Below the pieces are notes generated by a model, which worked only from the letters and a program-made list of their open reading frames with translations, was not told the DNA's origin and ran no database searches. This document shows, in pieces, positions 1 through 64,000 of a stretch of 64,000 nucleotides of DNA; the stretch's first letter is position 1, and each line of letters starts with the position of its first letter. The position numbers were made by a program, and so were the translations under genes. The stretch is from Methylomonas sp. (GTDB taxonomy: Bacteria; Pseudomonadota; Gammaproteobacteria; Methylococcales; Methylomonadaceae): NCBI GenBank assembly GCA_002929135.1, contig PESC01000038.1, positions 28,016 to 92,015 of the forward strand, read 5' to 3'.

Positions 1-1
1 G

Positions 2-1495
2 CTACATATTTTCACCACCATACTGCTGATTTTCTCGCTGAAGCGTATCGAAACGCTGGTATCAACGCTCACCAAATCCGACAAACCGCAAAAAATCACC
101 TTCTATTCCACCGGATTGCTGGGATGCGGCTTGTATCTGATCACCATGTCGATTGCAGGCTATTATCTGAAACGGACAGAAGCGCCCTGGAATGAAACGG
201 CACAGACCTTGTTTCTGTTCCTGACCATGCTGCTTATGGGCGTTTCGTTTACATCCGGACGAATACGCGCGATTACCAAAGTTTATTTCAGCAAACATTT
301 CTTTCAGTACCGTTACGACTACCGAGAAGAATGGCTCAAAATCAGCCGAGCACTGGCGCAGCTGGAATCGTTGCAAGAACTCAAAAACTTCACCATCACG
401 ACGCTGACCAACCTCGTGGAAAGCAGCGGCGGCGGGCTTTGGATGAGAAACGATCAAGGCCGTTTCTTCCTGGCTGCCGAACAAAATCTCAGGCTGACTC
501 CGCAAGAAATGGCCTATTTACGCAATAGCAGCGATGATCTTCCCAACTATCTGAATAACAAGCAATGGGTCATCGACTTCTTCGAGCTGGCCCACGCCCC
601 AGAAGTGTATGAAGACATCGACTTATCCCCCTGGTGTTACGAAGACAGCCAGGTCTGGCTAATCGTCCCCCTATTCCATCGCAACCATCTGGAAGCCTTC
701 GTCGTCCTGACGCAGCGCAGAATCCCCCGCAAACTGAACTGGGAAGACCATGACCTGCTCAAGACCGTCGGCATGCAACTGGCCAATGCTCTGGCACTCC
801 ACAAAGCCAGCGACCAATTGGCCAACAACCGGCAATTTGAAGCCTATCACCGCTTGTCGGCGTATTTGGTGCATGACCTGAAAAACATCACCGCGCAAGT
901 CGGACTCATCGTAAAAAATGCCGAAAAGCACAAACACAACCCGGAGTTCGTCGACGACACGATAGCAACCCTCGCCCATGTCGAAAACAAAATGCGCCAG
1001 ATGGTCGAACAGCTCCGGCAAGGACAAACCACCTCGGCAAGCCTGGTCGATCTGGTCGACATCGTCAGCCAAGTCAAAGCCCAATACAGGGGTGAACCGA
1101 TACTGACCGTCAGCAGCGACGTCGATCAAGCCATCGTTTATGCTGACAAAGGCAAACTAACGACTATTCTTGCCAACCTCATTCAGAATTCGGAAGATGC
1201 CATCCAAACCCAAAATGGCCTAATCAAGCTTGAATTGAACAACAACCAGGGATATGCCGCCATTGCACTATCAGACAATGGCATCGGCATGGATCAAACC
1301 TTCATAGCAGAGCGGCTATTCAAACCCTTCGACACCACAAAAGGCAACGCCGGCATGGGAATTGGCGTCTATGAAGCCCGCGAGTACATCAGCAAAAACG
1401 CCGGCCAACTGACAGTCGACAGCAAACCGGGCGAGGGAACCCGGTTTGAAATTCTTTTTCCTTTAGCAAAATCGCAACAACCTGATGAGGCCTGA
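2..1495 (+). CDS. prsK: PrsK, XrtA/PEP-CTERM-system histidine kinase (5' end outside window)
   Basis: Membrane sensor histidine kinase that should phosphorylate PrsR, encoded 5 bp downstream. The reading frame is open to the first base of the window, so the internal ATG at 116 is not the start and the N-terminal membrane part is missing. Visible are the last two membrane helices (around GLYLITMSIAGYYL and TLFLFLTMLLMGV), a GAF-like segment over roughly the next 200 residues, the phosphoacceptor box YLVHDLKNITAQ, and the ATP-binding N, G1 and G2 boxes (LANLIQNSEDAI, DNGIGMD, GNAGMGIGVYEA). The mix of a GAF domain with an H-D-L-K-N H box is typical of PrsK. The family is known to accompany exosortase A polysaccharide loci; one such locus starts about 27 kb away. 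The input signal is unknown. Confidence 0.9.
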   Translation, partial: LHIFTTILLIFSLKRIETLVSTLTKSDKPQKITFYSTGLLGCGLYLITMSIAGYYLKRTEAPWNETAQTLFLFLTMLLMGVSFTSGRIRAITKVYFSKHFFQYRYDYREEWLKISRALAQLESLQELKNFTITTLTNLVESSGGGLWMRNDQGRFFLAAEQNLRLTPQEMAYLRNSSDDLPNYLNNKQWVIDFFELAHAPEVYEDIDLSPWCYEDSQVWLIVPLFHRNHLEAFVVLTQRRIPRKLNWEDHDLLKTVGMQLANALALHKASDQLANNRQFEAYHRLSAYLVHDLKNITAQVGLIVKNAEKHKHNPEFVDDTIATLAHVENKMRQMVEQLRQGQTTSASLVDLVDIVSQVKAQYRGEPILTVSSDVDQAIVYADKGKLTTILANLIQNSEDAIQTQNGLIKLELNNNQGYAAIALSDNGIGMDQTFIAERLFKPFDTTKGNAGMGIGVYEAREYISKNAGQLTVDSKPGEGTRFEILFPLAKSQQPDEA

Positions 1496-1500
1496 CAACG

Positions 1501-2865
1501 ATGATCCAACCGAAACGCTTACTCGTGGTTGAAGACGATCCCGGCCTCCAGAAACAATTCAAATGGAGTCTCGATCGCTATGACATCATGATCGCCAGCA
1601 ATCGCAGCGAAGCCATCGCCGCATTCAGGCGTCATACACCTAGTGTTGTCACCCTGGATTTAGGTTTGCCGCCTGATCCGACCAACGCCAGCGAAGGCCT
1701 GGCCACCCTGAAAGAACTCCTCGCGCTTGCCCCCAACACCAAAGTCATTGTCGTCACCGGCAATGACGATCGCAAAAACGCCATTGAAGCCATTGCATTG
1801 GGTGCCTACGATTTTTACCAGAAACCCGTCGATCCCGACGTGCTGAATCTGATCATCGAACGTGCCTTCAACCTGGCCAATCTCGAATCCGACTTTAACA
1901 CCCTGCAACAACAAACCAGCTCCAGCGAAATCATTGCAACCAGCCCGCAAATGCAAACCATCATTCGGAACGTTGACAAAGTCGCCCCCACCAGTGCCAG
2001 CGTCATGTTACTGGGCGAAAGCGGCACCGGCAAAGAAGTTCTGGCCAAAGCGCTGCACCAGCTAAGCCCCAGAGCCAATCACCCCTTCATCCCCGTCAAC
2101 TGCGCAGCCATTCCGGAAAGCCTGCTGGAAAGCGAATTATTTGGTCACGAAAAAGGCGCGTTTACCGGCGCGGTCTCGCAAACCAAAGGCAAGGTCGAAT
2201 GTGCCGACAAAGGCACTTTTTTTCTGGATGAAATCGGCGACATGCCCGTGGCGCTGCAATCGAAGCTGCTGCGTTTCATCCAGGAGCGCGTCATCGAACG
2301 CATAGGCGGGCGCAAACCCATTGCGGTCGACGTTCGCATCATCTGCGCAACCCATCGCAATTTGCAGGAACTGATTGCGCAAAATCAGTTTCGCGGCGAC
2401 CTTTATTACCGGCTCAGCGAAATCGTCATTGACATCCCCCCCCTGCGCGAACGCGAAGGCGACATCATCGTCATCGCCAACACCCTGTTACAACGCTACT
2501 GCCGGGAAACCCAAAGCAAACCCAAACGTTTCAGTTTAGAAGCCATTCAAGCGCTGGAGGGGCACGATTGGCCTGGCAATATCAGGGAACTGGAGAACAA
2601 ACTCAAACGCGCCGTCATCATGTCGTCCGGCCACACCATCCAGCCCGAAGATTTGGAACTGACACCGCCTGTGGACAAAACCAACCCGTTGAATCTGAAA
2701 GAAGCACGGGAAGTCGCCGAAATTCGGGCCATAAAACGGGCCATTCAGTTTACCGAAAGCAATATCTCGGAAGCCGCCCGCTTACTCGGCGTTACCAGGC
2801 CAACCCTATACAACCTCATAGAGAAATATGGCATTCAACATAGCGCTGACGATCAAGAGGAATAA
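1501..2865 (+). CDS. prsR: PrsR, sigma-54-dependent response regulator
   Basis: Transcription activator of the NtrC class, 454 aa, 5 bp downstream of prsK and surely co-transcribed with it. Domains in order: receiver (about 1-125) with the acidic pair in VVEDDPG and the likely phosphorylated Asp in VVTLDLGLPP; AAA+ domain (about 145-375) with Walker A GESGTGKE and the sigma-54 contact loop EKGAFTGA; and a C-terminal Fis-type helix-turn-helix (SEAARLLGVTRPTLYNLI). The intact GAFTGA loop says it activates sigma-54 promoters. By family knowledge the targets are exosortase-linked polysaccharide or PEP-CTERM genes. I could not find a convincing sigma-54 site in front of the glycan genes of this window, so its targets here are inferred only from the name of the system. 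Confidence 0.93.
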   Translation: MIQPKRLLVVEDDPGLQKQFKWSLDRYDIMIASNRSEAIAAFRRHTPSVVTLDLGLPPDPTNASEGLATLKELLALAPNTKVIVVTGNDDRKNAIEAIALGAYDFYQKPVDPDVLNLIIERAFNLANLESDFNTLQQQTSSSEIIATSPQMQTIIRNVDKVAPTSASVMLLGESGTGKEVLAKALHQLSPRANHPFIPVNCAAIPESLLESELFGHEKGAFTGAVSQTKGKVECADKGTFFLDEIGDMPVALQSKLLRFIQERVIERIGGRKPIAVDVRIICATHRNLQELIAQNQFRGDLYYRLSEIVIDIPPLREREGDIIVIANTLLQRYCRETQSKPKRFSLEAIQALEGHDWPGNIRELENKLKRAVIMSSGHTIQPEDLELTPPVDKTNPLNLKEAREVAEIRAIKRAIQFTESNISEAARLLGVTRPTLYNLIEKYGIQHSADDQEE

Positions 2866-3012
2866 AAGAGCGTGATGGCCAACTAAAATACCCAGCCACA
2901 CTTCTCAAATAATCCCGCTCGAACTGAAGCGAGGATAAGTAACCACAAGCCAAGTGGCTTCGACGGCCATTGTGACACCGCAAACACGGGCATCAGCCTC
3001 CAAGGAATCATC

Positions 3013-4950
3013 ATGTCGGAACACCACATCTACCCGGTCAAACCGCACATCGCACAAACAGCGCACATCGACGCCGCAAGTTACCAAACGCTCTATCGGC
3101 TATCGATAGAAAACCCCGAAACCTTCTGGGCCGGGCAGGCGAACGATTTTCTCGACTGGCAGCAACCCTGGCAAACCGTCATGCAATGTGATTTTGCCCA
3201 TGGTGACATCCGCTGGTTTCAAGGCGGCAAACTCAATGTGACCTACAACTGCCTGGATCGCCATCTAGCTACACGCGGCGATCAGACGGCCATCCTCTGG
3301 GAAGGTGACGATCCCCTGCATGACCGCCGCATCAGCTACCGCGAACTGCATCGTCAAGTTTGCCAGTTCGCCAATGTATTACGCTCGCACGGCGTCGAAA
3401 AAGGCGACCGCATCTGCATCTACCTGCCGATGATCCTGGAAGCGGCGGTGGTGATTCTGGCCTGCGCCCGCATCGGCGCCGTGCACTCCATCGTATTTGG
3501 CGGCTTTTCGGCCGACGCCTTGCGCGACCGCATCCTCGATGCCGATTGCCGCCTGCTCATTTGTGCCGGTCACGGAAAGCGAGGCGGCAAGACCGTGCCC
3601 AGCAAACTCAACGCCGACAAGGCCGCAGCGCAATGCCCGAACCTGCAAACCGTCATCGTCATCCGCGACCCGGACGAAGCGCTGCCCTGGGCCAAAGACC
3701 GCGATGTTTGTTACCAAACCGCAATGCAAAGCGCATCGGAACACTGCCCGCCGGTGTGGATGGATGCCGAAGATCCGCTGTTCATCCTCTACACCTCAGG
3801 CTCCACCGGCAAACCCAAAGGCCTGCTGCACACCACCGGCGGCTATCTGCTGTACGCCGCAATGACCCACAAATACATTTTTGATTATCACGACGGCGAC
3901 ATCTACTGGTGCACCGCCGACATCGGCTGGATCACCGGCCATTCCTACGTACTGTACGGCCCGCTGTGCAACGGCGCCACCACGCTGATGTTCGAAGGTG
4001 TACCGACGTATCCTGCCGCCGACCGCTTCTGGCAAATCGTCGACAAGCACCAGATCAACATCTTTTACACCGCACCCACAGCCATACGCGCACTGATGGC
4101 GCAAGGTGACGATTTCGTCAACCGCACCGATCGCAGCAGCCTGCGCATCCTCGGCAGCGTCGGCGAACCGATCAACCCGGAGGCCTGGGAATGGTATTAC
4201 CGCGTCGTTGGCGACAAGCGCTGCCCCATCGTCGACACCTGGTGGCAAACCGAAACCGGCGGCATTTTGATTACCCCGCTACCCGGCGCCACCGCACTGA
4301 AGCCCGGCTCGGCCAGCCTGCCGTTTTTCGGCATCCAGCCGGCCATCGTCGATAACGACGGCCACATCCTCGACGGCGAAGCCGAAGGCGTACTGGTATT
4401 CCCCCACTCCTGGCCTGGCCAGGCACGCACCATCTACGGCGACCACGCGCGATTCCTCGACACCTATTTCAGAAAATTCCCCGGCTTTTACTTCGCCGGT
4501 GACGGCGCCCGCCGCGATGCCGATGGCTATTACTGGATCACAGGCCGCGTCGACGATGTCATCAACGTCTCCGGCCACCGCCTGGGCACCGCCGAAATCG
4601 AAAGCGCCCTGGTGTTACACCACGATGTCGCCGAGGCCGCCGTCGTCGGTTGCCCCCATGCCATCAAAGGCCAGGGCATCTACGCCTACGTCACGCTGAA
4701 TATCGGCGTCACGCCGTCCGACGATTTGAAAAAAGCCCTGCGCGAGCTGATTCGGGAAGAAATAGGCCCTATCGCCCTGCCCGACCACATCCAATGGGCG
4801 CCAGGATTACCCAAAACCCGTTCCGGCAAAATCATGCGCCGCATCCTGCGCAAAATCGCCGCCAACGACGTAGCCGACCTCGGCGACACCTCGACGCTGG
4901 CCGACCCCAGCGTCGTCGCCGATTTGCTGGCGCAACGCGCCCATCAGTAA
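3013..4950 (+). CDS. acs: Acetyl-CoA synthetase
   Basis: AMP-forming acetate-CoA ligase, 645 aa, the usual Acs length. It converts acetate, ATP and CoA to acetyl-CoA, AMP and PPi in the cytoplasm. The adenylate-forming signature [18 protein letters not shown] lies near residue 263, the hinge region reads [15 protein letters not shown], and the C-terminal [11 protein letters not shown] contains the lysine that is acetylated in regulated Acs enzymes. The ATG at 3013 is preceded by AAGGAA. The 147 bp between prsR and this gene hold no clear terminator or gene. The PPi it releases could feed the PPi-dependent phosphofructokinase found at 20.5 kb, which is an inference. Confidence 0.96.
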
Positions 4951-5041
4951 AGGTTAAACGTTGACCCAAACACGCAGGCACTGATGTCAGCATGACAATA
5001 TCCGACTGAATTACAGGCAAAAAATAACGCTTTTGCCAACC

Positions 5042-5995
5042 ATGCAACCCCGTCCCCATTCGAAAAAACTGCCGGTACTGCTGCTCACAGGCTTTCTCGG
5101 CAGCGGTAAAACCACACTGCTGAACGCCCTGCTGGCCGATGGCATCAAAACCGCCGTCATCATCAATGAATTCGGCGAAACGCCGATCGATCACGCCTTG
5201 CTGAAACGTCAGGACTTGCCGATGACGGTGTTGTCGGGCGGTTGCCTGTGCTGTCAGATCAAAGGTGCGCTGACACCCACATTGAAGAATTTGTGGATGG
5301 CCTGGAACCAGGCATCCATCAAGCCCTTCGAGCGCATCATCATCGAAACCAGCGGCGTTGCCAGCCCGGAACCGATACTCGACACCCTGCTGCGGGAACG
5401 CTGGGTTTCTGGTCACTACCAGCTGCAAAAAGTCATCACGACGGTTTCGGCCCTCTCGGCAGCCGATCAGCTCGCACGCTACGCAGAAGCCCAGTCGCAA
5501 GTGGCCTGGTCGGATCTGATTCTGCTGACTCACGCCGATCAAACCGATGCCGCCACCGTGTTGGCGCTGAACACCACGCTAACTACCCTCGCCCCCAGCA
5601 CCCCGACGCAACGCTTGCCATTTCCTTACGGCCTGGCCGATCTTGCGCCAAGCTCAAACCCGCGTTTTCGGCCACTGCCCAAGCCCCTGCCTGCCGATCC
5701 AGACCGCTTCCGTAGCGTTTCGCTGATCTTGCAAGCGGGCGTAACCCTAGCCAGGGTGGAATCGGCATTACAGGCCGTGTTGCAACAGCACGGCCACTGC
5801 ATTCTGCGCATCAAGGCCTTGATCCACGACACCTCGCAAAACCGGTTTTTTGCCCTTCACGCCGCCGATGGTCGCTTATATCCTGCCGCAGCGCTGAATA
5901 CAGTTGCAACCGACAACCGCCTCGTCGTCATCGTCGATTCGGCGCTTGATGACATAACAGACGACTTGAAGCGCATGTTGTCCGATTTGATCTGA
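5042..5995 (+). CDS. COG0523 / CobW-family metal-handling GTPase
   Basis: G3E-family P-loop GTPase of about 317 aa, a group that inserts or supplies metals (zinc, cobalt or iron) to client proteins. The P-loop is GFLGSGKTT near the N-terminus and the metal-binding CxCC motif is in GGCLCCQIKG. A CobW C-terminal domain is plausible after residue 215. The base-recognition motif, normally NKxD, reads LLTHADQTD here, so guanine selectivity may be weakened. The ORF track starts at TTG 5033; the ATG at 5042 leads directly into the conserved KLPVLLLTGFLG segment and is preferred, but neither start has a good ribosome binding site. A small inverted repeat (GGCAAAA...TTTTGCC) ends just before the ATG. 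The client protein cannot be told from context. Confidence 0.8.
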   Translation: MQPRPHSKKLPVLLLTGFLGSGKTTLLNALLADGIKTAVIINEFGETPIDHALLKRQDLPMTVLSGGCLCCQIKGALTPTLKNLWMAWNQASIKPFERIIIETSGVASPEPILDTLLRERWVSGHYQLQKVITTVSALSAADQLARYAEAQSQVAWSDLILLTHADQTDAATVLALNTTLTTLAPSTPTQRLPFPYGLADLAPSSNPRFRPLPKPLPADPDRFRSVSLILQAGVTLARVESALQAVLQQHGHCILRIKALIHDTSQNRFFALHAADGRLYPAAALNTVATDNRLVVIVDSALDDITDDLKRMLSDLI

Positions 5996-6107
5996 CCTGC
6001 CACCGCTGTAATGGCCCAATTTTTGGTTGTTGCACCGCATCGTCGCCACCCGGATTACTGGCTTGATAGAGTGAAACCTTGATTCAACACCACTTCTTCA
6101 ACAAGCC

Positions 6108-6224
6108 TCATGCGCCGCCCAACTCGGCGCTTACGCTCATGCCAACGGCCTGGCCGTTACCGCCGAACAGGCGCAACCCGTTTATCTGCGCGACAAGGTA
6201 GCGAAAAAACCCGGCGAGCATTAG
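6108..6224 (+). pseudogene. tsaB: C-terminal remnant of tsaB
   Basis: A frame open from 6075 to the TAG at 6222 encodes a tail resembling the end of TsaB, the t6A-tRNA-modification partner: the segment LAVTAEQAQPVYLRDKVAKKP matches the family's typical C-terminal pattern (AEQALPVYLRDxVA). There is no start codon and none of the ASKHA-fold body upstream, so this is a broken leftover rather than a gene. It ends about 45 bp before a copy of the dispersed repeat, which may mark the deletion or rearrangement point. A complete tsaB should exist elsewhere because the gene is essential in most bacteria. tsaE is at 60.4 kb. Confidence 0.6.
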
Positions 6225-6270
6225 GCGCTGTTCATGCACAGATTCGACAATGCTACGGGTGCGCACACTG

Positions 6271-6370
6271 TGGTTCTCACGCGCAGCAAAGGAATGCAGA
6301 CGGACGCGAATGAAGGCAAAATCTGCGCAGAAAGGCCGATATGGGTTCCCGCGCAGAGCGTGGAAACCAG
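6271..6370 (+). repeat. Dispersed palindrome-ended repeat, degenerate copy
   Basis: About 100 bp matching the repeat family seen best at 63719-64000. Shared blocks are GGAATGCAGACGGACGC, GAATGAAGGCAA, GAAAGGCCGATATGGGTTCCC and the ending CGTGGAAACCAG. The left terminal palindrome is decayed (TTCTCACGCGCAGCAAAGGAA). It lies between the tsaB remnant and the end of nasT. Confidence 0.75.
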
Positions 6371-6406
6371 CAAAACGCACTCATACGTTTGTCCGGACGG
6401 TTAGCG

Positions 6407-6985
6407 CTATTTCAACCATTCCGCCATGGCAATCACGTTTCTGGCCATGTCGCCCAACGATACCTTGCGATCCATCGCCAATTTGCGCAGGGCGTGATAG
6501 GCCTCGTCTTCACTGTAGCCCTTCGATTGGATCAGCAGCGCCTTGGCACGGTCGATGTATTTGCGGTCTTCCAACTGGGTTTTGGCTTTTTTCAGTTCGT
6601 CGAGCAAGTGTTGCTGCTCCTTGAAGCGGGCGATGGCGACTTCGACGATGGTCTTGATTCGCCTCGGCTCCAGCCCATCGACGATGTAAGCGCTGACGCC
6701 CGCCCGGATGACCTCGTTGATGGTGCCGGTTTGCTGGTCTTCGGCAAACATCACCACCGGTAGCGAATGCTGCTGGTTGATGGTGCGGATCATCTTCAAC
6801 ACCGTGTCATTCGGCGAATACAAATTCAATATCACGACATCCGGGCGCAGGTGGGCTATCACCTCGCCGAGGTTCAACTTCTGTAGTTTCAGCGTTGCCA
6901 CCTCATAACCCTGTTGGCGTAAACAGGTTTCCAGTACCCGGTCGGTGTCCAGTTCATCGATGACCAGCACATTCAGCGTTGCCAT
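6407..6985 (-). CDS. nasT: NasT-type ANTAR response regulator (transcription antiterminator)
   Basis: RNA-binding antitermination regulator of nitrate assimilation, 192 aa. An N-terminal receiver-like domain (about 1-120) begins VLVIDELDTDR; its phosphorylation position appears as VVILNLYSPND, with Asn in place of the usual Asp, as is common in NasT, which is controlled by protein binding rather than by a kinase. The C-terminal ANTAR domain (about 130-190) has the typical DRAKALLIQSKGYSEDEAYHALRKLAM pattern. It follows the nitrate transporter by 2 bp (TGACCATG) on the same strand. In Azotobacter-type systems NasS binds NasT until nitrate or nitrite appears; no nasS is in this window. The likely RNA target is the leader of nirB at 8902-9000, transcribed divergently. 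Confidence 0.9.
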   Translation of the reverse strand: MATLNVLVIDELDTDRVLETCLRQQGYEVATLKLQKLNLGEVIAHLRPDVVILNLYSPNDTVLKMIRTINQQHSLPVVMFAEDQQTGTINEVIRAGVSAYIVDGLEPRRIKTIVEVAIARFKEQQHLLDELKKAKTQLEDRKYIDRAKALLIQSKGYSEDEAYHALRKLAMDRKVSLGDMARNVIAMAEWLK

Positions 6986-6987
6986 GG

Positions 6988-8454
6988 TCAGTCCAGTTCG
7001 ATTTTGACCGAGCTGCCGTCCGGCATGATTTCGGTGATGAAATTTCTCGGCTCATCCAGCCAATACACCAGCGCCAGCAAGACGAGGCAGCAGAGGGCCA
7101 GCATCAGGAAAAAGCGGCTGGGGTCGAGCAAGGTGAATGCGATCAGAAACACGATGGCTCCGGCGTTGCCATAAGCGCCGACGATACCGGCCACCTCGCC
7201 GGTGATGGCCTTGCGCACCAGCGGCACGAAGGCAAATATGGCGCCTTCGGCGGCCTGCATGAAGATCGAGCAAATCAGCGTGACCAATACCGTCAGCGTC
7301 AGCGACCACTGCGGGGAAATCATCGCCATCAACCCATAACCGATGGCAAGGCCGCCACTGAACAGGGCCAGCGAGCGTCGGCGACCGATGCGATCACTGA
7401 ACCAGCCGCCAGCGGGGCGGGCAACGATGTTGGTGATGACGAAGCTCGATGCCAGCATCCCGGCATTCAGCATCGACAGACCCTGGCTATCGTTGAAAGT
7501 ATTGAAAAAAAACAGCGGCAACATCGACAACACCGCCAGTTTTGAACCGAAAGTAATGCAGTAGGCCACGGCCAGAATGAAGACCTGGCGGTAGCGGTAC
7601 TGCTGAATGCCAGGGATGGGTTGACTCAGGCGCTCGCTGTTGCTGGTGACAAGCCGATAGGCATGGACGAAAAACACGTTCCAGATCAGTGCATGCAGTG
7701 TCAATGCCCAAGCGGGCGACAGCATGGGATTCAGTGATGACAACGTCCAGGTCAGCAACGACAGGCTGGCATACAGCGGCACCAGGCTGAGCATGTACAG
7801 AAATAGGTCGTGTATGCTGCTGACCTCCATGGTTGCAGCCTGCTTGCTTTTGAGGCCAGCCCGTCCGGGCGGAAAATCTTCGACATGTCGGTAATACACC
7901 GCCGCATAAAACAGCGCCAGCAGACCGGTCAGCGCCACCGCATGACGCCAGCCACCGAAATACAGCGCTACGGCAGGCAGCAGCAAGGCGGCGACGGCTG
8001 AACCGAAGTTGCCCCAGCCAGCGTAGACACCTTCGGCAGTACCTATCTGATGCGATGGGAACCAGTCACCGATGATGCGCACCCCTACCACGAAGCCGGC
8101 GCCGATGAAGCCCAGTAAAAAGCGCGACCAGGCCAGCGTGGCGAAATCGTCGGCCAGTGCGAACAGAAAACACGGCAGGCTGCATACCGCCAGCAACACG
8201 CTGTAACTGATGCGGGCGCCGAAACGGTCGACCACCAGGCCGATGATGACCCGTGCCGGAATGGTCAACGCCACGTTCAGCAGTAAAAGTGTTTCGACCT
8301 GAGCGTTGCTGATGCCGAGTTCCTGCTGAATCAATACCAACAATGGCGCCTGATTGAACCAGACCAGGAAACTGATGAAAAACGCGATCCAGGTCAGGTG
8401 CAGGATTTTGTACTTGCCTTTCAGACCAAAGACTTCAAACGGCGAAAACGACAT
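6988..8454 (-). CDS. MFS nitrate/nitrite transporter (NNP family)
   Basis: Inner-membrane transporter of the nitrate-nitrite porter family, about 488 aa and 12 predicted helices. Both family signatures are visible: GWGNFGSAVAALL in the first half and GAYGNAGAIVFL in the second. It should import nitrate for the NasA-NirBD pathway encoded divergently. The ORF track starts it at 8673, but those first 73 residues are translated repeat DNA (SHAERGNE type). The start at 8454 (MSFSPFEVFGLKGKYK) is the one that matches the family N-terminus. It is translated just ahead of nasT. Confidence 0.93.
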   Translation of the reverse strand: MSFSPFEVFGLKGKYKILHLTWIAFFISFLVWFNQAPLLVLIQQELGISNAQVETLLLLNVALTIPARVIIGLVVDRFGARISYSVLLAVCSLPCFLFALADDFATLAWSRFLLGFIGAGFVVGVRIIGDWFPSHQIGTAEGVYAGWGNFGSAVAALLLPAVALYFGGWRHAVALTGLLALFYAAVYYRHVEDFPPGRAGLKSKQAATMEVSSIHDLFLYMLSLVPLYASLSLLTWTLSSLNPMLSPAWALTLHALIWNVFFVHAYRLVTSNSERLSQPIPGIQQYRYRQVFILAVAYCITFGSKLAVLSMLPLFFFNTFNDSQGLSMLNAGMLASSFVITNIVARPAGGWFSDRIGRRRSLALFSGGLAIGYGLMAMISPQWSLTLTVLVTLICSIFMQAAEGAIFAFVPLVRKAITGEVAGIVGAYGNAGAIVFLIAFTLLDPSRFFLMLALCCLVLLALVYWLDEPRNFITEIMPDGSSVKIELD

Positions 8455-8558
8455 GGACTGACTCGGAAGTTGACGGAATCGGTTGTCGTCAAGCAAGTGA
8501 CATGCCAGGGAAACGAGGGAGTAGCCCGCTCGGGGATGACGATTTATCACCTCGCCCC

Positions 8559-8656
8559 CCTCGTTCCCACGCTCTGCGTGGGAACGCATACGGACGCTGT
8601 ATGAAGGTAAGTCTGTGTAGAAAGGCCGGTATGGGTTGCCACGGAGATAGTGGAAA
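8559..8656 (+). repeat. Dispersed palindrome-ended repeat, copy in the nitrate control region
   Basis: Begins CCTCGTTCCCACGCTCTGCGTGGGAACGC, a good terminal palindrome, and continues with the family's inner blocks (TATGAAGGTAAG, GAAAGGCCGGTATGGGTTGCC) to a decayed right palindrome (CCACGGAGATAGTGGAAA). It sits between the transporter start and the NtrC-like site, so it separates the two divergent units. Read from the minus strand it encodes the phantom peptide that extends the transporter ORF. Confidence 0.85.
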
Positions 8657-8706
8657 TCGAATGGCTGCGCCACCAGGCGTTCGGCTTGGTGCAGCCCACA
8701 GACTCA

Positions 8707-8725
8707 TCGCACCTGAATGGTGCGA
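8707..8725. promoter_or_regulatory. NtrC-like enhancer site
   Basis: TCGCACCTGAATGGTGCGA is a 7-bp-arm palindrome. Compared with the NtrC consensus TGCACYANNNNGGTGCA, the half-sites GCAC and GGTGC match with correct spacing. It lies about 150 bp upstream of the sigma-54 promoter at 8876, the usual enhancer distance. Binding by NtrC is an inference. Confidence 0.5.
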
Positions 8726-8875
8726 CTTTGCCCGCAAGGGTGTCGCCAATTTTGCAACACGCCGTGCGCGATAACCCGGTCGATGCCGAGGCCACCCCCC
8801 CTGTGTTTTCTGCAAGCCTTGCAGAGCTTGATTTTCACCATGTCCGCCACGCTGGCGTGTGGAAAACAAAAAAGC

Positions 8876-8891
8876 TGGCATCACATTTGCT
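8876..8891 (+). promoter_or_regulatory. Sigma-54 (RpoN) promoter of nirB-nirD-nasA
   Basis: TGGCATCACATTTGCT fits the -24/-12 consensus TGGCACGNNNNTTGCW with exact GG-to-GC spacing; only the seventh base departs from it. The expected RNA start is near 8902, which places the leader hairpins at the extreme 5' end of the transcript. Confidence 0.75.
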
Positions 8892-8901
8892 TTAACCATT
8901 G

Positions 8902-9000
8902 CGAGTCTCTTGCCGAGGCTCCCTTGCATTGTTGTTGTTTCGGACAAAGGCGTCCTGATTGAACGAGCGTAGCTCGTTAATTCAGGATGCCTTTTTTTTA
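8902..9000 (+). promoter_or_regulatory. NasT/ANTAR antitermination leader of nirB operon
   Basis: A 5' hairpin GAGTCTC-TTGCC-GAGGCTC (8903-8921) is followed by a second hairpin GGAC-AAAGGC-GTCC (8942-8955). The second loop has six bases with A at position 1 and G at position 4, the hallmark of ANTAR-protein RNA targets. Its 3' arm is also part of the 5' arm of the terminator that follows, so the two structures exclude each other. The first hairpin does not show a clean hexaloop with A1 and G4. The model is that NasT stabilises the second hairpin when nitrate is present, letting RNA polymerase pass into nirB. Confidence 0.65.
8946..8999 (+). terminator. Intrinsic terminator in the nirB leader
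   Basis: AGGCGTCCTGATTGAACGAGC pairs with GCTCGTTAATTCAGGATGCCT around a GTA loop, leaving two mismatches and one wobble, and is followed directly by eight T residues. It stands 63 bp before the nirB start and after the promoter, so it must be conditional rather than the end of another gene. Confidence 0.88.
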
Positions 9001-9062
9001 CCCCTGAAACACGGCACGGCTTCGGCAAACCTAACGATCGCAACGCATTAGAGGTAAATGTC

Positions 9063-11609
9063 ATGACGCGAAAACAAACACTGGTGGTCATCGGCAACGG
9101 CATGGTCGGTCAGCACTTCATAGCCAGTTTGATGGAGAGCACCGCCAGGGATCACTTCGACGTAGTCACGTTCTGCGAAGAATCCCGGCCCGCCTACGAC
9201 CGCGTGCACCTGTCGGCGTATTTCACCGGCAAGACGGCCCAGGATTTATCGCTGGTGCCCGACGGTTTCTTCGAAAGCCACGGCATCACCCTTCATCTGG
9301 GCGACAAAGCGGTCGAGATCGACCGTGTTGCCAAACGAGTAACATCGGCCAACGGTATCGTTGTCGATTACGACAAACTGGTGCTGGCGACCGGTTCTTA
9401 CCCTTTCGTGCCGCCGGTGCCGGGCCATGACAGGCCGCATTGCCTGGTGTACCGCACCCTGGATGATCTCGATGCCATCCGGGCATCGGCACAGGCTTCC
9501 CGCATCGGTGCCGTCGTCGGCGGTGGCCTACTGGGACTGGAAGCCGCCAAGGCCTTGCGTGATCTGGGTCTGGAAACCCACGTCGTCGAATTCGCACCGC
9601 GTCTGATGACCGTGCAACTGGATGACGGTGGCGGTGCCATGCTGAAACGCAAGATCGAGGCTCTGGGCGTCAAAGCGCATCTCAACAAGAACACCTCATT
9701 GATAGACGACGGCGCAAGCGCCCGTCATCGCATGAATTTCGCCGACGGCGAACACCTGGAAACCGATTTGATCCTGTTCTCGGCCGGCATTCGTCCGCGC
9801 GACGACATCGCCAGGGCCTCGGGCCTCGATGTCGGCCCGCGCGGTGGCATTGTCATCGACAACCACTGCCGCACCTCCGATGCCGATATTTATGCCATAG
9901 GCGAATGCGCCTTGTGGAACGGCCAGATATTCGGCCTGGTAGCGCCCGGTTACACCATGGCGCGCTGCGTGGTAGCGCATTTGTCAGATCAGGAACACGC
10001 CTTCACCGGCGCCGACATGAGCACCAAACTCAAGCTGATGGGCGTCGATGTCGCCAGCATAGGCGACGCCCAGGCCAGAGCGCCCGGCGCCCTGATTTAC
10101 ACCTATCAGGATGGTCGCGCCGAGGTTTACAAACGCCTGGTGGTCAGTGCCGACAACCAACGCCTGCTCGGTGCCGTGCTGGTCGGTGATGCCGCCGACT
10201 ACGGCACGCTGCTGCAATACTGCCTGAACGGCATCGAGCTACCCGAACAGCCCGAAGCCCTGATTCTGCCCGCCACGTCCGAGTCCGATCAACCAATCGG
10301 CCTGGGGGCGGATGCCCTGCCCGCATCGGCGACGGTATGCTCGTGTTATTCCGTATCCAAAGGCGACATCTGCGCCGCCATCGCCGACGGCTGCAACACG
10401 GTGCCCGCGCTGAAAACCACCACCAAGGCCGGCACCGGCTGCGGCGGTTGCGCCGCCCTGGTGAAATCGGTGCTGGACTGCGAACTGAAAAAAGCCGGGG
10501 TCGAGGTCAACAACGATTTGTGCGAACACTTCCCCCATACCCGGCAAGACCTGTTCAACCTGATTCGCATCGACGGCATCAAAACCTTCGATGCGCTGAT
10601 CGAAAAACACGGTCGCGGCCTGGGTTGCGATGTCTGTAAACAGGCGGTGGGTTCGATGCTGGCCTCGCAGTGGAACGACTACATCCTGGAAACAGCGCAC
10701 ATCGGCCTGCAAGACACCAACGACACCTTTCTGGCCAATATGCAGAAAGACGGCAGTTATTCCGTCGTGCCCAGAGTGCCGGGCGGCGAGATCACGCCTG
10801 ACGGCCTGATCGCCATCGGCCAGGTAGCCAAGAAATACGGGCTGTACACCAAGATCACCGGTGGCCAGCGCGTCGACCTGTTCGGTGCCCGCGTCGAGCA
10901 ATTGCCCGCCATCTGGGGTGAATTGATAGCCGCCGGCTTCGAATCCGGCCACGCCTACGGCAAGGCGCTGCGCACCGTCAAATCCTGCGTTGGCAGCACC
11001 TGGTGCCGTTATGGTGTCGATGACAGCGTGGGCTTGGCGATCGAACTGGAAAACCGTTACAAGGGCCTGCGGGCACCGCACAAAATCAAGTTTGCCGTCT
11101 CGGGCTGCACCCGTGAATGCGCCGAGGCGCAGGGCAAGGACATTGGCGTCATCGCCACCGAAGGCGGCTGGAATCTGTACGTCTGCGGCAACGGCGGCAT
11201 GAAACCGCGCCACGCCGACCTGTTTGCCACCAGCCTCGACAAGGCTACGCTGATCCGTTACATCGACCGTGTGCTGATGTTCTACATCCGCACCGCCGAC
11301 CGGCTGCAACGCACCTCGGTGTGGATGGACAACCTCGAAGGCGGCCTGGCCTACCTGAAAGCCGTGGTCATTGCCGACAAACTGGGTATGGCCGATGAAC
11401 TGGAGCGACAAATGGCACATGTCGTCGATACCTATCAGTGCGAATGGAAAACCACGCTGGAGGACGACAACAAACTCAAACGCTTCCGCCATTTCGTCAA
11501 CAGCGACCAGCCCGACGACCATATCGTGTTCGTCGAGGAACGCGGCCAGATTCGTCCGGCCAGCCCGCAGGAGCGCAAGCATTTTCGCCTGATCGAGGAG
11601 GTTGCATGA
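9063..11609 (+). CDS. nirB: Nitrite reductase [NAD(P)H] large subunit
   Basis: Cytoplasmic assimilatory nitrite reductase, 848 aa, which reduces nitrite to ammonium with NAD(P)H. In order: FAD/NAD(P)H oxidoreductase domain (starts LVVIGNGMVGQ; second dinucleotide fold GAVVGGGLLGLEAA); BFD-like [2Fe-2S] domain with CSCYSVSKGD and GTGCGGC (about 425-470); ferredoxin-like half domain; and siroheme/[4Fe-4S] domain with CVGSTWC and SGCTRECAE (about 640-690). The start is preceded by AGAGGT. It overlaps nirD by ATGA. Expression is probably controlled by the sigma-54 promoter and antitermination leader upstream. Confidence 0.97.
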   Translation: MTRKQTLVVIGNGMVGQHFIASLMESTARDHFDVVTFCEESRPAYDRVHLSAYFTGKTAQDLSLVPDGFFESHGITLHLGDKAVEIDRVAKRVTSANGIVVDYDKLVLATGSYPFVPPVPGHDRPHCLVYRTLDDLDAIRASAQASRIGAVVGGGLLGLEAAKALRDLGLETHVVEFAPRLMTVQLDDGGGAMLKRKIEALGVKAHLNKNTSLIDDGASARHRMNFADGEHLETDLILFSAGIRPRDDIARASGLDVGPRGGIVIDNHCRTSDADIYAIGECALWNGQIFGLVAPGYTMARCVVAHLSDQEHAFTGADMSTKLKLMGVDVASIGDAQARAPGALIYTYQDGRAEVYKRLVVSADNQRLLGAVLVGDAADYGTLLQYCLNGIELPEQPEALILPATSESDQPIGLGADALPASATVCSCYSVSKGDICAAIADGCNTVPALKTTTKAGTGCGGCAALVKSVLDCELKKAGVEVNNDLCEHFPHTRQDLFNLIRIDGIKTFDALIEKHGRGLGCDVCKQAVGSMLASQWNDYILETAHIGLQDTNDTFLANMQKDGSYSVVPRVPGGEITPDGLIAIGQVAKKYGLYTKITGGQRVDLFGARVEQLPAIWGELIAAGFESGHAYGKALRTVKSCVGSTWCRYGVDDSVGLAIELENRYKGLRAPHKIKFAVSGCTRECAEAQGKDIGVIATEGGWNLYVCGNGGMKPRHADLFATSLDKATLIRYIDRVLMFYIRTADRLQRTSVWMDNLEGGLAYLKAVVIADKLGMADELERQMAHVVDTYQCEWKTTLEDDNKLKRFRHFVNSDQPDDHIVFVEERGQIRPASPQERKHFRLIEEVA

Positions 11610-11974
11610 ACCGCTGGATCGATGTCTGCGGGGTGGACGATCTACAGCCCGACTCCGGCGTCTGTGCGCAGGTTGCAGGCCATCAGGTAGCGATGTTCCA
11701 TCTGCCCAAACTGGATGCGGTGTACTCGCTCGACAACTTCGATCCGATCGCTCAAGCCAATGTCCTGTCGCGCGGCATGGTCGGCGACCTGGGCGGCGAA
11801 CCCATGGTGGCATCGCCCATGTACAAGCAGCATTACAATCTGAAGACCGGTGTCTGTTTCGAAGATGCCAGCGTCAGACTGACGACGTATCGGCTGCGTA
11901 TCGCCGATCACCGTGTCTGGCTACAGGTCGATGAACACGGTGTGCCAGTCGCAATGCCGATTGCCACGCCATGA
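11606..11974 (+). CDS. nirD: Nitrite reductase [NAD(P)H] small subunit
   Basis: Rieske-fold partner of NirB, 122 aa. Family features are the opening WIDVCGVDDLQPDSGVCA and the segment DNFDPIAQANVLSRGMV. Like other NirD proteins it lacks the Cys/His pairs that hold a Rieske cluster, so it is structural or regulatory rather than an electron carrier. The ORF track shows it fused to an upstream shadow; the real start is the ATG at 11606, with the strong ribosome site GAGGAGG, overlapping the nirB stop as ATGA. It overlaps nasA in the same way, so the three genes are translationally coupled. Confidence 0.93.
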   Translation: MNRWIDVCGVDDLQPDSGVCAQVAGHQVAMFHLPKLDAVYSLDNFDPIAQANVLSRGMVGDLGGEPMVASPMYKQHYNLKTGVCFEDASVRLTTYRLRIADHRVWLQVDEHGVPVAMPIATP

Positions 11975-14631
11975 AGACGATCAAAACCACCTGCCCGTAT
12001 TGCGGTGTCGGCTGCGGCATAGCAGCCCGCGTCGATGCCGCATCGCGGCAGGTGACGGTGCAAGGCGATCAAAACCACCCGGCCAATTTCGGCAGACTGT
12101 GCTCCAAAGGCCTGGCGCTGGCCGAAACATTGGCGCTGGACACCCGCTTGTTGCGGCCACAGATTGGCGACCGGGTGGTCAACTGGGGAGCGGCGCTGGA
12201 TCATGTGGCGGACGGTTTCCGCCGCATCATTGCCGAACACGGGCCGGATGCCGTCGCGCTGTACGCTTCCGGCCAATTGCTGACCGAGGATTATTACGTT
12301 GCCAACAAGCTGATGAAAGGCTTTATCGGCAGCGCCAATATCGACACCAACAGCCGCTTGTGCATGTCGTCGTCGGTTGCCGGGCACAAGCGGGCATTCG
12401 GTGCCGACACCGTGCCCGGTTGTTACGAGGATTTGGAACTGACCGACATGATCGTGTTGATCGGCTCCAACGCCGCCTGGTGTCACCCTGTGAGTTTTCA
12501 GCGCATCCGCGCCGCGAAAAAGCTGAGGCCGGACATGAAAATCGTCGTCATCGATCCGCGCCGTACCAGCAGTTGCGACATTGCCGACCTGCATCTGCCG
12601 CTGGCACCCGGTAGTGACGTGCTGTTGTTCAACGGCCTGCTGCGCGACTTACAGCAACGGCAGCGGCTGGATGCCGAATACATCCAACACCATACCAACG
12701 GCTTTGCCTCGGCCATGGCCGAGGCCGACAGCGCGACGCCTGAGCGGGTTGCCGAAGGCTGCGGCCTGCCACTGGCCGATGTGACCACGTTCTACCGCTG
12801 GTTTGGCGAGCACAACAAGGTGATGAGTCTGTACAGCCAAGGCGTCAATCAATCGACCTCGGGCACCGATAAAGTCAACAGCATCATCAATTGTCACCTG
12901 GCCACAGGCCGCATCGGCAAGCCTGGCAGGGGGCCGTTCTCGCTGACCGGCCAACCCAATGCCATGGGCGGGCGTGAAGTCGGTGGCCTGGCGCACCAAC
13001 TGGCGGCGCACATGGACTTCACCAACCCGAACGATGTCGAGCGCGTCGCCCGCTTCTGGGGCAGCGAGCGCATCGCCCGTCAGCCCGGTTATCCGGCGGT
13101 GGCGCTGTTCGATGCCATACACCAGGGCAAGGTCAAGGCGGTGTGGATCATGGGTACCAATCCGGTCGTCAGCTTGCCGGATGCCGACAAGGTCAGGCAG
13201 GCACTGGCGCGTTGTGAGTTGGTCGTCGTCTCCGATTGTGTGGCGCGTACCGATACCAGCGCATGGGCGCATGTGCTGTTGCCCGCCGCAGGTTGGGGCG
13301 AAAAAGACGGCACGGTGACCAATTCCGAACGACGGATTTCCCGGCAGCGGGCCTTGCTGCCGTTCGCCGGTGACGCCAAGCCGGATTGGTGGATCATCAG
13401 CCAGGTAGCCCACCGCCTGGGCTACGGAGCAGCCTTCGATTATCAAACGCCTGCCGATATTTTTCGTGAGCACGCCGCCTTGTCGGGCTTCGAAAACGAT
13501 GCCGAACACGGTGTACGCGATTTCGACATTTCCGGCTTGGCGAACCTGGATGATGTGGCTTACGCCGAGTTGCAGCCCGTGCAATGGCCGGTGAACCCGG
13601 CATTTCCCGAGGGCCGTGCCCGGCTGTTCGACGATGGCCGCTTTTTCACCGCCTCGGGCAGAGCGCAATTCGTCGCGGCGACACCCAAACCACCGGCGCA
13701 TCCGGTCGATGCCGATTACCCGCTGGTGCTGAATACCGGCCGGGTGCGCGACCAATGGCACACGATGACCCGTACCGCCATCGCCGCCAAGCTCAACCAG
13801 CATCGGCCCGAGGTGTACGTCGATGTGCATCCGGTCGATGCCGAACGTCATCGCCTGAGTGATGGCGGCCTGGCCCGACTGGACAGTATGCGCGGCCACC
13901 TGCTGGCACGGGTACGCGTCACCGACGACCAAGCCCCCGGCAGCGTGTTTGTGCCCATGCACTGGACTGCGCAGTTTGCCAGTCAGGGCCGGGTGGGCGT
14001 GTTGATCGGTGACAGCGTTGATCCCATTTCCAAACAACCGGAAAGCAAGCACACACCGGTGAAAATCGCCGCGTTCGATACCGCCTGGCAGGGTTTTGTG
14101 ATGGCGCGACAGCCATTCGATGTCGAGGGGATCGACTACTGGAACCGGATACACGGCGACGAATATCAGCACTACGAACTGGCGGCGACGCAGGCGCTGG
14201 GCGACGTATCGCACTGGCTGCGCAGCAGGCTGCCGATGCAGGTGCATGATGAGTGGCTGGCTTGTTTCGACGCAGGCAGCGGGGCTTATCGCGCCGCGCA
14301 AATCGTCGATGACCGTCTCGAAGCCGTGGTCATGATGGCTTGCAGTGGCACGTTGCCGGATCGGCAATGGCTGGCTTCGCTGTTTGCCAAGCATGCACTG
14401 GATGCCACCGACCGTCTGGGCTTGCTGAGCGCCTGCCCGGTCAATGGTCAGGCGACCGACGGCGCGACCGTTTGCGCCTGTTTCGGCATCGGCGAGCGAA
14501 CGATTTGCCGCGCCATCGATGACCACGACCTGAAAACGACACAGGATGTGGGTCAGTGCCTGAAAGCCGGCACCGGATGCGGCTCCTGCGTACCGGAAAT
14601 CAGCAAGCTGCTGGCGCTGGCCAGCGCCTGA
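11971..14631 (+). CDS. nasA: Assimilatory nitrate reductase catalytic subunit
   Basis: Molybdenum bis-MGD enzyme, 886 aa, that reduces nitrate to nitrite in the cytoplasm for NirBD. The N-terminal [4Fe-4S] motif is CPYCGVGCG followed by GRLCSKG. Molybdopterin oxidoreductase and dinucleotide-binding domains follow (GTNPVVSLPDAD; LNTGRVRDQWHTMTRT). At the C-terminus there is a BFD-like [2Fe-2S] domain (VCACFGIGE and GTGCGSC, about 830-880), as in the Klebsiella type, which takes electrons from a partner. No nasB/nasC-like electron-transfer subunit is encoded nearby, so the electron donor is unknown. Confidence 0.95.
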   Translation: MKTIKTTCPYCGVGCGIAARVDAASRQVTVQGDQNHPANFGRLCSKGLALAETLALDTRLLRPQIGDRVVNWGAALDHVADGFRRIIAEHGPDAVALYASGQLLTEDYYVANKLMKGFIGSANIDTNSRLCMSSSVAGHKRAFGADTVPGCYEDLELTDMIVLIGSNAAWCHPVSFQRIRAAKKLRPDMKIVVIDPRRTSSCDIADLHLPLAPGSDVLLFNGLLRDLQQRQRLDAEYIQHHTNGFASAMAEADSATPERVAEGCGLPLADVTTFYRWFGEHNKVMSLYSQGVNQSTSGTDKVNSIINCHLATGRIGKPGRGPFSLTGQPNAMGGREVGGLAHQLAAHMDFTNPNDVERVARFWGSERIARQPGYPAVALFDAIHQGKVKAVWIMGTNPVVSLPDADKVRQALARCELVVVSDCVARTDTSAWAHVLLPAAGWGEKDGTVTNSERRISRQRALLPFAGDAKPDWWIISQVAHRLGYGAAFDYQTPADIFREHAALSGFENDAEHGVRDFDISGLANLDDVAYAELQPVQWPVNPAFPEGRARLFDDGRFFTASGRAQFVAATPKPPAHPVDADYPLVLNTGRVRDQWHTMTRTAIAAKLNQHRPEVYVDVHPVDAERHRLSDGGLARLDSMRGHLLARVRVTDDQAPGSVFVPMHWTAQFASQGRVGVLIGDSVDPISKQPESKHTPVKIAAFDTAWQGFVMARQPFDVEGIDYWNRIHGDEYQHYELAATQALGDVSHWLRSRLPMQVHDEWLACFDAGSGAYRAAQIVDDRLEAVVMMACSGTLPDRQWLASLFAKHALDATDRLGLLSACPVNGQATDGATVCACFGIGERTICRAIDDHDLKTTQDVGQCLKAGTGCGSCVPEISKLLALASA

Positions 14632-14644
14632 ACGACAAACCACT

Positions 14645-14663
14645 GGGCGAACAACGCTCGCCC
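14645..14663 (+). terminator. Hairpin after nasA
   Basis: GGGCGA-ACAACGC-TCGCCC forms a 6-bp GC-rich stem 14 bp after the nasA stop. There is no T-run, so it may be an RNA 3'-end stabiliser rather than an intrinsic terminator. Confidence 0.35.
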
Positions 14664-14865
14664 GGGCTGCGTTCATACCACCGCAAAAGCCTCTCCGTCC
14701 GCTAAAAATCACACGATCAACCATCAAAATTTGTATTTTCAAGTCGGCAGCACGTATCCTGTAAGCCATGTAACTGAGCGATCACGTTGCAGGGCTGAGC
14801 CATTAGCGATGATTCATGCCCCCCGATAAATTTGAACTCTTTCCATTTTCATCAGGAGTATCACT

Positions 14866-15330
14866 ATGCAAGGCGATAAAAAAATCATTGAGTATCTGAA
14901 CAAGGTGCTGGAAAACGAGCTGACTGCAATCAACCAGTATTTTTTGCATGCCCGCATGTACAAGAACTGGGGAATCAGCAAACTCAACGACAGGGTTTAT
15001 CACGAGTCGATTGATGGCATGAAACGTGCCGACAAGTTGATCGAGCGTATTTTGTTTCTCGAAGGTCTGCCAAATCTGCAAAACCTGGGAAAACTATTGG
15101 TAGGCGAAAATCCTGAAGAAATGCTGGCGTGCGACCTCAAGCTGGAGCAGCAGGCGCTGCCACTGTTACGCGAAGCAATCGCCTATTGCGAAAACGCCAG
15201 TGATTTCGTTTCCCGAGAGGTATTTGAAGACATTCTGGAAAACGGAGAGGAATACGTCGATTGGCTGGAAACCCAGTTTGACTTGATCGAAAAAGTGAGT
15301 ATCCAGAATTATCTGCAATCGCAGATGTAA
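14866..15330 (+). CDS. bfr: Bacterioferritin, heme-type subunit with altered ferroxidase centre
   Basis: Iron-storage cage subunit, 154 aa, aligning without gaps to E. coli Bfr over at least the first 130 residues. The heme-binding Met52 is present (DGMKRAD). Of the six di-iron ligands, Glu18 and Glu94 remain, but Glu51 is Gly, His54 is Arg, Glu127 is Gly and His130 is Tyr. The subunit therefore probably binds heme but cannot form a working ferroxidase site. Neisseria and Magnetospirillum have paired subunits of this kind, one with heme ligand and one with the di-iron site, so a partner bfr gene should exist elsewhere. The ribosome site is CAGGAG. The gene stands alone. Confidence 0.93.
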
Positions 15331-15729
15331 TTTTTCTCGCTCCCACACGCAGCAGAGGACTGCATACCGATGCTGCTTGAGGGTTATCCCCATACGCGCC
15401 AACTTAAGCCACTAACCCATTGATTAAACACGGCTAAGATTCATTTCTCGACATGGGTTCAGCAGAGCGAGAAGGGAGCTTGGCAAGCATTGCAGCGTCC
15501 GTTTTCTGGGGCGTTCGCTCAAGCTCTTGATGCTGTCATCCCTAAAGCGGACATCGACGGGGAAACAGGCTTTGATACCTGCTTTGAGGTCATCCGCGAC
15601 GGTACGCCAGAGTCGCCAATCGGCTACAGGTGGCCTGTCCGTTGTGCAACCCGGTAAGACAGCTTGCAGCTATCGACCCTAGTCTATAAAAATCCCCTGC
15701 ATTCCATTCATACCCTTCAGGAGTTCACC
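15331..15729. other. Intergenic stretch without a recognised gene
   Basis: About 400 bp after bfr. One plus-strand frame ending in TAA at 15655 stays open for nearly 60 codons (for example DGETGFDTCFEVIRDGTPES) but has no start codon, and I do not recognise the product. It could be a gene remnant. I see no RNA gene or repeat here. Confidence 0.4.
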
Positions 15730-16323
15730 ATGGCGCGTCAAACCGAGGCATCACAACGCAATGACTACGAGCTGCTGCCCGTGCTGAACGCGCTGGTCTA
15801 TGCCGCCCTGCCAGCCGAACGCATGGCCAAACGGCTGACCAATAACATCGTGTTCGCCATGATTGCCGGTGTGCTGGCAGCGGTCTGGCTGGCCTACTAT
15901 CTGGTCAGCATTCTGCACTGGGACGTGGGCAGCGCGGCTGCGCTGGGGGTGTTACTGACCTTGCCTTCGTTGCTGTTGATCGGGTTTTACAGGGTATTGA
16001 ACGCCATGAACGGATTAACGCACCGATTACAGGGCATCGCGGACAGTATCGAGACCGAAACCACCGGCTATCCCAGAGCAGCGGACGATGACAAAGACGC
16101 TATCGCAACGAACCGGCCTGGATTATCCAGTTTGTTAAGATTTGGCCGCAGCATCGTCGACGTCCAATCCTGTGGTGTAGCGGCAAGACCCGTTTTATCT
16201 GCACTTGGGCCTGCCGTCAGGCTGGCGAATAAAGCGTTCCTGCTACTGACATTGCTGGCTGCCATTGGCAGTTTTGCCGTGATTACCCTGACCATGGCCA
16301 GTTGGGTGTCCTATGCGCTTTGA
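15730..16323 (+). CDS. Hypothetical inner-membrane protein
   Basis: 197 aa, function not recognised. The start at 15730 is chosen because CAGGAG lies 7 bp before it; the ORF track extends 22 codons further upstream without a ribosome site. Three strong hydrophobic helices are visible: IVFAMIAGVLAAVWLAYYLV, ALGVLLTLPSLLLIGFYRVL, and a C-terminal one around LLTLLAAIGSFAVITLTM. Between the second and third is a polar stretch of about 100 residues with no motif I know. The next gene, a lytic transglycosylase, is on the same strand 99 bp away but there is no proof of an operon. Confidence 0.7.
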   Translation: MARQTEASQRNDYELLPVLNALVYAALPAERMAKRLTNNIVFAMIAGVLAAVWLAYYLVSILHWDVGSAAALGVLLTLPSLLLIGFYRVLNAMNGLTHRLQGIADSIETETTGYPRAADDDKDAIATNRPGLSSLLRFGRSIVDVQSCGVAARPVLSALGPAVRLANKAFLLLTLLAAIGSFAVITLTMASWVSYAL

Positions 16324-16422
16324 AATCCGGCTTAGCTGAAGAAACCCAATAAACGACTATTATCGATCCGAAGAAATCAACGCGCTGCGTGAGCAATATC
16401 GCAGTCCTGCCCGGAGTAAACC

Positions 16423-17529
16423 ATGCCCAACCCCATTCGTCGTCTGAATACAAGCCATGGACTGCCAAATCTGCTCATATCTGGTCTGGTAGTTGTACTG
16501 CTAAGCGCCTGCGGCAGCCAGACCGTCGTCAAGCGTGACAAACCCACCGCTACTTACCGCGCCAATGCGCCAAAACAGCCGAGCATCCTGCCGCCCCGCC
16601 CCGCCGACACGGCAGTCGCTTATACCAGCCTGTTCCCCAAGCCGGTGGCGCTGATGCCGGCTGTCGATTTCTGGCGCAAGACCTACGCAGTCTGGAGCCG
16701 TTCGCAAGTGGCTTTTCATGACGACCGCCACATGGACATCGTGTATGAAGTCATGGAACTGCCGGGCTACGTTGCCGAAGGCTTGACCGCAGAACAAAAA
16801 GACCAGGTCAGCCAGCGCCGCGATTTCTGGAAAGCGAAACTGGCAGGTCTGGAATACAAGCTGCGCTATAGCGCTCCGCTCGACGCTTTCGACCAGCAAT
16901 TGATGAGCAAACTGGCAAGCGGGGGGCGTGACGCAAGAACTATACTGACGGGGGCCGACAGCCGCGTTCGCTCGCAGCGTGGCACTCGCGAACGCTTCAA
17001 GCGTGGCCTGGAAATCAGTGGTCGTTACGATCTGCAATTCCGCAAGGTATTCCGCGATGCCGGTTTACCGGAAGAGCTGGCCTATCTACCGCATGTCGAG
17101 TCGTCATTTCAGCCCGCGGCGCGCTCATCCGCCGGTGCAGTAGGCATGTGGCAGTTCACCAAAGCAGCCGCCAAGACCTTCATGCCGGGCGGCGATAGTG
17201 TCGACCAACGGCTGAACCCTTTCGTGTCGGCACAAGGTGCCGCGCGCTATCTGAGTTATGCCTACGGCAAACTCGGCAACTGGCCATCGGCGATTACTTC
17301 ATACAACCACGGCATAGGCGGCATGAAACGGGCGCACAATCAAATGGGTACAGATTTCGTCACCATCGTCGACCGCTACGACGGCCCGGCATTCGGCTTT
17401 GCCTCGCGCAACTACTACGCCCAGTTTCTGGCCGCCCGCGAAATCGCCAATCAGCCACACGCCTTCTTTCAAGAAGGCGTGAATTTTGAAAGCCCGATAT
17501 TGCCTGGACAATATGTCGCCTCGGAATAG
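16423..17529 (+). CDS. Lipoprotein lytic transglycosylase (SLT domain, MltD-like)
   Basis: Peptidoglycan-cleaving enzyme, 368 aa, likely anchored in the outer membrane. The N-terminus carries a lipoprotein signal ending LLSACGS. The C-terminal half (about 200-330) is an SLT domain with the catalytic Glu in LPHVESSFQP, followed by AGAVGMWQFTKAAA and the ITSYNHGIGGM motif. The order and wording of these motifs match MltD-type enzymes, but the C-terminal LysM repeats of classical MltD are absent. GGAG precedes the ATG by 6 bp. The front half, rich in charged residues, has no recognised domain. Confidence 0.85.
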   Translation: MPNPIRRLNTSHGLPNLLISGLVVVLLSACGSQTVVKRDKPTATYRANAPKQPSILPPRPADTAVAYTSLFPKPVALMPAVDFWRKTYAVWSRSQVAFHDDRHMDIVYEVMELPGYVAEGLTAEQKDQVSQRRDFWKAKLAGLEYKLRYSAPLDAFDQQLMSKLASGGRDARTILTGADSRVRSQRGTRERFKRGLEISGRYDLQFRKVFRDAGLPEELAYLPHVESSFQPAARSSAGAVGMWQFTKAAAKTFMPGGDSVDQRLNPFVSAQGAARYLSYAYGKLGNWPSAITSYNHGIGGMKRAHNQMGTDFVTIVDRYDGPAFGFASRNYYAQFLAAREIANQPHAFFQEGVNFESPILPGQYVASE

Positions 17530-17739
17530 CGCGACGCTTTTGAATGCGGATTGAATCTCAAATGACATCCTAATTTATGCGCCTCGCCCTCTCGGTTTGA
17601 ATCCATCCACGCAATTGACATTCCGTTTTTTTTGATTTTTCGGGTAAAATGCGCGGATTTTTCATGGCCACTGCCAGCGAAAAAGCTGCGGCAAGGCTGC
17701 CAGAAGCAAAACGTTTTCATCCCCATTCAGAGTACAACC

Positions 17740-19851
17740 ATGACTGATCTATCGCTTTACAGAAACATCGGCATCTTCGCCCACGTCGATGCCGGTAAAA
17801 CCACCACCACCGAACGGATTTTGAAACTGACCGGCAAAATCCACAAAATCGGCGAAGTACACGACGGTGCGGCGACCACAGACTTCATGGTGCAAGAACA
17901 AGAACGCGGCATCACCATTCAATCAGCAGCGACCACCTGCTCCTGGCCCGGCAGTAAAAACCAGTTTCAGCCTCACCGTTTCAACATCATCGACACGCCG
18001 GGTCACGTCGACTTCACCATCGAAGTCTATCGTTCGCTGAAAGTACTGGACGGCGGCATCGGCGTGTTCTGCGGCTCCGGCGGCGTCGAACCGCAATCGG
18101 AAACCAACTGGCGCTATGCCAACGACTCCAAAGTCGCCCGCATCATCTATGTCAACAAGCTGGACAGACTGGGTGCCGACTTCTACCGCGTCATCAAGCA
18201 AGTCGAAGACGTATTGGGCGCCAAACCGGTGGTGATGACACTACCCATCGGCCGTGAAGACGATTTCTCCGGTGTCGTTGACCTGCTGACCCGCAAAGCC
18301 TGGATTTGGGACAACTCCGGCGACCCTTTGAAATACGAAATCAAGGACGTGCCTGCCGACATGGAAGCCGACGTCGAAGAATGGCGCGCCAAACTGATCG
18401 ATCAGGTTGCCGACCAGGATGACGACATCATGGAGAGATACCTGGAAGGCGAAGAACCATCCATCGAAGAAATCAAGCGCTGCATTCGCAAAGGCGCCAT
18501 CGCGATGGACTTCTTCCCGACTTTCTGCGGCTCCTCGTTCAAGAACAAAGGCGTGCAACTGGTACTGGACGGCGTTATCGACTACCTGCCTAACCCGACT
18601 GAAGTCAACCCGCAACCGGAAACCGACATCGAAGGTGTGCCAACCGGCGAACACGCGATCGTCGATCCCGCCCGCCCATTCCGTGGCCTGGTATTCAAAA
18701 TCATGGACGACCGTTTTGGTGCACTGAACTTCGTCCGGGTTTATTCCGGCAAACTGAAAAAAGGCGACAGCGTACTGAACACCTACACCGGCAAAACCGA
18801 ACGGGTGGGCCGCATGGTGGAAATGCACGCCGACGATCGCTCGGAAATCGAAACCGCCCAGGCCGGCGACATCGTTGCCCTGATCGGCCTGAAAAACGTG
18901 CAAACCGGCCACACCCTGTGCGACCCCGACCAACCAGCCACGCTGGAACCCATGGTATTCCCCGACCCCGTCATCTCGATCGCCATTTCGCCGAAAGACA
19001 AAGGCAGCAACGAGAAAATGGGCATAGCTATAGGCAAAATGGTGCAGGAAGACCCGTCGTTCCGCGTCGAAACCGATCAGGAATCCGGCGAAACCATCAT
19101 CAAAGGCATGGGCGAACTGCACCTGGACATCAAGGTGGACATCCTTAAACGTACCCACGGTGTGGATGTCAACGTCGGCAAGCCGCAAGTGGCCTACCGC
19201 GAAACCATCACCAAGCGTATCGAAGACGAATACGTCCACAAAAAACAATCAGGTGGTTCGGGCCAATACGCCAAAATCAACTACATCATCGAACCAGGCG
19301 AGCCAGGCAGCGGCTTCCAGTTCGAATCCACCGTCGTCGGCGGCAACGTACCGCGCGAATTCTGGCCCGCTGTGGAAAAAGGCTTCAAAGCCAGCGTCGA
19401 CAAAGGCGTACTGGCAGGCTTCCCCTGTCTGGACTTCAAAGTCAACCTGACCGATGGCGCCTTCCATGCCGTCGACTCCTCATCCATCGCCTTCGAAATT
19501 GCAGCCCGTGCTGCGTATCGTCAATCGATACCCAAAGCCTCGCCGCAATTGCTGGAACCCATCATGAAAGTCGACGTATTCACCCCGGAAGCACACGTCG
19601 GTGACGTCATCGGTGACTTGAACCGCCGCCGTGGCATGATTAAATCGCAAGACCCCGGCGTAACGGGTGTACGCATCAAGGCCGACGTACCGCTGAGCGA
19701 CATGTTCGGCTACATCGGCGACCTGCGCACGATGACCTCGGGCCGTGGCCAGTTCTCCATGGAGTTCTCGCACTACAATCCATGCCCGAAAAACGTGGCC
19801 GACGAAGTGATCAAAGAGGTCAACGAACGCAACAAAAACAAGGAAAAATAA
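17740..19851 (+). CDS. Elongation factor G paralogue (EF-G2 type)
   Basis: Translational GTPase of 703 aa with all five EF-G domains. G1 is [14 protein letters not shown], the G3 box is DTPGHVDFT, and the base-specificity box is VNKLD. Domain IV and V motifs follow ([36 protein letters not shown]). It is not adjacent to rpsL, rpsG or tuf as the main fusA would be, and its G-domain wording ([23 protein letters not shown]) fits both groups, so I call it a second EF-G, probable but not proved. The ATG at 17740 replaces the upstream alternative start in the ORF track. Confidence 0.85.
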
Positions 19852-19860
19852 AGCCGGATC

Positions 19861-19887
19861 ACCCGCAGGCCGCAATGGCCTGCGGGT
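19861..19887 (+). terminator. Hairpin after the EF-G paralogue
   Basis: ACCCGCAGGCC-GCAAT-GGCCTGCGGGT is a perfect 11-bp stem 9 bp after the stop codon. No T-run follows, so termination is likely but not certain. Confidence 0.55.
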
Positions 19888-19954
19888 GAGTGGACTTTAC
19901 AAGACCTGGCAACGCAAGCAGGCATAGCACTCAAACCATCCTGGAAACGACATC

Positions 19955-20278
19955 ATGGCTTTTGTAATCACCGAAAACTGCATCAAATGCAAATACACCG
20001 ACTGCGTCGACGTCTGCCCTGTCGACTGCTTTCATGAAGGCCCCAACTTCCTGGTCATAGACCCCGACGAATGCATCGATTGCACCTTGTGCGAACCCGA
20101 ATGCCCGGCAAACGCCATTCATGCCGAAGACGAATTACCAGAGGGTCAAGAACACTTTGTGGCATTGAACGCCGAACTGGCCAAGCTATGGCCAACCATC
20201 ACCGAAGTGAAAGGCGCCATGCCGGATGCCGACGAATGGAACGGCAAGCCAGACAAGTTCAAACTGCTGGAGCGATAA
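19955..20278 (+). CDS. fdxA: 7Fe ferredoxin (3Fe-4S/4Fe-4S)
   Basis: Small electron carrier, 107 aa, of the Azotobacter ferredoxin I type. The N-terminal cysteine pattern [18 protein letters not shown] and the second group [12 protein letters not shown] fit one [3Fe-4S] and one [4Fe-4S] cluster. A C-terminal tail of about 45 residues ([18 protein letters not shown]) is typical of this family. It lies between hairpins on both sides, so it may be a single-gene transcript. It could donate electrons to enzymes such as NasA, but nothing in the sequence shows the partner. Confidence 0.93.
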
Positions 20279-20298
20279 ACCCGCTGCTTAGAAATCGA

Positions 20299-20341
20299 GC
20301 TGCCATGCCCCATTGGCAGCCTTGATTGGCACGGAGTGCCA
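20299..20341 (+). terminator. Two hairpins after fdxA
   Basis: GCTGCCA-TGCCCCAT-TGGCAGC is followed at once by TGGCAC-GGA-GTGCCA. Neither has a T-run. They probably mark the 3' end of the fdxA transcript. Confidence 0.4.
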
Positions 20342-20460
20342 GACAGGGGCTTTCGTCCAGGGGCGCTCGCGTATTGCCTGGTCACGAGAAACACCCTGAC
20401 TCATCTGAACACGTCACCCGCCTGACCTCATCGATTTTTCTCAACTCTAACTGTTCGAAA

Positions 20461-21696
20461 ATGCACATGAACAAACCCAAAAAAGTTGCCATTCTCACAG
20501 CCGGTGGCCTGGCGCCCTGCCTCAACTCAGCCATAGGCAGCCTGATCGAACGCTACAGCGAAATCGACCCCAGCATCGAAATCATTTGCTACCGCAGCGG
20601 CTACAAAGGCTTGTTGCTGGGTGATTCCTATCCCGTAACGGTCGAAGTCCGCCAAAAAGCCGGTTTGCTGCAAGGCTTCGGTGGCTCCGTCATCGGCAAC
20701 AGCCGGGTCAAACTGACCAATGTCAAGGACTGCGTCAAACGCGGCTTGGTGAAAGAAGGCGAAGATCCGCAAAAAGTCGCGGCCGATCAATTGGTCAAAG
20801 ACGGCGTCGACGTGCTGCACACCATCGGTGGCGACGACACCAACACGGCGGCTGCCGATCTGGCAGCCTTTCTGGCGAAAAACGATTACGGCCTGACCGT
20901 GATCGGCCTGCCAAAAACCGTGGACAACGACGTATTCCCGATCAAACAATCCCTGGGCGCCTGGACGGCTGCCGAACAAGGCGCACGCTACTTCATGAAC
21001 GTAGTGGCTGAAAACAACGCAAACCCGCGCATGTTGATCGTCCATGAAGTGATGGGCCGCAACTGCGGCTGGCTGACTGCCGCAACCGCCCAACAATACC
21101 GCACGTTGCTGGATCGCCAGCAATGGCTGCCGGAACTGGGATTGAGCCGCGCATCGTATGACGTACACGCTGTATTCGTACCGGAAATGGCCATCGACCT
21201 GGACGCCGAAGCTACCCGCTTGCGCGCGGTGATGGATAAAGTCGATTGCGTCAACATCTTCGTCTCCGAAGGTGCTGGTGTCGACGCCATCGTTGCCGAA
21301 ATGCAAGCCAAGGGTCAGGAGGTACCGCGCGATGCCTTCGGCCACATCAAACTGGATGCGGTCAACCCCGGCAAATGGTTCGGTGAGCAATTCGCTCAAA
21401 TGATAGGTGCGGAAAAAACCCTGGTGCAGAAATCGGGCTATTTCGCCCGCGCAGCGGCGTCCAATGTCGACGACATGCGCCTTATCAAATCCTGCGCCGA
21501 CCTGGCGGTCGAATGCGCTTTGCGCCGTGAATCCGGGGTGATCGGCCACGACGAAGACCAGGGCAACGTGTTGCGCGCCATCGAGTTTCCGCGCATCAAA
21601 GGCGGCAAGCCGTTCGACATCGACACCGACTGGTTCGAAACCCTGCTGAATGCCATCGGCCAAAACAAAGGTGGCAAGGTCGACGTCAGCCATTAA
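20461..21696 (+). CDS. pfp: Pyrophosphate-dependent 6-phosphofructokinase
   Basis: Phosphorylates fructose 6-phosphate with PPi instead of ATP and is reversible; about 411 aa. The active-site motif is GGDDTNTAAADL, where the second Asp after GG replaces the Gly of ATP enzymes, and GLPKTVDND carries the Lys typical of PPi enzymes. The substrate motif HEVMGRNCGWL is also visible. In type I methanotrophs this enzyme serves the ribulose monophosphate and glycolytic route, one reason for the taxonomic guess. The ORF track start at 20326 is too far upstream; ATG 20461 (or 20467) directly precedes the conserved KKVAILTAGGLAPCLN. Confidence 0.93.
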   Translation: MHMNKPKKVAILTAGGLAPCLNSAIGSLIERYSEIDPSIEIICYRSGYKGLLLGDSYPVTVEVRQKAGLLQGFGGSVIGNSRVKLTNVKDCVKRGLVKEGEDPQKVAADQLVKDGVDVLHTIGGDDTNTAAADLAAFLAKNDYGLTVIGLPKTVDNDVFPIKQSLGAWTAAEQGARYFMNVVAENNANPRMLIVHEVMGRNCGWLTAATAQQYRTLLDRQQWLPELGLSRASYDVHAVFVPEMAIDLDAEATRLRAVMDKVDCVNIFVSEGAGVDAIVAEMQAKGQEVPRDAFGHIKLDAVNPGKWFGEQFAQMIGAEKTLVQKSGYFARAAASNVDDMRLIKSCADLAVECALRRESGVIGHDEDQGNVLRAIEFPRIKGGKPFDIDTDWFETLLNAIGQNKGGKVDVSH

Positions 21697-21711
21697 ACCC
21701 CTCTTGCTTGC

Positions 21712-21737
21712 CGGGTGAAGGCAGGAGCCTTCACCCG
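21712..21737 (+). terminator. Hairpin after pfp
   Basis: CGGGTGAAGGC-AGGA-GCCTTCACCCG is a perfect 11-bp stem 15 bp past the stop. No T-run is present. Confidence 0.5.
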
Positions 21738-21890
21738 CATCAACAAACCGCCAACACAAGGCGTCGCTGCCACCTGCTAATCAGCAACCCTATCGCCGCG
21801 TGTCGAGCAAGGCTTGCTCGCTGCATCCATGCACCCAACCCGGATACAGCGCTCCGAACCCAAGACACTCGTTCGTTTTTCATTGCCACC

Positions 21891-22403
21891 ATGAAGCTGT
21901 TACTGAAATACCTATCGTCCTGCTGGTTTCTCAACGACCCGTCCCAGTTGACACCCACGACATCGTTCATGTGGAAGAACGTGATGTTTTATTTCATTTC
22001 CGGCTGGATCGTGGAAGGCCTGATTGCCGACCCGGCCGACGGTGTGCTGGAAGTCAGCGGTCGGACCCTCATGGCCTTCAGCACGGTAGCCCTGATTCTG
22101 CTGCTGGAAAAGAAATGGGCCTACTACAGCCGCTTGTACACCTCGATTTTCGTCTGCGAAAACTTCATCATGACGCTGGCGATACTGACCGAATTGCTGG
22201 ATTTCTGGCTGGTCATGCAGCATTACCCCTACCGCGAAGAACTCGGCATTGGCATCGCGGTGTGTCTGGTAACGTGGTACATCGCCATCGTCGCTTACAT
22301 TTTCCGCCGCTTTTTCGCCTACCCCATCAGCGTCAGCCTGATTTTTGCCTTCGGCTATTTCGTGATGACCTACGGCATTCCGATGCTGTTGATGGACATT
22401 TGA
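21891..22403 (+). CDS. Hypothetical multi-span membrane protein
   Basis: 170 aa, not recognised. The ATG at 21891 (MKLLLKYLSSCWFLNDPSQL) is preferred to the upstream start, whose translation is low in hydrophobic content and unlike a real N-terminus. Four to five hydrophobic helices can be seen: VMFYFISGWIVEGLI, TLMAFSTVALILLLE, FIMTLAILTELLDFWLVM, IGIAVCLVTWYIAIVAYIF and ISVSLIFAFGYFVMTYG. The layout resembles small Yip1-like membrane proteins, but that is only a guess. tgt starts 49 bp downstream on the same strand. Confidence 0.65.
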   Translation: MKLLLKYLSSCWFLNDPSQLTPTTSFMWKNVMFYFISGWIVEGLIADPADGVLEVSGRTLMAFSTVALILLLEKKWAYYSRLYTSIFVCENFIMTLAILTELLDFWLVMQHYPYREELGIGIAVCLVTWYIAIVAYIFRRFFAYPISVSLIFAFGYFVMTYGIPMLLMDI

Positions 22404-22419
22404 CGCACACCGGCCATAG

Positions 22420-23562
<1,143 letters not shown>

Positions 23563-23581
23563 TGACCGAGGATAGCCTGCC

Positions 23582-24346
23582 ATGATCGCCAAACTGGATT
23601 TGATACTCAGCGAACTCGACCTGCTCAAAATCGAATGGCAGCTGCAAAACGCCGTCAACAGTCCGGCAATCCAGCAAGCGCTGGCGATTCAATACACTTT
23701 CGACAGCCTGCATCTCGAAGGCAGTCGCCTGACCTTGCGGGAAACCGAGTTATTGTTGCGTAACGGTTTGATGTCGTCGGAAAAATCGCTGGCGGAAAAC
23801 ATGGCGGCACTCAACCATTTTCAGGCCATCGATTTCATTCGTGAAAAAGCCGCCGACCAGGTATTGCTCTCGGAAAACCTGTTGCTGGAACTGCACGCCC
23901 TGTCATGCCGGGCCATGCTGGAACAATATCCAGGACAGTATCGACAAATCGCATCGTTGACACCGGACGACCAACCCGCACCATCCCCGGACAAATTGCC
24001 CGAACAGGTGCAGGAACACATGGCCTGGCTGCGACGCGAAGGCGCGTTCATGCACCCTGTGGTGTTTGCAGCGGAAACGCACCGTCGCTTGCTGTATCTG
24101 CAACCCTTCAAATCGGCCAACGCGGTCTGCGCCCGCTTGCTGATGAACCTTATCCTGCTGGAAAACGATTTCCCGCTGGTGACCATCGCCAGCGACGACG
24201 CCAACCGCACCGCCTATCAAACTGCCATGGCACAGATCGATCTTCACCATGCCTCAGACGACTGGACACTCTTCATCGCCGAGCAAATCCGGCTCGCCTG
24301 CCAGTCGTTGATAAGCGCCCAACCGTCCCACGCCTCTTGGCTTTGA
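23582..24346 (+). CDS. Fic-fold protein lacking the catalytic histidine
   Basis: 254 aa, 19 bp after tgt. Fic proteins normally transfer AMP with the motif HPFx(D/E)GNGRxxR. Here the aligned segment is LQPFKSANAVCARLLMN: His is Gln, the acidic residue is Ser, both Gly are Ala and the first Arg is Val, while Pro-Phe, Asn and the last Arg remain. The surrounding fold is kept (HPVVFAAETHRRLLYLQPF and LILLENDFPLVTI). An N-terminal inhibitory-helix motif of the (S/T)xxxE(G/N) type is also kept (SLHLEGSRLT). It is therefore probably not an AMP transferase but a pseudoenzyme with a binding role. The frame is intact and uninterrupted. Confidence 0.75.
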   Translation: MIAKLDLILSELDLLKIEWQLQNAVNSPAIQQALAIQYTFDSLHLEGSRLTLRETELLLRNGLMSSEKSLAENMAALNHFQAIDFIREKAADQVLLSENLLLELHALSCRAMLEQYPGQYRQIASLTPDDQPAPSPDKLPEQVQEHMAWLRREGAFMHPVVFAAETHRRLLYLQPFKSANAVCARLLMNLILLENDFPLVTIASDDANRTAYQTAMAQIDLHHASDDWTLFIAEQIRLACQSLISAQPSHASWL

Positions 24347-24373
24347 GTGTTATGTTTTAATCGGCACAATACG

Positions 24374-24397
24374 CTGGGCAAGTGCCCGGTTTTTGTT
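24374..24397 (+). terminator. Terminator after the Fic-like gene
   Basis: CTGGGC-AAGT-GCCCGG with a T-run (TTTTTGTTG) right after the stem, 28 bp past the stop. It should end the tgt-Fic transcript. Confidence 0.7.
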
Positions 24398-24481
24398 GAC
24401 CATGACAGCCATCGAGCAAACTTTGAATTTGCCCGCCGTTCCGACTCCTAATGAACTTATGCATCAATCTGGAATAAAACC

Positions 24482-26524
24482 ATGACCAACCCGTTGCTGG
24501 AACACTTCGAACGCCCCCCTTTCTCCAGAATCTGCCCCGAACACGTCGAACCGGCCATAGCCCAATTACTGGCCGACGCCCGTGCCACCATAGACAAACA
24601 ACTAGCCAGCGCCAGCCCTTACACCTGGCGCACGCTGATAGAACCTATCGAAAACGCCGAAGATTGCTTGAACAAAGCTTGGTCGCCAGTCAGTCACATG
24701 AACTCGGTGGTCAACAGCGACACCCTGCGCGATGCTTACAACGCCTGCCTCGGCAAGCTCAGCGAATACGCCACCGAAGTCGGCCAGAACAAGGCGTTGC
24801 AACAAGCTTACCAAGCCATCCAGAGCAGCACCGACTTCGCCAATCTGGATATCGCCCAACAGAAAATCATTGGCAATGCACTACGTGACTTTCATTTGTC
24901 TGGCGTCGATTTACCCGCCAACCAGCAAGCCCGCTACAAAGACATCAGCCAGCAATTATCGAAACTGGCCAGCCAATTCGAGGAAAACCTGCTCGATGCC
25001 ACCAATGCCTGGCACAAGCAAATCACCCATATCGACGACCTGGCCGGTTTGCCGGAATCTGCATTGACGCAAGCCAGACAAGCCGCCGAAGCGGACGGCA
25101 AGGATGGCTGGCTGATCAACCTGCAATTCCCGTCTTACCTAGCGATCATGACCTACGCCGACAACCGTGATCTGCGTCGCGAGCATTACGAGGCGTTCTG
25201 CACCCGCGCATCCGATCAAGGCCCACACGCCGGACGCTGGGACAACTCGGACATCATGGAACGCCTGCTGGCCTTGCGCCACGAAAAAGCCCAATTATTG
25301 GGTTTCGACAACTACGCCGAGTATTCGCTGGCCACCAAAATGGCCCGCTCCACCGGCGACGTCGTGACCTTTCTGGAAGACCTGGCCGACAAATCCTGGC
25401 ACCAGGCGCGCCAGGATTGGGTCGAATTAAAACAATATGCTGCCAGGGAACACGGCCTGCACGATCTGCAAGCCTGGGACATCGGTTACTACTCGGAAAA
25501 ACTGCGCCAGCACGCTTATCAACTGTCGCAGGAAGAGGTTAAAGCCTATTTTCCGGCGCCGAAAGTGATCCAGGGCCTATTCGCCATCGTCGCACGCTTG
25601 TACGGCCTGCAAATCTCGGAAATCCAGGATGTCGATACCTGGCACCCCGACGTGCGCTTCTATCAGATTCTCGACCAGCACGGCGAGCTGCGTGGTCACT
25701 TTTATCTTGATTTGTACGCCCGCGCCAAAAAACGGGGCGGCGCCTGGATGGACGATTGCATCTGCCGCAGAAGAACAGCGGACGGCCATCTGCAAACCCC
25801 GGTCGCCTACCTGACCTGCAATTTCACACCGCCCACCGCCACCGACCCGGCACTACTGACCCACGACGAAGTAGAAACCCTATTCCACGAGTTTGGCCAC
25901 GGCCTGCACCACATGCTGACCCAAATCGACCACCTTGGCGTATCCGGCATCAACGGTGTGGAATGGGACGCCGTGGAGCTGCCCAGCCAGTTCATGGAAA
26001 ACTGGTGCTGGGACAAAGAAGCACTAAGGCTGATTTCCGGCCATTACCAGACCGGCGAACCGCTGCCCGACACGCTGTACGACAAAATGCTGGCGGCCCG
26101 GAATTTCCAGGCCGGCATGATGATGGTGCGGCAACTGGAATTCAGCCTGTTCGACTTCAAAATCCACCAGCATTACGACCCTGACAAAGGTGGCCGCATC
26201 TACCCTACCCTGTACCAGGTGCGGGAACAGGTCGCCGTGGTCAAGGTGCCGGACTTCAACCGCTTCGCCCACAGCTTCTCGCACATCTTCGCCGGTGGTT
26301 ACGCAGCGGGTTATTACAGCTACAAATGGGCGGAAGTGCTGTCGGCCGACGCCTTCTCGCTGTTCGAAGAGAACGGCATTTTCGATCGCGCCAGCGGTGC
26401 ATCCTTCCTGAACAATATCCTGGAGCAAGGTGGCAGCCAGGATGCGATGACGCTATTCAAAAACTTCCGGGGCCGCGAACCCAGCATTGACGCGCTGTTG
26501 CGCCACAATGGCATCGCGATCTGA
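24482..26524 (+). CDS. prlC: Oligopeptidase A (M3 metallopeptidase)
   Basis: Cytoplasmic zinc peptidase of 680 aa that degrades short peptides, including cleaved signal peptides. The zinc motif is LFHEFGHGLHHML, and the third ligand Glu lies in NGVEWDAVELPSQF. The opening NPLLEHFERPPFSRI and the length fit the PrlC/OpdA family. The region YSYKWAEVLSADAFSLFEE near the C-terminus is also typical. The 164 bp between it and the next gene hold no clear feature. Confidence 0.96.
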   Translation: MTNPLLEHFERPPFSRICPEHVEPAIAQLLADARATIDKQLASASPYTWRTLIEPIENAEDCLNKAWSPVSHMNSVVNSDTLRDAYNACLGKLSEYATEVGQNKALQQAYQAIQSSTDFANLDIAQQKIIGNALRDFHLSGVDLPANQQARYKDISQQLSKLASQFEENLLDATNAWHKQITHIDDLAGLPESALTQARQAAEADGKDGWLINLQFPSYLAIMTYADNRDLRREHYEAFCTRASDQGPHAGRWDNSDIMERLLALRHEKAQLLGFDNYAEYSLATKMARSTGDVVTFLEDLADKSWHQARQDWVELKQYAAREHGLHDLQAWDIGYYSEKLRQHAYQLSQEEVKAYFPAPKVIQGLFAIVARLYGLQISEIQDVDTWHPDVRFYQILDQHGELRGHFYLDLYARAKKRGGAWMDDCICRRRTADGHLQTPVAYLTCNFTPPTATDPALLTHDEVETLFHEFGHGLHHMLTQIDHLGVSGINGVEWDAVELPSQFMENWCWDKEALRLISGHYQTGEPLPDTLYDKMLAARNFQAGMMMVRQLEFSLFDFKIHQHYDPDKGGRIYPTLYQVREQVAVVKVPDFNRFAHSFSHIFAGGYAAGYYSYKWAEVLSADAFSLFEENGIFDRASGASFLNNILEQGGSQDAMTLFKNFRGREPSIDALLRHNGIAI

Positions 26525-26688
26525 AATTTTTGAACATATTCAAGGCGGCACACTCTTGGGAAAAACATCACTGCCTGTTTTTGCTCAATCGCCGTCATCG
26601 GCAAAACGAATCGCTTCGCTCGGTTTTCAACTTCACAGGGCTATGAAAAACAGGCAATATCACACCCACCCGCAACCACCTTCCGATC

Positions 26689-28140
26689 ATGCCCCGTAGT
26701 TCGCTCGCGATGGCTCTTCTGCTTTGCCTGACACCTGGCGTCAATCGCGCCCTGGAAATCGAAAAAATTCAGCTACCCGACATGGGCGATTCCTCCGGCA
26801 CCCTGATTTCGCCTTTACAGGAAAAAGAGCTGGGTGCTGCGTTTTTCAGGAATCTGCATGCCAAAACCGATATAAACCAGGACGCCGAAATCCAGGAATA
26901 CATCCACAGTATCGGTCGGCAACTGGCGGCCAACAGCGACATGCCATCGAATCCGTTTCACTTTTTCGTCGTCATGGATCCGAACATCAATGCCTTCGCC
27001 GGGCCGGGCGGCTACATTGGCATCAACTCCGGCCTGATATTGTTGTCGGAAAGTGAAAGCGAACTGGCAGCCGTCATGGCGCATGAGATTGCCCACGTCA
27101 CCCAACGCCATCTGTATCGGCAGGTCGAAGCCGCCAGTAAAATGTCCATCCCCACCATCGCCGCCACCCTGGCGGCGATTTTGATCGGCACCCAATCACC
27201 GAGAATGGGCCAGGCGGCGATGATGGCCATACAGGCAGGCAACATCCAGTTCCAGATCGACTTCACCCGCGACCATGAAAAAGAAGCCGACCGCGTCGGT
27301 ATGCAGATACTCACCCAGTCCAATTTCGACCCACGCGCCATGCCGACGTTTTTCGAACGCATGCAGCAATCCACCCGTTATTACGGACGGGGCATACCGG
27401 AATTTTTGCGAACACACCCGGTTTCCGAAAGCCGGATAGCCGACACTCGTGGCCGAGCCGAGCGTTACCCCTACCGGCAATATCCCGATTCCCTGGGCTA
27501 TCTGCTGACCAAAGCTAGGCTGTATGCGATGACGGAACCCAACAAGGCAGTCGTGCTGCAACATTTTGCCACGCTGCAAAACCAGGGTACCGCCGAGCAA
27601 CGCGCCGTCGCCCGCTATGGACTGGGTATTACCCATTTCGAAAGCCAGCAATACGCCGAAGCCGCCATACAGTTTCAAAAACTGGTCGACGAATACCCAA
27701 ATACACCGCAATACATCACGGCACTGGCCAGAACAGCACTCGACAGCCGCAACTACGACCAAGCCAACCGGCTATTTGCCATGGCTGCCGAAACCTTCCC
27801 CAACAACGATGTGATAAAAGTCGAATACAGCCGTAGCCTGTTGAAATCTGGCCACCCTGAAAGAGCGCGCCAAGTCTTGCTGAGCCTTTCCGAGCCGCGC
27901 CGGACGCAAGCCTTTTATTTCGAACTGATGTCGCAAACCTTTGCCGCGCTAAACCAGCTCGGCGAATCACACCGCTACATGGCCGAGCATTACTTCGCGA
28001 CAGGACGCAGCGACGATGCCGTGATGCAGATACGCCTAGGGCAAAAAGCACAAAATCCGAGCTACCAACTGCAAGCCATCCTGGATGAGCGTCTGAACTT
28101 CTTCCTCAACGACATCAAGGAACGCAAGCGCGAACGCTAA
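26689..28140 (+). CDS. bepA: BepA-like periplasmic M48 protease with TPR repeats
   Basis: Outer-membrane-protein quality control protease and chaperone, 483 aa. A signal peptide (AMALLLCLTPGVNRA) leads to the M48 domain with zinc motif VMAHEIAHVTQRH and the third ligand in RDHEKEADRVG. The C-terminal third consists of TPR helices (for example RYGLGITHFESQQYAEAA and ALARTALDSRNYDQAN). Length and order match E. coli BepA (YfgC). It converges with xrtA, whose stop lies 33 bp away. Confidence 0.93.
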   Translation: MPRSSLAMALLLCLTPGVNRALEIEKIQLPDMGDSSGTLISPLQEKELGAAFFRNLHAKTDINQDAEIQEYIHSIGRQLAANSDMPSNPFHFFVVMDPNINAFAGPGGYIGINSGLILLSESESELAAVMAHEIAHVTQRHLYRQVEAASKMSIPTIAATLAAILIGTQSPRMGQAAMMAIQAGNIQFQIDFTRDHEKEADRVGMQILTQSNFDPRAMPTFFERMQQSTRYYGRGIPEFLRTHPVSESRIADTRGRAERYPYRQYPDSLGYLLTKARLYAMTEPNKAVVLQHFATLQNQGTAEQRAVARYGLGITHFESQQYAEAAIQFQKLVDEYPNTPQYITALARTALDSRNYDQANRLFAMAAETFPNNDVIKVEYSRSLLKSGHPERARQVLLSLSEPRRTQAFYFELMSQTFAALNQLGESHRYMAEHYFATGRSDDAVMQIRLGQKAQNPSYQLQAILDERLNFFLNDIKERKRER

Positions 28141-28173
28141 AAAGCCGATAGCCCCAATAGCCCGGACCAGCAT

Positions 28174-29673
28174 TCAAAAGCAGCAGGTATCCGCCATATT
28201 GACGAGCCTGTTCCGCGCTGATTGGGTTTCGCCATGCGGTGTTTCGGTGTACAGAATAATCATCAGCTCAGGCGAGGCATTACCCGTCAACCGTTTTAAA
28301 AGCTGCAAGCCTTTGATGTAGTAACGATTGATGGTGTCGATTCCACCGATTCGATACCAGCGCCAGACCAGTATGTCGCGGGTGTCACTGCTCAGAATCG
28401 TCTCTTCGATGCGCCGGGGGCCACCGTCGCCCTGTACATGGGTAGCTTCGCTTCGGATGATATGCCATACCGGATGCTTCTGCGGTACCAGATAGTTCTG
28501 CGAATTGACCAGCTCGCCACCTTGCGACTCATCACCAAAATTTGCAATGTAGACAGCACTTTTCGTGGTGTCGTCAACAACGAAAAAATGTACATCCGCC
28601 ATGACACCCTTGAATGATGGCTTCCATCCCCAGTCTGGCGCGACCGGGGATGCCGTTTGCAAACGCGCGGCAAAGTCACCTGGAATTTCGGCCTGAATGG
28701 CCTGCAAACCGCGCAACTGCGAAGACAGCACCGGCCAGGCTGCAATCGCCAGCGCCAGGCAAATCACTGACTGCCAACGCAAGTTGCTGCGAATAGCGAC
28801 GCCGTGTTCGATCGCAGGCGTTGATGGCGTGCTGTCGATAGTTGGTGAGTCCTGCCAAAACGATCCGATGTAAAACAACAGCAGCATCACGAAGCCAAAA
28901 AACACCCAGCCGTAAATGATGTGATCGACGCCGGTTGCCAATTTCATATCACTCCAATGACCGATCATGACGATCATGTAAGCCCTCAGGCCGTTAGCGA
29001 AAATCGGCAACAAAAACGCAATCAGCATGAACACTGCACGCTTGATGTAGCTTTGGTAGTTGAGATAGGCATAAACGGTTCCAAGCGTGAACGAGGCAAT
29101 CAGGTAGCGCAGACCGCTGCACCCTTCCACCACCGACCATTCGCCGGAAGATAGCGTGAGGAAGGTGCCTTCCTGGTAAACGCTGATGCCGGTCAGACGC
29201 AACATTGTCACGATGAAAGCCGAGGTATAGTTCATCAGGTAAGGAACGAATTCCTCGCCGAAAGGCACCATCAAAAACAGAAAAAGCAAGGGAAACAGTA
29301 TGCTGGAGGTAACACGATTCCCCAGCACCGTCCAAACAGCACAGACCAGGATTCCCACCACCGCCCATTGCCGGATAACAAGAACCGACACCAGATCGGC
29401 AGATAACCAGAGCAAACCGAGTCCTAACAAACAAATGAAGGCCAATCCGCTGAATGATGCCGACAAGTCTCGATAATCAGCCTGCTTGCGCCAAATCAAC
29501 CAAGCACTCGTCGGGGCAACAAGATAGCCATGAGCAAATGTTTCGGAGCGCTCCCAGATGCCCACAATCGATAGCCAGGTTTCTTGAAATACCAGCAAGC
29601 ACACGCACACAACCAAAACCAGCGCCAACGATGGCATGCGCCAATGTGCCGGTATCGTCATTACGTTCTGCAT
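28174..29673 (-). CDS. xrtA: Exosortase A fused to EpsI-like domain
   Basis: Inner-membrane sorting peptidase that cleaves PEP-CTERM tails, about 499 aa. The N-terminal 300 residues hold about eight helices with the catalytic Cys in VVEGCSGLRYLIAS, Arg in FANGLRAYMIVMIGHW and His in GVDHIIYGWVFFG. The C-terminal 200 residues are a soluble EpsI-type domain (GWKPSFKGVMADVHFFV, ETILSSDTRDILVWRWYRIGG), a fusion known for this family. The start at 29673 is set by AAGGAG seven bases upstream; the ORF track begins 14 codons too early. It is divergent from the glycan genes, with an 87-bp gap. Typical PEP-CTERM substrates are not in this window. Confidence 0.93.
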   Translation of the reverse strand: MQNVMTIPAHWRMPSLALVLVVCVCLLVFQETWLSIVGIWERSETFAHGYLVAPTSAWLIWRKQADYRDLSASFSGLAFICLLGLGLLWLSADLVSVLVIRQWAVVGILVCAVWTVLGNRVTSSILFPLLFLFLMVPFGEEFVPYLMNYTSAFIVTMLRLTGISVYQEGTFLTLSSGEWSVVEGCSGLRYLIASFTLGTVYAYLNYQSYIKRAVFMLIAFLLPIFANGLRAYMIVMIGHWSDMKLATGVDHIIYGWVFFGFVMLLLFYIGSFWQDSPTIDSTPSTPAIEHGVAIRSNLRWQSVICLALAIAAWPVLSSQLRGLQAIQAEIPGDFAARLQTASPVAPDWGWKPSFKGVMADVHFFVVDDTTKSAVYIANFGDESQGGELVNSQNYLVPQKHPVWHIIRSEATHVQGDGGPRRIEETILSSDTRDILVWRWYRIGGIDTINRYYIKGLQLLKRLTGNASPELMIILYTETPHGETQSARNRLVNMADTCCF

Positions 29674-29760
29674 TTTTTTGCTCCTTAGAACAATGTGGTA
29701 ATGGTAAACATGCACTATGATAGACCCATAGCAAAATCAACTTCCCTTTCCAGCGTCGCC

Positions 29761-30705
29761 ATGAAAATCAGTGCGGTCATACCGGCATACAATAGTGCGA
29801 AGTTCATAGAAGCTGCCGTGCGCAGCGTACAGGCACAGACCGTGCCGGTTGATGAAATTATCATCATTGATGATGGCTCGACCGACAACACCGCCGAAAT
29901 TGTAGCTGGATTACCCGGGAACATCATTTTCCACAAACAAACCAACCAAGGGCCATCTGCTGCCCGGAACAAAGGCATAGAGCTGGCATCGGGTGATTGG
30001 ATTGCTTTTTTGGATGCTGATGATCAGTGGATGCCGGAAAAAACATCCCAGCAACTTGAAACATTAGCCGCTCATCCCTTATTACACTTGATTGCCGGAG
30101 ACATGGCGGAAATTGATGCCCAAAATCATGTCATCGTTCCTTCCGTTCTCGACAAACACAGCCTGCTCACAGAATTTGAACAATTGGACGGGCAACCAAT
30201 ACCCAATGCACTATCCCGTTTGGTCAAAAAAAACTTCATTCCAACCGGCACCGTGCTCGCCAAACGACAAAGCCTGATCGAAGCCGGATCATTCAATTCA
30301 GAAATCAGGTTTGGTGAGGATTTGGAATTGTGGGCAAGAATTGCCGCACATCACCCAATTTCCTGTCTGTCGGTAGTTTTAATGTTGCGCCGACAACACG
30401 GTAACAATGCTACCCAGGCTTCCGGAGCCATGCTCATTGATTTAACCAAAGTCATGGAATCACTTCGCAGACAAACACCTGTCCAATTATTGCAACAGGG
30501 TATCAACCCCGACATAATGGCCGCCGACAGCTACTGGACGCTCGGATACTGGTATTTTGCTTCTGGTGATTTGAAAAATGCCCAAAACTCTTTTCATGAA
30601 AGCCTACGCTTGCACTGGAGCCTACGTTCAGCACTGTATTTCGCAGCCTCTTTTCTTCCACATCCGCTCATTGAAACAATACGAACTGTAAAACAAAAAT
30701 GCTAA
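29761..30705 (+). CDS. Family 2 glycosyltransferase
   Basis: Cytoplasmic GT-A enzyme of about 314 aa, the first gene of the rightward glycan locus. It starts ISAVIPAYNSAKFIEAAVRS, with the nucleotide-binding IIIIDDGSTDNT and the DxD-like FLDADDQWMP. A conserved EDLELWARIA segment follows near residue 190. The ATG at 29761 immediately precedes the conserved strand; the ORF track's earlier start is not needed. The donor and acceptor sugars cannot be inferred. Confidence 0.9.
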   Translation: MKISAVIPAYNSAKFIEAAVRSVQAQTVPVDEIIIIDDGSTDNTAEIVAGLPGNIIFHKQTNQGPSAARNKGIELASGDWIAFLDADDQWMPEKTSQQLETLAAHPLLHLIAGDMAEIDAQNHVIVPSVLDKHSLLTEFEQLDGQPIPNALSRLVKKNFIPTGTVLAKRQSLIEAGSFNSEIRFGEDLELWARIAAHHPISCLSVVLMLRRQHGNNATQASGAMLIDLTKVMESLRRQTPVQLLQQGINPDIMAADSYWTLGYWYFASGDLKNAQNSFHESLRLHWSLRSALYFAASFLPHPLIETIRTVKQKC

Positions 30706-30763
30706 TGTTGCCCCGTGAATATTTGATGAACAACGCCGCACTACCAAAATAGCAGCCGAAACC

Positions 30764-31993
30764 ATGACTTCATTCGACAAGCCCAAGAACATCCTCTATG
30801 TGGAAAATGGCATAGGCTACGGTGGCGCAATCATTTGTCTACGCCATCTGGTGACAAATCTTGATCGAAGCAAATACGCACCCTTAGTCGTCACCGGTCG
30901 TACTAGTCCGCAATACCAAGATATTGCACAAGAAGCCCCCTGGAAACACATTCCTGATCGCCTGATAGATGTGGTTGGAATGCAAAAATATTTAACCAAT
31001 CAAGCATGGCCAGACAAATTACCGGGTCTTCGGTTTATCGGACAACAAATCCTTGCTCGTCTTGACGATATTTGCAACTTCCTGCCGTTCTTTCTTCGCC
31101 TGCTATGGACTGCATGGCGCTTCAAAACCGACTTGATTCACGCCAACAATGAACCGCTATGTAACCGTGCCGCGCTGCTAGTTGCCAAATGTCTTAGGAT
31201 TCCAAGCGTATGCCATGTCAGAGGCAGCCAAAAAGGATCCTTGTCAATGCGCTGGGCTTATTCTCTACCGGATCATTTTGTGTCGGTTTCCAACTGGGTG
31301 TCAGATAGCATGCAGCAGAAACTAAATATCCCAAAAGACAAAATTAGTGTCGTTTATGACGGCATCGCATTAGAAAAACTCGACATTAACGCAGATGGTC
31401 AAGTATTTAGGGAACAGTTCAATATTCCTGGTGATGCATTCGTGGTTGGCCTTGTCGGACTATTGATCCCGTGGAAAGGACAATATCTATTTCTCGATTC
31501 AGCTAAGATTCTGAAGGATAAAATACCTAACTTGAAAATGGCCATCATAGGTGGAACACCAGACGACTGCATCGATTATGAGCAGCATCTCAAAAACAGG
31601 GTAACCGATGAAAACCTCAAGAATATTGTGATTTTCACTGGCCACCAGTCTGGCATGGATCGTATCTATAATGCATTGGATATCGTAACATCGGCCTCAA
31701 CCAGTCCGGAGCCTCTGGGCACGATGGTAATTGAATGCATGGCAATGGGACGATTATTATTAGGTCCAAATCATGGAGGAACAGCGGAAATGGTAACTCA
31801 CCAAACAACAGGACTGCTGTTTCAACCAAATTCAGCTGAAGACCTGGCTGAAAAAATTCTCAAAGTACATCAAGACAAGACAATAATAAAAACACTAGGC
31901 AAAACAGCCAGGGAAGAGGCTTTCATGAAATTTGACATTAACCACCACACAGGTGAAATACAAAAAATTTACCAAGCAATCATAAATGCGTGA
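30764..31993 (+). CDS. Family 4 glycosyltransferase
   Basis: GT-B retaining glycosyltransferase, 409 aa. The N-terminal part has ENGIGYGGAIICLRHLV, a glycine-rich acceptor loop. The C-terminal donor domain begins VGLVGLLIPWKGQYLFLDSA and contains the family motif with Glu residues in SPEPLGTMVIECMAMG and the following GGTAEMVTHQTTGLLF. It lies 58 bp after the GT2 gene on the same strand. Its sugar is unknown. From the end of this gene rightward the DNA becomes clearly AT-rich. Confidence 0.9.
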   Translation: MTSFDKPKNILYVENGIGYGGAIICLRHLVTNLDRSKYAPLVVTGRTSPQYQDIAQEAPWKHIPDRLIDVVGMQKYLTNQAWPDKLPGLRFIGQQILARLDDICNFLPFFLRLLWTAWRFKTDLIHANNEPLCNRAALLVAKCLRIPSVCHVRGSQKGSLSMRWAYSLPDHFVSVSNWVSDSMQQKLNIPKDKISVVYDGIALEKLDINADGQVFREQFNIPGDAFVVGLVGLLIPWKGQYLFLDSAKILKDKIPNLKMAIIGGTPDDCIDYEQHLKNRVTDENLKNIVIFTGHQSGMDRIYNALDIVTSASTSPEPLGTMVIECMAMGRLLLGPNHGGTAEMVTHQTTGLLFQPNSAEDLAEKILKVHQDKTIIKTLGKTAREEAFMKFDINHHTGEIQKIYQAIINA

Positions 31994-32047
31994 AAACACA
32001 TAGTGACTGCAAAAATAAACCCTAAATGACATGACTGGCCAGCAAAA

Positions 32048-33019
32048 ATGAAAAACCTGATTCCATGGAGCCTTAGAGGCATAGGCCCTTTTCTGAACAC
32101 TTATGGGGATGGATTTTTTTTTAAATCCATTCAAAAAACCAGACCCATAGCCGTGAATCCCGACGCACCTACGGCTATTCATTCCGCAGTACCTCACCGC
32201 TATCTGAATGCATATCTGTTTGCCATAAAATCATTTCTTCGTTTTCACCATGATGTAGCTGTCATCGTGCATGACGATGGCTCTTTAAGATCGGAAGATT
32301 ACCGAATTATTGCACACCACATTCAAGGCGTTAAAATAATATCGAGACAACAAGCGAATGAAACATTCAGAAATAAGATACAAAATGACTTCCTAAATCA
32401 AGTACGCACGAGCTACACCAGCTACTTGAAACTCTTTGATTCCACTTTATTTTCTGAAGGCAAAAGAATTGTAATCCTGGATACTGACACATTATTTATA
32501 AAAAAACCCCAACAAATAATTGACTGGTGTATCAACGGAGGCCAACCCTGGTTTCATGCAGCACCCATAGGTTCATGGAAAGTAAAACCATCAGCAATTG
32601 CGGAGCATGCGCGTTTACAAGACACGCATATTCAAACACTCATTTCAGATAATCTCGTCGATATCAACCGTGAGCTGAATACCCAATATCGTATGGAACA
32701 AGGTTTTTGCTCAGGATTCATCGGCTATGAAGCAGACACAATAAAATTTGCTGATCTGCATAAGCTATTCACCCTGCTACACAACAAGTTCGGCGATAAA
32801 ATTTTTCTTTGGGGGGCAGAGCAAACCGTACACGGATTGATATTGTGTGGAAAAAATGCTGTTAAATTACCGATTGAAGACTACTTTGTATTTACCCAAG
32901 GAAATGCATCAACTGCTGAAAATGGGGTTTTTATTCATTTCGTAGGCGAAAACAGATTTTATAAGTTTATATACCCCAAAATGGCTAGTAAAATATTGAG
33001 CGAGTTGCCATCAACATGA
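32048..33019 (+). CDS. GT-A-like glycosyltransferase, paralogue 1
   Basis: 323 aa. The likely nucleotide-sugar site is VILDTDTLFIKKPQQIIDW, a DxD motif after a beta strand. Other conserved parts are NAYLFAIKSFLRFHHD, VIVHDDGSL and EQGFCSGFIGYEAD. It shares this whole layout with the gene at 33690 (AIKSFLRF, QDDGSLTANDK, ADSDIIFMKKPDEIIDW, DYCSGLIGF), so the two are paralogues. No signal peptide is present. The exact family is not recognised, so the enzyme class rests on fold-like motifs. The stop overlaps the next gene by ATGA. A run of nine T occurs at codons 23-25. Confidence 0.7.
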   Translation: MKNLIPWSLRGIGPFLNTYGDGFFFKSIQKTRPIAVNPDAPTAIHSAVPHRYLNAYLFAIKSFLRFHHDVAVIVHDDGSLRSEDYRIIAHHIQGVKIISRQQANETFRNKIQNDFLNQVRTSYTSYLKLFDSTLFSEGKRIVILDTDTLFIKKPQQIIDWCINGGQPWFHAAPIGSWKVKPSAIAEHARLQDTHIQTLISDNLVDINRELNTQYRMEQGFCSGFIGYEADTIKFADLHKLFTLLHNKFGDKIFLWGAEQTVHGLILCGKNAVKLPIEDYFVFTQGNASTAENGVFIHFVGENRFYKFIYPKMASKILSELPST

Positions 33020-33603
33020 AACGCATACAACATATTATGATCGGCGCATTGACCGTGATTTCCTTGGAAGCACATGCTGACTATCCTCAGACAGACTTGG
33101 ATTTCATGCTGCTGCCGCCGTACTGCAAAATAAAGTTGGCCGCCGCCGAGCATGGTGCAGATGCTGAAATTTTAAGGCAACAGGAATACTGGGCGAGGAA
33201 GTTAGGGGAAGGTTATGGCCATATACACCATTATTGCGAAGGCCTCCATGCCTTAAATAGAGCTTATTACCTGAAGGAGCCTTTCAAATCGAGAGAACTA
33301 AAAACAACTATTGGCGGCGTAAACTATGTGCTAAAAAACGCACAGAAGAACTTTTCGTTAATGCCTGATCTACATACAACAAAAGCCCAGGCGTATGTTT
33401 TGATGAATCAGCCACAAGATGCCATAAACGAACTCAATATTGCAATAGAAAAAAACCCAAAATATAGCCCTGCTTATTATCATCTATCGAGAATCTATCT
33501 TGACCAAAAAAAGAAAACTGAGGCTATAGAAATACTAAAACAAGGAATAAGTCATAATCCAGAATCAAAACTACTAACAAAAAAACTTGACAAAATAAAA
33601 TAA
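33016..33603 (+). CDS. Secreted TPR protein of the glycan locus
   Basis: 195 aa, overlapping the preceding gene by ATGA, so translationally coupled to it. A signal peptide (MIGALTVISLEAHA) precedes the mature part. A conserved-looking region follows: LPPYCKIKLAA, then GHIHHYCEGLHALNRAYY, with paired His and Cys residues. The last 80 residues are two or three TPR units (TTKAQAYVLMNQPQDAINEL; AYYHLSRIYLDQKKKTEAIEI). TPR proteins often act as assembly scaffolds in polysaccharide export, but no specific role is shown. It stands between two paralogous transferase genes. Confidence 0.75.
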   Translation: MKRIQHIMIGALTVISLEAHADYPQTDLDFMLLPPYCKIKLAAAEHGADAEILRQQEYWARKLGEGYGHIHHYCEGLHALNRAYYLKEPFKSRELKTTIGGVNYVLKNAQKNFSLMPDLHTTKAQAYVLMNQPQDAINELNIAIEKNPKYSPAYYHLSRIYLDQKKKTEAIEILKQGISHNPESKLLTKKLDKIK

Positions 33604-33641
33604 CACAAAGCAATGCTTTATTACCCACTGATTCGATATTA

Positions 33642-33651
33642 CCCCCCCCCC
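33642..33651 (+). repeat. Ten-C homopolymer tract
   Basis: A run of ten C residues in the 86-bp gap before the second transferase paralogue (start 33690). In AT-rich DNA such a run stands out and could slip during replication, changing promoter spacing or mRNA leader. Confidence 0.8.
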
Positions 33652-33689
33652 TTAAGCCAGCATGAATAGGCAATAATCACTAAACTGCG

Positions 33690-34574
33690 ATGAAAAAATA
33701 CATTCCATGGCGATTTCAAAGCAAAACAAACCTGTTAAACTCATGCAGCAACTTTATTTTTAGAAAAGTACTCAACACCCCCCCCATATACTGTGACCCG
33801 AATAGTGCATGTTGTTATTGCACAGTAACATGCCATCGTGACGTAGCTATTGCCATACTGGCTATAAAATCCTTTCTGCGCTTTTTCAATCAAATCAGTG
33901 TAGAGATTCAAGATGATGGCAGCCTAACCGCTAATGACAAAAGCTTATTCGAAAAACATATTCCAGGATGTCGACTACATTCAAGAGAATCGACAGACAA
34001 GATAATCCAGCCCCTTATAAGCCATGACCTTTTTAAGGCCAGGAAGAAAGACCCCAGCATGCTGAAACTGATAGACAGCAATATACTGTTTAATAAAAAA
34101 AGAATAGTAGCTGACTCTGACATTATCTTTATGAAAAAACCTGACGAAATAATTGACTGGCTACGCATAAAAAAACCGACGCAATCTTTTTACCATGAGG
34201 TCAATGAAGCCAACAAATTATTTGCCAATAAAATAAATTTTATAAACTCTCAATTAGGCACAAATATACAAAAACTGGACTACTGCTCTGGGCTTATAGG
34301 ATTTAATAAGTCGATACCTATTGATGAAATTGAAAAAACATTTAAATGCCTTTCAAGCATTAGTAACGTATGGGGATTGGAACAGAATATATTTGCTTTT
34401 CTTCTCAAGGAAAAGTCGATGAAGTTACCGCCCCAGCATTACTTGGCAATAATCAAAGAAACCGCATCAGATATTTTACGTGAAGCTAAAATGATACACT
34501 TTGTTGGAAAATTTAAGCACAAACAGTATCTAAACTGTGGCAACTTGGTGATTTCCGAACTTGGTAATCTATAA
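33690..34574 (+). CDS. GT-A-like glycosyltransferase, paralogue 2
   Basis: 294 aa, a divergent copy of the gene at 32048. Shared landmarks are the opening KKYIPWRF (compare KNLIPWSL), AILAIKSFLRFF, QDDGSLTANDKSLF, VADSDIIFMKKPDEIIDWL and LDYCSGLIGFNK. The DxD motif is kept as DSD. An eight-C run at codons 30-32 (TPP region) lies inside the reading frame, and a ten-C run lies upstream, so frame switching by slippage is possible. The next gene starts 77 bp downstream. Substrate unknown. Confidence 0.7.
   Translation: MKKYIPWRFQSKTNLLNSCSNFIFRKVLNTPPIYCDPNSACCYCTVTCHRDVAIAILAIKSFLRFFNQISVEIQDDGSLTANDKSLFEKHIPGCRLHSRESTDKIIQPLISHDLFKARKKDPSMLKLIDSNILFNKKRIVADSDIIFMKKPDEIIDWLRIKKPTQSFYHEVNEANKLFANKINFINSQLGTNIQKLDYCSGLIGFNKSIPIDEIEKTFKCLSSISNVWGLEQNIFAFLLKEKSMKLPPQHYLAIIKETASDILREAKMIHFVGKFKHKQYLNCGNLVISELGNL
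33778..33785 (+). repeat. Eight-C homopolymer inside transferase paralogue 2
   Basis: Run of eight C within codons 30-32 of the gene at 33690. Loss or gain of one base would shift the frame near the N-terminus. Confidence 0.8.
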
Positions 34575-34651
34575 AACATGACTGTAAAAAGCAATGAAAA
34601 CAGGACTAGATAGCTCAGAAAAAATAAACCCATGAAAACTAAAATACATAT

Positions 34652-35578
34652 ATGCCATTGAAAACAGCTCTGAAAAAAATAAGGCCTATATTTATCCCTG
34701 CACTGAGAATAATTATAAGGTATTCTCCTTTTGAAAGTATAAAAAGCATAGCATGGAAAAACATCATAGAGCCATTTTTTGAATTTTCAAAATACTCATA
34801 TATAGCAAGCACGGTGTTCGATCAGACTATCTCGGGAAACACACAAGATCAAATCCAGCGATATATCTATTACTTTGGAGTATGGGAACCTAATTTAACA
34901 ACCTTTATAAAGAACAGATTAAAGGAAGATGATGTTTTCATTGATGTAGGCGCTAATATAGGTTATTTTTCTCTCCTAGCCTCGACATTAGTAGGTAGAA
35001 CAGGAAAAGTTATAGCAATAGAGGCGTCCCCTAAAATATACACGCTACTTGGCCATAATATAAATAGAAACCAATGCTCTAATGTCTCTGCGCTGAATAT
35101 AGCGGTTTCTGATAAAGAAGAAATCCTTAAAGTGTTTACTTCCCCAGACAGCAATATAGGGCAAACATCAGTGCTACCAAACCTAGATTTCACATACGAA
35201 TGCGACATATCGGCAAAACCCTTGAGTTCAATAGTCAATGTAGATGACTTCAAAAAAGCTAGATTGATAAAAATCGATGTTGAAGGCGCGGAGTGGTCTG
35301 TCCTATCAGGCTTGATTCCAATGTTGGAACATGCCAGAAGCGATATCGAAATTATTGTTGAGCTATCGCCTGATAGACTCAAAGATACAGACATGAGTGT
35401 TGAAAAAATAATATTGAATTTTAAAGAACTTGGATTCAACCCTTACAGGATAAAGAACGACTATTCAGCGCAAAGCTACATAACATGGAAAAAACTGGAA
35501 CATCCAGAAAGAGTTTCATCGAAAGTAATCACTAAGACAGATATAGTTTTTTCGAAAGAGGATTCTGAATTAATATAA
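34652..35578 (+). CDS. FkbM-family methyltransferase
   Basis: SAM-dependent methyltransferase, 308 aa. The SAM-binding motif is VFIDVGANIGYFSLLAS, followed by VIAIEASPKIYTLL and the later LIKIDVEGAEWSVLSGL, all characteristic of FkbM proteins. It probably O-methylates a sugar of the glycan. It stands directly before the Wzm/Wzt exporter genes. In ABC-exported O-antigens a methyl cap at the non-reducing end stops growth and is read by the Wzt tail, so this gene is a candidate capping enzyme, an inference from order only. Confidence 0.88.
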   Translation: MPLKTALKKIRPIFIPALRIIIRYSPFESIKSIAWKNIIEPFFEFSKYSYIASTVFDQTISGNTQDQIQRYIYYFGVWEPNLTTFIKNRLKEDDVFIDVGANIGYFSLLASTLVGRTGKVIAIEASPKIYTLLGHNINRNQCSNVSALNIAVSDKEEILKVFTSPDSNIGQTSVLPNLDFTYECDISAKPLSSIVNVDDFKKARLIKIDVEGAEWSVLSGLIPMLEHARSDIEIIVELSPDRLKDTDMSVEKIILNFKELGFNPYRIKNDYSAQSYITWKKLEHPERVSSKVITKTDIVFSKEDSELI

Positions 35579-35637
35579 ACGAAATTGAGTGAAATAAAAC
35601 ATCTTTTGCTTAACAACACCAGGCAAAATAAAATCTT

Positions 35638-36456
35638 ATGTCAGAAATAATAAAAAATTTTTTTAAGTATAGAGAGTTGATTGCAGCCCTCGCTTGGAAA
35701 AATATCGTAATCCGCTACAAACAAGCCTACTTAGGTATTCTATGGGCCGTCCTGAAACCGCTAATGCTGCTAATGATGTTTGTTCTCGTAAAAAGCTTCG
35801 TCGGCATACAAACCGATGGTTTTCCTTATCCCCTGCTGACATTTGCTGCGTTAATGCCATGGGTGTTTTTTCAGGAGTCTGTGTCAGAAGGCGTTAACAG
35901 CGTTACATCTAATGCGGCATTGATAAAAAAGATATACTTTCCTAGAGAAGTGTTTCCTTTGACCGCCATGGTAACAAAATTAGTTGAACTAATTGTTAGC
36001 TTTTTTATTCTGGCTATCATGATGATTTATTACAAAGTCATTCCTACCGTACACCTGCTATGGCTACCGTTACTGGTTCTATACAGCATGATTGTGGCTT
36101 TAACCATCAGTTTTTTTGGTGCAGCAATGAACGTTTACTATCGAGACATTGGGCAGGCTGTACCTATTGCTCTTTCACTAATGATGTACGCATCGCCTGT
36201 TATTTATCCTTTGAGTCTTGTACAAAAAAAATTACTGATAGAACAATCTTCCGGAGTATGGTCAGAAAAATTATATACGCTATACACCATCAACCCTTTG
36301 GTTGGAATTATTGATGGCTTTCAGCATGCGCTAATAAAAGGTATTGAACCTGATTTGGCTACGTTATATCCAGGCTTAATAATTACATTGATCACCCTAC
36401 CTTTTAGCTACTGGTTTTTTAAACGTGCGGAAAACTGGTTCGCAGATGTTATCTAA
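35638..36456 (+). CDS. wzm: Polysaccharide ABC exporter permease
   Basis: ABC-2 type inner-membrane permease, 272 aa with about six helices. Typical family features are the opening RELIAALAWKNIVIRYKQAYLGILWAVLKPL, the helix LMLLMMFVLVKSF, and the conserved region FPREVFPLTAMVTKLVE. With the ATPase encoded 32 bp downstream it would export a lipid-linked glycan to the periplasm. This is the O-antigen or capsule ABC route, not the Wzx/Wzy route more usual next to xrtA. Confidence 0.93.
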   Translation: MSEIIKNFFKYRELIAALAWKNIVIRYKQAYLGILWAVLKPLMLLMMFVLVKSFVGIQTDGFPYPLLTFAALMPWVFFQESVSEGVNSVTSNAALIKKIYFPREVFPLTAMVTKLVELIVSFFILAIMMIYYKVIPTVHLLWLPLLVLYSMIVALTISFFGAAMNVYYRDIGQAVPIALSLMMYASPVIYPLSLVQKKLLIEQSSGVWSEKLYTLYTINPLVGIIDGFQHALIKGIEPDLATLYPGLIITLITLPFSYWFFKRAENWFADVI

Positions 36457-36488
36457 TTTTTTAAGTATTAAATGTATAATATAGCCCC

Positions 36489-37730
36489 ATGGCAATCATC
36501 GAAGTCAATAATCTTACGAAAGAATACCAACTTGGCCATTTAACCAGCCTTAAAGAAACCTGCTTGAATGGACTAAGGCGACTCACTTTTCAGCCTGTAC
36601 AGGAACGTGAGCGATTCAAAGCATTGGACAATGTAAATTTCCATATTGAAGAGGGTGAAGTCGTTGGCATCATTGGCCATAATGGCGCAGGCAAGAGCAC
36701 TCTTCTCAAACATCTTGCCAACATAAGCAAGCCAACTAAAGGACATATTATTGTGCGGGGCAGCGTAGCCCCTCTCATTGAAGTTGGTGCCGGTGTCAAC
36801 CCTGAATTGACAGGAAGAGAAAATATTTTTCTCAATGCCGCTATTTTAGGAATTCCTAAAAAAATAATTAAACAAAAACTTGATGAAATCATTGAATTTT
36901 CTGAATTAGAAGAATTTATAGATACCCCCGTAAAACGTTACAGCTCGGGCATGCAGGTAAAACTCGGATTTTCAATCGCAACCAGCATGGAAGCCGACAT
37001 TTTGATCGTAGATGAAGTGCTTGCTGTGGGCGACCTTGCTTTCCAACGAAAATGCTTTGATAAAATGGAAGATTTAATAAAAAGACAGGGGAAAACGGTA
37101 TTATTGGTAAGCCATAATATTAGGCAAATCCAGAGATTGTGTCATCGAGTAATACTGATGAATCAAGGAAAACTTGAAATAAATGGAATGCCGCAATCAG
37201 TTTGTGACATATTCTATGAACAGAGTGATGAAAAAATTGCCACAAACATGAGTGGAAATAAAAAAATAGGAATATCAACGAGTGGCGAAGTTAATTTGGA
37301 GAATATTTTTTTCACCAATGCAGCAGGAGGCAGAATAAATTATCTTCAATTTAATGAAGACTGTGCTATTAACTTCGAAATAAATGTCAAACATGAAATT
37401 ACGGACATAACCGCAGGTTTTGGTTTTCATACTACTGACTTCTTATACCTAACTACCCACAACAGCGAGCAACAACTAAGCATACCTGTATTACCCACAG
37501 GAAAACACATATTGACTTGCAATATAAATAAACTCCCAATATTGCCAGGCGTTTATTCTATTCGCTTTGGAATAACTGCTGGAAAATCAGCTAGCACCGC
37601 ATTATACGGCGAAAACTTGAAGCATTTACAAATACTAGGAAAGATACCAATTACTATAAGAGATGGCTTTTTCGCACTTGAAGCATCGTGGTCGCATGCA
37701 AAAATTGATACATTTTCACATGAAAAATGA
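36489..37730 (+). CDS. wzt: Polysaccharide ABC exporter ATPase with glycan-binding tail
   Basis: 413 aa. The ATPase half (1-240) has Walker A GHNGAGKSTLLKHL, the signature YSSGMQVKLGFSIA and Walker B ADILIVDEVLAVGD. The remaining 170 residues form a beta-rich C-terminal domain of the Wzt type (GEVNLENIFFTNAAGG to DGFFALEASW), known to recognise the modified end of the finished chain before export. It overlaps the next gene by 11 bp. Confidence 0.93.
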   Translation: MAIIEVNNLTKEYQLGHLTSLKETCLNGLRRLTFQPVQERERFKALDNVNFHIEEGEVVGIIGHNGAGKSTLLKHLANISKPTKGHIIVRGSVAPLIEVGAGVNPELTGRENIFLNAAILGIPKKIIKQKLDEIIEFSELEEFIDTPVKRYSSGMQVKLGFSIATSMEADILIVDEVLAVGDLAFQRKCFDKMEDLIKRQGKTVLLVSHNIRQIQRLCHRVILMNQGKLEINGMPQSVCDIFYEQSDEKIATNMSGNKKIGISTSGEVNLENIFFTNAAGGRINYLQFNEDCAINFEINVKHEITDITAGFGFHTTDFLYLTTHNSEQQLSIPVLPTGKHILTCNINKLPILPGVYSIRFGITAGKSASTALYGENLKHLQILGKIPITIRDGFFALEASWSHAKIDTFSHEK

Positions 37731-38724
37731 TAAAAGAATATGTCGCATTTGTGATACACAAGATTTCCACCCAACATATACTGGTTGCGAAATGATGTTT
37801 GGAACTAGAGAATTATTTGAATACTTTCAATGCAACCAGTGTCAGTGCTTGCAAATATCTGATATACCATTAAATTTAGGGTCATATTATCCAAACGATT
37901 ATTACTCACTGGTCCAAAAAAAAGAAAAAGAAAACCCTATAAAAAATTTCATTTTAAAACAACGCTTTAGAAACGCTATATTCGATAAAGGATACAAAAT
38001 TAATAAAATACTATCCTATTTTATAGCCATGCCAGAATTTATAATTGACTACAAACACAATATCGTAAACTTATTGAAGTCATCCAGCATTACTAATTAT
38101 GACGCTAGATTTTTAGATATTGGCTGCGGACACTCGTCTGCGTGGTTAAATGCTTTATCCGTAATGGGATTTAAAAACCTATTTGGCATTGATCCATATA
38201 TAGGCAAAGACAAAAAACACGGGAAAGTAAAAATATTAAAAAAAGATCTTATTGACTTAGAAGGTGAGTTTGACTTAATAACCATGCACCATTCACTAGA
38301 ACATATATCCGATCAAAAACTAACAATTTCATTAGCATCTAAACTACTATCAAAAAATGGAACCCTTATTATTAGAATACCAACAGTATCCTCATATGTA
38401 TGGGAAAAATATAAGGAAAAATGGGTTGAAATGGACGCCCCAAGACATCTTTATCTACATTCAAAAACCAGTATAGAGCTGCTTATAAAGCAAGCAGATC
38501 TTGAAATTTTCAGGGAAATACCTGAAGCAATTGATTTCGAGTTTTATGGAAGCGAACAATATAAAAGAAATATCCACTTAACTGATAGTCAATCACATTG
38601 GCTGACACGAGACAACCTTCTATTCTCAGAAGAAGAATTAAGTGACTTCAATAAAATGGCTGATGAAGTTAACAGAAAAAATGAAGCTGGCAGAATTTGT
38701 TTATTCATTAGGAAAAAAAGTTAA
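37720..38724 (+). CDS. Class I methyltransferase with N-terminal zinc-binding region
   Basis: About 334 aa. The N-terminus has two CxxC pairs (CRICDTQDF and CNQCQCLQI), as in sugar C-methyltransferases and related proteins. The SAM domain reads ARFLDIGCGHSSAWLNAL and later DLITMHHSLEHISD and GTLIIRIPTVSSYVW. The start at 37720 is inside the wzt reading frame; the ORF track start at 37663 is earlier and unsupported. It probably modifies a nucleotide sugar or the glycan itself. This is the second methyltransferase flanking the exporter. Confidence 0.85.
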   Translation: MKNDKRICRICDTQDFHPTYTGCEMMFGTRELFEYFQCNQCQCLQISDIPLNLGSYYPNDYYSLVQKKEKENPIKNFILKQRFRNAIFDKGYKINKILSYFIAMPEFIIDYKHNIVNLLKSSSITNYDARFLDIGCGHSSAWLNALSVMGFKNLFGIDPYIGKDKKHGKVKILKKDLIDLEGEFDLITMHHSLEHISDQKLTISLASKLLSKNGTLIIRIPTVSSYVWEKYKEKWVEMDAPRHLYLHSKTSIELLIKQADLEIFREIPEAIDFEFYGSEQYKRNIHLTDSQSHWLTRDNLLFSEEELSDFNKMADEVNRKNEAGRICLFIRKKS

Positions 38725-38726
38725 CC

Positions 38727-39737
38727 ATGTCAAAAATAAGCATATGTGTTCCCACATATAATGGTGAACAACACTTAGCCAAAACACTAGAATGCTTAAC
38801 AAATCAAACATATAGCAACTTTGAAATTATAATAGTTGACGACAAATCTACCGATAAAACAATTGAAATAGCAGAAGACTTTTATAGAAAAGACAACCGT
38901 ATAAAAATTCACAAAAACAATGCTAATTTAGGCTTGGTTCCTAATTGGAATCAATGCATCAAAATCGCCGCTGGAGAGTGGATAAAATTTGTTTTCCAAG
39001 ATGATTTAATCACTCTTGACTGTTTAGAAAAGATGATGTCAGTTGCTGACGAAAAGTCACTATTTATCTCTTGTTATAGAGACTTTTTATTTGATCCTGG
39101 TGTGTCAGAAAATATCATTGATACCTATAATAAATACACGCATTTATCAACCGTCTTTGGCAATAATACCGTTATAGACAAAAACTTATTCGCTAAAACA
39201 GCTTTAACCTTCCCTGATAACTTTGTTGGCGAACCAACAAGCACTCTCTTACACAAATCACTGTTCGAGAAATACGGCTATTTCAATCCTAATTTTATTC
39301 AGCTATGCGATATTGAATACTGGATTAGAATTGGCATTCATGAAGGCATGACAATAGTACCACTATATTTAGCAAAATTCAGAGTACACCCTAGATCGAC
39401 AAGCTCTTTAAACGCAGAAATTCGTTTTTTTAGAGCGCATGAATTAGAGGATTTATTATTACTTCATGAGTTTGCATACAATCCATCATTTAAAGCTTTG
39501 CATAATATTGCCTCTTTAAACGGAATCGACAGAAATCTAAGAGTTGAGTTTTCTGAAAAAGCTTATTGGTTTAAAAATCTTGCTAAGGAACGAAGCAAAC
39601 AAGGATCGGCAGAAAATGAGTTAAGTATCTTGAAGCTATTATCAAAGCAATATCCTAACTTTTCTTTTACTTGGCATATGATTCCACTGATACTTGATGG
39701 ATGGTTAAAAAAAGTTTTTTGGCGTTTTTATTCATAA
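38727..39737 (+). CDS. Family 2 glycosyltransferase
   Basis: 336 aa, 2 bp after the methyltransferase. It opens ISICVPTYNGEQHLAKTLECL, has IIIVDDKSTDKTIEIA, and the DxD region is replaced by WIKFVFQDDLIT, a pattern seen in many GT2 enzymes (QDD). The middle contains CDIEYWIRIGIHEG, matching the acceptor-side motif. No membrane helix is present. The sugar is unknown. Confidence 0.88.
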   Translation: MSKISICVPTYNGEQHLAKTLECLTNQTYSNFEIIIVDDKSTDKTIEIAEDFYRKDNRIKIHKNNANLGLVPNWNQCIKIAAGEWIKFVFQDDLITLDCLEKMMSVADEKSLFISCYRDFLFDPGVSENIIDTYNKYTHLSTVFGNNTVIDKNLFAKTALTFPDNFVGEPTSTLLHKSLFEKYGYFNPNFIQLCDIEYWIRIGIHEGMTIVPLYLAKFRVHPRSTSSLNAEIRFFRAHELEDLLLLHEFAYNPSFKALHNIASLNGIDRNLRVEFSEKAYWFKNLAKERSKQGSAENELSILKLLSKQYPNFSFTWHMIPLILDGWLKKVFWRFYS

Positions 39738-39745
39738 ACAGATAA

Positions 39746-40822
39746 ATGACTAATAAAACCAGAACAATTGCTTTTTATCTTCCACAATTCCATCCAATCC
39801 CCGAAAATGATTTGTGGTGGGGAAAGGGCTTCACGGAATGGACTAATACAGCTAAAGCCAAACCACTTTATTTAGGGCATTCTCAACCAAATATTCCCTC
39901 TGATCTTGGGTTTTATGATTTACGGGTTGCAGATATCCGTATTGCTCAAGCAGAGATGGCACGATCTTTCGGTATTGAAGGGTTTTGTTATTATCATTAC
40001 TGGTTCGCTGGTAAACGTTTGCTCGAACGCCCCTTAAATGAAGTGCTTTCATCAGGCGAACCCGATTATCCATTTTGTTTATGCTGGGCTAATCAGACAT
40101 GGACTGGGATTTGGCATGGAGAGCCTAATCGAGTACTGATTGAACAAACTTATCCTAGCCTTGATGATCACAAAAATCACTTTTATGAACTACTTAAGGC
40201 ATTTTCAGATTCAAGGTATATAACCGTAGACAACAAGCCGTTATTTATTATTTATTGCCCAACTGATCTACCAGATTGCTTAGGAGTAACCGATTATTGG
40301 AGGGAATTAGCCTTAAAATCAGGTTTGAATGGGCTTTTTCTAGTCGGCGTTTCTCATTTCCAAAAATGGGATCCGCATCAATATGGCCTCGATGCAGTTA
40401 TTGATCAACGCTTGCCATTCAAAGATAAAAACATACCCAATAATTATTGGTCTTTAAAAGCCCAGTCTATGCTAGGAAAGAAACTACCTACCATTTACGA
40501 CTATAAAGACATAATAAATCAGTTGGTTAGAATAGAAATGCCAGGGTTCGAAAGCTATCCTTGCGTAATACCACGATGGGATAATACCCCCCGTTCTGGT
40601 TCAAATGGTTTGGTTTTTGAGGGTGTAACCCTTGAGCTTTTTCAGAAACAACTTGAAAGAGCCTTAACTCGCATTGAAAATTTACCAGAATCCAGAAAAT
40701 TTGTATTTTTAAAAGCATGGAATGAATGGGCGGAAGGCAACTATTTAGAGCCAGACTTGAAAACGGGCACTTTATTTTTAAAAAAAATAAAAGAAATATT
40801 GCATCCATTCAGCGAAAACTGA
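39746..40822 (+). CDS. WbsX-like glycan enzyme (GH99-like fold)
   Basis: 358 aa. The opening AFYLPQFHPIPENDLWWGKGFTEW is diagnostic of the WbsX family, which has a glycoside-hydrolase-99-like fold and occurs in O-antigen and capsule loci. Further motifs are GFCYYHYWFAGKRLLERPL, LCWANQTWTGIWHG and the C-terminal VFLKAWNEWAEGNYLEPD, which contains the likely catalytic acids. Whether members transfer or cut sugars is not settled. It follows the GT2 gene by 8 bp. Confidence 0.9.
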   Translation: MTNKTRTIAFYLPQFHPIPENDLWWGKGFTEWTNTAKAKPLYLGHSQPNIPSDLGFYDLRVADIRIAQAEMARSFGIEGFCYYHYWFAGKRLLERPLNEVLSSGEPDYPFCLCWANQTWTGIWHGEPNRVLIEQTYPSLDDHKNHFYELLKAFSDSRYITVDNKPLFIIYCPTDLPDCLGVTDYWRELALKSGLNGLFLVGVSHFQKWDPHQYGLDAVIDQRLPFKDKNIPNNYWSLKAQSMLGKKLPTIYDYKDIINQLVRIEMPGFESYPCVIPRWDNTPRSGSNGLVFEGVTLELFQKQLERALTRIENLPESRKFVFLKAWNEWAEGNYLEPDLKTGTLFLKKIKEILHPFSEN

Positions 40823-40917
40823 AATCGACATCTGCAATTTAAGACTCATAGCCCATCCCCCGGATTTCTCCCTAGGAAGCTGTCTGAGAATAGCACTATC
40901 AAAATTTTAGCACAACA

Positions 40918-40923
40918 TATAAT
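40918..40923 (+). promoter_or_regulatory. Possible -10 element before the deacetylase group
   Basis: A perfect TATAAT lies 47 bp before the start at 40971, in the largest gap (148 bp) of the rightward locus. No good -35 box is seen at the right distance, and such sequences are common in AT-rich DNA. Confidence 0.25.
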
Positions 40924-40970
40924 GGTTAAGTTGGATAGATCCACTGTATGCTGCATACAGGTACAAAAAT

Positions 40971-41771
40971 ATGGCTATTGACATTGTATCCAAAAGGCTA
41001 TTCTCTAACTCAGGACAAAATGGTTTGGTTTCTATTATGTATCATTCCATAACACCCGAAGGCAAAAAACCTGATTGGCAATGGGCTTTGTCACACAGAG
41101 AATTCAATAATCAGTTATCATTATTAGAAGATCATGGCTGGACAACCTTATCTATCGATGATTTTTATTCCCTAGATTCAATTCCGCCTAAATCGGTACT
41201 GATAACTTTCGATGATGGGTACGCTGATAATTTGTCAGCTTTCGAAGAATTAACTAAGCGAAAAATGATAGCGTCTTGGTTTGTAGTTACAAAAGACATA
41301 GATGGAGTATCTTCTTGGACAGATACTCATGCCCCCAAATTAAAAATGCTAAGCAAAGCTCATCTAGTTGACATGCAATCAGCCGGGATGTCAATCGGAT
41401 CGCATACTCACAGCCATTGCCGACTTACTCGAATATCCGAGCAATCGATCGAAACAGAACTTAGAATTTCGAAAGAAATTCTCTGCGAAATAACAGGAAA
41501 GGAAGTCATTAGCTTTGCCTACCCCTATGGCGATTATGATACCTATACTGTAGACAAGGTGATATCCGCAGGTTATAAGCTTGCATTCACTACCCGATCT
41601 GGATTTGGAGTCGTTAATAATAGTCTGCTCGAAATCAGACGAATCTCAATTACTAACACGGATACACTATCAAGCTTCGCACGTAAACTCGCTTTCGCTG
41701 CTAACGATGTTAGTTGGAAACAAATGGCCAACTATTTTTACAAACGCTTCAAAGCACGTATAAATCAATGA
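40971..41771 (+). CDS. Polysaccharide deacetylase (NodB fold)
   Basis: Carbohydrate esterase family 4 enzyme, 266 aa. The catalytic motif is VLITFDDGYADNLSAF with the metal-binding Asp pair, the His pair is in SIGSHTHSHCRLT, and the third motif is ISFAYPYGDYDTY. No signal peptide is seen, which is common for members inside polysaccharide loci of the exosortase type. It would remove N-acetyl groups from the glycan or a precursor. It overlaps the next gene by ATGA. Confidence 0.9.
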   Translation: MAIDIVSKRLFSNSGQNGLVSIMYHSITPEGKKPDWQWALSHREFNNQLSLLEDHGWTTLSIDDFYSLDSIPPKSVLITFDDGYADNLSAFEELTKRKMIASWFVVTKDIDGVSSWTDTHAPKLKMLSKAHLVDMQSAGMSIGSHTHSHCRLTRISEQSIETELRISKEILCEITGKEVISFAYPYGDYDTYTVDKVISAGYKLAFTTRSGFGVVNNSLLEIRRISITNTDTLSSFARKLAFAANDVSWKQMANYFYKRFKARINQ

Positions 41772-42709
41772 GTTCAGCCTCCCCTCTGATCTCTGTCATT
41801 ATGCCATGTTATAACGCAGCAAATGTAATCGAGAAAACTGTCGCTAATCTTTTCAAGCAAACACTAAAAGATTTCGAACTCATAATTATTGATGACGGCT
41901 CTACAGATAACTCAATCCATATTTTAAAAAAAATATCAAAAACATACCCTAGCGTAATAATTTTTCAACAGCATAATCAAGGACCTGGTTCAGCACGGAA
42001 TCGTGGAATAAAAACTGCCAGTGGCAAGTTTATTGCTTTTCTCGATGCAGATGACAGTTGGGAGCCAGCTTTTTTATACAAACTGCACAGTGCGTTATCC
42101 AATTCGCCAGACTGTGTTTTGGCTTATTGCGGGTGGCAAAATATTGGATTAGAGCCTAATCAATGCAAGCCATATATTCCACCAGACTACGAACAAAGCA
42201 ATAAATTAGCTTTATTATTAGATAATTGTCCATGGCCAATTCATGCCGCATTGACTTACAAAACTTCTATCGAAAAAGTCGGTGGCTTTAGTGAAAAGTG
42301 GCTGACAGCCGAGGATTTTGACATGTGGCTGCGAATTACAATATTCGAAAAAATTGTGCGCGTTCCTGAAGTACTAGCTTATTATCATCATCAAGAACAA
42401 ACTAATCAAATATCAAAATTACGCCTTCGTGCCATCCTCAATCACTGGGAAGTGCAAACAGCTTTTATTAATAATTTTGGCGACGCATCAAAAACATTAA
42501 CCAAGAAAAAAGCGAATGAAATAATTAATAACAGATTACTGCATAGCGCTTATGAATGTTATTGGGCAAATGATTTGTATGCAGCTCATATTTTGTTCAG
42601 AAAGATAATAAACTTAGATCTCTTAAATTTTAGAAATTTCAGATATATTCTACCTTCTTTATTACCGTACCCTTTATATAGAATTATAGTCAATAGGTTA
42701 CGTTCATGA
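41768..42709 (+). CDS. Family 2 glycosyltransferase
   Basis: About 313 aa, starting inside the stop of the deacetylase (ATGA), so the ORF track start at 41714 is too early. Motifs are ISVIMPCYNAANVIEKTVANL, LIIIDDGSTDNSIH and FIAFLDADDSWEP, then TAEDFDMWLRITIFEK. Close in layout to the GT2 at 29761. It overlaps the following gene by ATGA as well. Confidence 0.9.
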   Translation: MSSASPLISVIMPCYNAANVIEKTVANLFKQTLKDFELIIIDDGSTDNSIHILKKISKTYPSVIIFQQHNQGPGSARNRGIKTASGKFIAFLDADDSWEPAFLYKLHSALSNSPDCVLAYCGWQNIGLEPNQCKPYIPPDYEQSNKLALLLDNCPWPIHAALTYKTSIEKVGGFSEKWLTAEDFDMWLRITIFEKIVRVPEVLAYYHHQEQTNQISKLRLRAILNHWEVQTAFINNFGDASKTLTKKKANEIINNRLLHSAYECYWANDLYAAHILFRKIINLDLLNFRNFRYILPSLLPYPLYRIIVNRLRS

Positions 42710-43653
42710 AATTAAGTTTCTCAGGGAAAATAATCACATTTGCTTTCTGCACATTCAATCGAGCCAATCGTTTAGAAAAATTGGTTTCTGCAATCAGACA
42801 TCAAATCCATCCTTGGCCATTCGAGATTCTCGCTATCAATAATAATAGCCAAGACAATACGCTGGATGTGTTAGCTGCCTTATCCAAATTACCAGGCGCA
42901 CCTCTGCGTTTTGTAACCGAAACCAAACAAGGAATTGTTGCCGCTCGCAACCGCGCCATTGAAGAATCAATTGGTTCCGATATTTTGATATTTATTGATG
43001 ATGATGAAGTTCCACTCCCTGGATTAATTGCGGGGGCTTGCGATGCCATTTTAAATGATGGTGCTGATTGTGTCGGCGGTCGTGTTCGTGTGGATTTCAG
43101 TCAATATAAGCGCCCTGCCTGGCTTGGAGATGATTTATTGGGCTTTTTGGCTGAAGTAGACTATGGTGACTACCCTTTTTGGATAACCACCTCAAAAACC
43201 CCTGTCTGGACAGCTAACATAGCCTATGACATGACTATTTTCCGACACGATCCTTCGCTACGATTCGACAAACGCTACGACAGAAAAGGCAAATCAGTGG
43301 GGGGCGGAGAGGATTTAGCAATGTTCAACTTGCTTTTAAAAGAGCAATTTAAGATACGTTATTCCCCTAACATGATCGTTCTCCACTCTGTTGAAGATTG
43401 GAAATTGAGCAGACGTTATTTTATCAAGCTGCATTTTAAATCAGGTGAAGTATTTGGGCGAAACGAGATGCCAAGGTACTCAAACACATTATTGGGCTAT
43501 CCCCGATTTTTAATTTCTCAACTATTAAAGCACTTTGCAAAAGCTTTAATAATAACTTTTAAAAATAATCCAGGAAAAATTAGACAATACATGAATGTAG
43601 CTCATGCTCTTGGTTGCTTAGCTGGATATAAATCCAAAAATAAAACACTATAA
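42706..43653 (+). CDS. Family 2 glycosyltransferase
   Basis: 315 aa. The opening ITFAFCTFNRANRLEKLVSAI and ILAINNNSQDNTLDVL, with the DxD-type ILIFIDDDEVPLPG, place it in GT2. A tryptophan-rich middle part (RPAWLGDDLLGFLAEVDYG) and GGGEDLAMFNLLL near residue 200 are as in exosortase-locus glycosyltransferases. ATGA overlap with the gene before it. Confidence 0.88.
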   Translation: MKLSFSGKIITFAFCTFNRANRLEKLVSAIRHQIHPWPFEILAINNNSQDNTLDVLAALSKLPGAPLRFVTETKQGIVAARNRAIEESIGSDILIFIDDDEVPLPGLIAGACDAILNDGADCVGGRVRVDFSQYKRPAWLGDDLLGFLAEVDYGDYPFWITTSKTPVWTANIAYDMTIFRHDPSLRFDKRYDRKGKSVGGGEDLAMFNLLLKEQFKIRYSPNMIVLHSVEDWKLSRRYFIKLHFKSGEVFGRNEMPRYSNTLLGYPRFLISQLLKHFAKALIITFKNNPGKIRQYMNVAHALGCLAGYKSKNKTL

Positions 43654-43669
43654 ATTTCGTGCCAATGAA

Positions 43670-44617
43670 ATGTCTGCAATATCTAAAAATATAAACATAG
43701 TTGCTCTGATTTGCACGCATAATCGGTCTAGCCTGCTTATGCAAGCCATAGATTCTATTAATAAGGCCATTTATCCTAAAAACTGCAGAATAGAAATTAT
43801 TATCATAGTTAACGCATGTAACGACAATACACTAGAACTACTTGATAATTACAAAAATACGGATAGCCTAATACCATTGACATATATTATTGAACCCAGA
43901 CCAGGAAAATCGCTTGCGCTCAATTGCGGCATTAACTCCATTTCGGATGCATTCATTTGCTTTATTGATGATGACCAAAAAGTCAATGAGTTATATTTTA
44001 ATGAGTGTGTCAATGCTATCAATAAATTCAACAACATACCTATCCTGTGTGGGCGACTATTACCTGACTGGACTGGAGATGAGCCAGACTGGATACATAA
44101 CAATGAATATAAAATATACCCATTTCCTATACCGGTATTTGACTTGGGTGAAAATCCAAAAAAAATAAAGCTTGGCATGGAGCTTCCACCAGGAGGGCAA
44201 GTCATAATCCATAGTTCCATATTTGAAAAATTCGGTAATTTCTCAGAAAGTCTAGGCCCAACTGGCCATAACTTAATGGGTAGTGAAGACACCGACTTTT
44301 TTGAAAGGGTGCTGAGAAATGGCGGAACGATACAATATGTCCCAGAGATCATTCAATATCACTTTGTTGACAATGATCGCTTCAGACTTTTATATCTATT
44401 AAAAAAATGCTTTCAACGCAATCGATCAATTACTATTTCAAGACCGCATTTATATTCCACAGCTCCTTTTTATTTGGCAACAATACTTGCAAGGAATATG
44501 TTTAGAGCAACTTTTTCAACGAACTCGTTGAAAACTCGCTTTTATCTAATGCGCTCATGTTCAACGCTTGGCGAAATATCTGGTGCATTTTACTTATACT
44601 TAAAATCTAAAAAATAG
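43670..44617 (+). CDS. Family 2 glycosyltransferase
   Basis: 315 aa, a relative of the preceding gene: IVALICTHNRSSLLMQAIDSI, IIIVNACNDNTLELL, then AFICFIDDDQKVNELYF and GSEDTDFFERVLRNGG. Both have the same length, suggesting a tandem duplication followed by divergence. 16 bp separate it from the gene before and 15 bp from the ligase gene after it. Donor and acceptor unknown. Confidence 0.88.
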   Translation: MSAISKNINIVALICTHNRSSLLMQAIDSINKAIYPKNCRIEIIIIVNACNDNTLELLDNYKNTDSLIPLTYIIEPRPGKSLALNCGINSISDAFICFIDDDQKVNELYFNECVNAINKFNNIPILCGRLLPDWTGDEPDWIHNNEYKIYPFPIPVFDLGENPKKIKLGMELPPGGQVIIHSSIFEKFGNFSESLGPTGHNLMGSEDTDFFERVLRNGGTIQYVPEIIQYHFVDNDRFRLLYLLKKCFQRNRSITISRPHLYSTAPFYLATILARNMFRATFSTNSLKTRFYLMRSCSTLGEISGAFYLYLKSKK

Positions 44618-44632
44618 AATACACTAAATTCT

Positions 44633-45913
44633 ATGCGTGATATTTTTGTACTAATATTGATAGCAATTTTAATAATTGCATCATTAAAAAGGCCATGGTG
44701 GGGAGTCTTGTCTCTCGCTATATTTAGCTATATGAATCCTCATTCATATGCATGGGGATTCGTTCGGTCATTGCCAGCTTACTACATATTGTTTTTAGCT
44801 GTATGCATTTCTTATTTTAAGTCTGATGAGAAGCAATCTATTTTCTTTGACTGGCGCGTAAAATTTTTCATTGCTCTATGGGTTTATTTTGGCTTGACTA
44901 CTTTATTCGCATTGGTCCCCAACGCTGCTGAACAAAAATTCATTGATGTTTCAAAAATATTTTTTCCGTTCTTTTTTACTCTCAGCTTAATAACAACCCG
45001 AGAAAAACTTTTTTATCTTATAGCAACAATTGCGTCATCGATAGGACTTATTGCGCTTAAAGGCGGTCTGTTTGCATTGGCTTCAGGATTTTCACATCGT
45101 GTATATGGCCCGCCAGCCACTCAATATGCTGGGAATAATGAATTTGCCTTGGTTACTATTATAATCATACCTTTATTGATCCTTTTTCAAAAACAAACAA
45201 ACAACAAAAACATAAAATTGCTTTTGCTTTTTGCAATACCTGTCTGCATTGCCTCAGCCATTTCTTCCTGGTCAAGAGGTGCTCTATTAGCGCTCGTTGG
45301 TTCAGGATTTTATTTGTTGCTACACAGCAAATACAAGTTATTGGCAATACCTCTCATTATTTGTTCGGTGTACTTTCTTTTGCCCTATCTGCCAGAATCA
45401 TGGTTTGCACGCATGCATACCCTTGAAACTTATGATGAAGATGAGTCGGCGCTTGGTCGCCTTGAGGCATGGCACGATGGCTGGAATTACGCTACAGCCC
45501 ATCCTTTCCTCGGCGCAGGCTTTGATGGCTGGATCATGGTCACACAACGCGATTGGCATAGTGCTTATGTTGAAATATTTTCCGAACATGGATTTATTGC
45601 GTTTGGAATATGGATTTCATTGATATTGGGCAGCCTTATAAGCCTTACGCGCTTGCAAATAAAATTCAAAAGTTTTCCGGAACTCAAGTGGGTTGGTGAT
45701 TATTCTATTTCGCTGAAGGCTGCCATTTTTGCCTATATGATAGGCTCTGCATTTTTGGGTGTTTCGTACTGGGATTTGCTTTACCATTTGATTTTTATTT
45801 CTGCTCTTGTTAAAAAATTTGCATTAGAAGAATTTGAAACATTACAAAACTCAAAAATACATTTAAAAACACGAAATCACATAGACCAACCGAAGCATGA
45901 GCGATATTTTTAA
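44633..45913 (+). CDS. O-antigen-ligase-like protein, exosortase A-associated
   Basis: 426 aa polytopic inner-membrane protein, with about eleven helices. The opening (LKRPWWGVLSLAIFSYMNPHSYAWGF) is that of the exosortase A-associated O-glycosylation ligase family. The periplasmic loop near residue 290 (ALGRLEAWHDGWNYATAHPFLGAGFDGW) carries the conserved His and Arg region of the O-antigen ligase superfamily. It would join a lipid-linked glycan to a protein or lipid. Together with xrtA this marks the locus as an exosortase system. It overlaps the next gene by 17 bp. Confidence 0.9.
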   Translation: MRDIFVLILIAILIIASLKRPWWGVLSLAIFSYMNPHSYAWGFVRSLPAYYILFLAVCISYFKSDEKQSIFFDWRVKFFIALWVYFGLTTLFALVPNAAEQKFIDVSKIFFPFFFTLSLITTREKLFYLIATIASSIGLIALKGGLFALASGFSHRVYGPPATQYAGNNEFALVTIIIIPLLILFQKQTNNKNIKLLLLFAIPVCIASAISSWSRGALLALVGSGFYLLLHSKYKLLAIPLIICSVYFLLPYLPESWFARMHTLETYDEDESALGRLEAWHDGWNYATAHPFLGAGFDGWIMVTQRDWHSAYVEIFSEHGFIAFGIWISLILGSLISLTRLQIKFKSFPELKWVGDYSISLKAAIFAYMIGSAFLGVSYWDLLYHLIFISALVKKFALEEFETLQNSKIHLKTRNHIDQPKHERYF

Positions 45914-47969
45914 ATCATTGATTACCGCTCCATTGATCACATCTTTTTGTTTGGCTATCGTGTTGGCTACTATCGCTTTCAATAGCTATAGTCGGACTGG
46001 CCCAAAAATAAAACATGTTATTGAACATGATTTTTTTGGTTACGCTATCGGATCTTTTGTTCGTCTTTTGGCTTGGTCGATAGTTATAATTTTTTTTACG
46101 TCTACTCCTGGTTGTTTTTTTTTATTTTTTATCACCTTTTTTTTAGATATAAATTTACTCACACTCGCCAATACTATCTGGGCATCGCTGATTTTTTTTA
46201 CCTTGACCACGCTGTTTGCTCTGTCGCATACGCTATTTTACATCCCGGCTTGTCTTCAGCTCTCAAGTCAGTTTCGGTTTTCACGCTTGAAACCTCTTTG
46301 GCTCTTGCTAACACCGGCCAGACTGTGGCTGTTTGAAATTGTTTTGTCTCTTATTGCTCTAATTTCTTGTTTGTTTTTGCTCGTCCAGAGCACTTTTCAA
46401 TATGAGCCACTATGGTTTATTTATGTGCTGTTGGTTCTCATTGTTTATTTTTTTCTACTACCCAGCAGTCGAGTAAAAGGGGATCGCACATCGCATTCTG
46501 ATTTATCTACCGCTGGTTTCAACATTGTCCTCATAGGTTCCGATACATTAAGAATCGATCGATTGGGTCAATATGCTTATCCCAGAAATTTGACACCCAA
46601 TATCGACAAGCTTTGCGCAAGAGGTGTTACGTTTGAAAATTGCATTACACCTTTAGCACGAACAGCGCCAAGTCTCACATCATTTTTGACAGCGCTTTGG
46701 CCTCATCATCATAAAATAAGGGATAATTACCCGGATTCAGAACAAACAAAGCCTGCTTGTAATAATTTTATTGATATATTAAATAAAAATGGCTACATGA
46801 CTTCGGTTATTTCCGACTGGTCTGGTTCTGACTTTAAAAAAATCAACTTCGGCTTTCAAAAACAATCCGTTCCTGAAGATCAATGGAACCTTAAGTTGTT
46901 ACTCAGACAAGGCCCGGCGTATTTAAGGTTTTTTTTGTCTTTGTTTACCCACAACAGGTTTGGTAAATATTTTTTGCCAGAAATATATTACCTGGCTGGA
47001 GTGCCGTTGACTAGCCATTTGGGTCGAGAGTGTCGTCAAATGGTTTCAAACTTAGCTGGCAAAAAACAACCTTTTTTGATCAATCTTTTTACCTCGACTA
47101 CGCATGTGCCATTCGGCTCCAGGTATCCTTACTACAATTTATTCACACCGAAGGATTATCAGGGCGATTCTCGCTTCATAATGTCTGACCTCAGCACACC
47201 GGAACAAATCATCGAAAGCCAGGAATCAACTGCCGAAAACCACGATATAAGCCAGATAATCAATTTATACGACAGCTGCGTCAGAGAATTCGATGACGAG
47301 GTTGGCAAGATAGTCGAACATATTGAAAACTGTGGACTCAGCGAAAATACGTTTATTGTCATTTATAGCGATCATGGTACTGATTTTTTTGAAACCGAAT
47401 GCTGGGGGCAAGGCAATACTTTGATTGGTAACGACCCTAGCGCCCGCATCCCATTGATAATATGTGGACCTAACGTACCGAAAAACGTTAAATTCAGCCA
47501 CGTATGCCGATCGATTGATTTCATGCCAACTATGCTGGATTTATTGGGCATGGAAATCCCCAATAATATTGATGGCGTTAGTTTGGCGCCTTATTTGGCC
47601 GATAATTTGAATCCTAACTTATACGCTTACCAGGAAACGGGTGTCTGGATGGGTAGTATTCCTGGATTGCACCCCGATCAAATTACCTATCCTGATATTA
47701 TAGAATTATTGACTATCCCCGATATAAAATCCGGGACACTGGTTATCGATGAAAAATATTATTCAACCGTAATAAAAGCCAAAAACCGATCCATTCAAGA
47801 TGACCGCTGGAAGTTGATCTACATTCCAACCTACAATGGCCCGGTTTATCAATTGTATGATATGAAAAATGATCCGTATCGAGATGTAAATGCCCTCTAT
47901 CCGGAAATTGTCGAGGCATTGAGGCAAAAACTGGAGGCCTGGATTCAATCATCTCCACTGGATAGCTAA
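45897..47969 (+). CDS. Membrane alkaline-phosphatase-superfamily enzyme (sulfatase-like)
   Basis: 690 aa. The first 195 residues contain five or six helices; the rest is a periplasmic sulfatase-fold domain. Metal ligands are visible in VLIGSDTLRIDRLG and IVIYSDHGTDFFE. At the nucleophile position, where sulfatases have Cys or Ser in C/S-x-P-S-R, the sequence is ARTAPSLTSFLTAL, with Thr. A Thr nucleophile is the rule in phosphoethanolamine- and phosphoglycerol-transferases of the same superfamily, so a phospho-transfer role on the glycan is more likely than sulfate removal. This is an inference. It is the last gene of the AT-rich region. Confidence 0.8.
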   Translation: MSDIFKSLITAPLITSFCLAIVLATIAFNSYSRTGPKIKHVIEHDFFGYAIGSFVRLLAWSIVIIFFTSTPGCFFLFFITFFLDINLLTLANTIWASLIFFTLTTLFALSHTLFYIPACLQLSSQFRFSRLKPLWLLLTPARLWLFEIVLSLIALISCLFLLVQSTFQYEPLWFIYVLLVLIVYFFLLPSSRVKGDRTSHSDLSTAGFNIVLIGSDTLRIDRLGQYAYPRNLTPNIDKLCARGVTFENCITPLARTAPSLTSFLTALWPHHHKIRDNYPDSEQTKPACNNFIDILNKNGYMTSVISDWSGSDFKKINFGFQKQSVPEDQWNLKLLLRQGPAYLRFFLSLFTHNRFGKYFLPEIYYLAGVPLTSHLGRECRQMVSNLAGKKQPFLINLFTSTTHVPFGSRYPYYNLFTPKDYQGDSRFIMSDLSTPEQIIESQESTAENHDISQIINLYDSCVREFDDEVGKIVEHIENCGLSENTFIVIYSDHGTDFFETECWGQGNTLIGNDPSARIPLIICGPNVPKNVKFSHVCRSIDFMPTMLDLLGMEIPNNIDGVSLAPYLADNLNPNLYAYQETGVWMGSIPGLHPDQITYPDIIELLTIPDIKSGTLVIDEKYYSTVIKAKNRSIQDDRWKLIYIPTYNGPVYQLYDMKNDPYRDVNALYPEIVEALRQKLEAWIQSSPLDS

Positions 47970-48052
47970 ATTCGGAACAGTAAGCACAGCATGTTCCGAG
48001 CATCTTCATGACGTGACATAAGTGGAATCAAACTCTGCCAATCAAACACCAT

Positions 48053-48592
48053 TTGCTCCAAAATGCCCGGCAATCCCGCTCGCCAAACCAGGATGCCAGG
48101 CCCGACGCAGACGATATATCCCTGCTGGTGATTCACTGCATCAGTTTGCCGCCCGAGGAATTTGGCGGCAATTTCATCGATGATCTGTTTTGCAACCGGT
48201 TAAATCCAACCGAACATCCGTATTTCCAGACCCTCTACACACTCCGGGTATCGACACATGTGCTGATACGCCGGGATGGCGAACGGGTGCAATATGTGCC
48301 TTTCGATCGCAGAGCCTGGCACGCCGGGGTATCGTCCTTCCAGGGCCGTGAACGGTGTAATGATTTTTCGATAGGCATAGAACTGGAAGGCTCAGTCAAC
48401 CAGGCTTTCACCGATGTTCAATACCGGCAACTGGCCAGCGTCACACAGGAACTGCTGGCGCATTACCCGAGGCTAAAGCGCCAGCGCATCGCAGGACACA
48501 GCGACATCGCGCCGGGGCGTAAACAAGACCCTGGGCCTTATTTCGATTGGCAACGCTACATCAGCCTGATCGACCCGACAACACCATCGTGA
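48053..48592 (+). CDS. ampD: 1,6-anhydro-N-acetylmuramyl-L-alanine amidase
   Basis: Cytoplasmic zinc amidase of muropeptide recycling, about 179 aa. It matches AmpD closely: SLLVIHCISLPPEEFGGNFID with the first zinc His, YVPFDRRAWHAGVSSFQGRERCNDFSIGIELEG, and GHSDIAPGRKQDPGPYFDW with the other ligands. No ATG exists between the upstream stop at 48014 and the conserved start, so translation must begin at TTG 48053 or CTG 48035. It marks the return to GC-rich housekeeping DNA. Confidence 0.93.
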   Translation: MLQNARQSRSPNQDARPDADDISLLVIHCISLPPEEFGGNFIDDLFCNRLNPTEHPYFQTLYTLRVSTHVLIRRDGERVQYVPFDRRAWHAGVSSFQGRERCNDFSIGIELEGSVNQAFTDVQYRQLASVTQELLAHYPRLKRQRIAGHSDIAPGRKQDPGPYFDWQRYISLIDPTTPS

Positions 48593-48600
48593 GGCACACC

Positions 48601-49368
48601 ATGTTGGACATCAGCCTGATCCCCGTCTTGCGTGACAACTACATATACCTATTGCACGATACCGACAGCGGCGAAACCGCCGTGGTCGATCCTACCGATG
48701 CAGACCCTGTGATTGACGCGCTAACAAGCCGTCAATGGCCGTTACACTACATTTTCAACACCCATCACCACGGCGACCATGTCGGCGGCAATCTTGGCCT
48801 CAAACGTCGCTACGGCTGCACCATCATCGGCGCCACAGCCGATCGCGACCGCATTCCGGGTATTGATGTGATGGTCGGTGAGGGTGACACCGTCCTGCTC
48901 GGTCGCCATGGTTTCGACATCATAGAAACTCCGGGCCACACATCAGGCCATATCGTGTTCCATTGCGCCGACAGCCGGGCGCTATTCTGCGGCGACACCT
49001 TGTTTTCGCTGGGGTGCGGGCGCTTATTCGAAGGCAGTGCCGGGCAATTGTGGCACTCGCTGCAAAAACTCAAAGCCTTGCCGCCAGACACCAATATCTA
49101 CTGCGCTCATGAATATACGGCGATCAATGCCCGTTTCGCAGGGTTGCTGGATCCGGACAACCATCATTTGCAAGCCCGCATCGAGCAAGTCGCCAACCTG
49201 CGGGCACAAAACCGGCCTACCCTGCCAGTAAGCCTGGCAACCGAACTGGCAACCAACCCGTTCTTGCGGGAACATGACGCCAATATTCGTCGGCATATTG
49301 GTGGCGAAACGGTATCCGCCATTGAAGCCTTCGCATTGATTCGACACTTGAAGGACCAATTTCATTGA
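48601..49368 (+). CDS. gloB: Hydroxyacylglutathione hydrolase (glyoxalase II)
   Basis: Metallo-beta-lactamase-fold hydrolase of 255 aa that releases D-lactate from S-lactoylglutathione, detoxifying methylglyoxal. The metal motif is FNTHHHGDHVGGN, followed by ETPGHTSGHIVFH, FCGDTLFSLGCGRLFEG and the C-terminal substrate-binding CAHEYTAINARFA. The ATG at 48601 is 8 bp after ampD; the ORF track start at 48547 lies inside ampD and is wrong. Confidence 0.96.
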   Translation: MLDISLIPVLRDNYIYLLHDTDSGETAVVDPTDADPVIDALTSRQWPLHYIFNTHHHGDHVGGNLGLKRRYGCTIIGATADRDRIPGIDVMVGEGDTVLLGRHGFDIIETPGHTSGHIVFHCADSRALFCGDTLFSLGCGRLFEGSAGQLWHSLQKLKALPPDTNIYCAHEYTAINARFAGLLDPDNHHLQARIEQVANLRAQNRPTLPVSLATELATNPFLREHDANIRRHIGGETVSAIEAFALIRHLKDQFH

Positions 49369-49564
49369 TCTGTCGATGGCTGCTGCTGGCAACTGATGTG
49401 CGGCCAAAGGTTGACAAACACACGCTTGGGGTTGATTCTTGAACCGAAGCCCGGTTTGCATGCTGGTCGGTCGGCCAGGCTGAGCAGTGTCTGCAATCCG
49501 CTCTTTCCCCGTCCACCCTGCGTCATTTGGGGTGGGTCACATCAGCGACACAAGGAGTTATCAC

Positions 49565-49966
49565 ATGAAAAAAACCAAAATTTTGACCACTTGCCTGCTT
49601 TCCGCCGCTCTGATGACTGCGCCGGTCGTGAAAGCAGACGATCATCTGGGTTGCTTTTTCAACAGACTCGGCCAAGGCATCGCCAACATGGCGACTGGTT
49701 TTCTGGAAATTCCCAAGAACATCATCAATATCAGCGACGATCACAATATCTTCGTCGGCATGACTTGGGGTTTGTTGCGTGGCACCGCTCATGGTGTCAG
49801 CCGCACGCTGGTAGGCGGTGCCGAATTCCTCAGTTCGCCGATTCCAACCAAAGACTTTCTGACACCGGATTACGTTTGGGATCGTTTCAGCGAAGACACT
49901 CGTTATTTCGGCCTGCATTTCCCTGGCTACTGGACGACGTACGGTCCTTTGGACGACGGCGAATAA
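49565..49966 (+). CDS. Exosortase system-associated protein, TIGR04073 type
   Basis: 133 aa exported protein. The signal peptide is KTKILTTCLLSAALMTAPVVKA. The mature part has the family pattern: RLGQGIANMATGFLEIPKNI, GMTWGLLRGTAHGVSRTLVGG and the end FLTPDYVWDRFSEDTRYFG. The family occurs in genomes with exosortases, role unknown. The start is set by AAGGAG seven bases before ATG 49565. It is followed by an OmpA-like lipoprotein, possibly in one transcript. Position outside the main glycan locus suggests a general accessory role. Confidence 0.82.
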   Translation: MKKTKILTTCLLSAALMTAPVVKADDHLGCFFNRLGQGIANMATGFLEIPKNIINISDDHNIFVGMTWGLLRGTAHGVSRTLVGGAEFLSSPIPTKDFLTPDYVWDRFSEDTRYFGLHFPGYWTTYGPLDDGE

Positions 49967-50014
49967 ACCCGGAAAAATCATTGAAATGACATGGCAACCA
50001 CGAGGACTATCATC

Positions 50015-50734
50015 ATGAAAAAACACCACATATATCTGCCTTTGGCTATTTTGGCGACTTCGTTGACGGCGTGCAGCACAGCCAGACAAGACCCCAGCAC
50101 ACTGAAAGCCGCCATTGATGCCTCGATGGCGGGGCATTACGGTCAAGCCGTCCTGCATTTGGAAGAGGCTACCGAGGCGCTGGAAGATGCCAACGATATA
50201 CTGAAGCATCAAATCAACGGCCATTACTGGAACATCAACGAAACCCAAAAAGGCCTGGATGCTGCCAAATCGGCCGCCGCACACCGGCTGGAATCTGAAA
50301 AACACATGTGCGAATGGCTGAAAGAAGTCCATGCACATAATCATCATCAGCAGCAGCAGCAAGAAACCGTACACAAGGCCGTGGCCTACTTTGCTACCGG
50401 CAGTGCCGAACCGTTCAAAACCGAGCACACCACGCTGAGCCATATTGGCGAGTTTCTGCACCATCATTCCGATGCAAGGGCCACTGTGACAGCCTCTACC
50501 GATACCGTCGGCAACCCGGCTGCCAACCAGGCCTTATCGGAAAAAAGAGCGCGCACGGTTGCCAACATTCTGATAAAACACGGCGCCAGTGCGCCACAGA
50601 TCAGCACGGAAGCCGTGGGAGAAGCCTCTGGCCCCGACAACCTGGCCAATCAAGGGCATCGCGTAGCGGTTGTCATAGCAACCCATCCTGGCACCATAAC
50701 CAAAACCATAGATTGCTCGCATCTGAACAAGTAA
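50015..50734 (+). CDS. OmpA-family lipoprotein
   Basis: 239 aa outer-membrane lipoprotein. The lipobox is LTACSTA after a short signal peptide. Residues 25-120 form a helical, charged region with a His/Gln-rich stretch (NHHQQQQQE). The last 110 residues are an OmpA-like peptidoglycan-binding domain (VAYFATGSAEPF, NQALSEKRARTVANILIKHG, NLANQGHRVAVVI). It probably ties the outer membrane to the wall. GAGGA lies before the chosen ATG at 50015; the upstream ATG at 49991 is less likely. Confidence 0.85.
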   Translation: MKKHHIYLPLAILATSLTACSTARQDPSTLKAAIDASMAGHYGQAVLHLEEATEALEDANDILKHQINGHYWNINETQKGLDAAKSAAAHRLESEKHMCEWLKEVHAHNHHQQQQQETVHKAVAYFATGSAEPFKTEHTTLSHIGEFLHHHSDARATVTASTDTVGNPAANQALSEKRARTVANILIKHGASAPQISTEAVGEASGPDNLANQGHRVAVVIATHPGTITKTIDCSHLNK

Positions 50735-50739
50735 GACGC

Positions 50740-50768
50740 CCATCCGCTCACGACTTCTGAGTGGATGG
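50740..50768 (+). terminator. Hairpin after the OmpA-like gene
   Basis: CCATCCGCTCA-CGACTTC-TGAGTGGATGG, an 11-bp stem with one wobble pair, 5 bp after the stop. A T-run is absent. Confidence 0.5.
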
Positions 50769-50781
50769 CAACATGAATAAA

Positions 50782-50806
50782 CGGCTGCCTGCATCGCAGG
50801 CAGCCG
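50782..50806. repeat. Perfect GC-rich inverted repeat
   Basis: CGGCTGCCTGC-ATC-GCAGGCAGCCG is a perfect 11-bp stem with a 3-base loop, between the OmpA-like gene and the YqaA-type gene. It may be a REP-like element or an RNA stabiliser. Confidence 0.6.
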
Positions 50807-50882
50807 CTACCACCTGCCCCTTTCCTGAGGGAGAAGGCAAAATGTGGATGTTGTTTTCAGTCATATCCTTATCGAGCACCCC

Positions 50883-51479
50883 ATGTTCCAAAAATTGTAT
50901 GACCGTGTTATTGCCTGGTCTCGGCACCCTCACGCCTTGCGTTATCTGATGGTAATGAGTTTTGCCGAATCGTCGTTTTTTCCGATTCCACCGGATGTCA
51001 TGCTGGCGCCGATGGCTTTGGCACAGCCTAAAAAGGCTTATCAATTCGCCCTGTGGACCACCCTGGCGTCGGTACTGGGTGGCCTGTTCGGCTACGCCCT
51101 CGGCTATTTTCTGTTCGACGTCATAGAACCCTGGCTGAGGACATCAAGTTACTGGGAACCTTATGTAACCACCACCGAGTGGTTCGGTAAATGGGGATTC
51201 TGGGCGGTGTTCGTTGCCGGATTCTCGCCGATTCCTTACAAGGTCTTCACAATTGCGGCCGGTGCATTGAACATGTTTTTGCCGCCTTTCGTGCTGGCAT
51301 CGCTGATTGGTCGTGGCGGGCGATTTTTTCTGGTGGCCGTGCTGCTGGCCGTCGGCGGCGAACGCCTTGAAACCCGGTTGAGAAGCTATGTCGATCGCAT
51401 CGGCTGGACTATGGTGATCGTCGTCGTCATCGGCGTGGCGTTCTACCGATTGTTCAGGGACATACAACCCGGTTTCTGA
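50883..51479 (+). CDS. YqaA-type VTT-domain membrane protein
   Basis: 198 aa, related to the DedA (VTT or SNARE-associated) superfamily. Family features are SFAESSFFPIPPDVMLAPMAL near the start and the re-entrant motif VFVAGFSPIPYKVFTIAAGAL. Four or five helices follow. DedA relatives act as lipid scramblases or flippases, notably of undecaprenyl phosphate or phospholipids; the function of this subgroup is unproved. Start at 50883 (MFQKLYDRVIAW) is chosen over 50844. Confidence 0.82.
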   Translation: MFQKLYDRVIAWSRHPHALRYLMVMSFAESSFFPIPPDVMLAPMALAQPKKAYQFALWTTLASVLGGLFGYALGYFLFDVIEPWLRTSSYWEPYVTTTEWFGKWGFWAVFVAGFSPIPYKVFTIAAGALNMFLPPFVLASLIGRGGRFFLVAVLLAVGGERLETRLRSYVDRIGWTMVIVVVIGVAFYRLFRDIQPGF

Positions 51480-51569
51480 GCTGGCCGGGCAACAGGCAAT
51501 CGGCCAGCAACATTGTGAAGAGCCGTTACTGCCAACGCCGATGTGGTGGACACTCTAAATCCAGGCCAC

Positions 51570-51601
51570 AAAAAAGGCCCACCTGTTTAGGTGAGCCTTT
51601 T
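51570..51601. terminator. Bidirectional terminator
   Basis: AAAAGGC-C-CACCT-GTTT-AGGTG-A-GCCTTTT, with A-rich and T-rich flanks, lies between the convergent YqaA-type and SDR genes and can serve both strands. Confidence 0.85.
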
Positions 51602-51621
51602 GCTGTCGGTAACGGGCCGAT

Positions 51622-52317
51622 TTACCAAGGCAAGGCTTTGCCGTCATATTTGACGAAGCGGCCAGTCTGGGTCATATCGAAACCGGCGATGCGTTGCGTC
51701 ATGCCGCTGACGCTTTCTTCGACGCCGATCAGGGCATTTTCGCCGCCCATGTCGGTTCTGACCCAGCCGGGATGCAATATCAGTACGCCTATGCCTTGTG
51801 GTTGCAAATCGATGGCCAGCGTTTTCATGGCCGAATTCAACGCTGATTTGCTGGTACGGTAAAACAGGCTGCCGCCGCTGCCGTTGTCGGCGATGCTACC
51901 CATCAGGCTGCTGACCGAGACGATCAGTTTGCGCTGGCTGATTTGCAATTGCGGTAGCAAGGCCTCGGCCATTTTGACCGGGGCCAAAGCGTTGATGGTC
52001 AAGCTGCGCATCCAGTCGCCATAATTCAGCCGCCCCAAGCCGCCGCCGGACATATCACTGTAGACCCCGGCATTGTTGAGCAAGACGTCGATGGCTCTAC
52101 CCGCCAGGCGTTGTGCCAATTGGTCGATCTGGGCGAAATCAGCAACATCAAGCTTTTCGATGCTTAGGGTGGTGTGTTTTTGAGCCAGCGCCTGCAAGGC
52201 GTCGGCCCGTTCTGGTTCGCGGCAGGTGGCGATAACGGTGTCGCCGCGTTCGGCGTATTGGCGGCAAAATTCCAGCCCCAGGCCGCGATTGGCACCGGTA
52301 ATCAGTAATGTGGTCAT
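51622..52317 (-). CDS. Short-chain dehydrogenase/reductase
   Basis: NAD(P)-dependent oxidoreductase, 231 aa. The cofactor motif is LLITGANRGLGLEF, the NNAG motif is in VLLNNAGVYSD, and the catalytic Ser-Tyr-Lys set is SVSSLMGS and YRTSKSALN. The start at 52317 is set by AAGGAGG six bases upstream; the ORF track extends it wrongly to 52461. It belongs to the CsgA-like or C-factor-like group of SDRs; substrate unknown. It is the last gene of a leftward group. Confidence 0.9.
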   Translation of the reverse strand: MTTLLITGANRGLGLEFCRQYAERGDTVIATCREPERADALQALAQKHTTLSIEKLDVADFAQIDQLAQRLAGRAIDVLLNNAGVYSDMSGGGLGRLNYGDWMRSLTINALAPVKMAEALLPQLQISQRKLIVSVSSLMGSIADNGSGGSLFYRTSKSALNSAMKTLAIDLQPQGIGVLILHPGWVRTDMGGENALIGVEESVSGMTQRIAGFDMTQTGRFVKYDGKALPW

Positions 52318-52348
52318 TGATGGCCTCCTTAAAAATGAAAAACGACAC

Positions 52349-53077
52349 TCAGACAGCCTCCTGGGCCAGTTTGCCCAGATAACCGTGCTTGCGCGCCAGA
52401 TAGTCGTTGACGAAATCCTGCATGGGCTGGTCTTCGTATTCGCGCAACCCGCTGACCGCAAGTTTTTTGAAGCCGGAGCCGACGATTTCGTCGGTGTCGC
52501 GAATCTGGAAATGCAGAAAGGCGGTTGCCCGTTTGCCGTTGGCTTCCATTTTGGGTTCCAGGGTTTCCAGTTTCGGCTCGTGGAAATCGACGCGGCTCAT
52601 GGTAATCGTCATGCTTTCATAAATCACTAGGGGCCGGTCGATGTTGAACATGATGTTTTCTTTCGCCAGCAGTGGCACCAGTACATAGGGGAAATTCTGA
52701 CCGGAAAAGGCAACGTAATCGCGGATCAGGGCTTCTATCATCACACTATCGCGACTGACAGGGCCGGAACGCTGGATTTGCAGACAGGTTTTGCCCTGGC
52801 CGTCGGTAACGTCCAGGCTGTCACCGTCGTCGGCGGGAAAGCGCAGCGGCACCGCATCGCCCACCATGCCGGAAAATACGAACTGCATGTGCTGACTCAG
52901 GCCGTATTTTTCCAGTACCAACGAGAACAGCAGATCACCCGGCACACAGAAGCGCTTGGCGTCAACATCGTGCAGCGGATTGAAATCATGCGCAATTTCC
53001 TTGGCGAAGGTGCTGGCCTGCTCGGCGCTGATGCGGATGTGGTCGCCATCGACCGAATAAAATTGTTTCAGAAGCAT
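52349..53077 (-). CDS. DUF3581-family protein (hotdog-like)
   Basis: 242 aa. The opening HIRISAEQASTFAKEIAHDFNPLHDVDAKRFCVPGDLLFSLVL recalls MaoC-type hotdog proteins (the DFNPLH wording resembles the hydratase motif DxNPxH). Further on SGMVGDAVPLRFP also fits. This family is common in Gammaproteobacteria with unknown function. The ORF track start at 53347 covers the rhodanese gene in another frame; ATG 53077 precedes the conserved region. It lies between the rhodanese and SDR genes. Confidence 0.8.
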   Translation of the reverse strand: MLLKQFYSVDGDHIRISAEQASTFAKEIAHDFNPLHDVDAKRFCVPGDLLFSLVLEKYGLSQHMQFVFSGMVGDAVPLRFPADDGDSLDVTDGQGKTCLQIQRSGPVSRDSVMIEALIRDYVAFSGQNFPYVLVPLLAKENIMFNIDRPLVIYESMTITMSRVDFHEPKLETLEPKMEANGKRATAFLHFQIRDTDEIVGSGFKKLAVSGLREYEDQPMQDFVNDYLARKHGYLGKLAQEAV

Positions 53078-53093
53078 ATTGTTTTTATTGTTG

Positions 53094-53417
53094 TTAGTAA
53101 CGGGGAACGGAAGGATCACAAAACAGCGACCAGGCATCGATACCGCCACGCACATTGTACAAATCGTCGTAGCCTTGCTGCGCCATGAACACACAGGCCT
53201 GCTGGCTGCGCACACCATGGTGACACAGCACGGCAATGGCTTGCTGCGGGTTGAATTCATCCAGGCGTTCCACCAGTTGCCGCAGTGGAACATGGACGCT
53301 GCCTTCGATACGAGCGTAAGCGTACTCGTGGGCTTCGCGGACATCAAGCAACAGCAGTTGCCCCGGATTTTCCAGGCGCTGGCGTAATTCTTGCGTAGAG
53401 AGTTGGATTATCGGCAT
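53094..53417 (-). CDS. Single-domain rhodanese
   Basis: Sulfurtransferase-like protein of 107 aa, about the size of GlpE. The active-site loop is VLCHHGVRSQQA with the catalytic Cys, and the N-terminal part LLLLDVREAHEYAYARIEGSVHVPL is typical. The start overlaps the end of the aminotransferase gene by 10 bp, so the two are coupled. Its sulfur acceptor is unknown. Confidence 0.92.
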   Translation of the reverse strand: MPIIQLSTQELRQRLENPGQLLLLDVREAHEYAYARIEGSVHVPLRQLVERLDEFNPQQAIAVLCHHGVRSQQACVFMAQQGYDDLYNVRGGIDAWSLFCDPSVPRY

Positions 53418-54571
53418 AGGAATCGTTCTATTCGGGCCAAAGCGTCGGCCATTCTGTCGATAGACGCCGTGTAGGCAAACCGGATGTGATTCTGTGCTCT
53501 GTACGCGCCAAAATCCTTGCCCGGTGTTACCGCAACGCCTTCGGTTTCCAGCAGTTCTCTGGCAAATGCGAAGCTGTCATCGGTGAAGGCGCTGCAATCG
53601 GCGTAGAGGTAAAACGCGCCTTCGGGCTTGCATGCCAGCTTGAAACCGAGGCGAATCAAGCCGTCGTACAGAAAATCCCGCCGCTGTTGAAACAGCTGGC
53701 GCCGACGTTCGAGTTCCGCCAGGTTGGCGTCGCTAAACGATGCCAGTGCAGCGTATTGCGAGTGAGTCGGCGTTGAAATGAAAATGTTCTGCGCCAATTT
53801 TTCGGTGGCGCTTATGAAGTCCTCCGGCACTACCAGCCAACCGACCCGCCAGCCGGTCATGCCGAAAAACTTGGAAAAACTGTTGATGACGAAAGCCTTC
53901 TGGCTGACGGCCAGCGCCGTTCTGGCCGGTTTTTCATAGGTCAGGCCATGATAAATCTCGTCGGAATAAAAGCAGCCGCCCAGGGTTTGTACCCGGTTTA
54001 TCACGGTGTCGAATTCGGCTGCGGCTATCAATGTGCCGGTTGGATTGGCGGGGGATGCCACCAGTACACCTTTGGTATCCGGTAGCCAATGCCGTTCGAC
54101 GGCATCCGCAGTGAGCTGGTAGGCGCTATCGGCATCGACCTCGACCAATTGGGTTTTGCCGTTGAACAACTGGACGAAGTTGTCATTACAGGGGTAGCAC
54201 GGATCAGGCATCATGATGCGCTCGCCTGGATTCAAGGTAACGCCGAAGGCCAGCAAAAAAGCACCGGATGCGCCCGGTGTGACGAATACACGGCGCGGTT
54301 CCAGCGCTATACCGTAGCGTTTCCGGTAAAAATCGGCGATAGCCCTGCGTAGCTCTGGCAAACCGGCCGCCGCTGTGTATTTGACCTCGCCGGTTTTGAG
54401 CAAACGATCACCGGCATCGAGCACGGCTTGCGGTGTCGGGAAATCCGGTTCGCCGATTTCCATGTGCACGATGTCGCGGCCTTCGCGTTCGAGTTGCTTG
54501 GCGCGTTGCAGCAACTCCATGACGTAGAAAGCAGAAATACCGCGCATACGGTCGGCAAGCAATCGATTCAT
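53408..54571 (-). CDS. Class I/II pyridoxal-phosphate aminotransferase
   Basis: 387 aa. The PLP lysine is in NSFSKFFGMTGWRVGW, the substrate-binding Asn and Pro are in ASPANPTGTLI, and Asp/Tyr contacts are in FYSDEIYHGLTYE. The C-terminal Arg region is NHIRFAYTAS. It resembles the AspC-type group that transfers amino groups between glutamate and keto acids; the substrate cannot be told. The start at 54571 (MNRLLADRMRGISAF) is preferred over the upstream one. Confidence 0.9.
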   Translation of the reverse strand: MNRLLADRMRGISAFYVMELLQRAKQLEREGRDIVHMEIGEPDFPTPQAVLDAGDRLLKTGEVKYTAAAGLPELRRAIADFYRKRYGIALEPRRVFVTPGASGAFLLAFGVTLNPGERIMMPDPCYPCNDNFVQLFNGKTQLVEVDADSAYQLTADAVERHWLPDTKGVLVASPANPTGTLIAAAEFDTVINRVQTLGGCFYSDEIYHGLTYEKPARTALAVSQKAFVINSFSKFFGMTGWRVGWLVVPEDFISATEKLAQNIFISTPTHSQYAALASFSDANLAELERRRQLFQQRRDFLYDGLIRLGFKLACKPEGAFYLYADCSAFTDDSFAFARELLETEGVAVTPGKDFGAYRAQNHIRFAYTASIDRMADALARIERFLCR

Positions 54572-54680
54572 CGGGCTACCCTTATATTTCAACGGTCGGC
54601 GATGATAACAAACTTCTTGCCTGACCTTGACCGTTCTGATAAAAAGCCCCGATTTTTTTCAGTCACTCAGGAGTCAGTGG

Positions 54681-55103
54681 ATGAGCAGTTCCCCATCGAA
54701 TGTCGCTTTCAAACCCTACCAGGTGGAAGACGGCGAAGAATACATGAACGAAGCCCAATCCCGGCACTTCGAAACCATCCTGAACACATGGAAAGCGCAG
54801 TTGATGGAAGAGGTCGATCGCACCGTGCATCACATGCAGGACGAAGCCGCCAACTTCCCCGATCCCAACGATCGCGCGACTCAGGAATCTGAATTCAGTC
54901 TGGAATTGCGCACCCGTGACCGCGAACGCAGGCTCATCAAGAAAATCGATGACTCGCTGAGAGCCATCGAAAGCGGCGAATACGGTTACTGCGAAACCTG
55001 TGGTGTCGAAATCGGCATCCGCCGCCTCGAAGCCCGGCCAACCGCCACCATGTGCATCGATTGCAAAACCCTGGATGAAATCCGGGAAAAACAAATGGGT
55101 TGA
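54681..55103 (+). CDS. dksA: RNA polymerase-binding transcription factor DksA
   Basis: 140 aa. DksA binds RNA polymerase through its secondary channel and, with ppGpp, adjusts rRNA and amino acid gene transcription. A coiled-coil with the tip residues in DPNDRATQESEF (D..D.A) is followed by the four-Cys zinc site CETCGVEIG and CIDC. The ribosome site CAGGAG precedes ATG 54681. The gene overlaps gluQ by TTGA, an arrangement known in many Gammaproteobacteria. Confidence 0.96.
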   Translation: MSSSPSNVAFKPYQVEDGEEYMNEAQSRHFETILNTWKAQLMEEVDRTVHHMQDEAANFPDPNDRATQESEFSLELRTRDRERRLIKKIDDSLRAIESGEYGYCETCGVEIGIRRLEARPTATMCIDCKTLDEIREKQMG

Positions 55104-56050
55104 TCCTGTCAGCCGCCACCGCTCCCCGCTACATTGGCCGGTTTGCCCCATCACCCACCGGCCCGCTTCATCTAGGTTCTTTATACACAGCCCTGGCCAG
55201 TTTTCTCGACGCCCGTCAACATCAAGGGCTGTGGCTGCTGCGCATCGACGATCTCGACAAGCCACGCAATGCGCCGGGAGCGGCCGACGCCATCCAGCAC
55301 TGCCTGGAACGATTCGGACTGCACTGGGATGGCACCGTGTTTTTCGAAAGTCGGCATCGGCGCGATTACCACGCTCATCTGCACCAGTTGTTACAGCACC
55401 AACAGCTTTATGCCTGTCGTTGCAGTCGCAAGCAACTGGAAGGTCATGCCGTTTACCCCGGTTTTTGCCGCAAGCAGAACTGGCAGATCACTGCCGACAC
55501 GACGCTTCGCGTCAAGACCTGCGAGCAAACACTCAGCTTTCATGACCGCCTGCAGGGCCTTATCGAAAATCATCTGGGCAGTGAACACGGCGATTTCATC
55601 GTTCGCCGCCGCGACCGGATCATCGCCTATCAGCTCGCTGTGGTGGTGAACGATCATTTGCAGGCCGTCAACCACGTCGTACGCGGCATCGACCTCCTAC
55701 CTTCGACCATCAAACAGTTGTATCTGTACCAACAGCTGAATTACCCGCCACCCATCTACATGCACGTACCGGTAATTGTCGACGCTACCGGCGCCAAGCT
55801 CAGCAAACAGACGCTGGCCGCTCCGGTCGATACGCAAAAACCGGAAACCACGGTGTTTACGCTTTTGCAATTGCTCGGCCAGAATCCAGCGCCGGATTTG
55901 CGCGGTGCGCCGGTAGCCGAACAACTGGCCTGGGGCGTCGCCCATTGGCACCCCGACGCATTACTCGACCACAAAACCCTGCCAACGCCAGCAGCATTAG
56001 CTGTTACGAATGATCGGGGGAATTTAAGCACGACTGCCCTGCCCCGTTAA
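55100..56050 (+). CDS. gluQ: Glutamyl-Q tRNA(Asp) synthetase
   Basis: Attaches glutamate to the queuosine base of tRNA-Asp; 316 aa, a shortened GluRS without anticodon domain. The HIGH-like motif is RFAPSPTGPLHLGSL, the Glu-binding region is LRIDDLDKPR, and the KMSKS-like motif is AKLSKQTL. The zinc site is partly visible as CRCSR with GFCR. It starts at a TTG that overlaps the dksA stop. Its substrate is made by tgt and queG, also in this window. Confidence 0.94.
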   Translation: MILSAATAPRYIGRFAPSPTGPLHLGSLYTALASFLDARQHQGLWLLRIDDLDKPRNAPGAADAIQHCLERFGLHWDGTVFFESRHRRDYHAHLHQLLQHQQLYACRCSRKQLEGHAVYPGFCRKQNWQITADTTLRVKTCEQTLSFHDRLQGLIENHLGSEHGDFIVRRRDRIIAYQLAVVVNDHLQAVNHVVRGIDLLPSTIKQLYLYQQLNYPPPIYMHVPVIVDATGAKLSKQTLAAPVDTQKPETTVFTLLQLLGQNPAPDLRGAPVAEQLAWGVAHWHPDALLDHKTLPTPAALAVTNDRGNLSTTALPR

Positions 56051-57492
56051 CCGGAACTATCTTTGGCCTCGATTCGCTGCCAGCCGCCACCCAGTGCCTT
56101 GTAGACTGCTGCCAGTGCCGTTGCGGTGGCGGTTTCGCTTTGTGCGAGCAATACCTGGTTCTGTAACAGACGGGCTTCGGCATCGAGTACCACCAGAAAA
56201 TCACTGACACCTTCCCGATAGCGCACATGCGCCAGTTGCCGCGCCTGTTCATCGGCTTTGCAAGCAGCAGCCAACAAATGCCTGCGCTTGCCTTCCTGGC
56301 TGTAACTGACCAGAGCGTTTTCGGTTTCTTCCAGCGCGTTCAGCACAATTTGCTCGTAATTGGCCAGCGTCGATTCGGCGCGGGCATCGGCCGCTTTGAT
56401 GCGGGCATACACCCTGCCCAAATCCAGTGCCGGCCAACTGATGCGCGGGCCGAACGAATAGGCATCCGCACCGGCTTCACCCAGGCCGGACAAGGTCATG
56501 GCTTCCAGCGAAATATTGCCGACGAAGGTCACACGCGGAAACAGCTCGGCGGTGGCGACGCCGATGCGGGCAGTGGCGGCGGCCAGTGTGCGTTCCGCCA
56601 TGCGGATGTCGGGGCGGCGACGTAGCAGCTCGGACGGATTGCCGATGGCGATCACTTCCGGCGCCCTGGGAATGCTGGCGGATTTCGACAATGGCTCGCT
56701 CAATGCCGCAGGCATCTGGCCGCACAACACACCAAGGCGGTGAATGGCGCGATCGATGGCAGCGGCGACAGGTGGCAACGTGGCGCGAGTGGTGTCTAGC
56801 TGGGCTTGGGCGCGGGCCACATCGAATTGCGTACCCCGGCCATTGTCGACTTTGGCTTGGGTGATCGCCAAGGTTTGCGCCTGATTGCGAACGTGTTCTT
56901 GCGCCACGGCCAACTGCCGTTGTAGGCCACGCAATTCGAAGTAATTACGGGCGACTTCCGCAATCAGGCTGATGCCGACATCGCGCAAACTGGCTTCTTC
57001 GGCCTCGACCTCGTCGTCGCTGGCCTCGACGCTGCGGCGCAAACGACCAAACAGGTCGGCCTCCCAGAAAGCGTCGAAGCCGGTGCTGAACAGTTTGAGT
57101 TCACGCGGCACGAAGGTACGGTTGTTCAACGAACCCACACTGCGTTTCTGTTCGGTGTAATTGCCACGCGCCGTGATGGCCGGCGCCAGATTCAGGCCCG
57201 ATTCCAGATACAGCGCCCGCGCCTCGCGCAAATTGGCTTTTGCCGCCTGTAGCTCGTAATTGTGTGCCAGAGCCTGCTCGATCAGTGCCGTCAATTGGGC
57301 ATCGTCGAAGGCTTTCCACCACTCGGTTTCCACCTCGCGTTCGACGAATGACGAAGATGAGGTGCTCTGTGTGTAGTGATCGGGCGCGCTTGACGCGGGC
57401 GCTTGGTAATCCGGGCCAACGGCACACGCCGCAGTCAATGCCAGCGGCAACATCAGGCAAAACCGCTTAGTCATAGCCAAATTCATATCCAT
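56047..57492 (-). CDS. Outer-membrane efflux lipoprotein (NodT/OprM type)
   Basis: TolC-like outer-membrane channel, about 481 aa. The lipobox is LTAACAVGPDYQ, and the two OEP repeats contain LREARALYLESGLNLAPAI and RRRPDIRMAERTLAAATARIGVA. It normally works with an RND pump and periplasmic adaptor, but neither is encoded nearby, so it is an orphan here. Three in-frame ATGs (57492, 57486, 57474) are possible; none has a clear ribosome site. It converges with gluQ, overlapping its end by 4 bp. Confidence 0.88.
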   Translation of the reverse strand: MDMNLAMTKRFCLMLPLALTAACAVGPDYQAPASSAPDHYTQSTSSSSFVEREVETEWWKAFDDAQLTALIEQALAHNYELQAAKANLREARALYLESGLNLAPAITARGNYTEQKRSVGSLNNRTFVPRELKLFSTGFDAFWEADLFGRLRRSVEASDDEVEAEEASLRDVGISLIAEVARNYFELRGLQRQLAVAQEHVRNQAQTLAITQAKVDNGRGTQFDVARAQAQLDTTRATLPPVAAAIDRAIHRLGVLCGQMPAALSEPLSKSASIPRAPEVIAIGNPSELLRRRPDIRMAERTLAAATARIGVATAELFPRVTFVGNISLEAMTLSGLGEAGADAYSFGPRISWPALDLGRVYARIKAADARAESTLANYEQIVLNALEETENALVSYSQEGKRRHLLAAACKADEQARQLAHVRYREGVSDFLVVLDAEARLLQNQVLLAQSETATATALAAVYKALGGGWQRIEAKDSSG

Positions 57493-57573
57493 CAACGCTC
57501 GTTTCGAGCATCGAGTCTGGCGCGGGGTTTCCACGAGGGCTGCGACAATCCGAATGCGATGTCTAAATGCACG

Positions 57574-58035
57574 CTAATCAACTCTGCGGCTGTGCACGAT
57601 GGCTGCGTATTCGTCGGCCTGCGGTCGGTGCAGAGCCAAGCCCACTGCGGCAAGCAACGAGAATATATACAGCGTGTTGTAGTCGTCGCCGAGGTAGAAC
57701 ATGACCAGGCCGAACAGTCCGTTGATGCCGATCAGGGCCTGCGTCACGATGATGGTTTTCAGGTAACGCGCACGGCTGCTGTCATCGCCCGGCATGGTCT
57801 GGTTGAGGCGCAGCAGGATGTGGCGTACCAGTTTGGTGAATGGAAACAGCGCAATTGCCAACAGATAAAAAATCGAGCGTATCAGTATGCGCTGTGATTC
57901 ATCGAGTGCCAGACGGTGGTCTTGCAGCCAGAGATGGCAGGCCACGTTGTAGACCATCAGACCGAGTATCGCCGCGAAGCAAATCAGCCAGTGAATTCTC
58001 AACGGGGTTGCCGTATTGGTTTGGGTCTTGGACAT
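57574..58035 (-). CDS. Hypothetical membrane protein
   Basis: 153 aa, not recognised. About four hydrophobic helices: LICFAAILGLMVYNVACHLWL, LIRSIFYLLAIALFPFTKLV, IVTQALIGINGLFGLVMFYL and YNTLYIFSLLAAVGLAL. No signature residues are seen. It starts 4 bp after the end of the CPBP protease gene on the same strand, so the two are probably one transcript. Confidence 0.75.
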   Translation of the reverse strand: MSKTQTNTATPLRIHWLICFAAILGLMVYNVACHLWLQDHRLALDESQRILIRSIFYLLAIALFPFTKLVRHILLRLNQTMPGDDSSRARYLKTIIVTQALIGINGLFGLVMFYLGDDYNTLYIFSLLAAVGLALHRPQADEYAAIVHSRRVD

Positions 58036-58039
58036 GAAT

Positions 58040-58639
58040 TCAAAGGGTTTTGGCAGTCAACTGACGGTAGTGGCGGATGATAACGAGAAACGCCACGAAA
58101 TCGTAGAGTCCATGCACGACCATAGGCGTCAGCAGATTGCGTTCGCCGCCGTAGTCCAGGCAAAAACCGAGGTAGAGTCCCATCAGGAAGGCCATTACCG
58201 CATAAAGCGGCGTAACGGCATGCGCCAGGGCGAAAACCAGATTGCTGACGATGAGACCGCCCGTCGGTTCGAATAATCGCTCCAGCCAGGGTTGCAAGCT
58301 GCCGCGAAATAGCAGCTCTTCGGAAAAACCGGCAATGGCGGCCAGCACCAGAAGATCGGCCCAATGTCGCTGATGCAGCCGGGAACCCAAGGTTTCCAGC
58401 AACAATCGGCGTATTGTTTGCAGGGCGTTGACAGGAAGCGCCTGCAAGGCAAAAAACAGCAACACCATGGGCAGCGTGGCCAATATGCCGTTGGTCAAGG
58501 CAGCTTCCGTCCAGCGCAAGTCGATGATGGGATTGGTATTGGTCAGCCAGCCCAGGCCCAGTGCCAGTGGTGTCAGTGCAGCCTCGAAACAACAGGCGTG
58601 CCGAAAGAAGTGGTTGGTAGTGGCAGTCTGTACTTGCAT
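58040..58639 (-). CDS. CPBP intramembrane metalloprotease
   Basis: 199 aa CAAX-prenyl-protease-like (Abi) membrane protein. The paired Glu and Arg motif is AGFSEELLFRGSLQP, the His motif is FALAHAVTPLYAVMAFLMGLYLG, and the last is PMVVHGLYDF. About five helices. Bacterial members act in bacteriocin self-immunity or membrane protein processing; the target is unknown. The small unknown membrane protein gene follows it by 4 bp and may encode a partner. Confidence 0.9.
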   Translation of the reverse strand: MQVQTATTNHFFRHACCFEAALTPLALGLGWLTNTNPIIDLRWTEAALTNGILATLPMVLLFFALQALPVNALQTIRRLLLETLGSRLHQRHWADLLVLAAIAGFSEELLFRGSLQPWLERLFEPTGGLIVSNLVFALAHAVTPLYAVMAFLMGLYLGFCLDYGGERNLLTPMVVHGLYDFVAFLVIIRHYRQLTAKTL

Positions 58640-58724
58640 CGTGAGGGTTCGAGGAATGGGTCGAAGTCGTTCATTGTTTCATATTGAATCCCCAAACCCT
58701 CTCCCGCAGAGTGGAGGGATTTTT

Positions 58725-58763
58725 CTGGCTTCCACGGTCTCCGCAGGAATCCATATCCAGCCT
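58725..58763 (-). repeat. Dispersed repeat, partial inverted copy
   Basis: CTGGCTTCCACGGTCTCCGCAGGAATCCATATCCAGCCT is the reverse complement of the right end of the repeat family (GGCTGGTATGGATTCCCACGGAGACCGTGGGAACC) with a few changes. It sits just after the amiC stop. Confidence 0.7.
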
Positions 58764-58790
58764 GAAGCCGCAAGCAGGCGAACACTGCGC

Positions 58791-60293
58791 TCAAATGGCC
58801 TGGGGTATGGTCAACACTTGGCCGACGCGGACATCGTCGGCACCCAAGGCGTTGACATGACGCAGTTCGCGGGCCGATACGCCGTATTGTCTGGCAATAC
58901 CTGCCAGGGTTTCGCCACGAGACGCCACATGGCGGACGGCTTTTGCTGCGGATTTGGCGGCAACATCCCGGCGGGCGACGGTTTCTGCGTTATCGCTGCC
59001 ACGCGATGCCAGACGGATAGCCCCCGATTTTTGCAGTTGGGCAAACAAGGTATCCGCCGGGGCATAGCGTTTGAAATGCGCCATGATGCCGCTGAATACT
59101 GCATTCGCCATTTGATCCTGATAGGCCCTGGAATTCAGACGTTTTTCTTCTGCCGGGTTGGAAATGAACGCGGTTTCGATCAATACCGATGGAATGGGGG
59201 ATTTCAGCACCACGAATCCGGCTTTCTGTACGCTGGAACGATGCAGATGGCCCACGCCCTTGACGCTGCGCAAAACCCGATTGCCGACATGCTGGCTGGC
59301 GTCTTTCGCAGCCTTATGGCTCAAGTCGGCCAGTACCGAGGCCAGGGTCTCATCGTGAACGCCGTTGCCTTCGGCCATGTCGGCGGCATTTTCACTGGCG
59401 GCCAGATAGCGCGCCACCGAACTCGACGCGCCTTTTTCCGCCAGGGTGTACACCGAGGCACCGTGAGCACTGGTGTCTTCAAAGGCATCGGCGTGTATCG
59501 AAATCAGTAAATCGGCCTTGGCCCGCTCGGCAATGTTGACGCGCTCGCGCAGTTTCACGAAGTAGTCGCCGTTGCGTATCATCACCGCTTTCATGCCCGG
59601 CTGGCGGTTGACGGCGCTTTCAAGGCGTTTGGCAATAGCGAATACCACGTCTTTTTCCTGCGTACCGCCCGGGCCTTGGGCGCCGATGTCCTTGCCGCCA
59701 TGGCCGGGGTCTATCGCAATCACGATGTCACGGCCCTTGCCGGATGAGCGTGCGGTTTTTCGGGGGGCGGACTGGGTAGCCAATACCTCGGGTTCGGCTT
59801 TGATTCTGGCCTTGCCCTCGCCACTGCGTCCGTCGGCTTTTTCGGCAGCGGCCAGTGTTGGCATTTTTACCGGCTTGACCGACTGGCCCGCGCTGGCGGC
59901 TGAATTGGTGCTGGCTTTCGCCGTCAGGCCGATTTTGATTTGCAGGCCGGTCGCCGTGCTCAGGGCAGCGGCATGGGCTTCGACAGCGTTTTTCAGCTCG
60001 ACCACGATGCGAACATCGTGATCGTTACGCACGGCGGTACGCACGGCTAGGGCTAGTGGATGATCGACTGCTGGCTGGGTAAGCGCACCCACCGGTAGCG
60101 TGTCGAACAGGTCGACGACCAGACGGCTGGGGTTTTGCAGCGTGAAATAACGATACTTCGGGCTGCCGCTGACATCGATCGTCACGCCTTCGCCTTGCCC
60201 CCCGGAAAAATTCAGGGCCGCGATACGCGCAGGTAGCGCGTATGCCGTCACAGCCCAAAACACCATGGTTACCAGCCCAATCAACCTGATCAT
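58791..60293 (-). CDS. amiC: N-acetylmuramoyl-L-alanine amidase with AMIN and LysM domains
   Basis: Periplasmic zinc amidase that splits septal peptidoglycan, about 500 aa. After a signal peptide (GLVTMVFWAVTAYALPA) comes an AMIN domain (ARIAALNFSGG to VRIVVELKNAV), a variable linker, the Amidase_3 domain with zinc ligands in AIDPGHGGKDIGAQGPGGTQEK, ISIHADAFED and SVLIETAFISNP, and a C-terminal LysM (ASRGETLAGIARQYGVSARELRHVN). This is the AmiB/AmiC group. The ORF track start at 60467 is false: it translates the palindrome at 60330-60384. GAGG lies before ATG 60293. Confidence 0.94.
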   Translation of the reverse strand: MIRLIGLVTMVFWAVTAYALPARIAALNFSGGQGEGVTIDVSGSPKYRYFTLQNPSRLVVDLFDTLPVGALTQPAVDHPLALAVRTAVRNDHDVRIVVELKNAVEAHAAALSTATGLQIKIGLTAKASTNSAASAGQSVKPVKMPTLAAAEKADGRSGEGKARIKAEPEVLATQSAPRKTARSSGKGRDIVIAIDPGHGGKDIGAQGPGGTQEKDVVFAIAKRLESAVNRQPGMKAVMIRNGDYFVKLRERVNIAERAKADLLISIHADAFEDTSAHGASVYTLAEKGASSSVARYLAASENAADMAEGNGVHDETLASVLADLSHKAAKDASQHVGNRVLRSVKGVGHLHRSSVQKAGFVVLKSPIPSVLIETAFISNPAEEKRLNSRAYQDQMANAVFSGIMAHFKRYAPADTLFAQLQKSGAIRLASRGSDNAETVARRDVAAKSAAKAVRHVASRGETLAGIARQYGVSARELRHVNALGADDVRVGQVLTIPQAI

Positions 60294-60329
60294 TTGCCGC
60301 CTCGCTGAGTCGTCGGAATGCTGGAAAAA

Positions 60330-60384
60330 CGCAGTAACTATCTGCATTTCCACGCTCTGCGTGGGAATGCAGATAGTTACTGCG
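60330..60384. repeat. 55-bp near-perfect palindrome (repeat-family solo end)
   Basis: Two 26-base arms, CGCAGTAACTATCTGCATTT... and its complement, are separated by TCT and differ at one base. The centre TTCCACGCTCTGCGTGGGAATGCAG is the left palindrome of the dispersed repeat family. It lies between tsaE and amiC, 37 bp before the amiC start, and would form a long RNA hairpin. Confidence 0.9.
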
Positions 60385-60429
60385 GATTTCGCTGAATAGT
60401 TACCAAAAATAAATACAAACGGGATGAGA

Positions 60430-60900
60430 TTATAACAACAGGTCTTTGTTTTTCCAGATGAAATCATCCCTGTTTTTTAGCAATTCCGACACGATGTTGA
60501 TTTGCAAGACTCTTTTTTCGCCGCTGTGGCGCAGGCTTAGTTCAACATCCGGTTCGGGCAGCAAACCCTGCCCCTGTTGCGGCCATTCCACCAGGCACAA
60601 CGCAGGCTGCGCCAGATAATCGGCCATGCCCAGCCATTCCAGTTCTTCCGGGTCTTGCAAGCGGTACAGGTCGAAATGCAGCACCCGGCGCTGATCGAGT
60701 TGATAGTCTTCGACCAGGCCGTAGGTCGGGCTTTTGACTACACCTGAATAACCTGCCGCGCGTAGCAAGCCTCTTGCCAGCGTGGTTTTGCCTGCGCCCA
60801 GATCGCCGTGCAGGAATACCAGGCATTTTTCCGGCAATAGCCGCCACAGCAGAGCGCCAAAGGCTTCGGTTTCGTCGGAATTTTCGAGTTCTATGGTCAT
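60430..60900 (-). CDS. tsaE: tRNA threonylcarbamoyladenosine biosynthesis ATPase TsaE
   Basis: 156 aa P-loop ATPase of the t6A37 tRNA modification complex (TsaB-TsaD-TsaE). Walker A is FLHGDLGAGKTTLARGLL, followed by VKSPTYGLVEDY and the conserved HFDLYRLQDPEELEWLG, then LCLVEWPQQG. Its start overlaps the end of nnrDE by 4 bp. A broken piece of tsaB, the partner gene, is at 6.1 kb. Confidence 0.95.
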   Translation of the reverse strand: MTIELENSDETEAFGALLWRLLPEKCLVFLHGDLGAGKTTLARGLLRAAGYSGVVKSPTYGLVEDYQLDQRRVLHFDLYRLQDPEELEWLGMADYLAQPALCLVEWPQQGQGLLPEPDVELSLRHSGEKRVLQINIVSELLKNRDDFIWKNKDLLL

Positions 60901-62357
60901 AAGCCGTTGAGCAAAGCCGGGATTTCAACCAACAGATCGCTGGCCAGCAAGCCGATTTCGCCGTGAGTTGCGGCCACACGATCGGCAGCGCGACCATGGG
61001 TATCGACCGCCAAACAGGCAGCATCGAACGCACTCAGCCCTTGCGCCAATAGGGCGCCGCATAAGCCAGCCAGCACGTCGCCCATGCCGCCGGACGCCAT
61101 GCCGGGGTTGCCGACGGTTGCGACACGAATCGTGCTGTCATCGGCAATCAGCGTACCAGCGCCTTTCAGTACGCAAACGCCGCCGTATTTGCTTTGCAGG
61201 GCGCGGACTGCCGCGTAACGGTCGGCGGCAATGTCGCCGGTCGTGCAATTCAGTAATCTTGCGGCTTCGCCGGGATGCGGCGTCAGTATCCAATCGTCGC
61301 GTTTGCAGGGCTTTGTCGCCAGCAGATTCAGACCATCGGCATCAACCACGCCAGGCTGGTTGGCATCCAGCGCCGCCTGAAAACAGGCTTCTGCCCAGGC
61401 ATCCAGACCCAGGCCAGGGCCGACGACGAGGACATCGGCGGCGGCCAGCATACGCTGCCCGGCATTCGACTCATCGGCACCGCGACACATGAGCTCCGGT
61501 CGTCCCAAGTTCAGCACCGTGGCATGATCCGGGTGAGTCAGAATGTTGACCAGCCCGGCACCGCCACGCAGGGCTGCTTCGCCCGCCAGACGAATGGCAC
61601 CGCTGAACCCGAGGTTGCCACCTACCAGCACCAGCCGCCCGCAATCGCCCTTGTGCGCGCAGCGGCGGCGTTTGGCCATGGGGCGCGGCACCAGCAGATG
61701 TGCTTCAGGTTCGATGCTCGAAAACGCTGTCGTCGGCACGGCAAGGTCGTCGCAGACGACATCGCCGGTCATATCGGCCGCCTGACCGGTGAACAAACCG
61801 GTCTTGCGGGCGATGAAGGTTATGGTCATATTGGCACGCACACAATCACCCATCACGGCACCGGTATCGGCATTCAAGCCGGAAGGCAGATCGATGGCGA
61901 TGACAGGCATCTTGCTGTGATTGATGTGATTGATCGCGGTTGCGTAACCCGCATCGACCTGGCGATTCAGCCCGGTGCCCAGCAGCGCATCGACCACGAC
62001 GCCTTCGATTGCGCCTGTGCCGTCGAATCGCTGGACGCGTCCGCCTGCGGCCATGAAATCCTGGCACGAGGTCAGGGCATCGCCCTTGAGTTCACCGGCA
62101 TCGACCAGCGCCATCAATACGACATGCAGACCTGCCTGCAAGGCCAGACGAGCGACGACATAACCATCGCCGCCGTTATTGCCGCCGCCGCAGAACACGG
62201 TGATGGCTTTGGCATCGGGCCAGCGCTGCATCAAGGCAGCGAACGCCGCCTGCCCGGCACGGCGCATCAGAACTATGCCGGGCAGCCCCAAGTCTTCGAT
62301 GGCGATGCGTTCGATTTGTTTGATCCGGGCGGCAGTGTACAGGGCGAAGTCGGTCAT
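60897..62357 (-). CDS. nnr: Bifunctional NAD(P)H-hydrate repair enzyme
   Basis: About 486 aa with two activities that repair damaged NAD(P)HX. The N-terminal YjeF_N epimerase part (1-215) contains VFCGGGNNGGDGYVVAR. The C-terminal ADP-dependent dehydratase part has GGNLGFSGAIRLAGEAAL, ILTPHPGEAARLL and the catalytic region GNPGMASGGMGDVLAG. The start at 62357 (MTDFALYTAARIKQIE) is the family N-terminus; the ORF track's extra 33 residues are not supported. Part of the leftward queG-nnrDE-tsaE-amiC cluster. Confidence 0.94.
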   Translation of the reverse strand: MTDFALYTAARIKQIERIAIEDLGLPGIVLMRRAGQAAFAALMQRWPDAKAITVFCGGGNNGGDGYVVARLALQAGLHVVLMALVDAGELKGDALTSCQDFMAAGGRVQRFDGTGAIEGVVVDALLGTGLNRQVDAGYATAINHINHSKMPVIAIDLPSGLNADTGAVMGDCVRANMTITFIARKTGLFTGQAADMTGDVVCDDLAVPTTAFSSIEPEAHLLVPRPMAKRRRCAHKGDCGRLVLVGGNLGFSGAIRLAGEAALRGGAGLVNILTHPDHATVLNLGRPELMCRGADESNAGQRMLAAADVLVVGPGLGLDAWAEACFQAALDANQPGVVDADGLNLLATKPCKRDDWILTPHPGEAARLLNCTTGDIAADRYAAVRALQSKYGGVCVLKGAGTLIADDSTIRVATVGNPGMASGGMGDVLAGLCGALLAQGLSAFDAACLAVDTHGRAADRVAATHGEIGLLASDLLVEIPALLNGL

Positions 62358-62448
62358 GGGTGAGTAGTCTGGAGAGCTGTCCGAGCACAGGCAATTGTCG
62401 AACCGTGTCACATTATCGCCTATGACTGGCGGTACGTAATCTGTTCGC

Positions 62449-62483
62449 ATTGCCACACAGAGCGGAGGCCGTGGGAGCCAGAA
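62449..62483 (+). repeat. Dispersed repeat, right-end fragment
   Basis: ATTGCCACACAGAGCGGAGGCCGTGGGAGCCAGAA resembles the right end of the family (ATTCCCACGGAGACCGTGGGAACCAGAA) with a short insertion. It stops 3 bp from the queG stop codon. Confidence 0.55.
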
Positions 62484-62486
62484 GGC

Positions 62487-63611
62487 TTAAAACACCGCGC
62501 TGTTGCGCTGCAATTGTCGTAACGCCCAAACAACATGCTCCCTGACCAGTTCGGACGCATCGCGCAGCTTGAGTTTGATAGCTAAAGCCTCTGTCACGTC
62601 GGTGGTCGCCGGGCCGTTACCCAGGGCGACGGCAATGTTGCGTAACCAGCGCTGATAGCCGATACGGCGTATGGCCGAGCCTTCGGTGTTATGCAGGAAC
62701 TCGGCTTCGCTCCAGTTGAACAGTGTCAGCAAGGTGCTGCCATCCAGCCGGTGTCTGGCTCTGAAATCGGTTTCCGCGCTCAATCGGGCGAAACGGTTCC
62801 ACGGGCAAATGAGCTGGCAATCGTCGCAACCGTAAATGCGGTTGCCAATCAAGGGGCGCAAATCTTCGGGAATGCTGCCGTGTAATTCGATGGTCAGATA
62901 CGACACGCAACGGCGGGCATCGACACGGTACGGCGCAACGATGGCTTGTGTCGGGCAAATATCCAGGCAGGCACGGCACTGGCCGCAATGCGGCCTGGCG
63001 GCTTCGTCGGCGGGCAAGGGTAAATCGGTGTAAATCTCGCCAAGAAAAAACCAGGAACCGGCTTTGCGATTGATTAAATTGCTGTGTTTGCCGATCCAGC
63101 CCAGACCGGCTTTCTCGGCAATGGCTTTTTCCAGCACCGGCGCGCTGTCGGTAAACACCCGATAACCGAACGGGCCGACGGCATCGGCAATACGGTTGGC
63201 CAGTAGCTGCAAGCGGTTGCGCAACACCTTGTGATAATCCCTGCCTAGGGCGTAGCGCGATACGAAGGCCATGGCCGGATCGTCGAGCACAGCCTGGCTT
63301 TGCTGTGCAACTTCTGGCAGATAGTCCATCCGCGCACTGATGATGCTGCGTGTGCCCGGTTGCAGCAGGGCTGGGCGGCTACGCTTCAGGCCGTGCGTCG
63401 CCATATAAGCCATGTCACCGTGCATCCCGGCTTGCAGCCAATCCTGCAAATGGGCTTCGGCGTCGGTCAAATCGGTGTCGCTGATGCCGATTTGCTGAAA
63501 ACCGAGTGCCTGTCCCCAGGTTTTAATATCCAGTGCCAGTCGTTCGAGGTCGGACGGCGGGATGAAGGCCTTTTCCAGTTTATCGGTCTCCCTGTACAAG
63601 GCAGAATTCAT
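62487..63611 (-). CDS. queG: Epoxyqueuosine reductase
   Basis: Cobalamin-dependent iron-sulfur enzyme that reduces epoxyqueuosine to queuosine in tRNA, the last step of the pathway; about 374 aa from the chosen start. The two [4Fe-4S] motifs are CGQCRACLDICPTQAI and CDDCQLICPWNRFA. Conserved parts include WLQAGMHGDMAYMATH and WIGKHSNLINRKAGSWFFLGEIYTDL. The ORF track start at 63773 is false, since its first residues (YSHAERGNE) come from the repeat copy at 63719. ATGs at 63611, 63641 and 63671 are possible; 63611 gives a length close to E. coli QueG. Confidence 0.93.
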   Translation of the reverse strand: MNSALYRETDKLEKAFIPPSDLERLALDIKTWGQALGFQQIGISDTDLTDAEAHLQDWLQAGMHGDMAYMATHGLKRSRPALLQPGTRSIISARMDYLPEVAQQSQAVLDDPAMAFVSRYALGRDYHKVLRNRLQLLANRIADAVGPFGYRVFTDSAPVLEKAIAEKAGLGWIGKHSNLINRKAGSWFFLGEIYTDLPLPADEAARPHCGQCRACLDICPTQAIVAPYRVDARRCVSYLTIELHGSIPEDLRPLIGNRIYGCDDCQLICPWNRFARLSAETDFRARHRLDGSTLLTLFNWSEAEFLHNTEGSAIRRIGYQRWLRNIAVALGNGPATTDVTEALAIKLKLRDASELVREHVVWALRQLQRNSAVF

Positions 63612-63718
63612 GGATCGATCTGTTTCGTCGTTACTCCCCATCGGGTCGGGCAGTTCGATGGTCGTTTTCATCCGGGTTGCCGTATTGGTTGAGATCGCGG
63701 CCAAAGCAATAAGGACTC

Positions 63719-63827
63719 CCTCGTTCCCACGCTCCGCATGGGAATACAGACGGGCACCGATGAAGGCAAGCACTGCGTAGCAAGGCTGGTATGGATTCCC
63801 ACGGAGACCGTGGGAACCAGAAACCAG
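63719..63827 (+). repeat. Dispersed palindrome-ended repeat, full copy A
   Basis: 109 bp from CCTCGTTCCCACG to CGTGGGAACCAGAAACCAG. Both ends are hairpins; the right one is ATTCCCACGG-AGA-CCGTGGGAAC. It differs from copy B at six positions, all in the left third. It lies upstream of queG and has no coding sense. Confidence 0.93.
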
Positions 63828-63891
63828 GAGTGGCTGCGTGCTATGACGCTACCGTTATTTTTTGGTTTGCTTTGCTGATTTGCCAGTTTGC

Positions 63892-64000
63892 CCTCGTTCC
63901 CACGCTCTGCGTGGGAATGCAGACATGCGCCGATGAAGGCAAGCACTGCGTAGCAAGGCTGGTATGGATTCCCACGGAGACCGTGGGAACCAGAAACCAG
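63892..64000 (+). repeat. Dispersed palindrome-ended repeat, full copy B
   Basis: 109 bp, same orientation as copy A, 64 bp after it and reaching the last base of the window. The left palindrome GTTCCCACGCTCTGCGTGGGAA is better preserved than in copy A. The last 72 bp or so are identical in both, indicating recent duplication or gene conversion. Further copies may continue outside the window. Confidence 0.93.

Follow-up and report, generated by a model that had tools for sequence, protein, structure and literature searches.

Proteins of the Fic family are enzymes that add nucleotides to other proteins, and most of them have been studied as such; there are few clear natural cases in which the active site is nearly gone and selection nevertheless maintains the gene at a constant position. 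In FICD, His363 is required for AMPylation as well as deAMPylation and Asp367 holds Mg (PMC8373988), Glu234 pairs with Arg374 and thereby closes the site, Lys256 acts as dimer relay and Leu258 belongs to the interface (PMC6826200). Degenerate Fido proteins are already known and include BepC, Campylobacter Fic2, Doc clade D2 and AvrB. The FIC domain of Bartonella BepC acts without catalysis by binding GEF-H1; in contrast to the protein described here, BepC keeps His, GNGR and Arg, has only the acidic position changed (D/E to K) and is a secreted effector with a BID domain (PMC7842960). Campylobacter fetus provides a chromosomal degenerate Fic as well, with cross-regulation between Fic1 and Fic2 (PMC5651007), but Fic2 has lost only the second glycine and the last arginine, is toxic in E. 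coli and belongs to class I. Doc clade D2 is a natural Fido family with Gln in place of His and the motif Qx[FY]x[DE][GV]NKR (PMC4454073). In the part of the literature that was covered, neither a description of a tgt-linked Methylomonas clade with near-total loss of the site and an invariant cysteine nor relevant work on Methylomonas Fic proteins, or on tgt together with fic, was found.

Fold and motif state of the gene behind tgt

The window, a stretch of 64,000 nucleotides from Methylomonas sp., contains the following features:

21891..22403, +, 170-aa hydrophobic protein without a Pfam family, 5' of tgt where the locus is shared between genomes
22453..23562, +, tgt (tRNA-guanine transglycosylase), 88–90% identity across a subclade of the genus
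23582..24346, +, Fic-fold pseudoenzyme (pseudo-Fic), 254 aa; Pfam Fic, FICD match, AlphaFold2 model
23705..23722, +, inhibitory-helix motif S-LHL-E-G, residues 42–47 (helix 28–45 in the model)
23783..23800, +, dimer-relay/interface segment KSLAEN, residues 68–73, by alignment to FICD and conservation
23939..23980, +, flap region, about residues 120–133; V-x-I-x-G-S lost; the model has weak strands at residues 126 and 132
24101..24136, +, degenerate Fic motif QPFKSANAVCAR, residues 174–185
24373..24394, +, terminator-like stem-loop and T run 3' of the pseudo-Fic gene, by pattern match

The description as a Fic-fold pseudoenzyme, put forward in a preliminary description of the locus, is borne out by profile, alignment and model. 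The Pfam family Fic (PF02661) is matched with E=8.3e-10 and a score of 39.8 bits (cut-off 24), and human FICD is the first phmmer match among solved structures (5e-18). The structure prediction proposed earlier as a check, an AlphaFold2 model calculated from the window protein and 11 relatives (pLDDT 87.9, pTM 0.88), displays the Fic fold. Its top Foldseek matches in the PDB are all Fic structures with TM scores of 0.8–0.87, the best being FICD 4u04_B (TM 0.87, rmsd 1.7). With a profile match above the gathering score and the Fic fold, the protein falls into the Fic/Doc fold family, and since 40–50% identical orthologues exist and the Fic-fold model is confident, this identity goes far beyond chance. 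NCBIfam holds no specific family for it, with matches far below cut-off only. PADLOC matches to the SoFic and PDC-S04 models were read as general Fic similarity, and membership in either was rejected.

Alignment to FICD places Gln174 at the catalytic His363, Ser178 at the metal-binding Asp367 and Val182 at Arg371, with alanines (Ala179, Ala181) at both glycines; Asn180 and Arg185, corresponding to Arg374, are retained. The motif of active Fic proteins, HxFx(D/E)GNGRxxR, is thus not preserved in QPFKSANAVCAR, where His, acid, both glycines and the first arginine are replaced. The class II motif [S/T]xxxE[G/N] is present as S42-LHL-E46-G47, at the position it occupies in class II proteins. In KSLAEN, Lys68 corresponds to Lys256 and Leu70 to Leu258 of FICD. 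The pseudo-Fic shares with FICD and other class II Fics the fold, the N-terminal inhibitory helix with S-xxx-E-G, the position of the motif and the dimer-relay lysine, but differs from FICD in lacking TPR and flap motif and in the replacement of the residues equivalent to His363, Asp367, Gly368 and Arg371. Doc clade D2 shares the Gln for His, but is Doc-like and keeps acid and NKR, whereas the pseudo-Fic has no acid, and other residues stand in place of Gln in some members of its clade; QPFKSANAV, with neither acid nor NKR, does not match the D2 motif.

As noted in the preliminary description, the reading frame is intact and lies directly behind tgt, its start 19 nt past the tgt stop. The spacing makes co-transcription with tgt probable. 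A terminator-like stem-loop with T run likewise follows the gene; region-wide pattern matching yielded 5 such hairpins against 2.7 expected. Besides tgt, the neighbours in the window include an M3-peptidase-like ORF (HEFGHGLHH). No small antitoxin partner ORF was seen beside the gene in the loci examined, which sets it apart from FicTA and Phd-Doc modules, and Rfam revealed no structured RNA across the tgt-fic region.

Distribution, order of losses and selection

Members of the pseudo-Fic clade are found in 10 of 37 Methylomonas genomes, namely the window's own and nine at 40–50% identity. A wider family was rejected, as neither the remaining Methylococcales (274 genomes) nor 368 genomes sampled from elsewhere in the class yielded a member; a search of viral contigs revealed no relatives. 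Below the ten members the match values jump from about 1e-113 to 1e-66 within the genus or 1e-73 within the order, and beyond this gap the motif HPFx(D/E)GNGRxxR is intact in every class II relative inspected. In the tree the ten form a monophyletic clade, with support of 100/99, and of 100/100 if both motifs are removed from the alignment. Its nearest intact-motif relatives within the genus (L011-L013, L043; 35–37% identity) have the same length and single-domain layout, but carry the motifs IHPFVDGNGRTAR and SNRIEGNTL and are located between hsdS and hsdR instead of beside tgt. In several Methylomonas genomes the gene of such an intact-motif, single-domain class II Fic is flanked by hsdS and hsdR within a type I restriction-modification operon (L040:2562-11117, L041, L042, L043; hsdM, hsdS and hsdR assigned by Pfam).

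Apart from QPFKSANAVCAR in the window, the motifs of the clade read QPFQNNNGVCAR, QPFQNNNGLCAR (in two members), QPFPTANGLCAR, QPFQHNNGLCAR, KPFTTANGLCAR, LPFQNYNGLCAR, HPFIAANGTCAR and QPFGSFNGACAR. The metal-binding acid, the first glycine and the first arginine are absent from all ten, the catalytic histidine from nine. The preliminary description had proposed an alignment to see whether the Gln replacement is conserved; it is not, as the position holds Q in seven members and K, L and H in one each, and Gln as a conserved new base was rejected on this ground. Likewise, of the losses it listed, those of base, acid and both glycines hold for the window, but the second glycine is kept in 9/10 members and Gly181 to Ala occurs in the window only. 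Its statement that the inhibitory motif is kept applies to the window, but not throughout the clade, where the motif is eroded by E to D (L005), E to G (L009) and S to N (L010); overall, Glu46 is kept in 8/10 and Arg185 in 10/10, while the serine is replaced in 1/10. Because the only member that keeps His (L009) is the earliest branch, loss of acid, glycine and arginine probably preceded that of the histidine. By parsimony, the three former residues would have been lost on the stem together with a change of Thr to Cys at position 183, followed by His to Gln and later, in individual lineages, by replacement of this Gln with Lys or Leu.

Comparison of the ten members with 18 intact-motif relatives separates lost from retained positions. 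Lost in the clade are His174, Asp178, Gly179, Arg182, the flap residues V125/I127/G129/S130, which are invariant or nearly so in the 18 relatives, and H73/E75. Both groups retain S42, G47, E54, T55, H105, G118, R121, H158, P159, A163, A164, P175, F176, N180, R185, M188, N189 and Y212. Three positions are switched in 10/10 members: Thr183 to Cys, Phe228 to Trp and Ile173 to Leu. In the dimer-relay segment, Lys68 is present in nine of the ten, and position 70, equivalent to Leu258, is hydrophobic (Met in most members).

The gene is kept under purifying selection. Unsaturated pairs yield dN/dS values of 0.19 (G014-G008), 0.20 (G014-G016) and 0.25 (G008-G016), and for the same pairs dS of pseudo-Fic and tgt is 0.83/0.83, 1.14/0.95 and 0.55/0.52, an agreement which fits vertical descent. 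When the window gene is simulated under neutrality at 0.4 substitutions per site, about 7 stop codons are expected and 2 of 2000 frames stay open; this divergence is the drift assumed for the window branch, taken as roughly one half of the tgt dS (0.74) between the window and G008. Of the 46 residues that are the same in all nine other members, the window gene retains 39, and at sites where at least eight of these nine agree its differences peak at third codon positions (0.38 versus 0.23 and 0.12 at the others). However, the branch leading to the window is one of the longest in the tree, and this length together with the extra loss Gly181 to Ala suggests that constraint on it may be weaker.

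In 8/10 genomes the gene lies directly 3' of tgt on the same strand, with the 170-aa hydrophobic protein 5' of tgt and a gap to tgt of some 15–30 nt in seven genomes and about 200 nt in one. None of these eight tgt-linked orthologues has the motif HPFxxGNGR, whose retention in sister species had been named beforehand as the sign of simple recent decay. The tgt tree recovers the subclades G008+G016 (+G014) and G027+G029. Away from tgt, L009 lies close to a dCTP-deaminase-like gene, and L010 is flanked by a ribonuclease-T2-like and a nifH-like gene, the latter judged by its N-terminal sequence. The linkage to tgt may reflect only common descent within one subclade, since these two members lie elsewhere and three genomes with the same type of tgt locus (G009, G034, G005) have no fic; the rest of the genus has other tgt neighbours. 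Near the tgt/pseudo-Fic locus of G027 a Tn5-type transposase is found (L033:11402-12787), and the divergent pseudo-Fic of G018 is located just 5' of apparent nifH and nifD genes (L039:7557-9522; protein N-termini).

Possible functions of the protein

The best explanation, to which a probability of roughly two in three is assigned, is a class II-type single-domain Fic that has turned into a catalytically dead binding protein, derived from the intact-motif class II Fics of Methylococcales. The sequence shows that the general base, the metal-binding acid, the anion nest's first glycine, the first arginine and the target-registering motif of the flap are lost; retained under purifying selection are Asn180, Arg185, the core of the fold and, in most members, Glu46. 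With histidine, acid and flap motif gone, AMPylation and deAMPylation are most likely impossible for the pseudo-Fic. As most of the catalytic residues are lost, yet the gene is intact across species, the protein probably works by binding and not by chemistry. A permanent latch between Glu46 and Arg185 is plausible, although not strict, as one member has Gly at position 46; together with the conserved dimer-relay segment it may now serve as structure. Expressed with tgt, the pseudo-Fic could bind a protein partner as scaffold, decoy or regulator, candidate partners being Tgt or the translation machinery and the other Fic proteins of the cell. Since a His-less mutant of FICD traps AMPylated BiP (PMC8373988), a reader of modified proteins is conceivable, but loss of acid and flap counts against it. 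A point against the reading as a dead protein is the residual activity after loss of His reported for IbpA, as cited in PMC4454073.

A different catalytic activity, with new transfer or hydrolysis chemistry in a remodelled pocket made up of Asn180, Arg185 and the invariant Cys183, appears quite unlikely. The switch at position 183, Cys in 10/10 members versus Thr in 18/18 intact-motif relatives, and the invariance of Asn180 and Arg185 (10/10) would suit such a pocket, and AvrB, which became a rhamnosyltransferase on the same fold, provides the precedent of a Fido protein that is a glycosyltransferase (PMC10866546). However, the clade lacks the flap motif, Arg and Asn may be structural, positions 178, 179 and 182 vary, and so does that of the old base, where the spread over Q, K, L and H makes Gln an unlikely new catalytic residue. 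Whether directed to a different reaction or to the sensing of a ligand that is phosphorylated or resembles a nucleotide, perhaps in connection with queuosine modification of tRNA by Tgt, a new pocket of Cys183, Asn180 and Arg185 is decidedly unlikely. Of the two possibilities named in the preliminary description, non-enzymatic binding would fit better than a different reaction, and is favoured because catalysis is likely lost and by analogy with BepC.

The binding partner could also be another Fic: a dead Fic acting in trans might pair with active Fics or shield their targets. At least one more Fic-domain locus exists in 9/10 carriers (2 to 7 in all), the class II inhibitory motif and the dimer-relay lysine are largely kept, and neutralisation of Fic2 by Fic1 in Campylobacter fetus offers a precedent (PMC5651007). 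Such a role is unlikely, however, as genomes without the pseudo-Fic carry about as many Fics, no other fic gene is co-located in the loci read, and in G017, whose genome is 77% complete, no Fic besides the pseudo-Fic was found. G027 alone among the carriers encodes a protein from the closest intact-motif clade, and close pairing with the RM-type intact Fic was rejected for the same co-occurrence in a single genome. Slow decay with a frame open by chance is very unlikely. The motif of the window is more eroded than those of its relatives (Gly181 to Ala), the gene was lost or never gained in 27/37 genomes of the genus, and it evolves faster than the far more constrained tgt (omega about 0.2 versus 0.03–0.08); but the ORF is intact in all ten members, between which dS runs from 0.5 up to saturation, and this argues against decay, as do the low dN/dS, well under 1, and the stop-codon simulation. 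On the same evidence recent decay was rejected, in agreement with the earlier view that the gene is not decaying.

The ordered losses, with acid, glycine and arginine first, histidine later and the inhibitory motif loosening, can be compared with intact-motif relatives, and in culturable Methylomonas, with M. lenta among the carriers, a non-catalytic role of the Fic fold is open to deletion and pull-down.

In addition, many Methylomonas genomes encode Fic proteins of a second family, about 484 aa long (L021-L029, e.g. L021:961-2412, minus strand), with the motif LQPFEDVNKRVSR, in which Gln stands for His and acid and NKR are kept; this family matches Qx[FY]x[DE][GV]NKR, the motif described for Doc clade D2 (PMC4454073).
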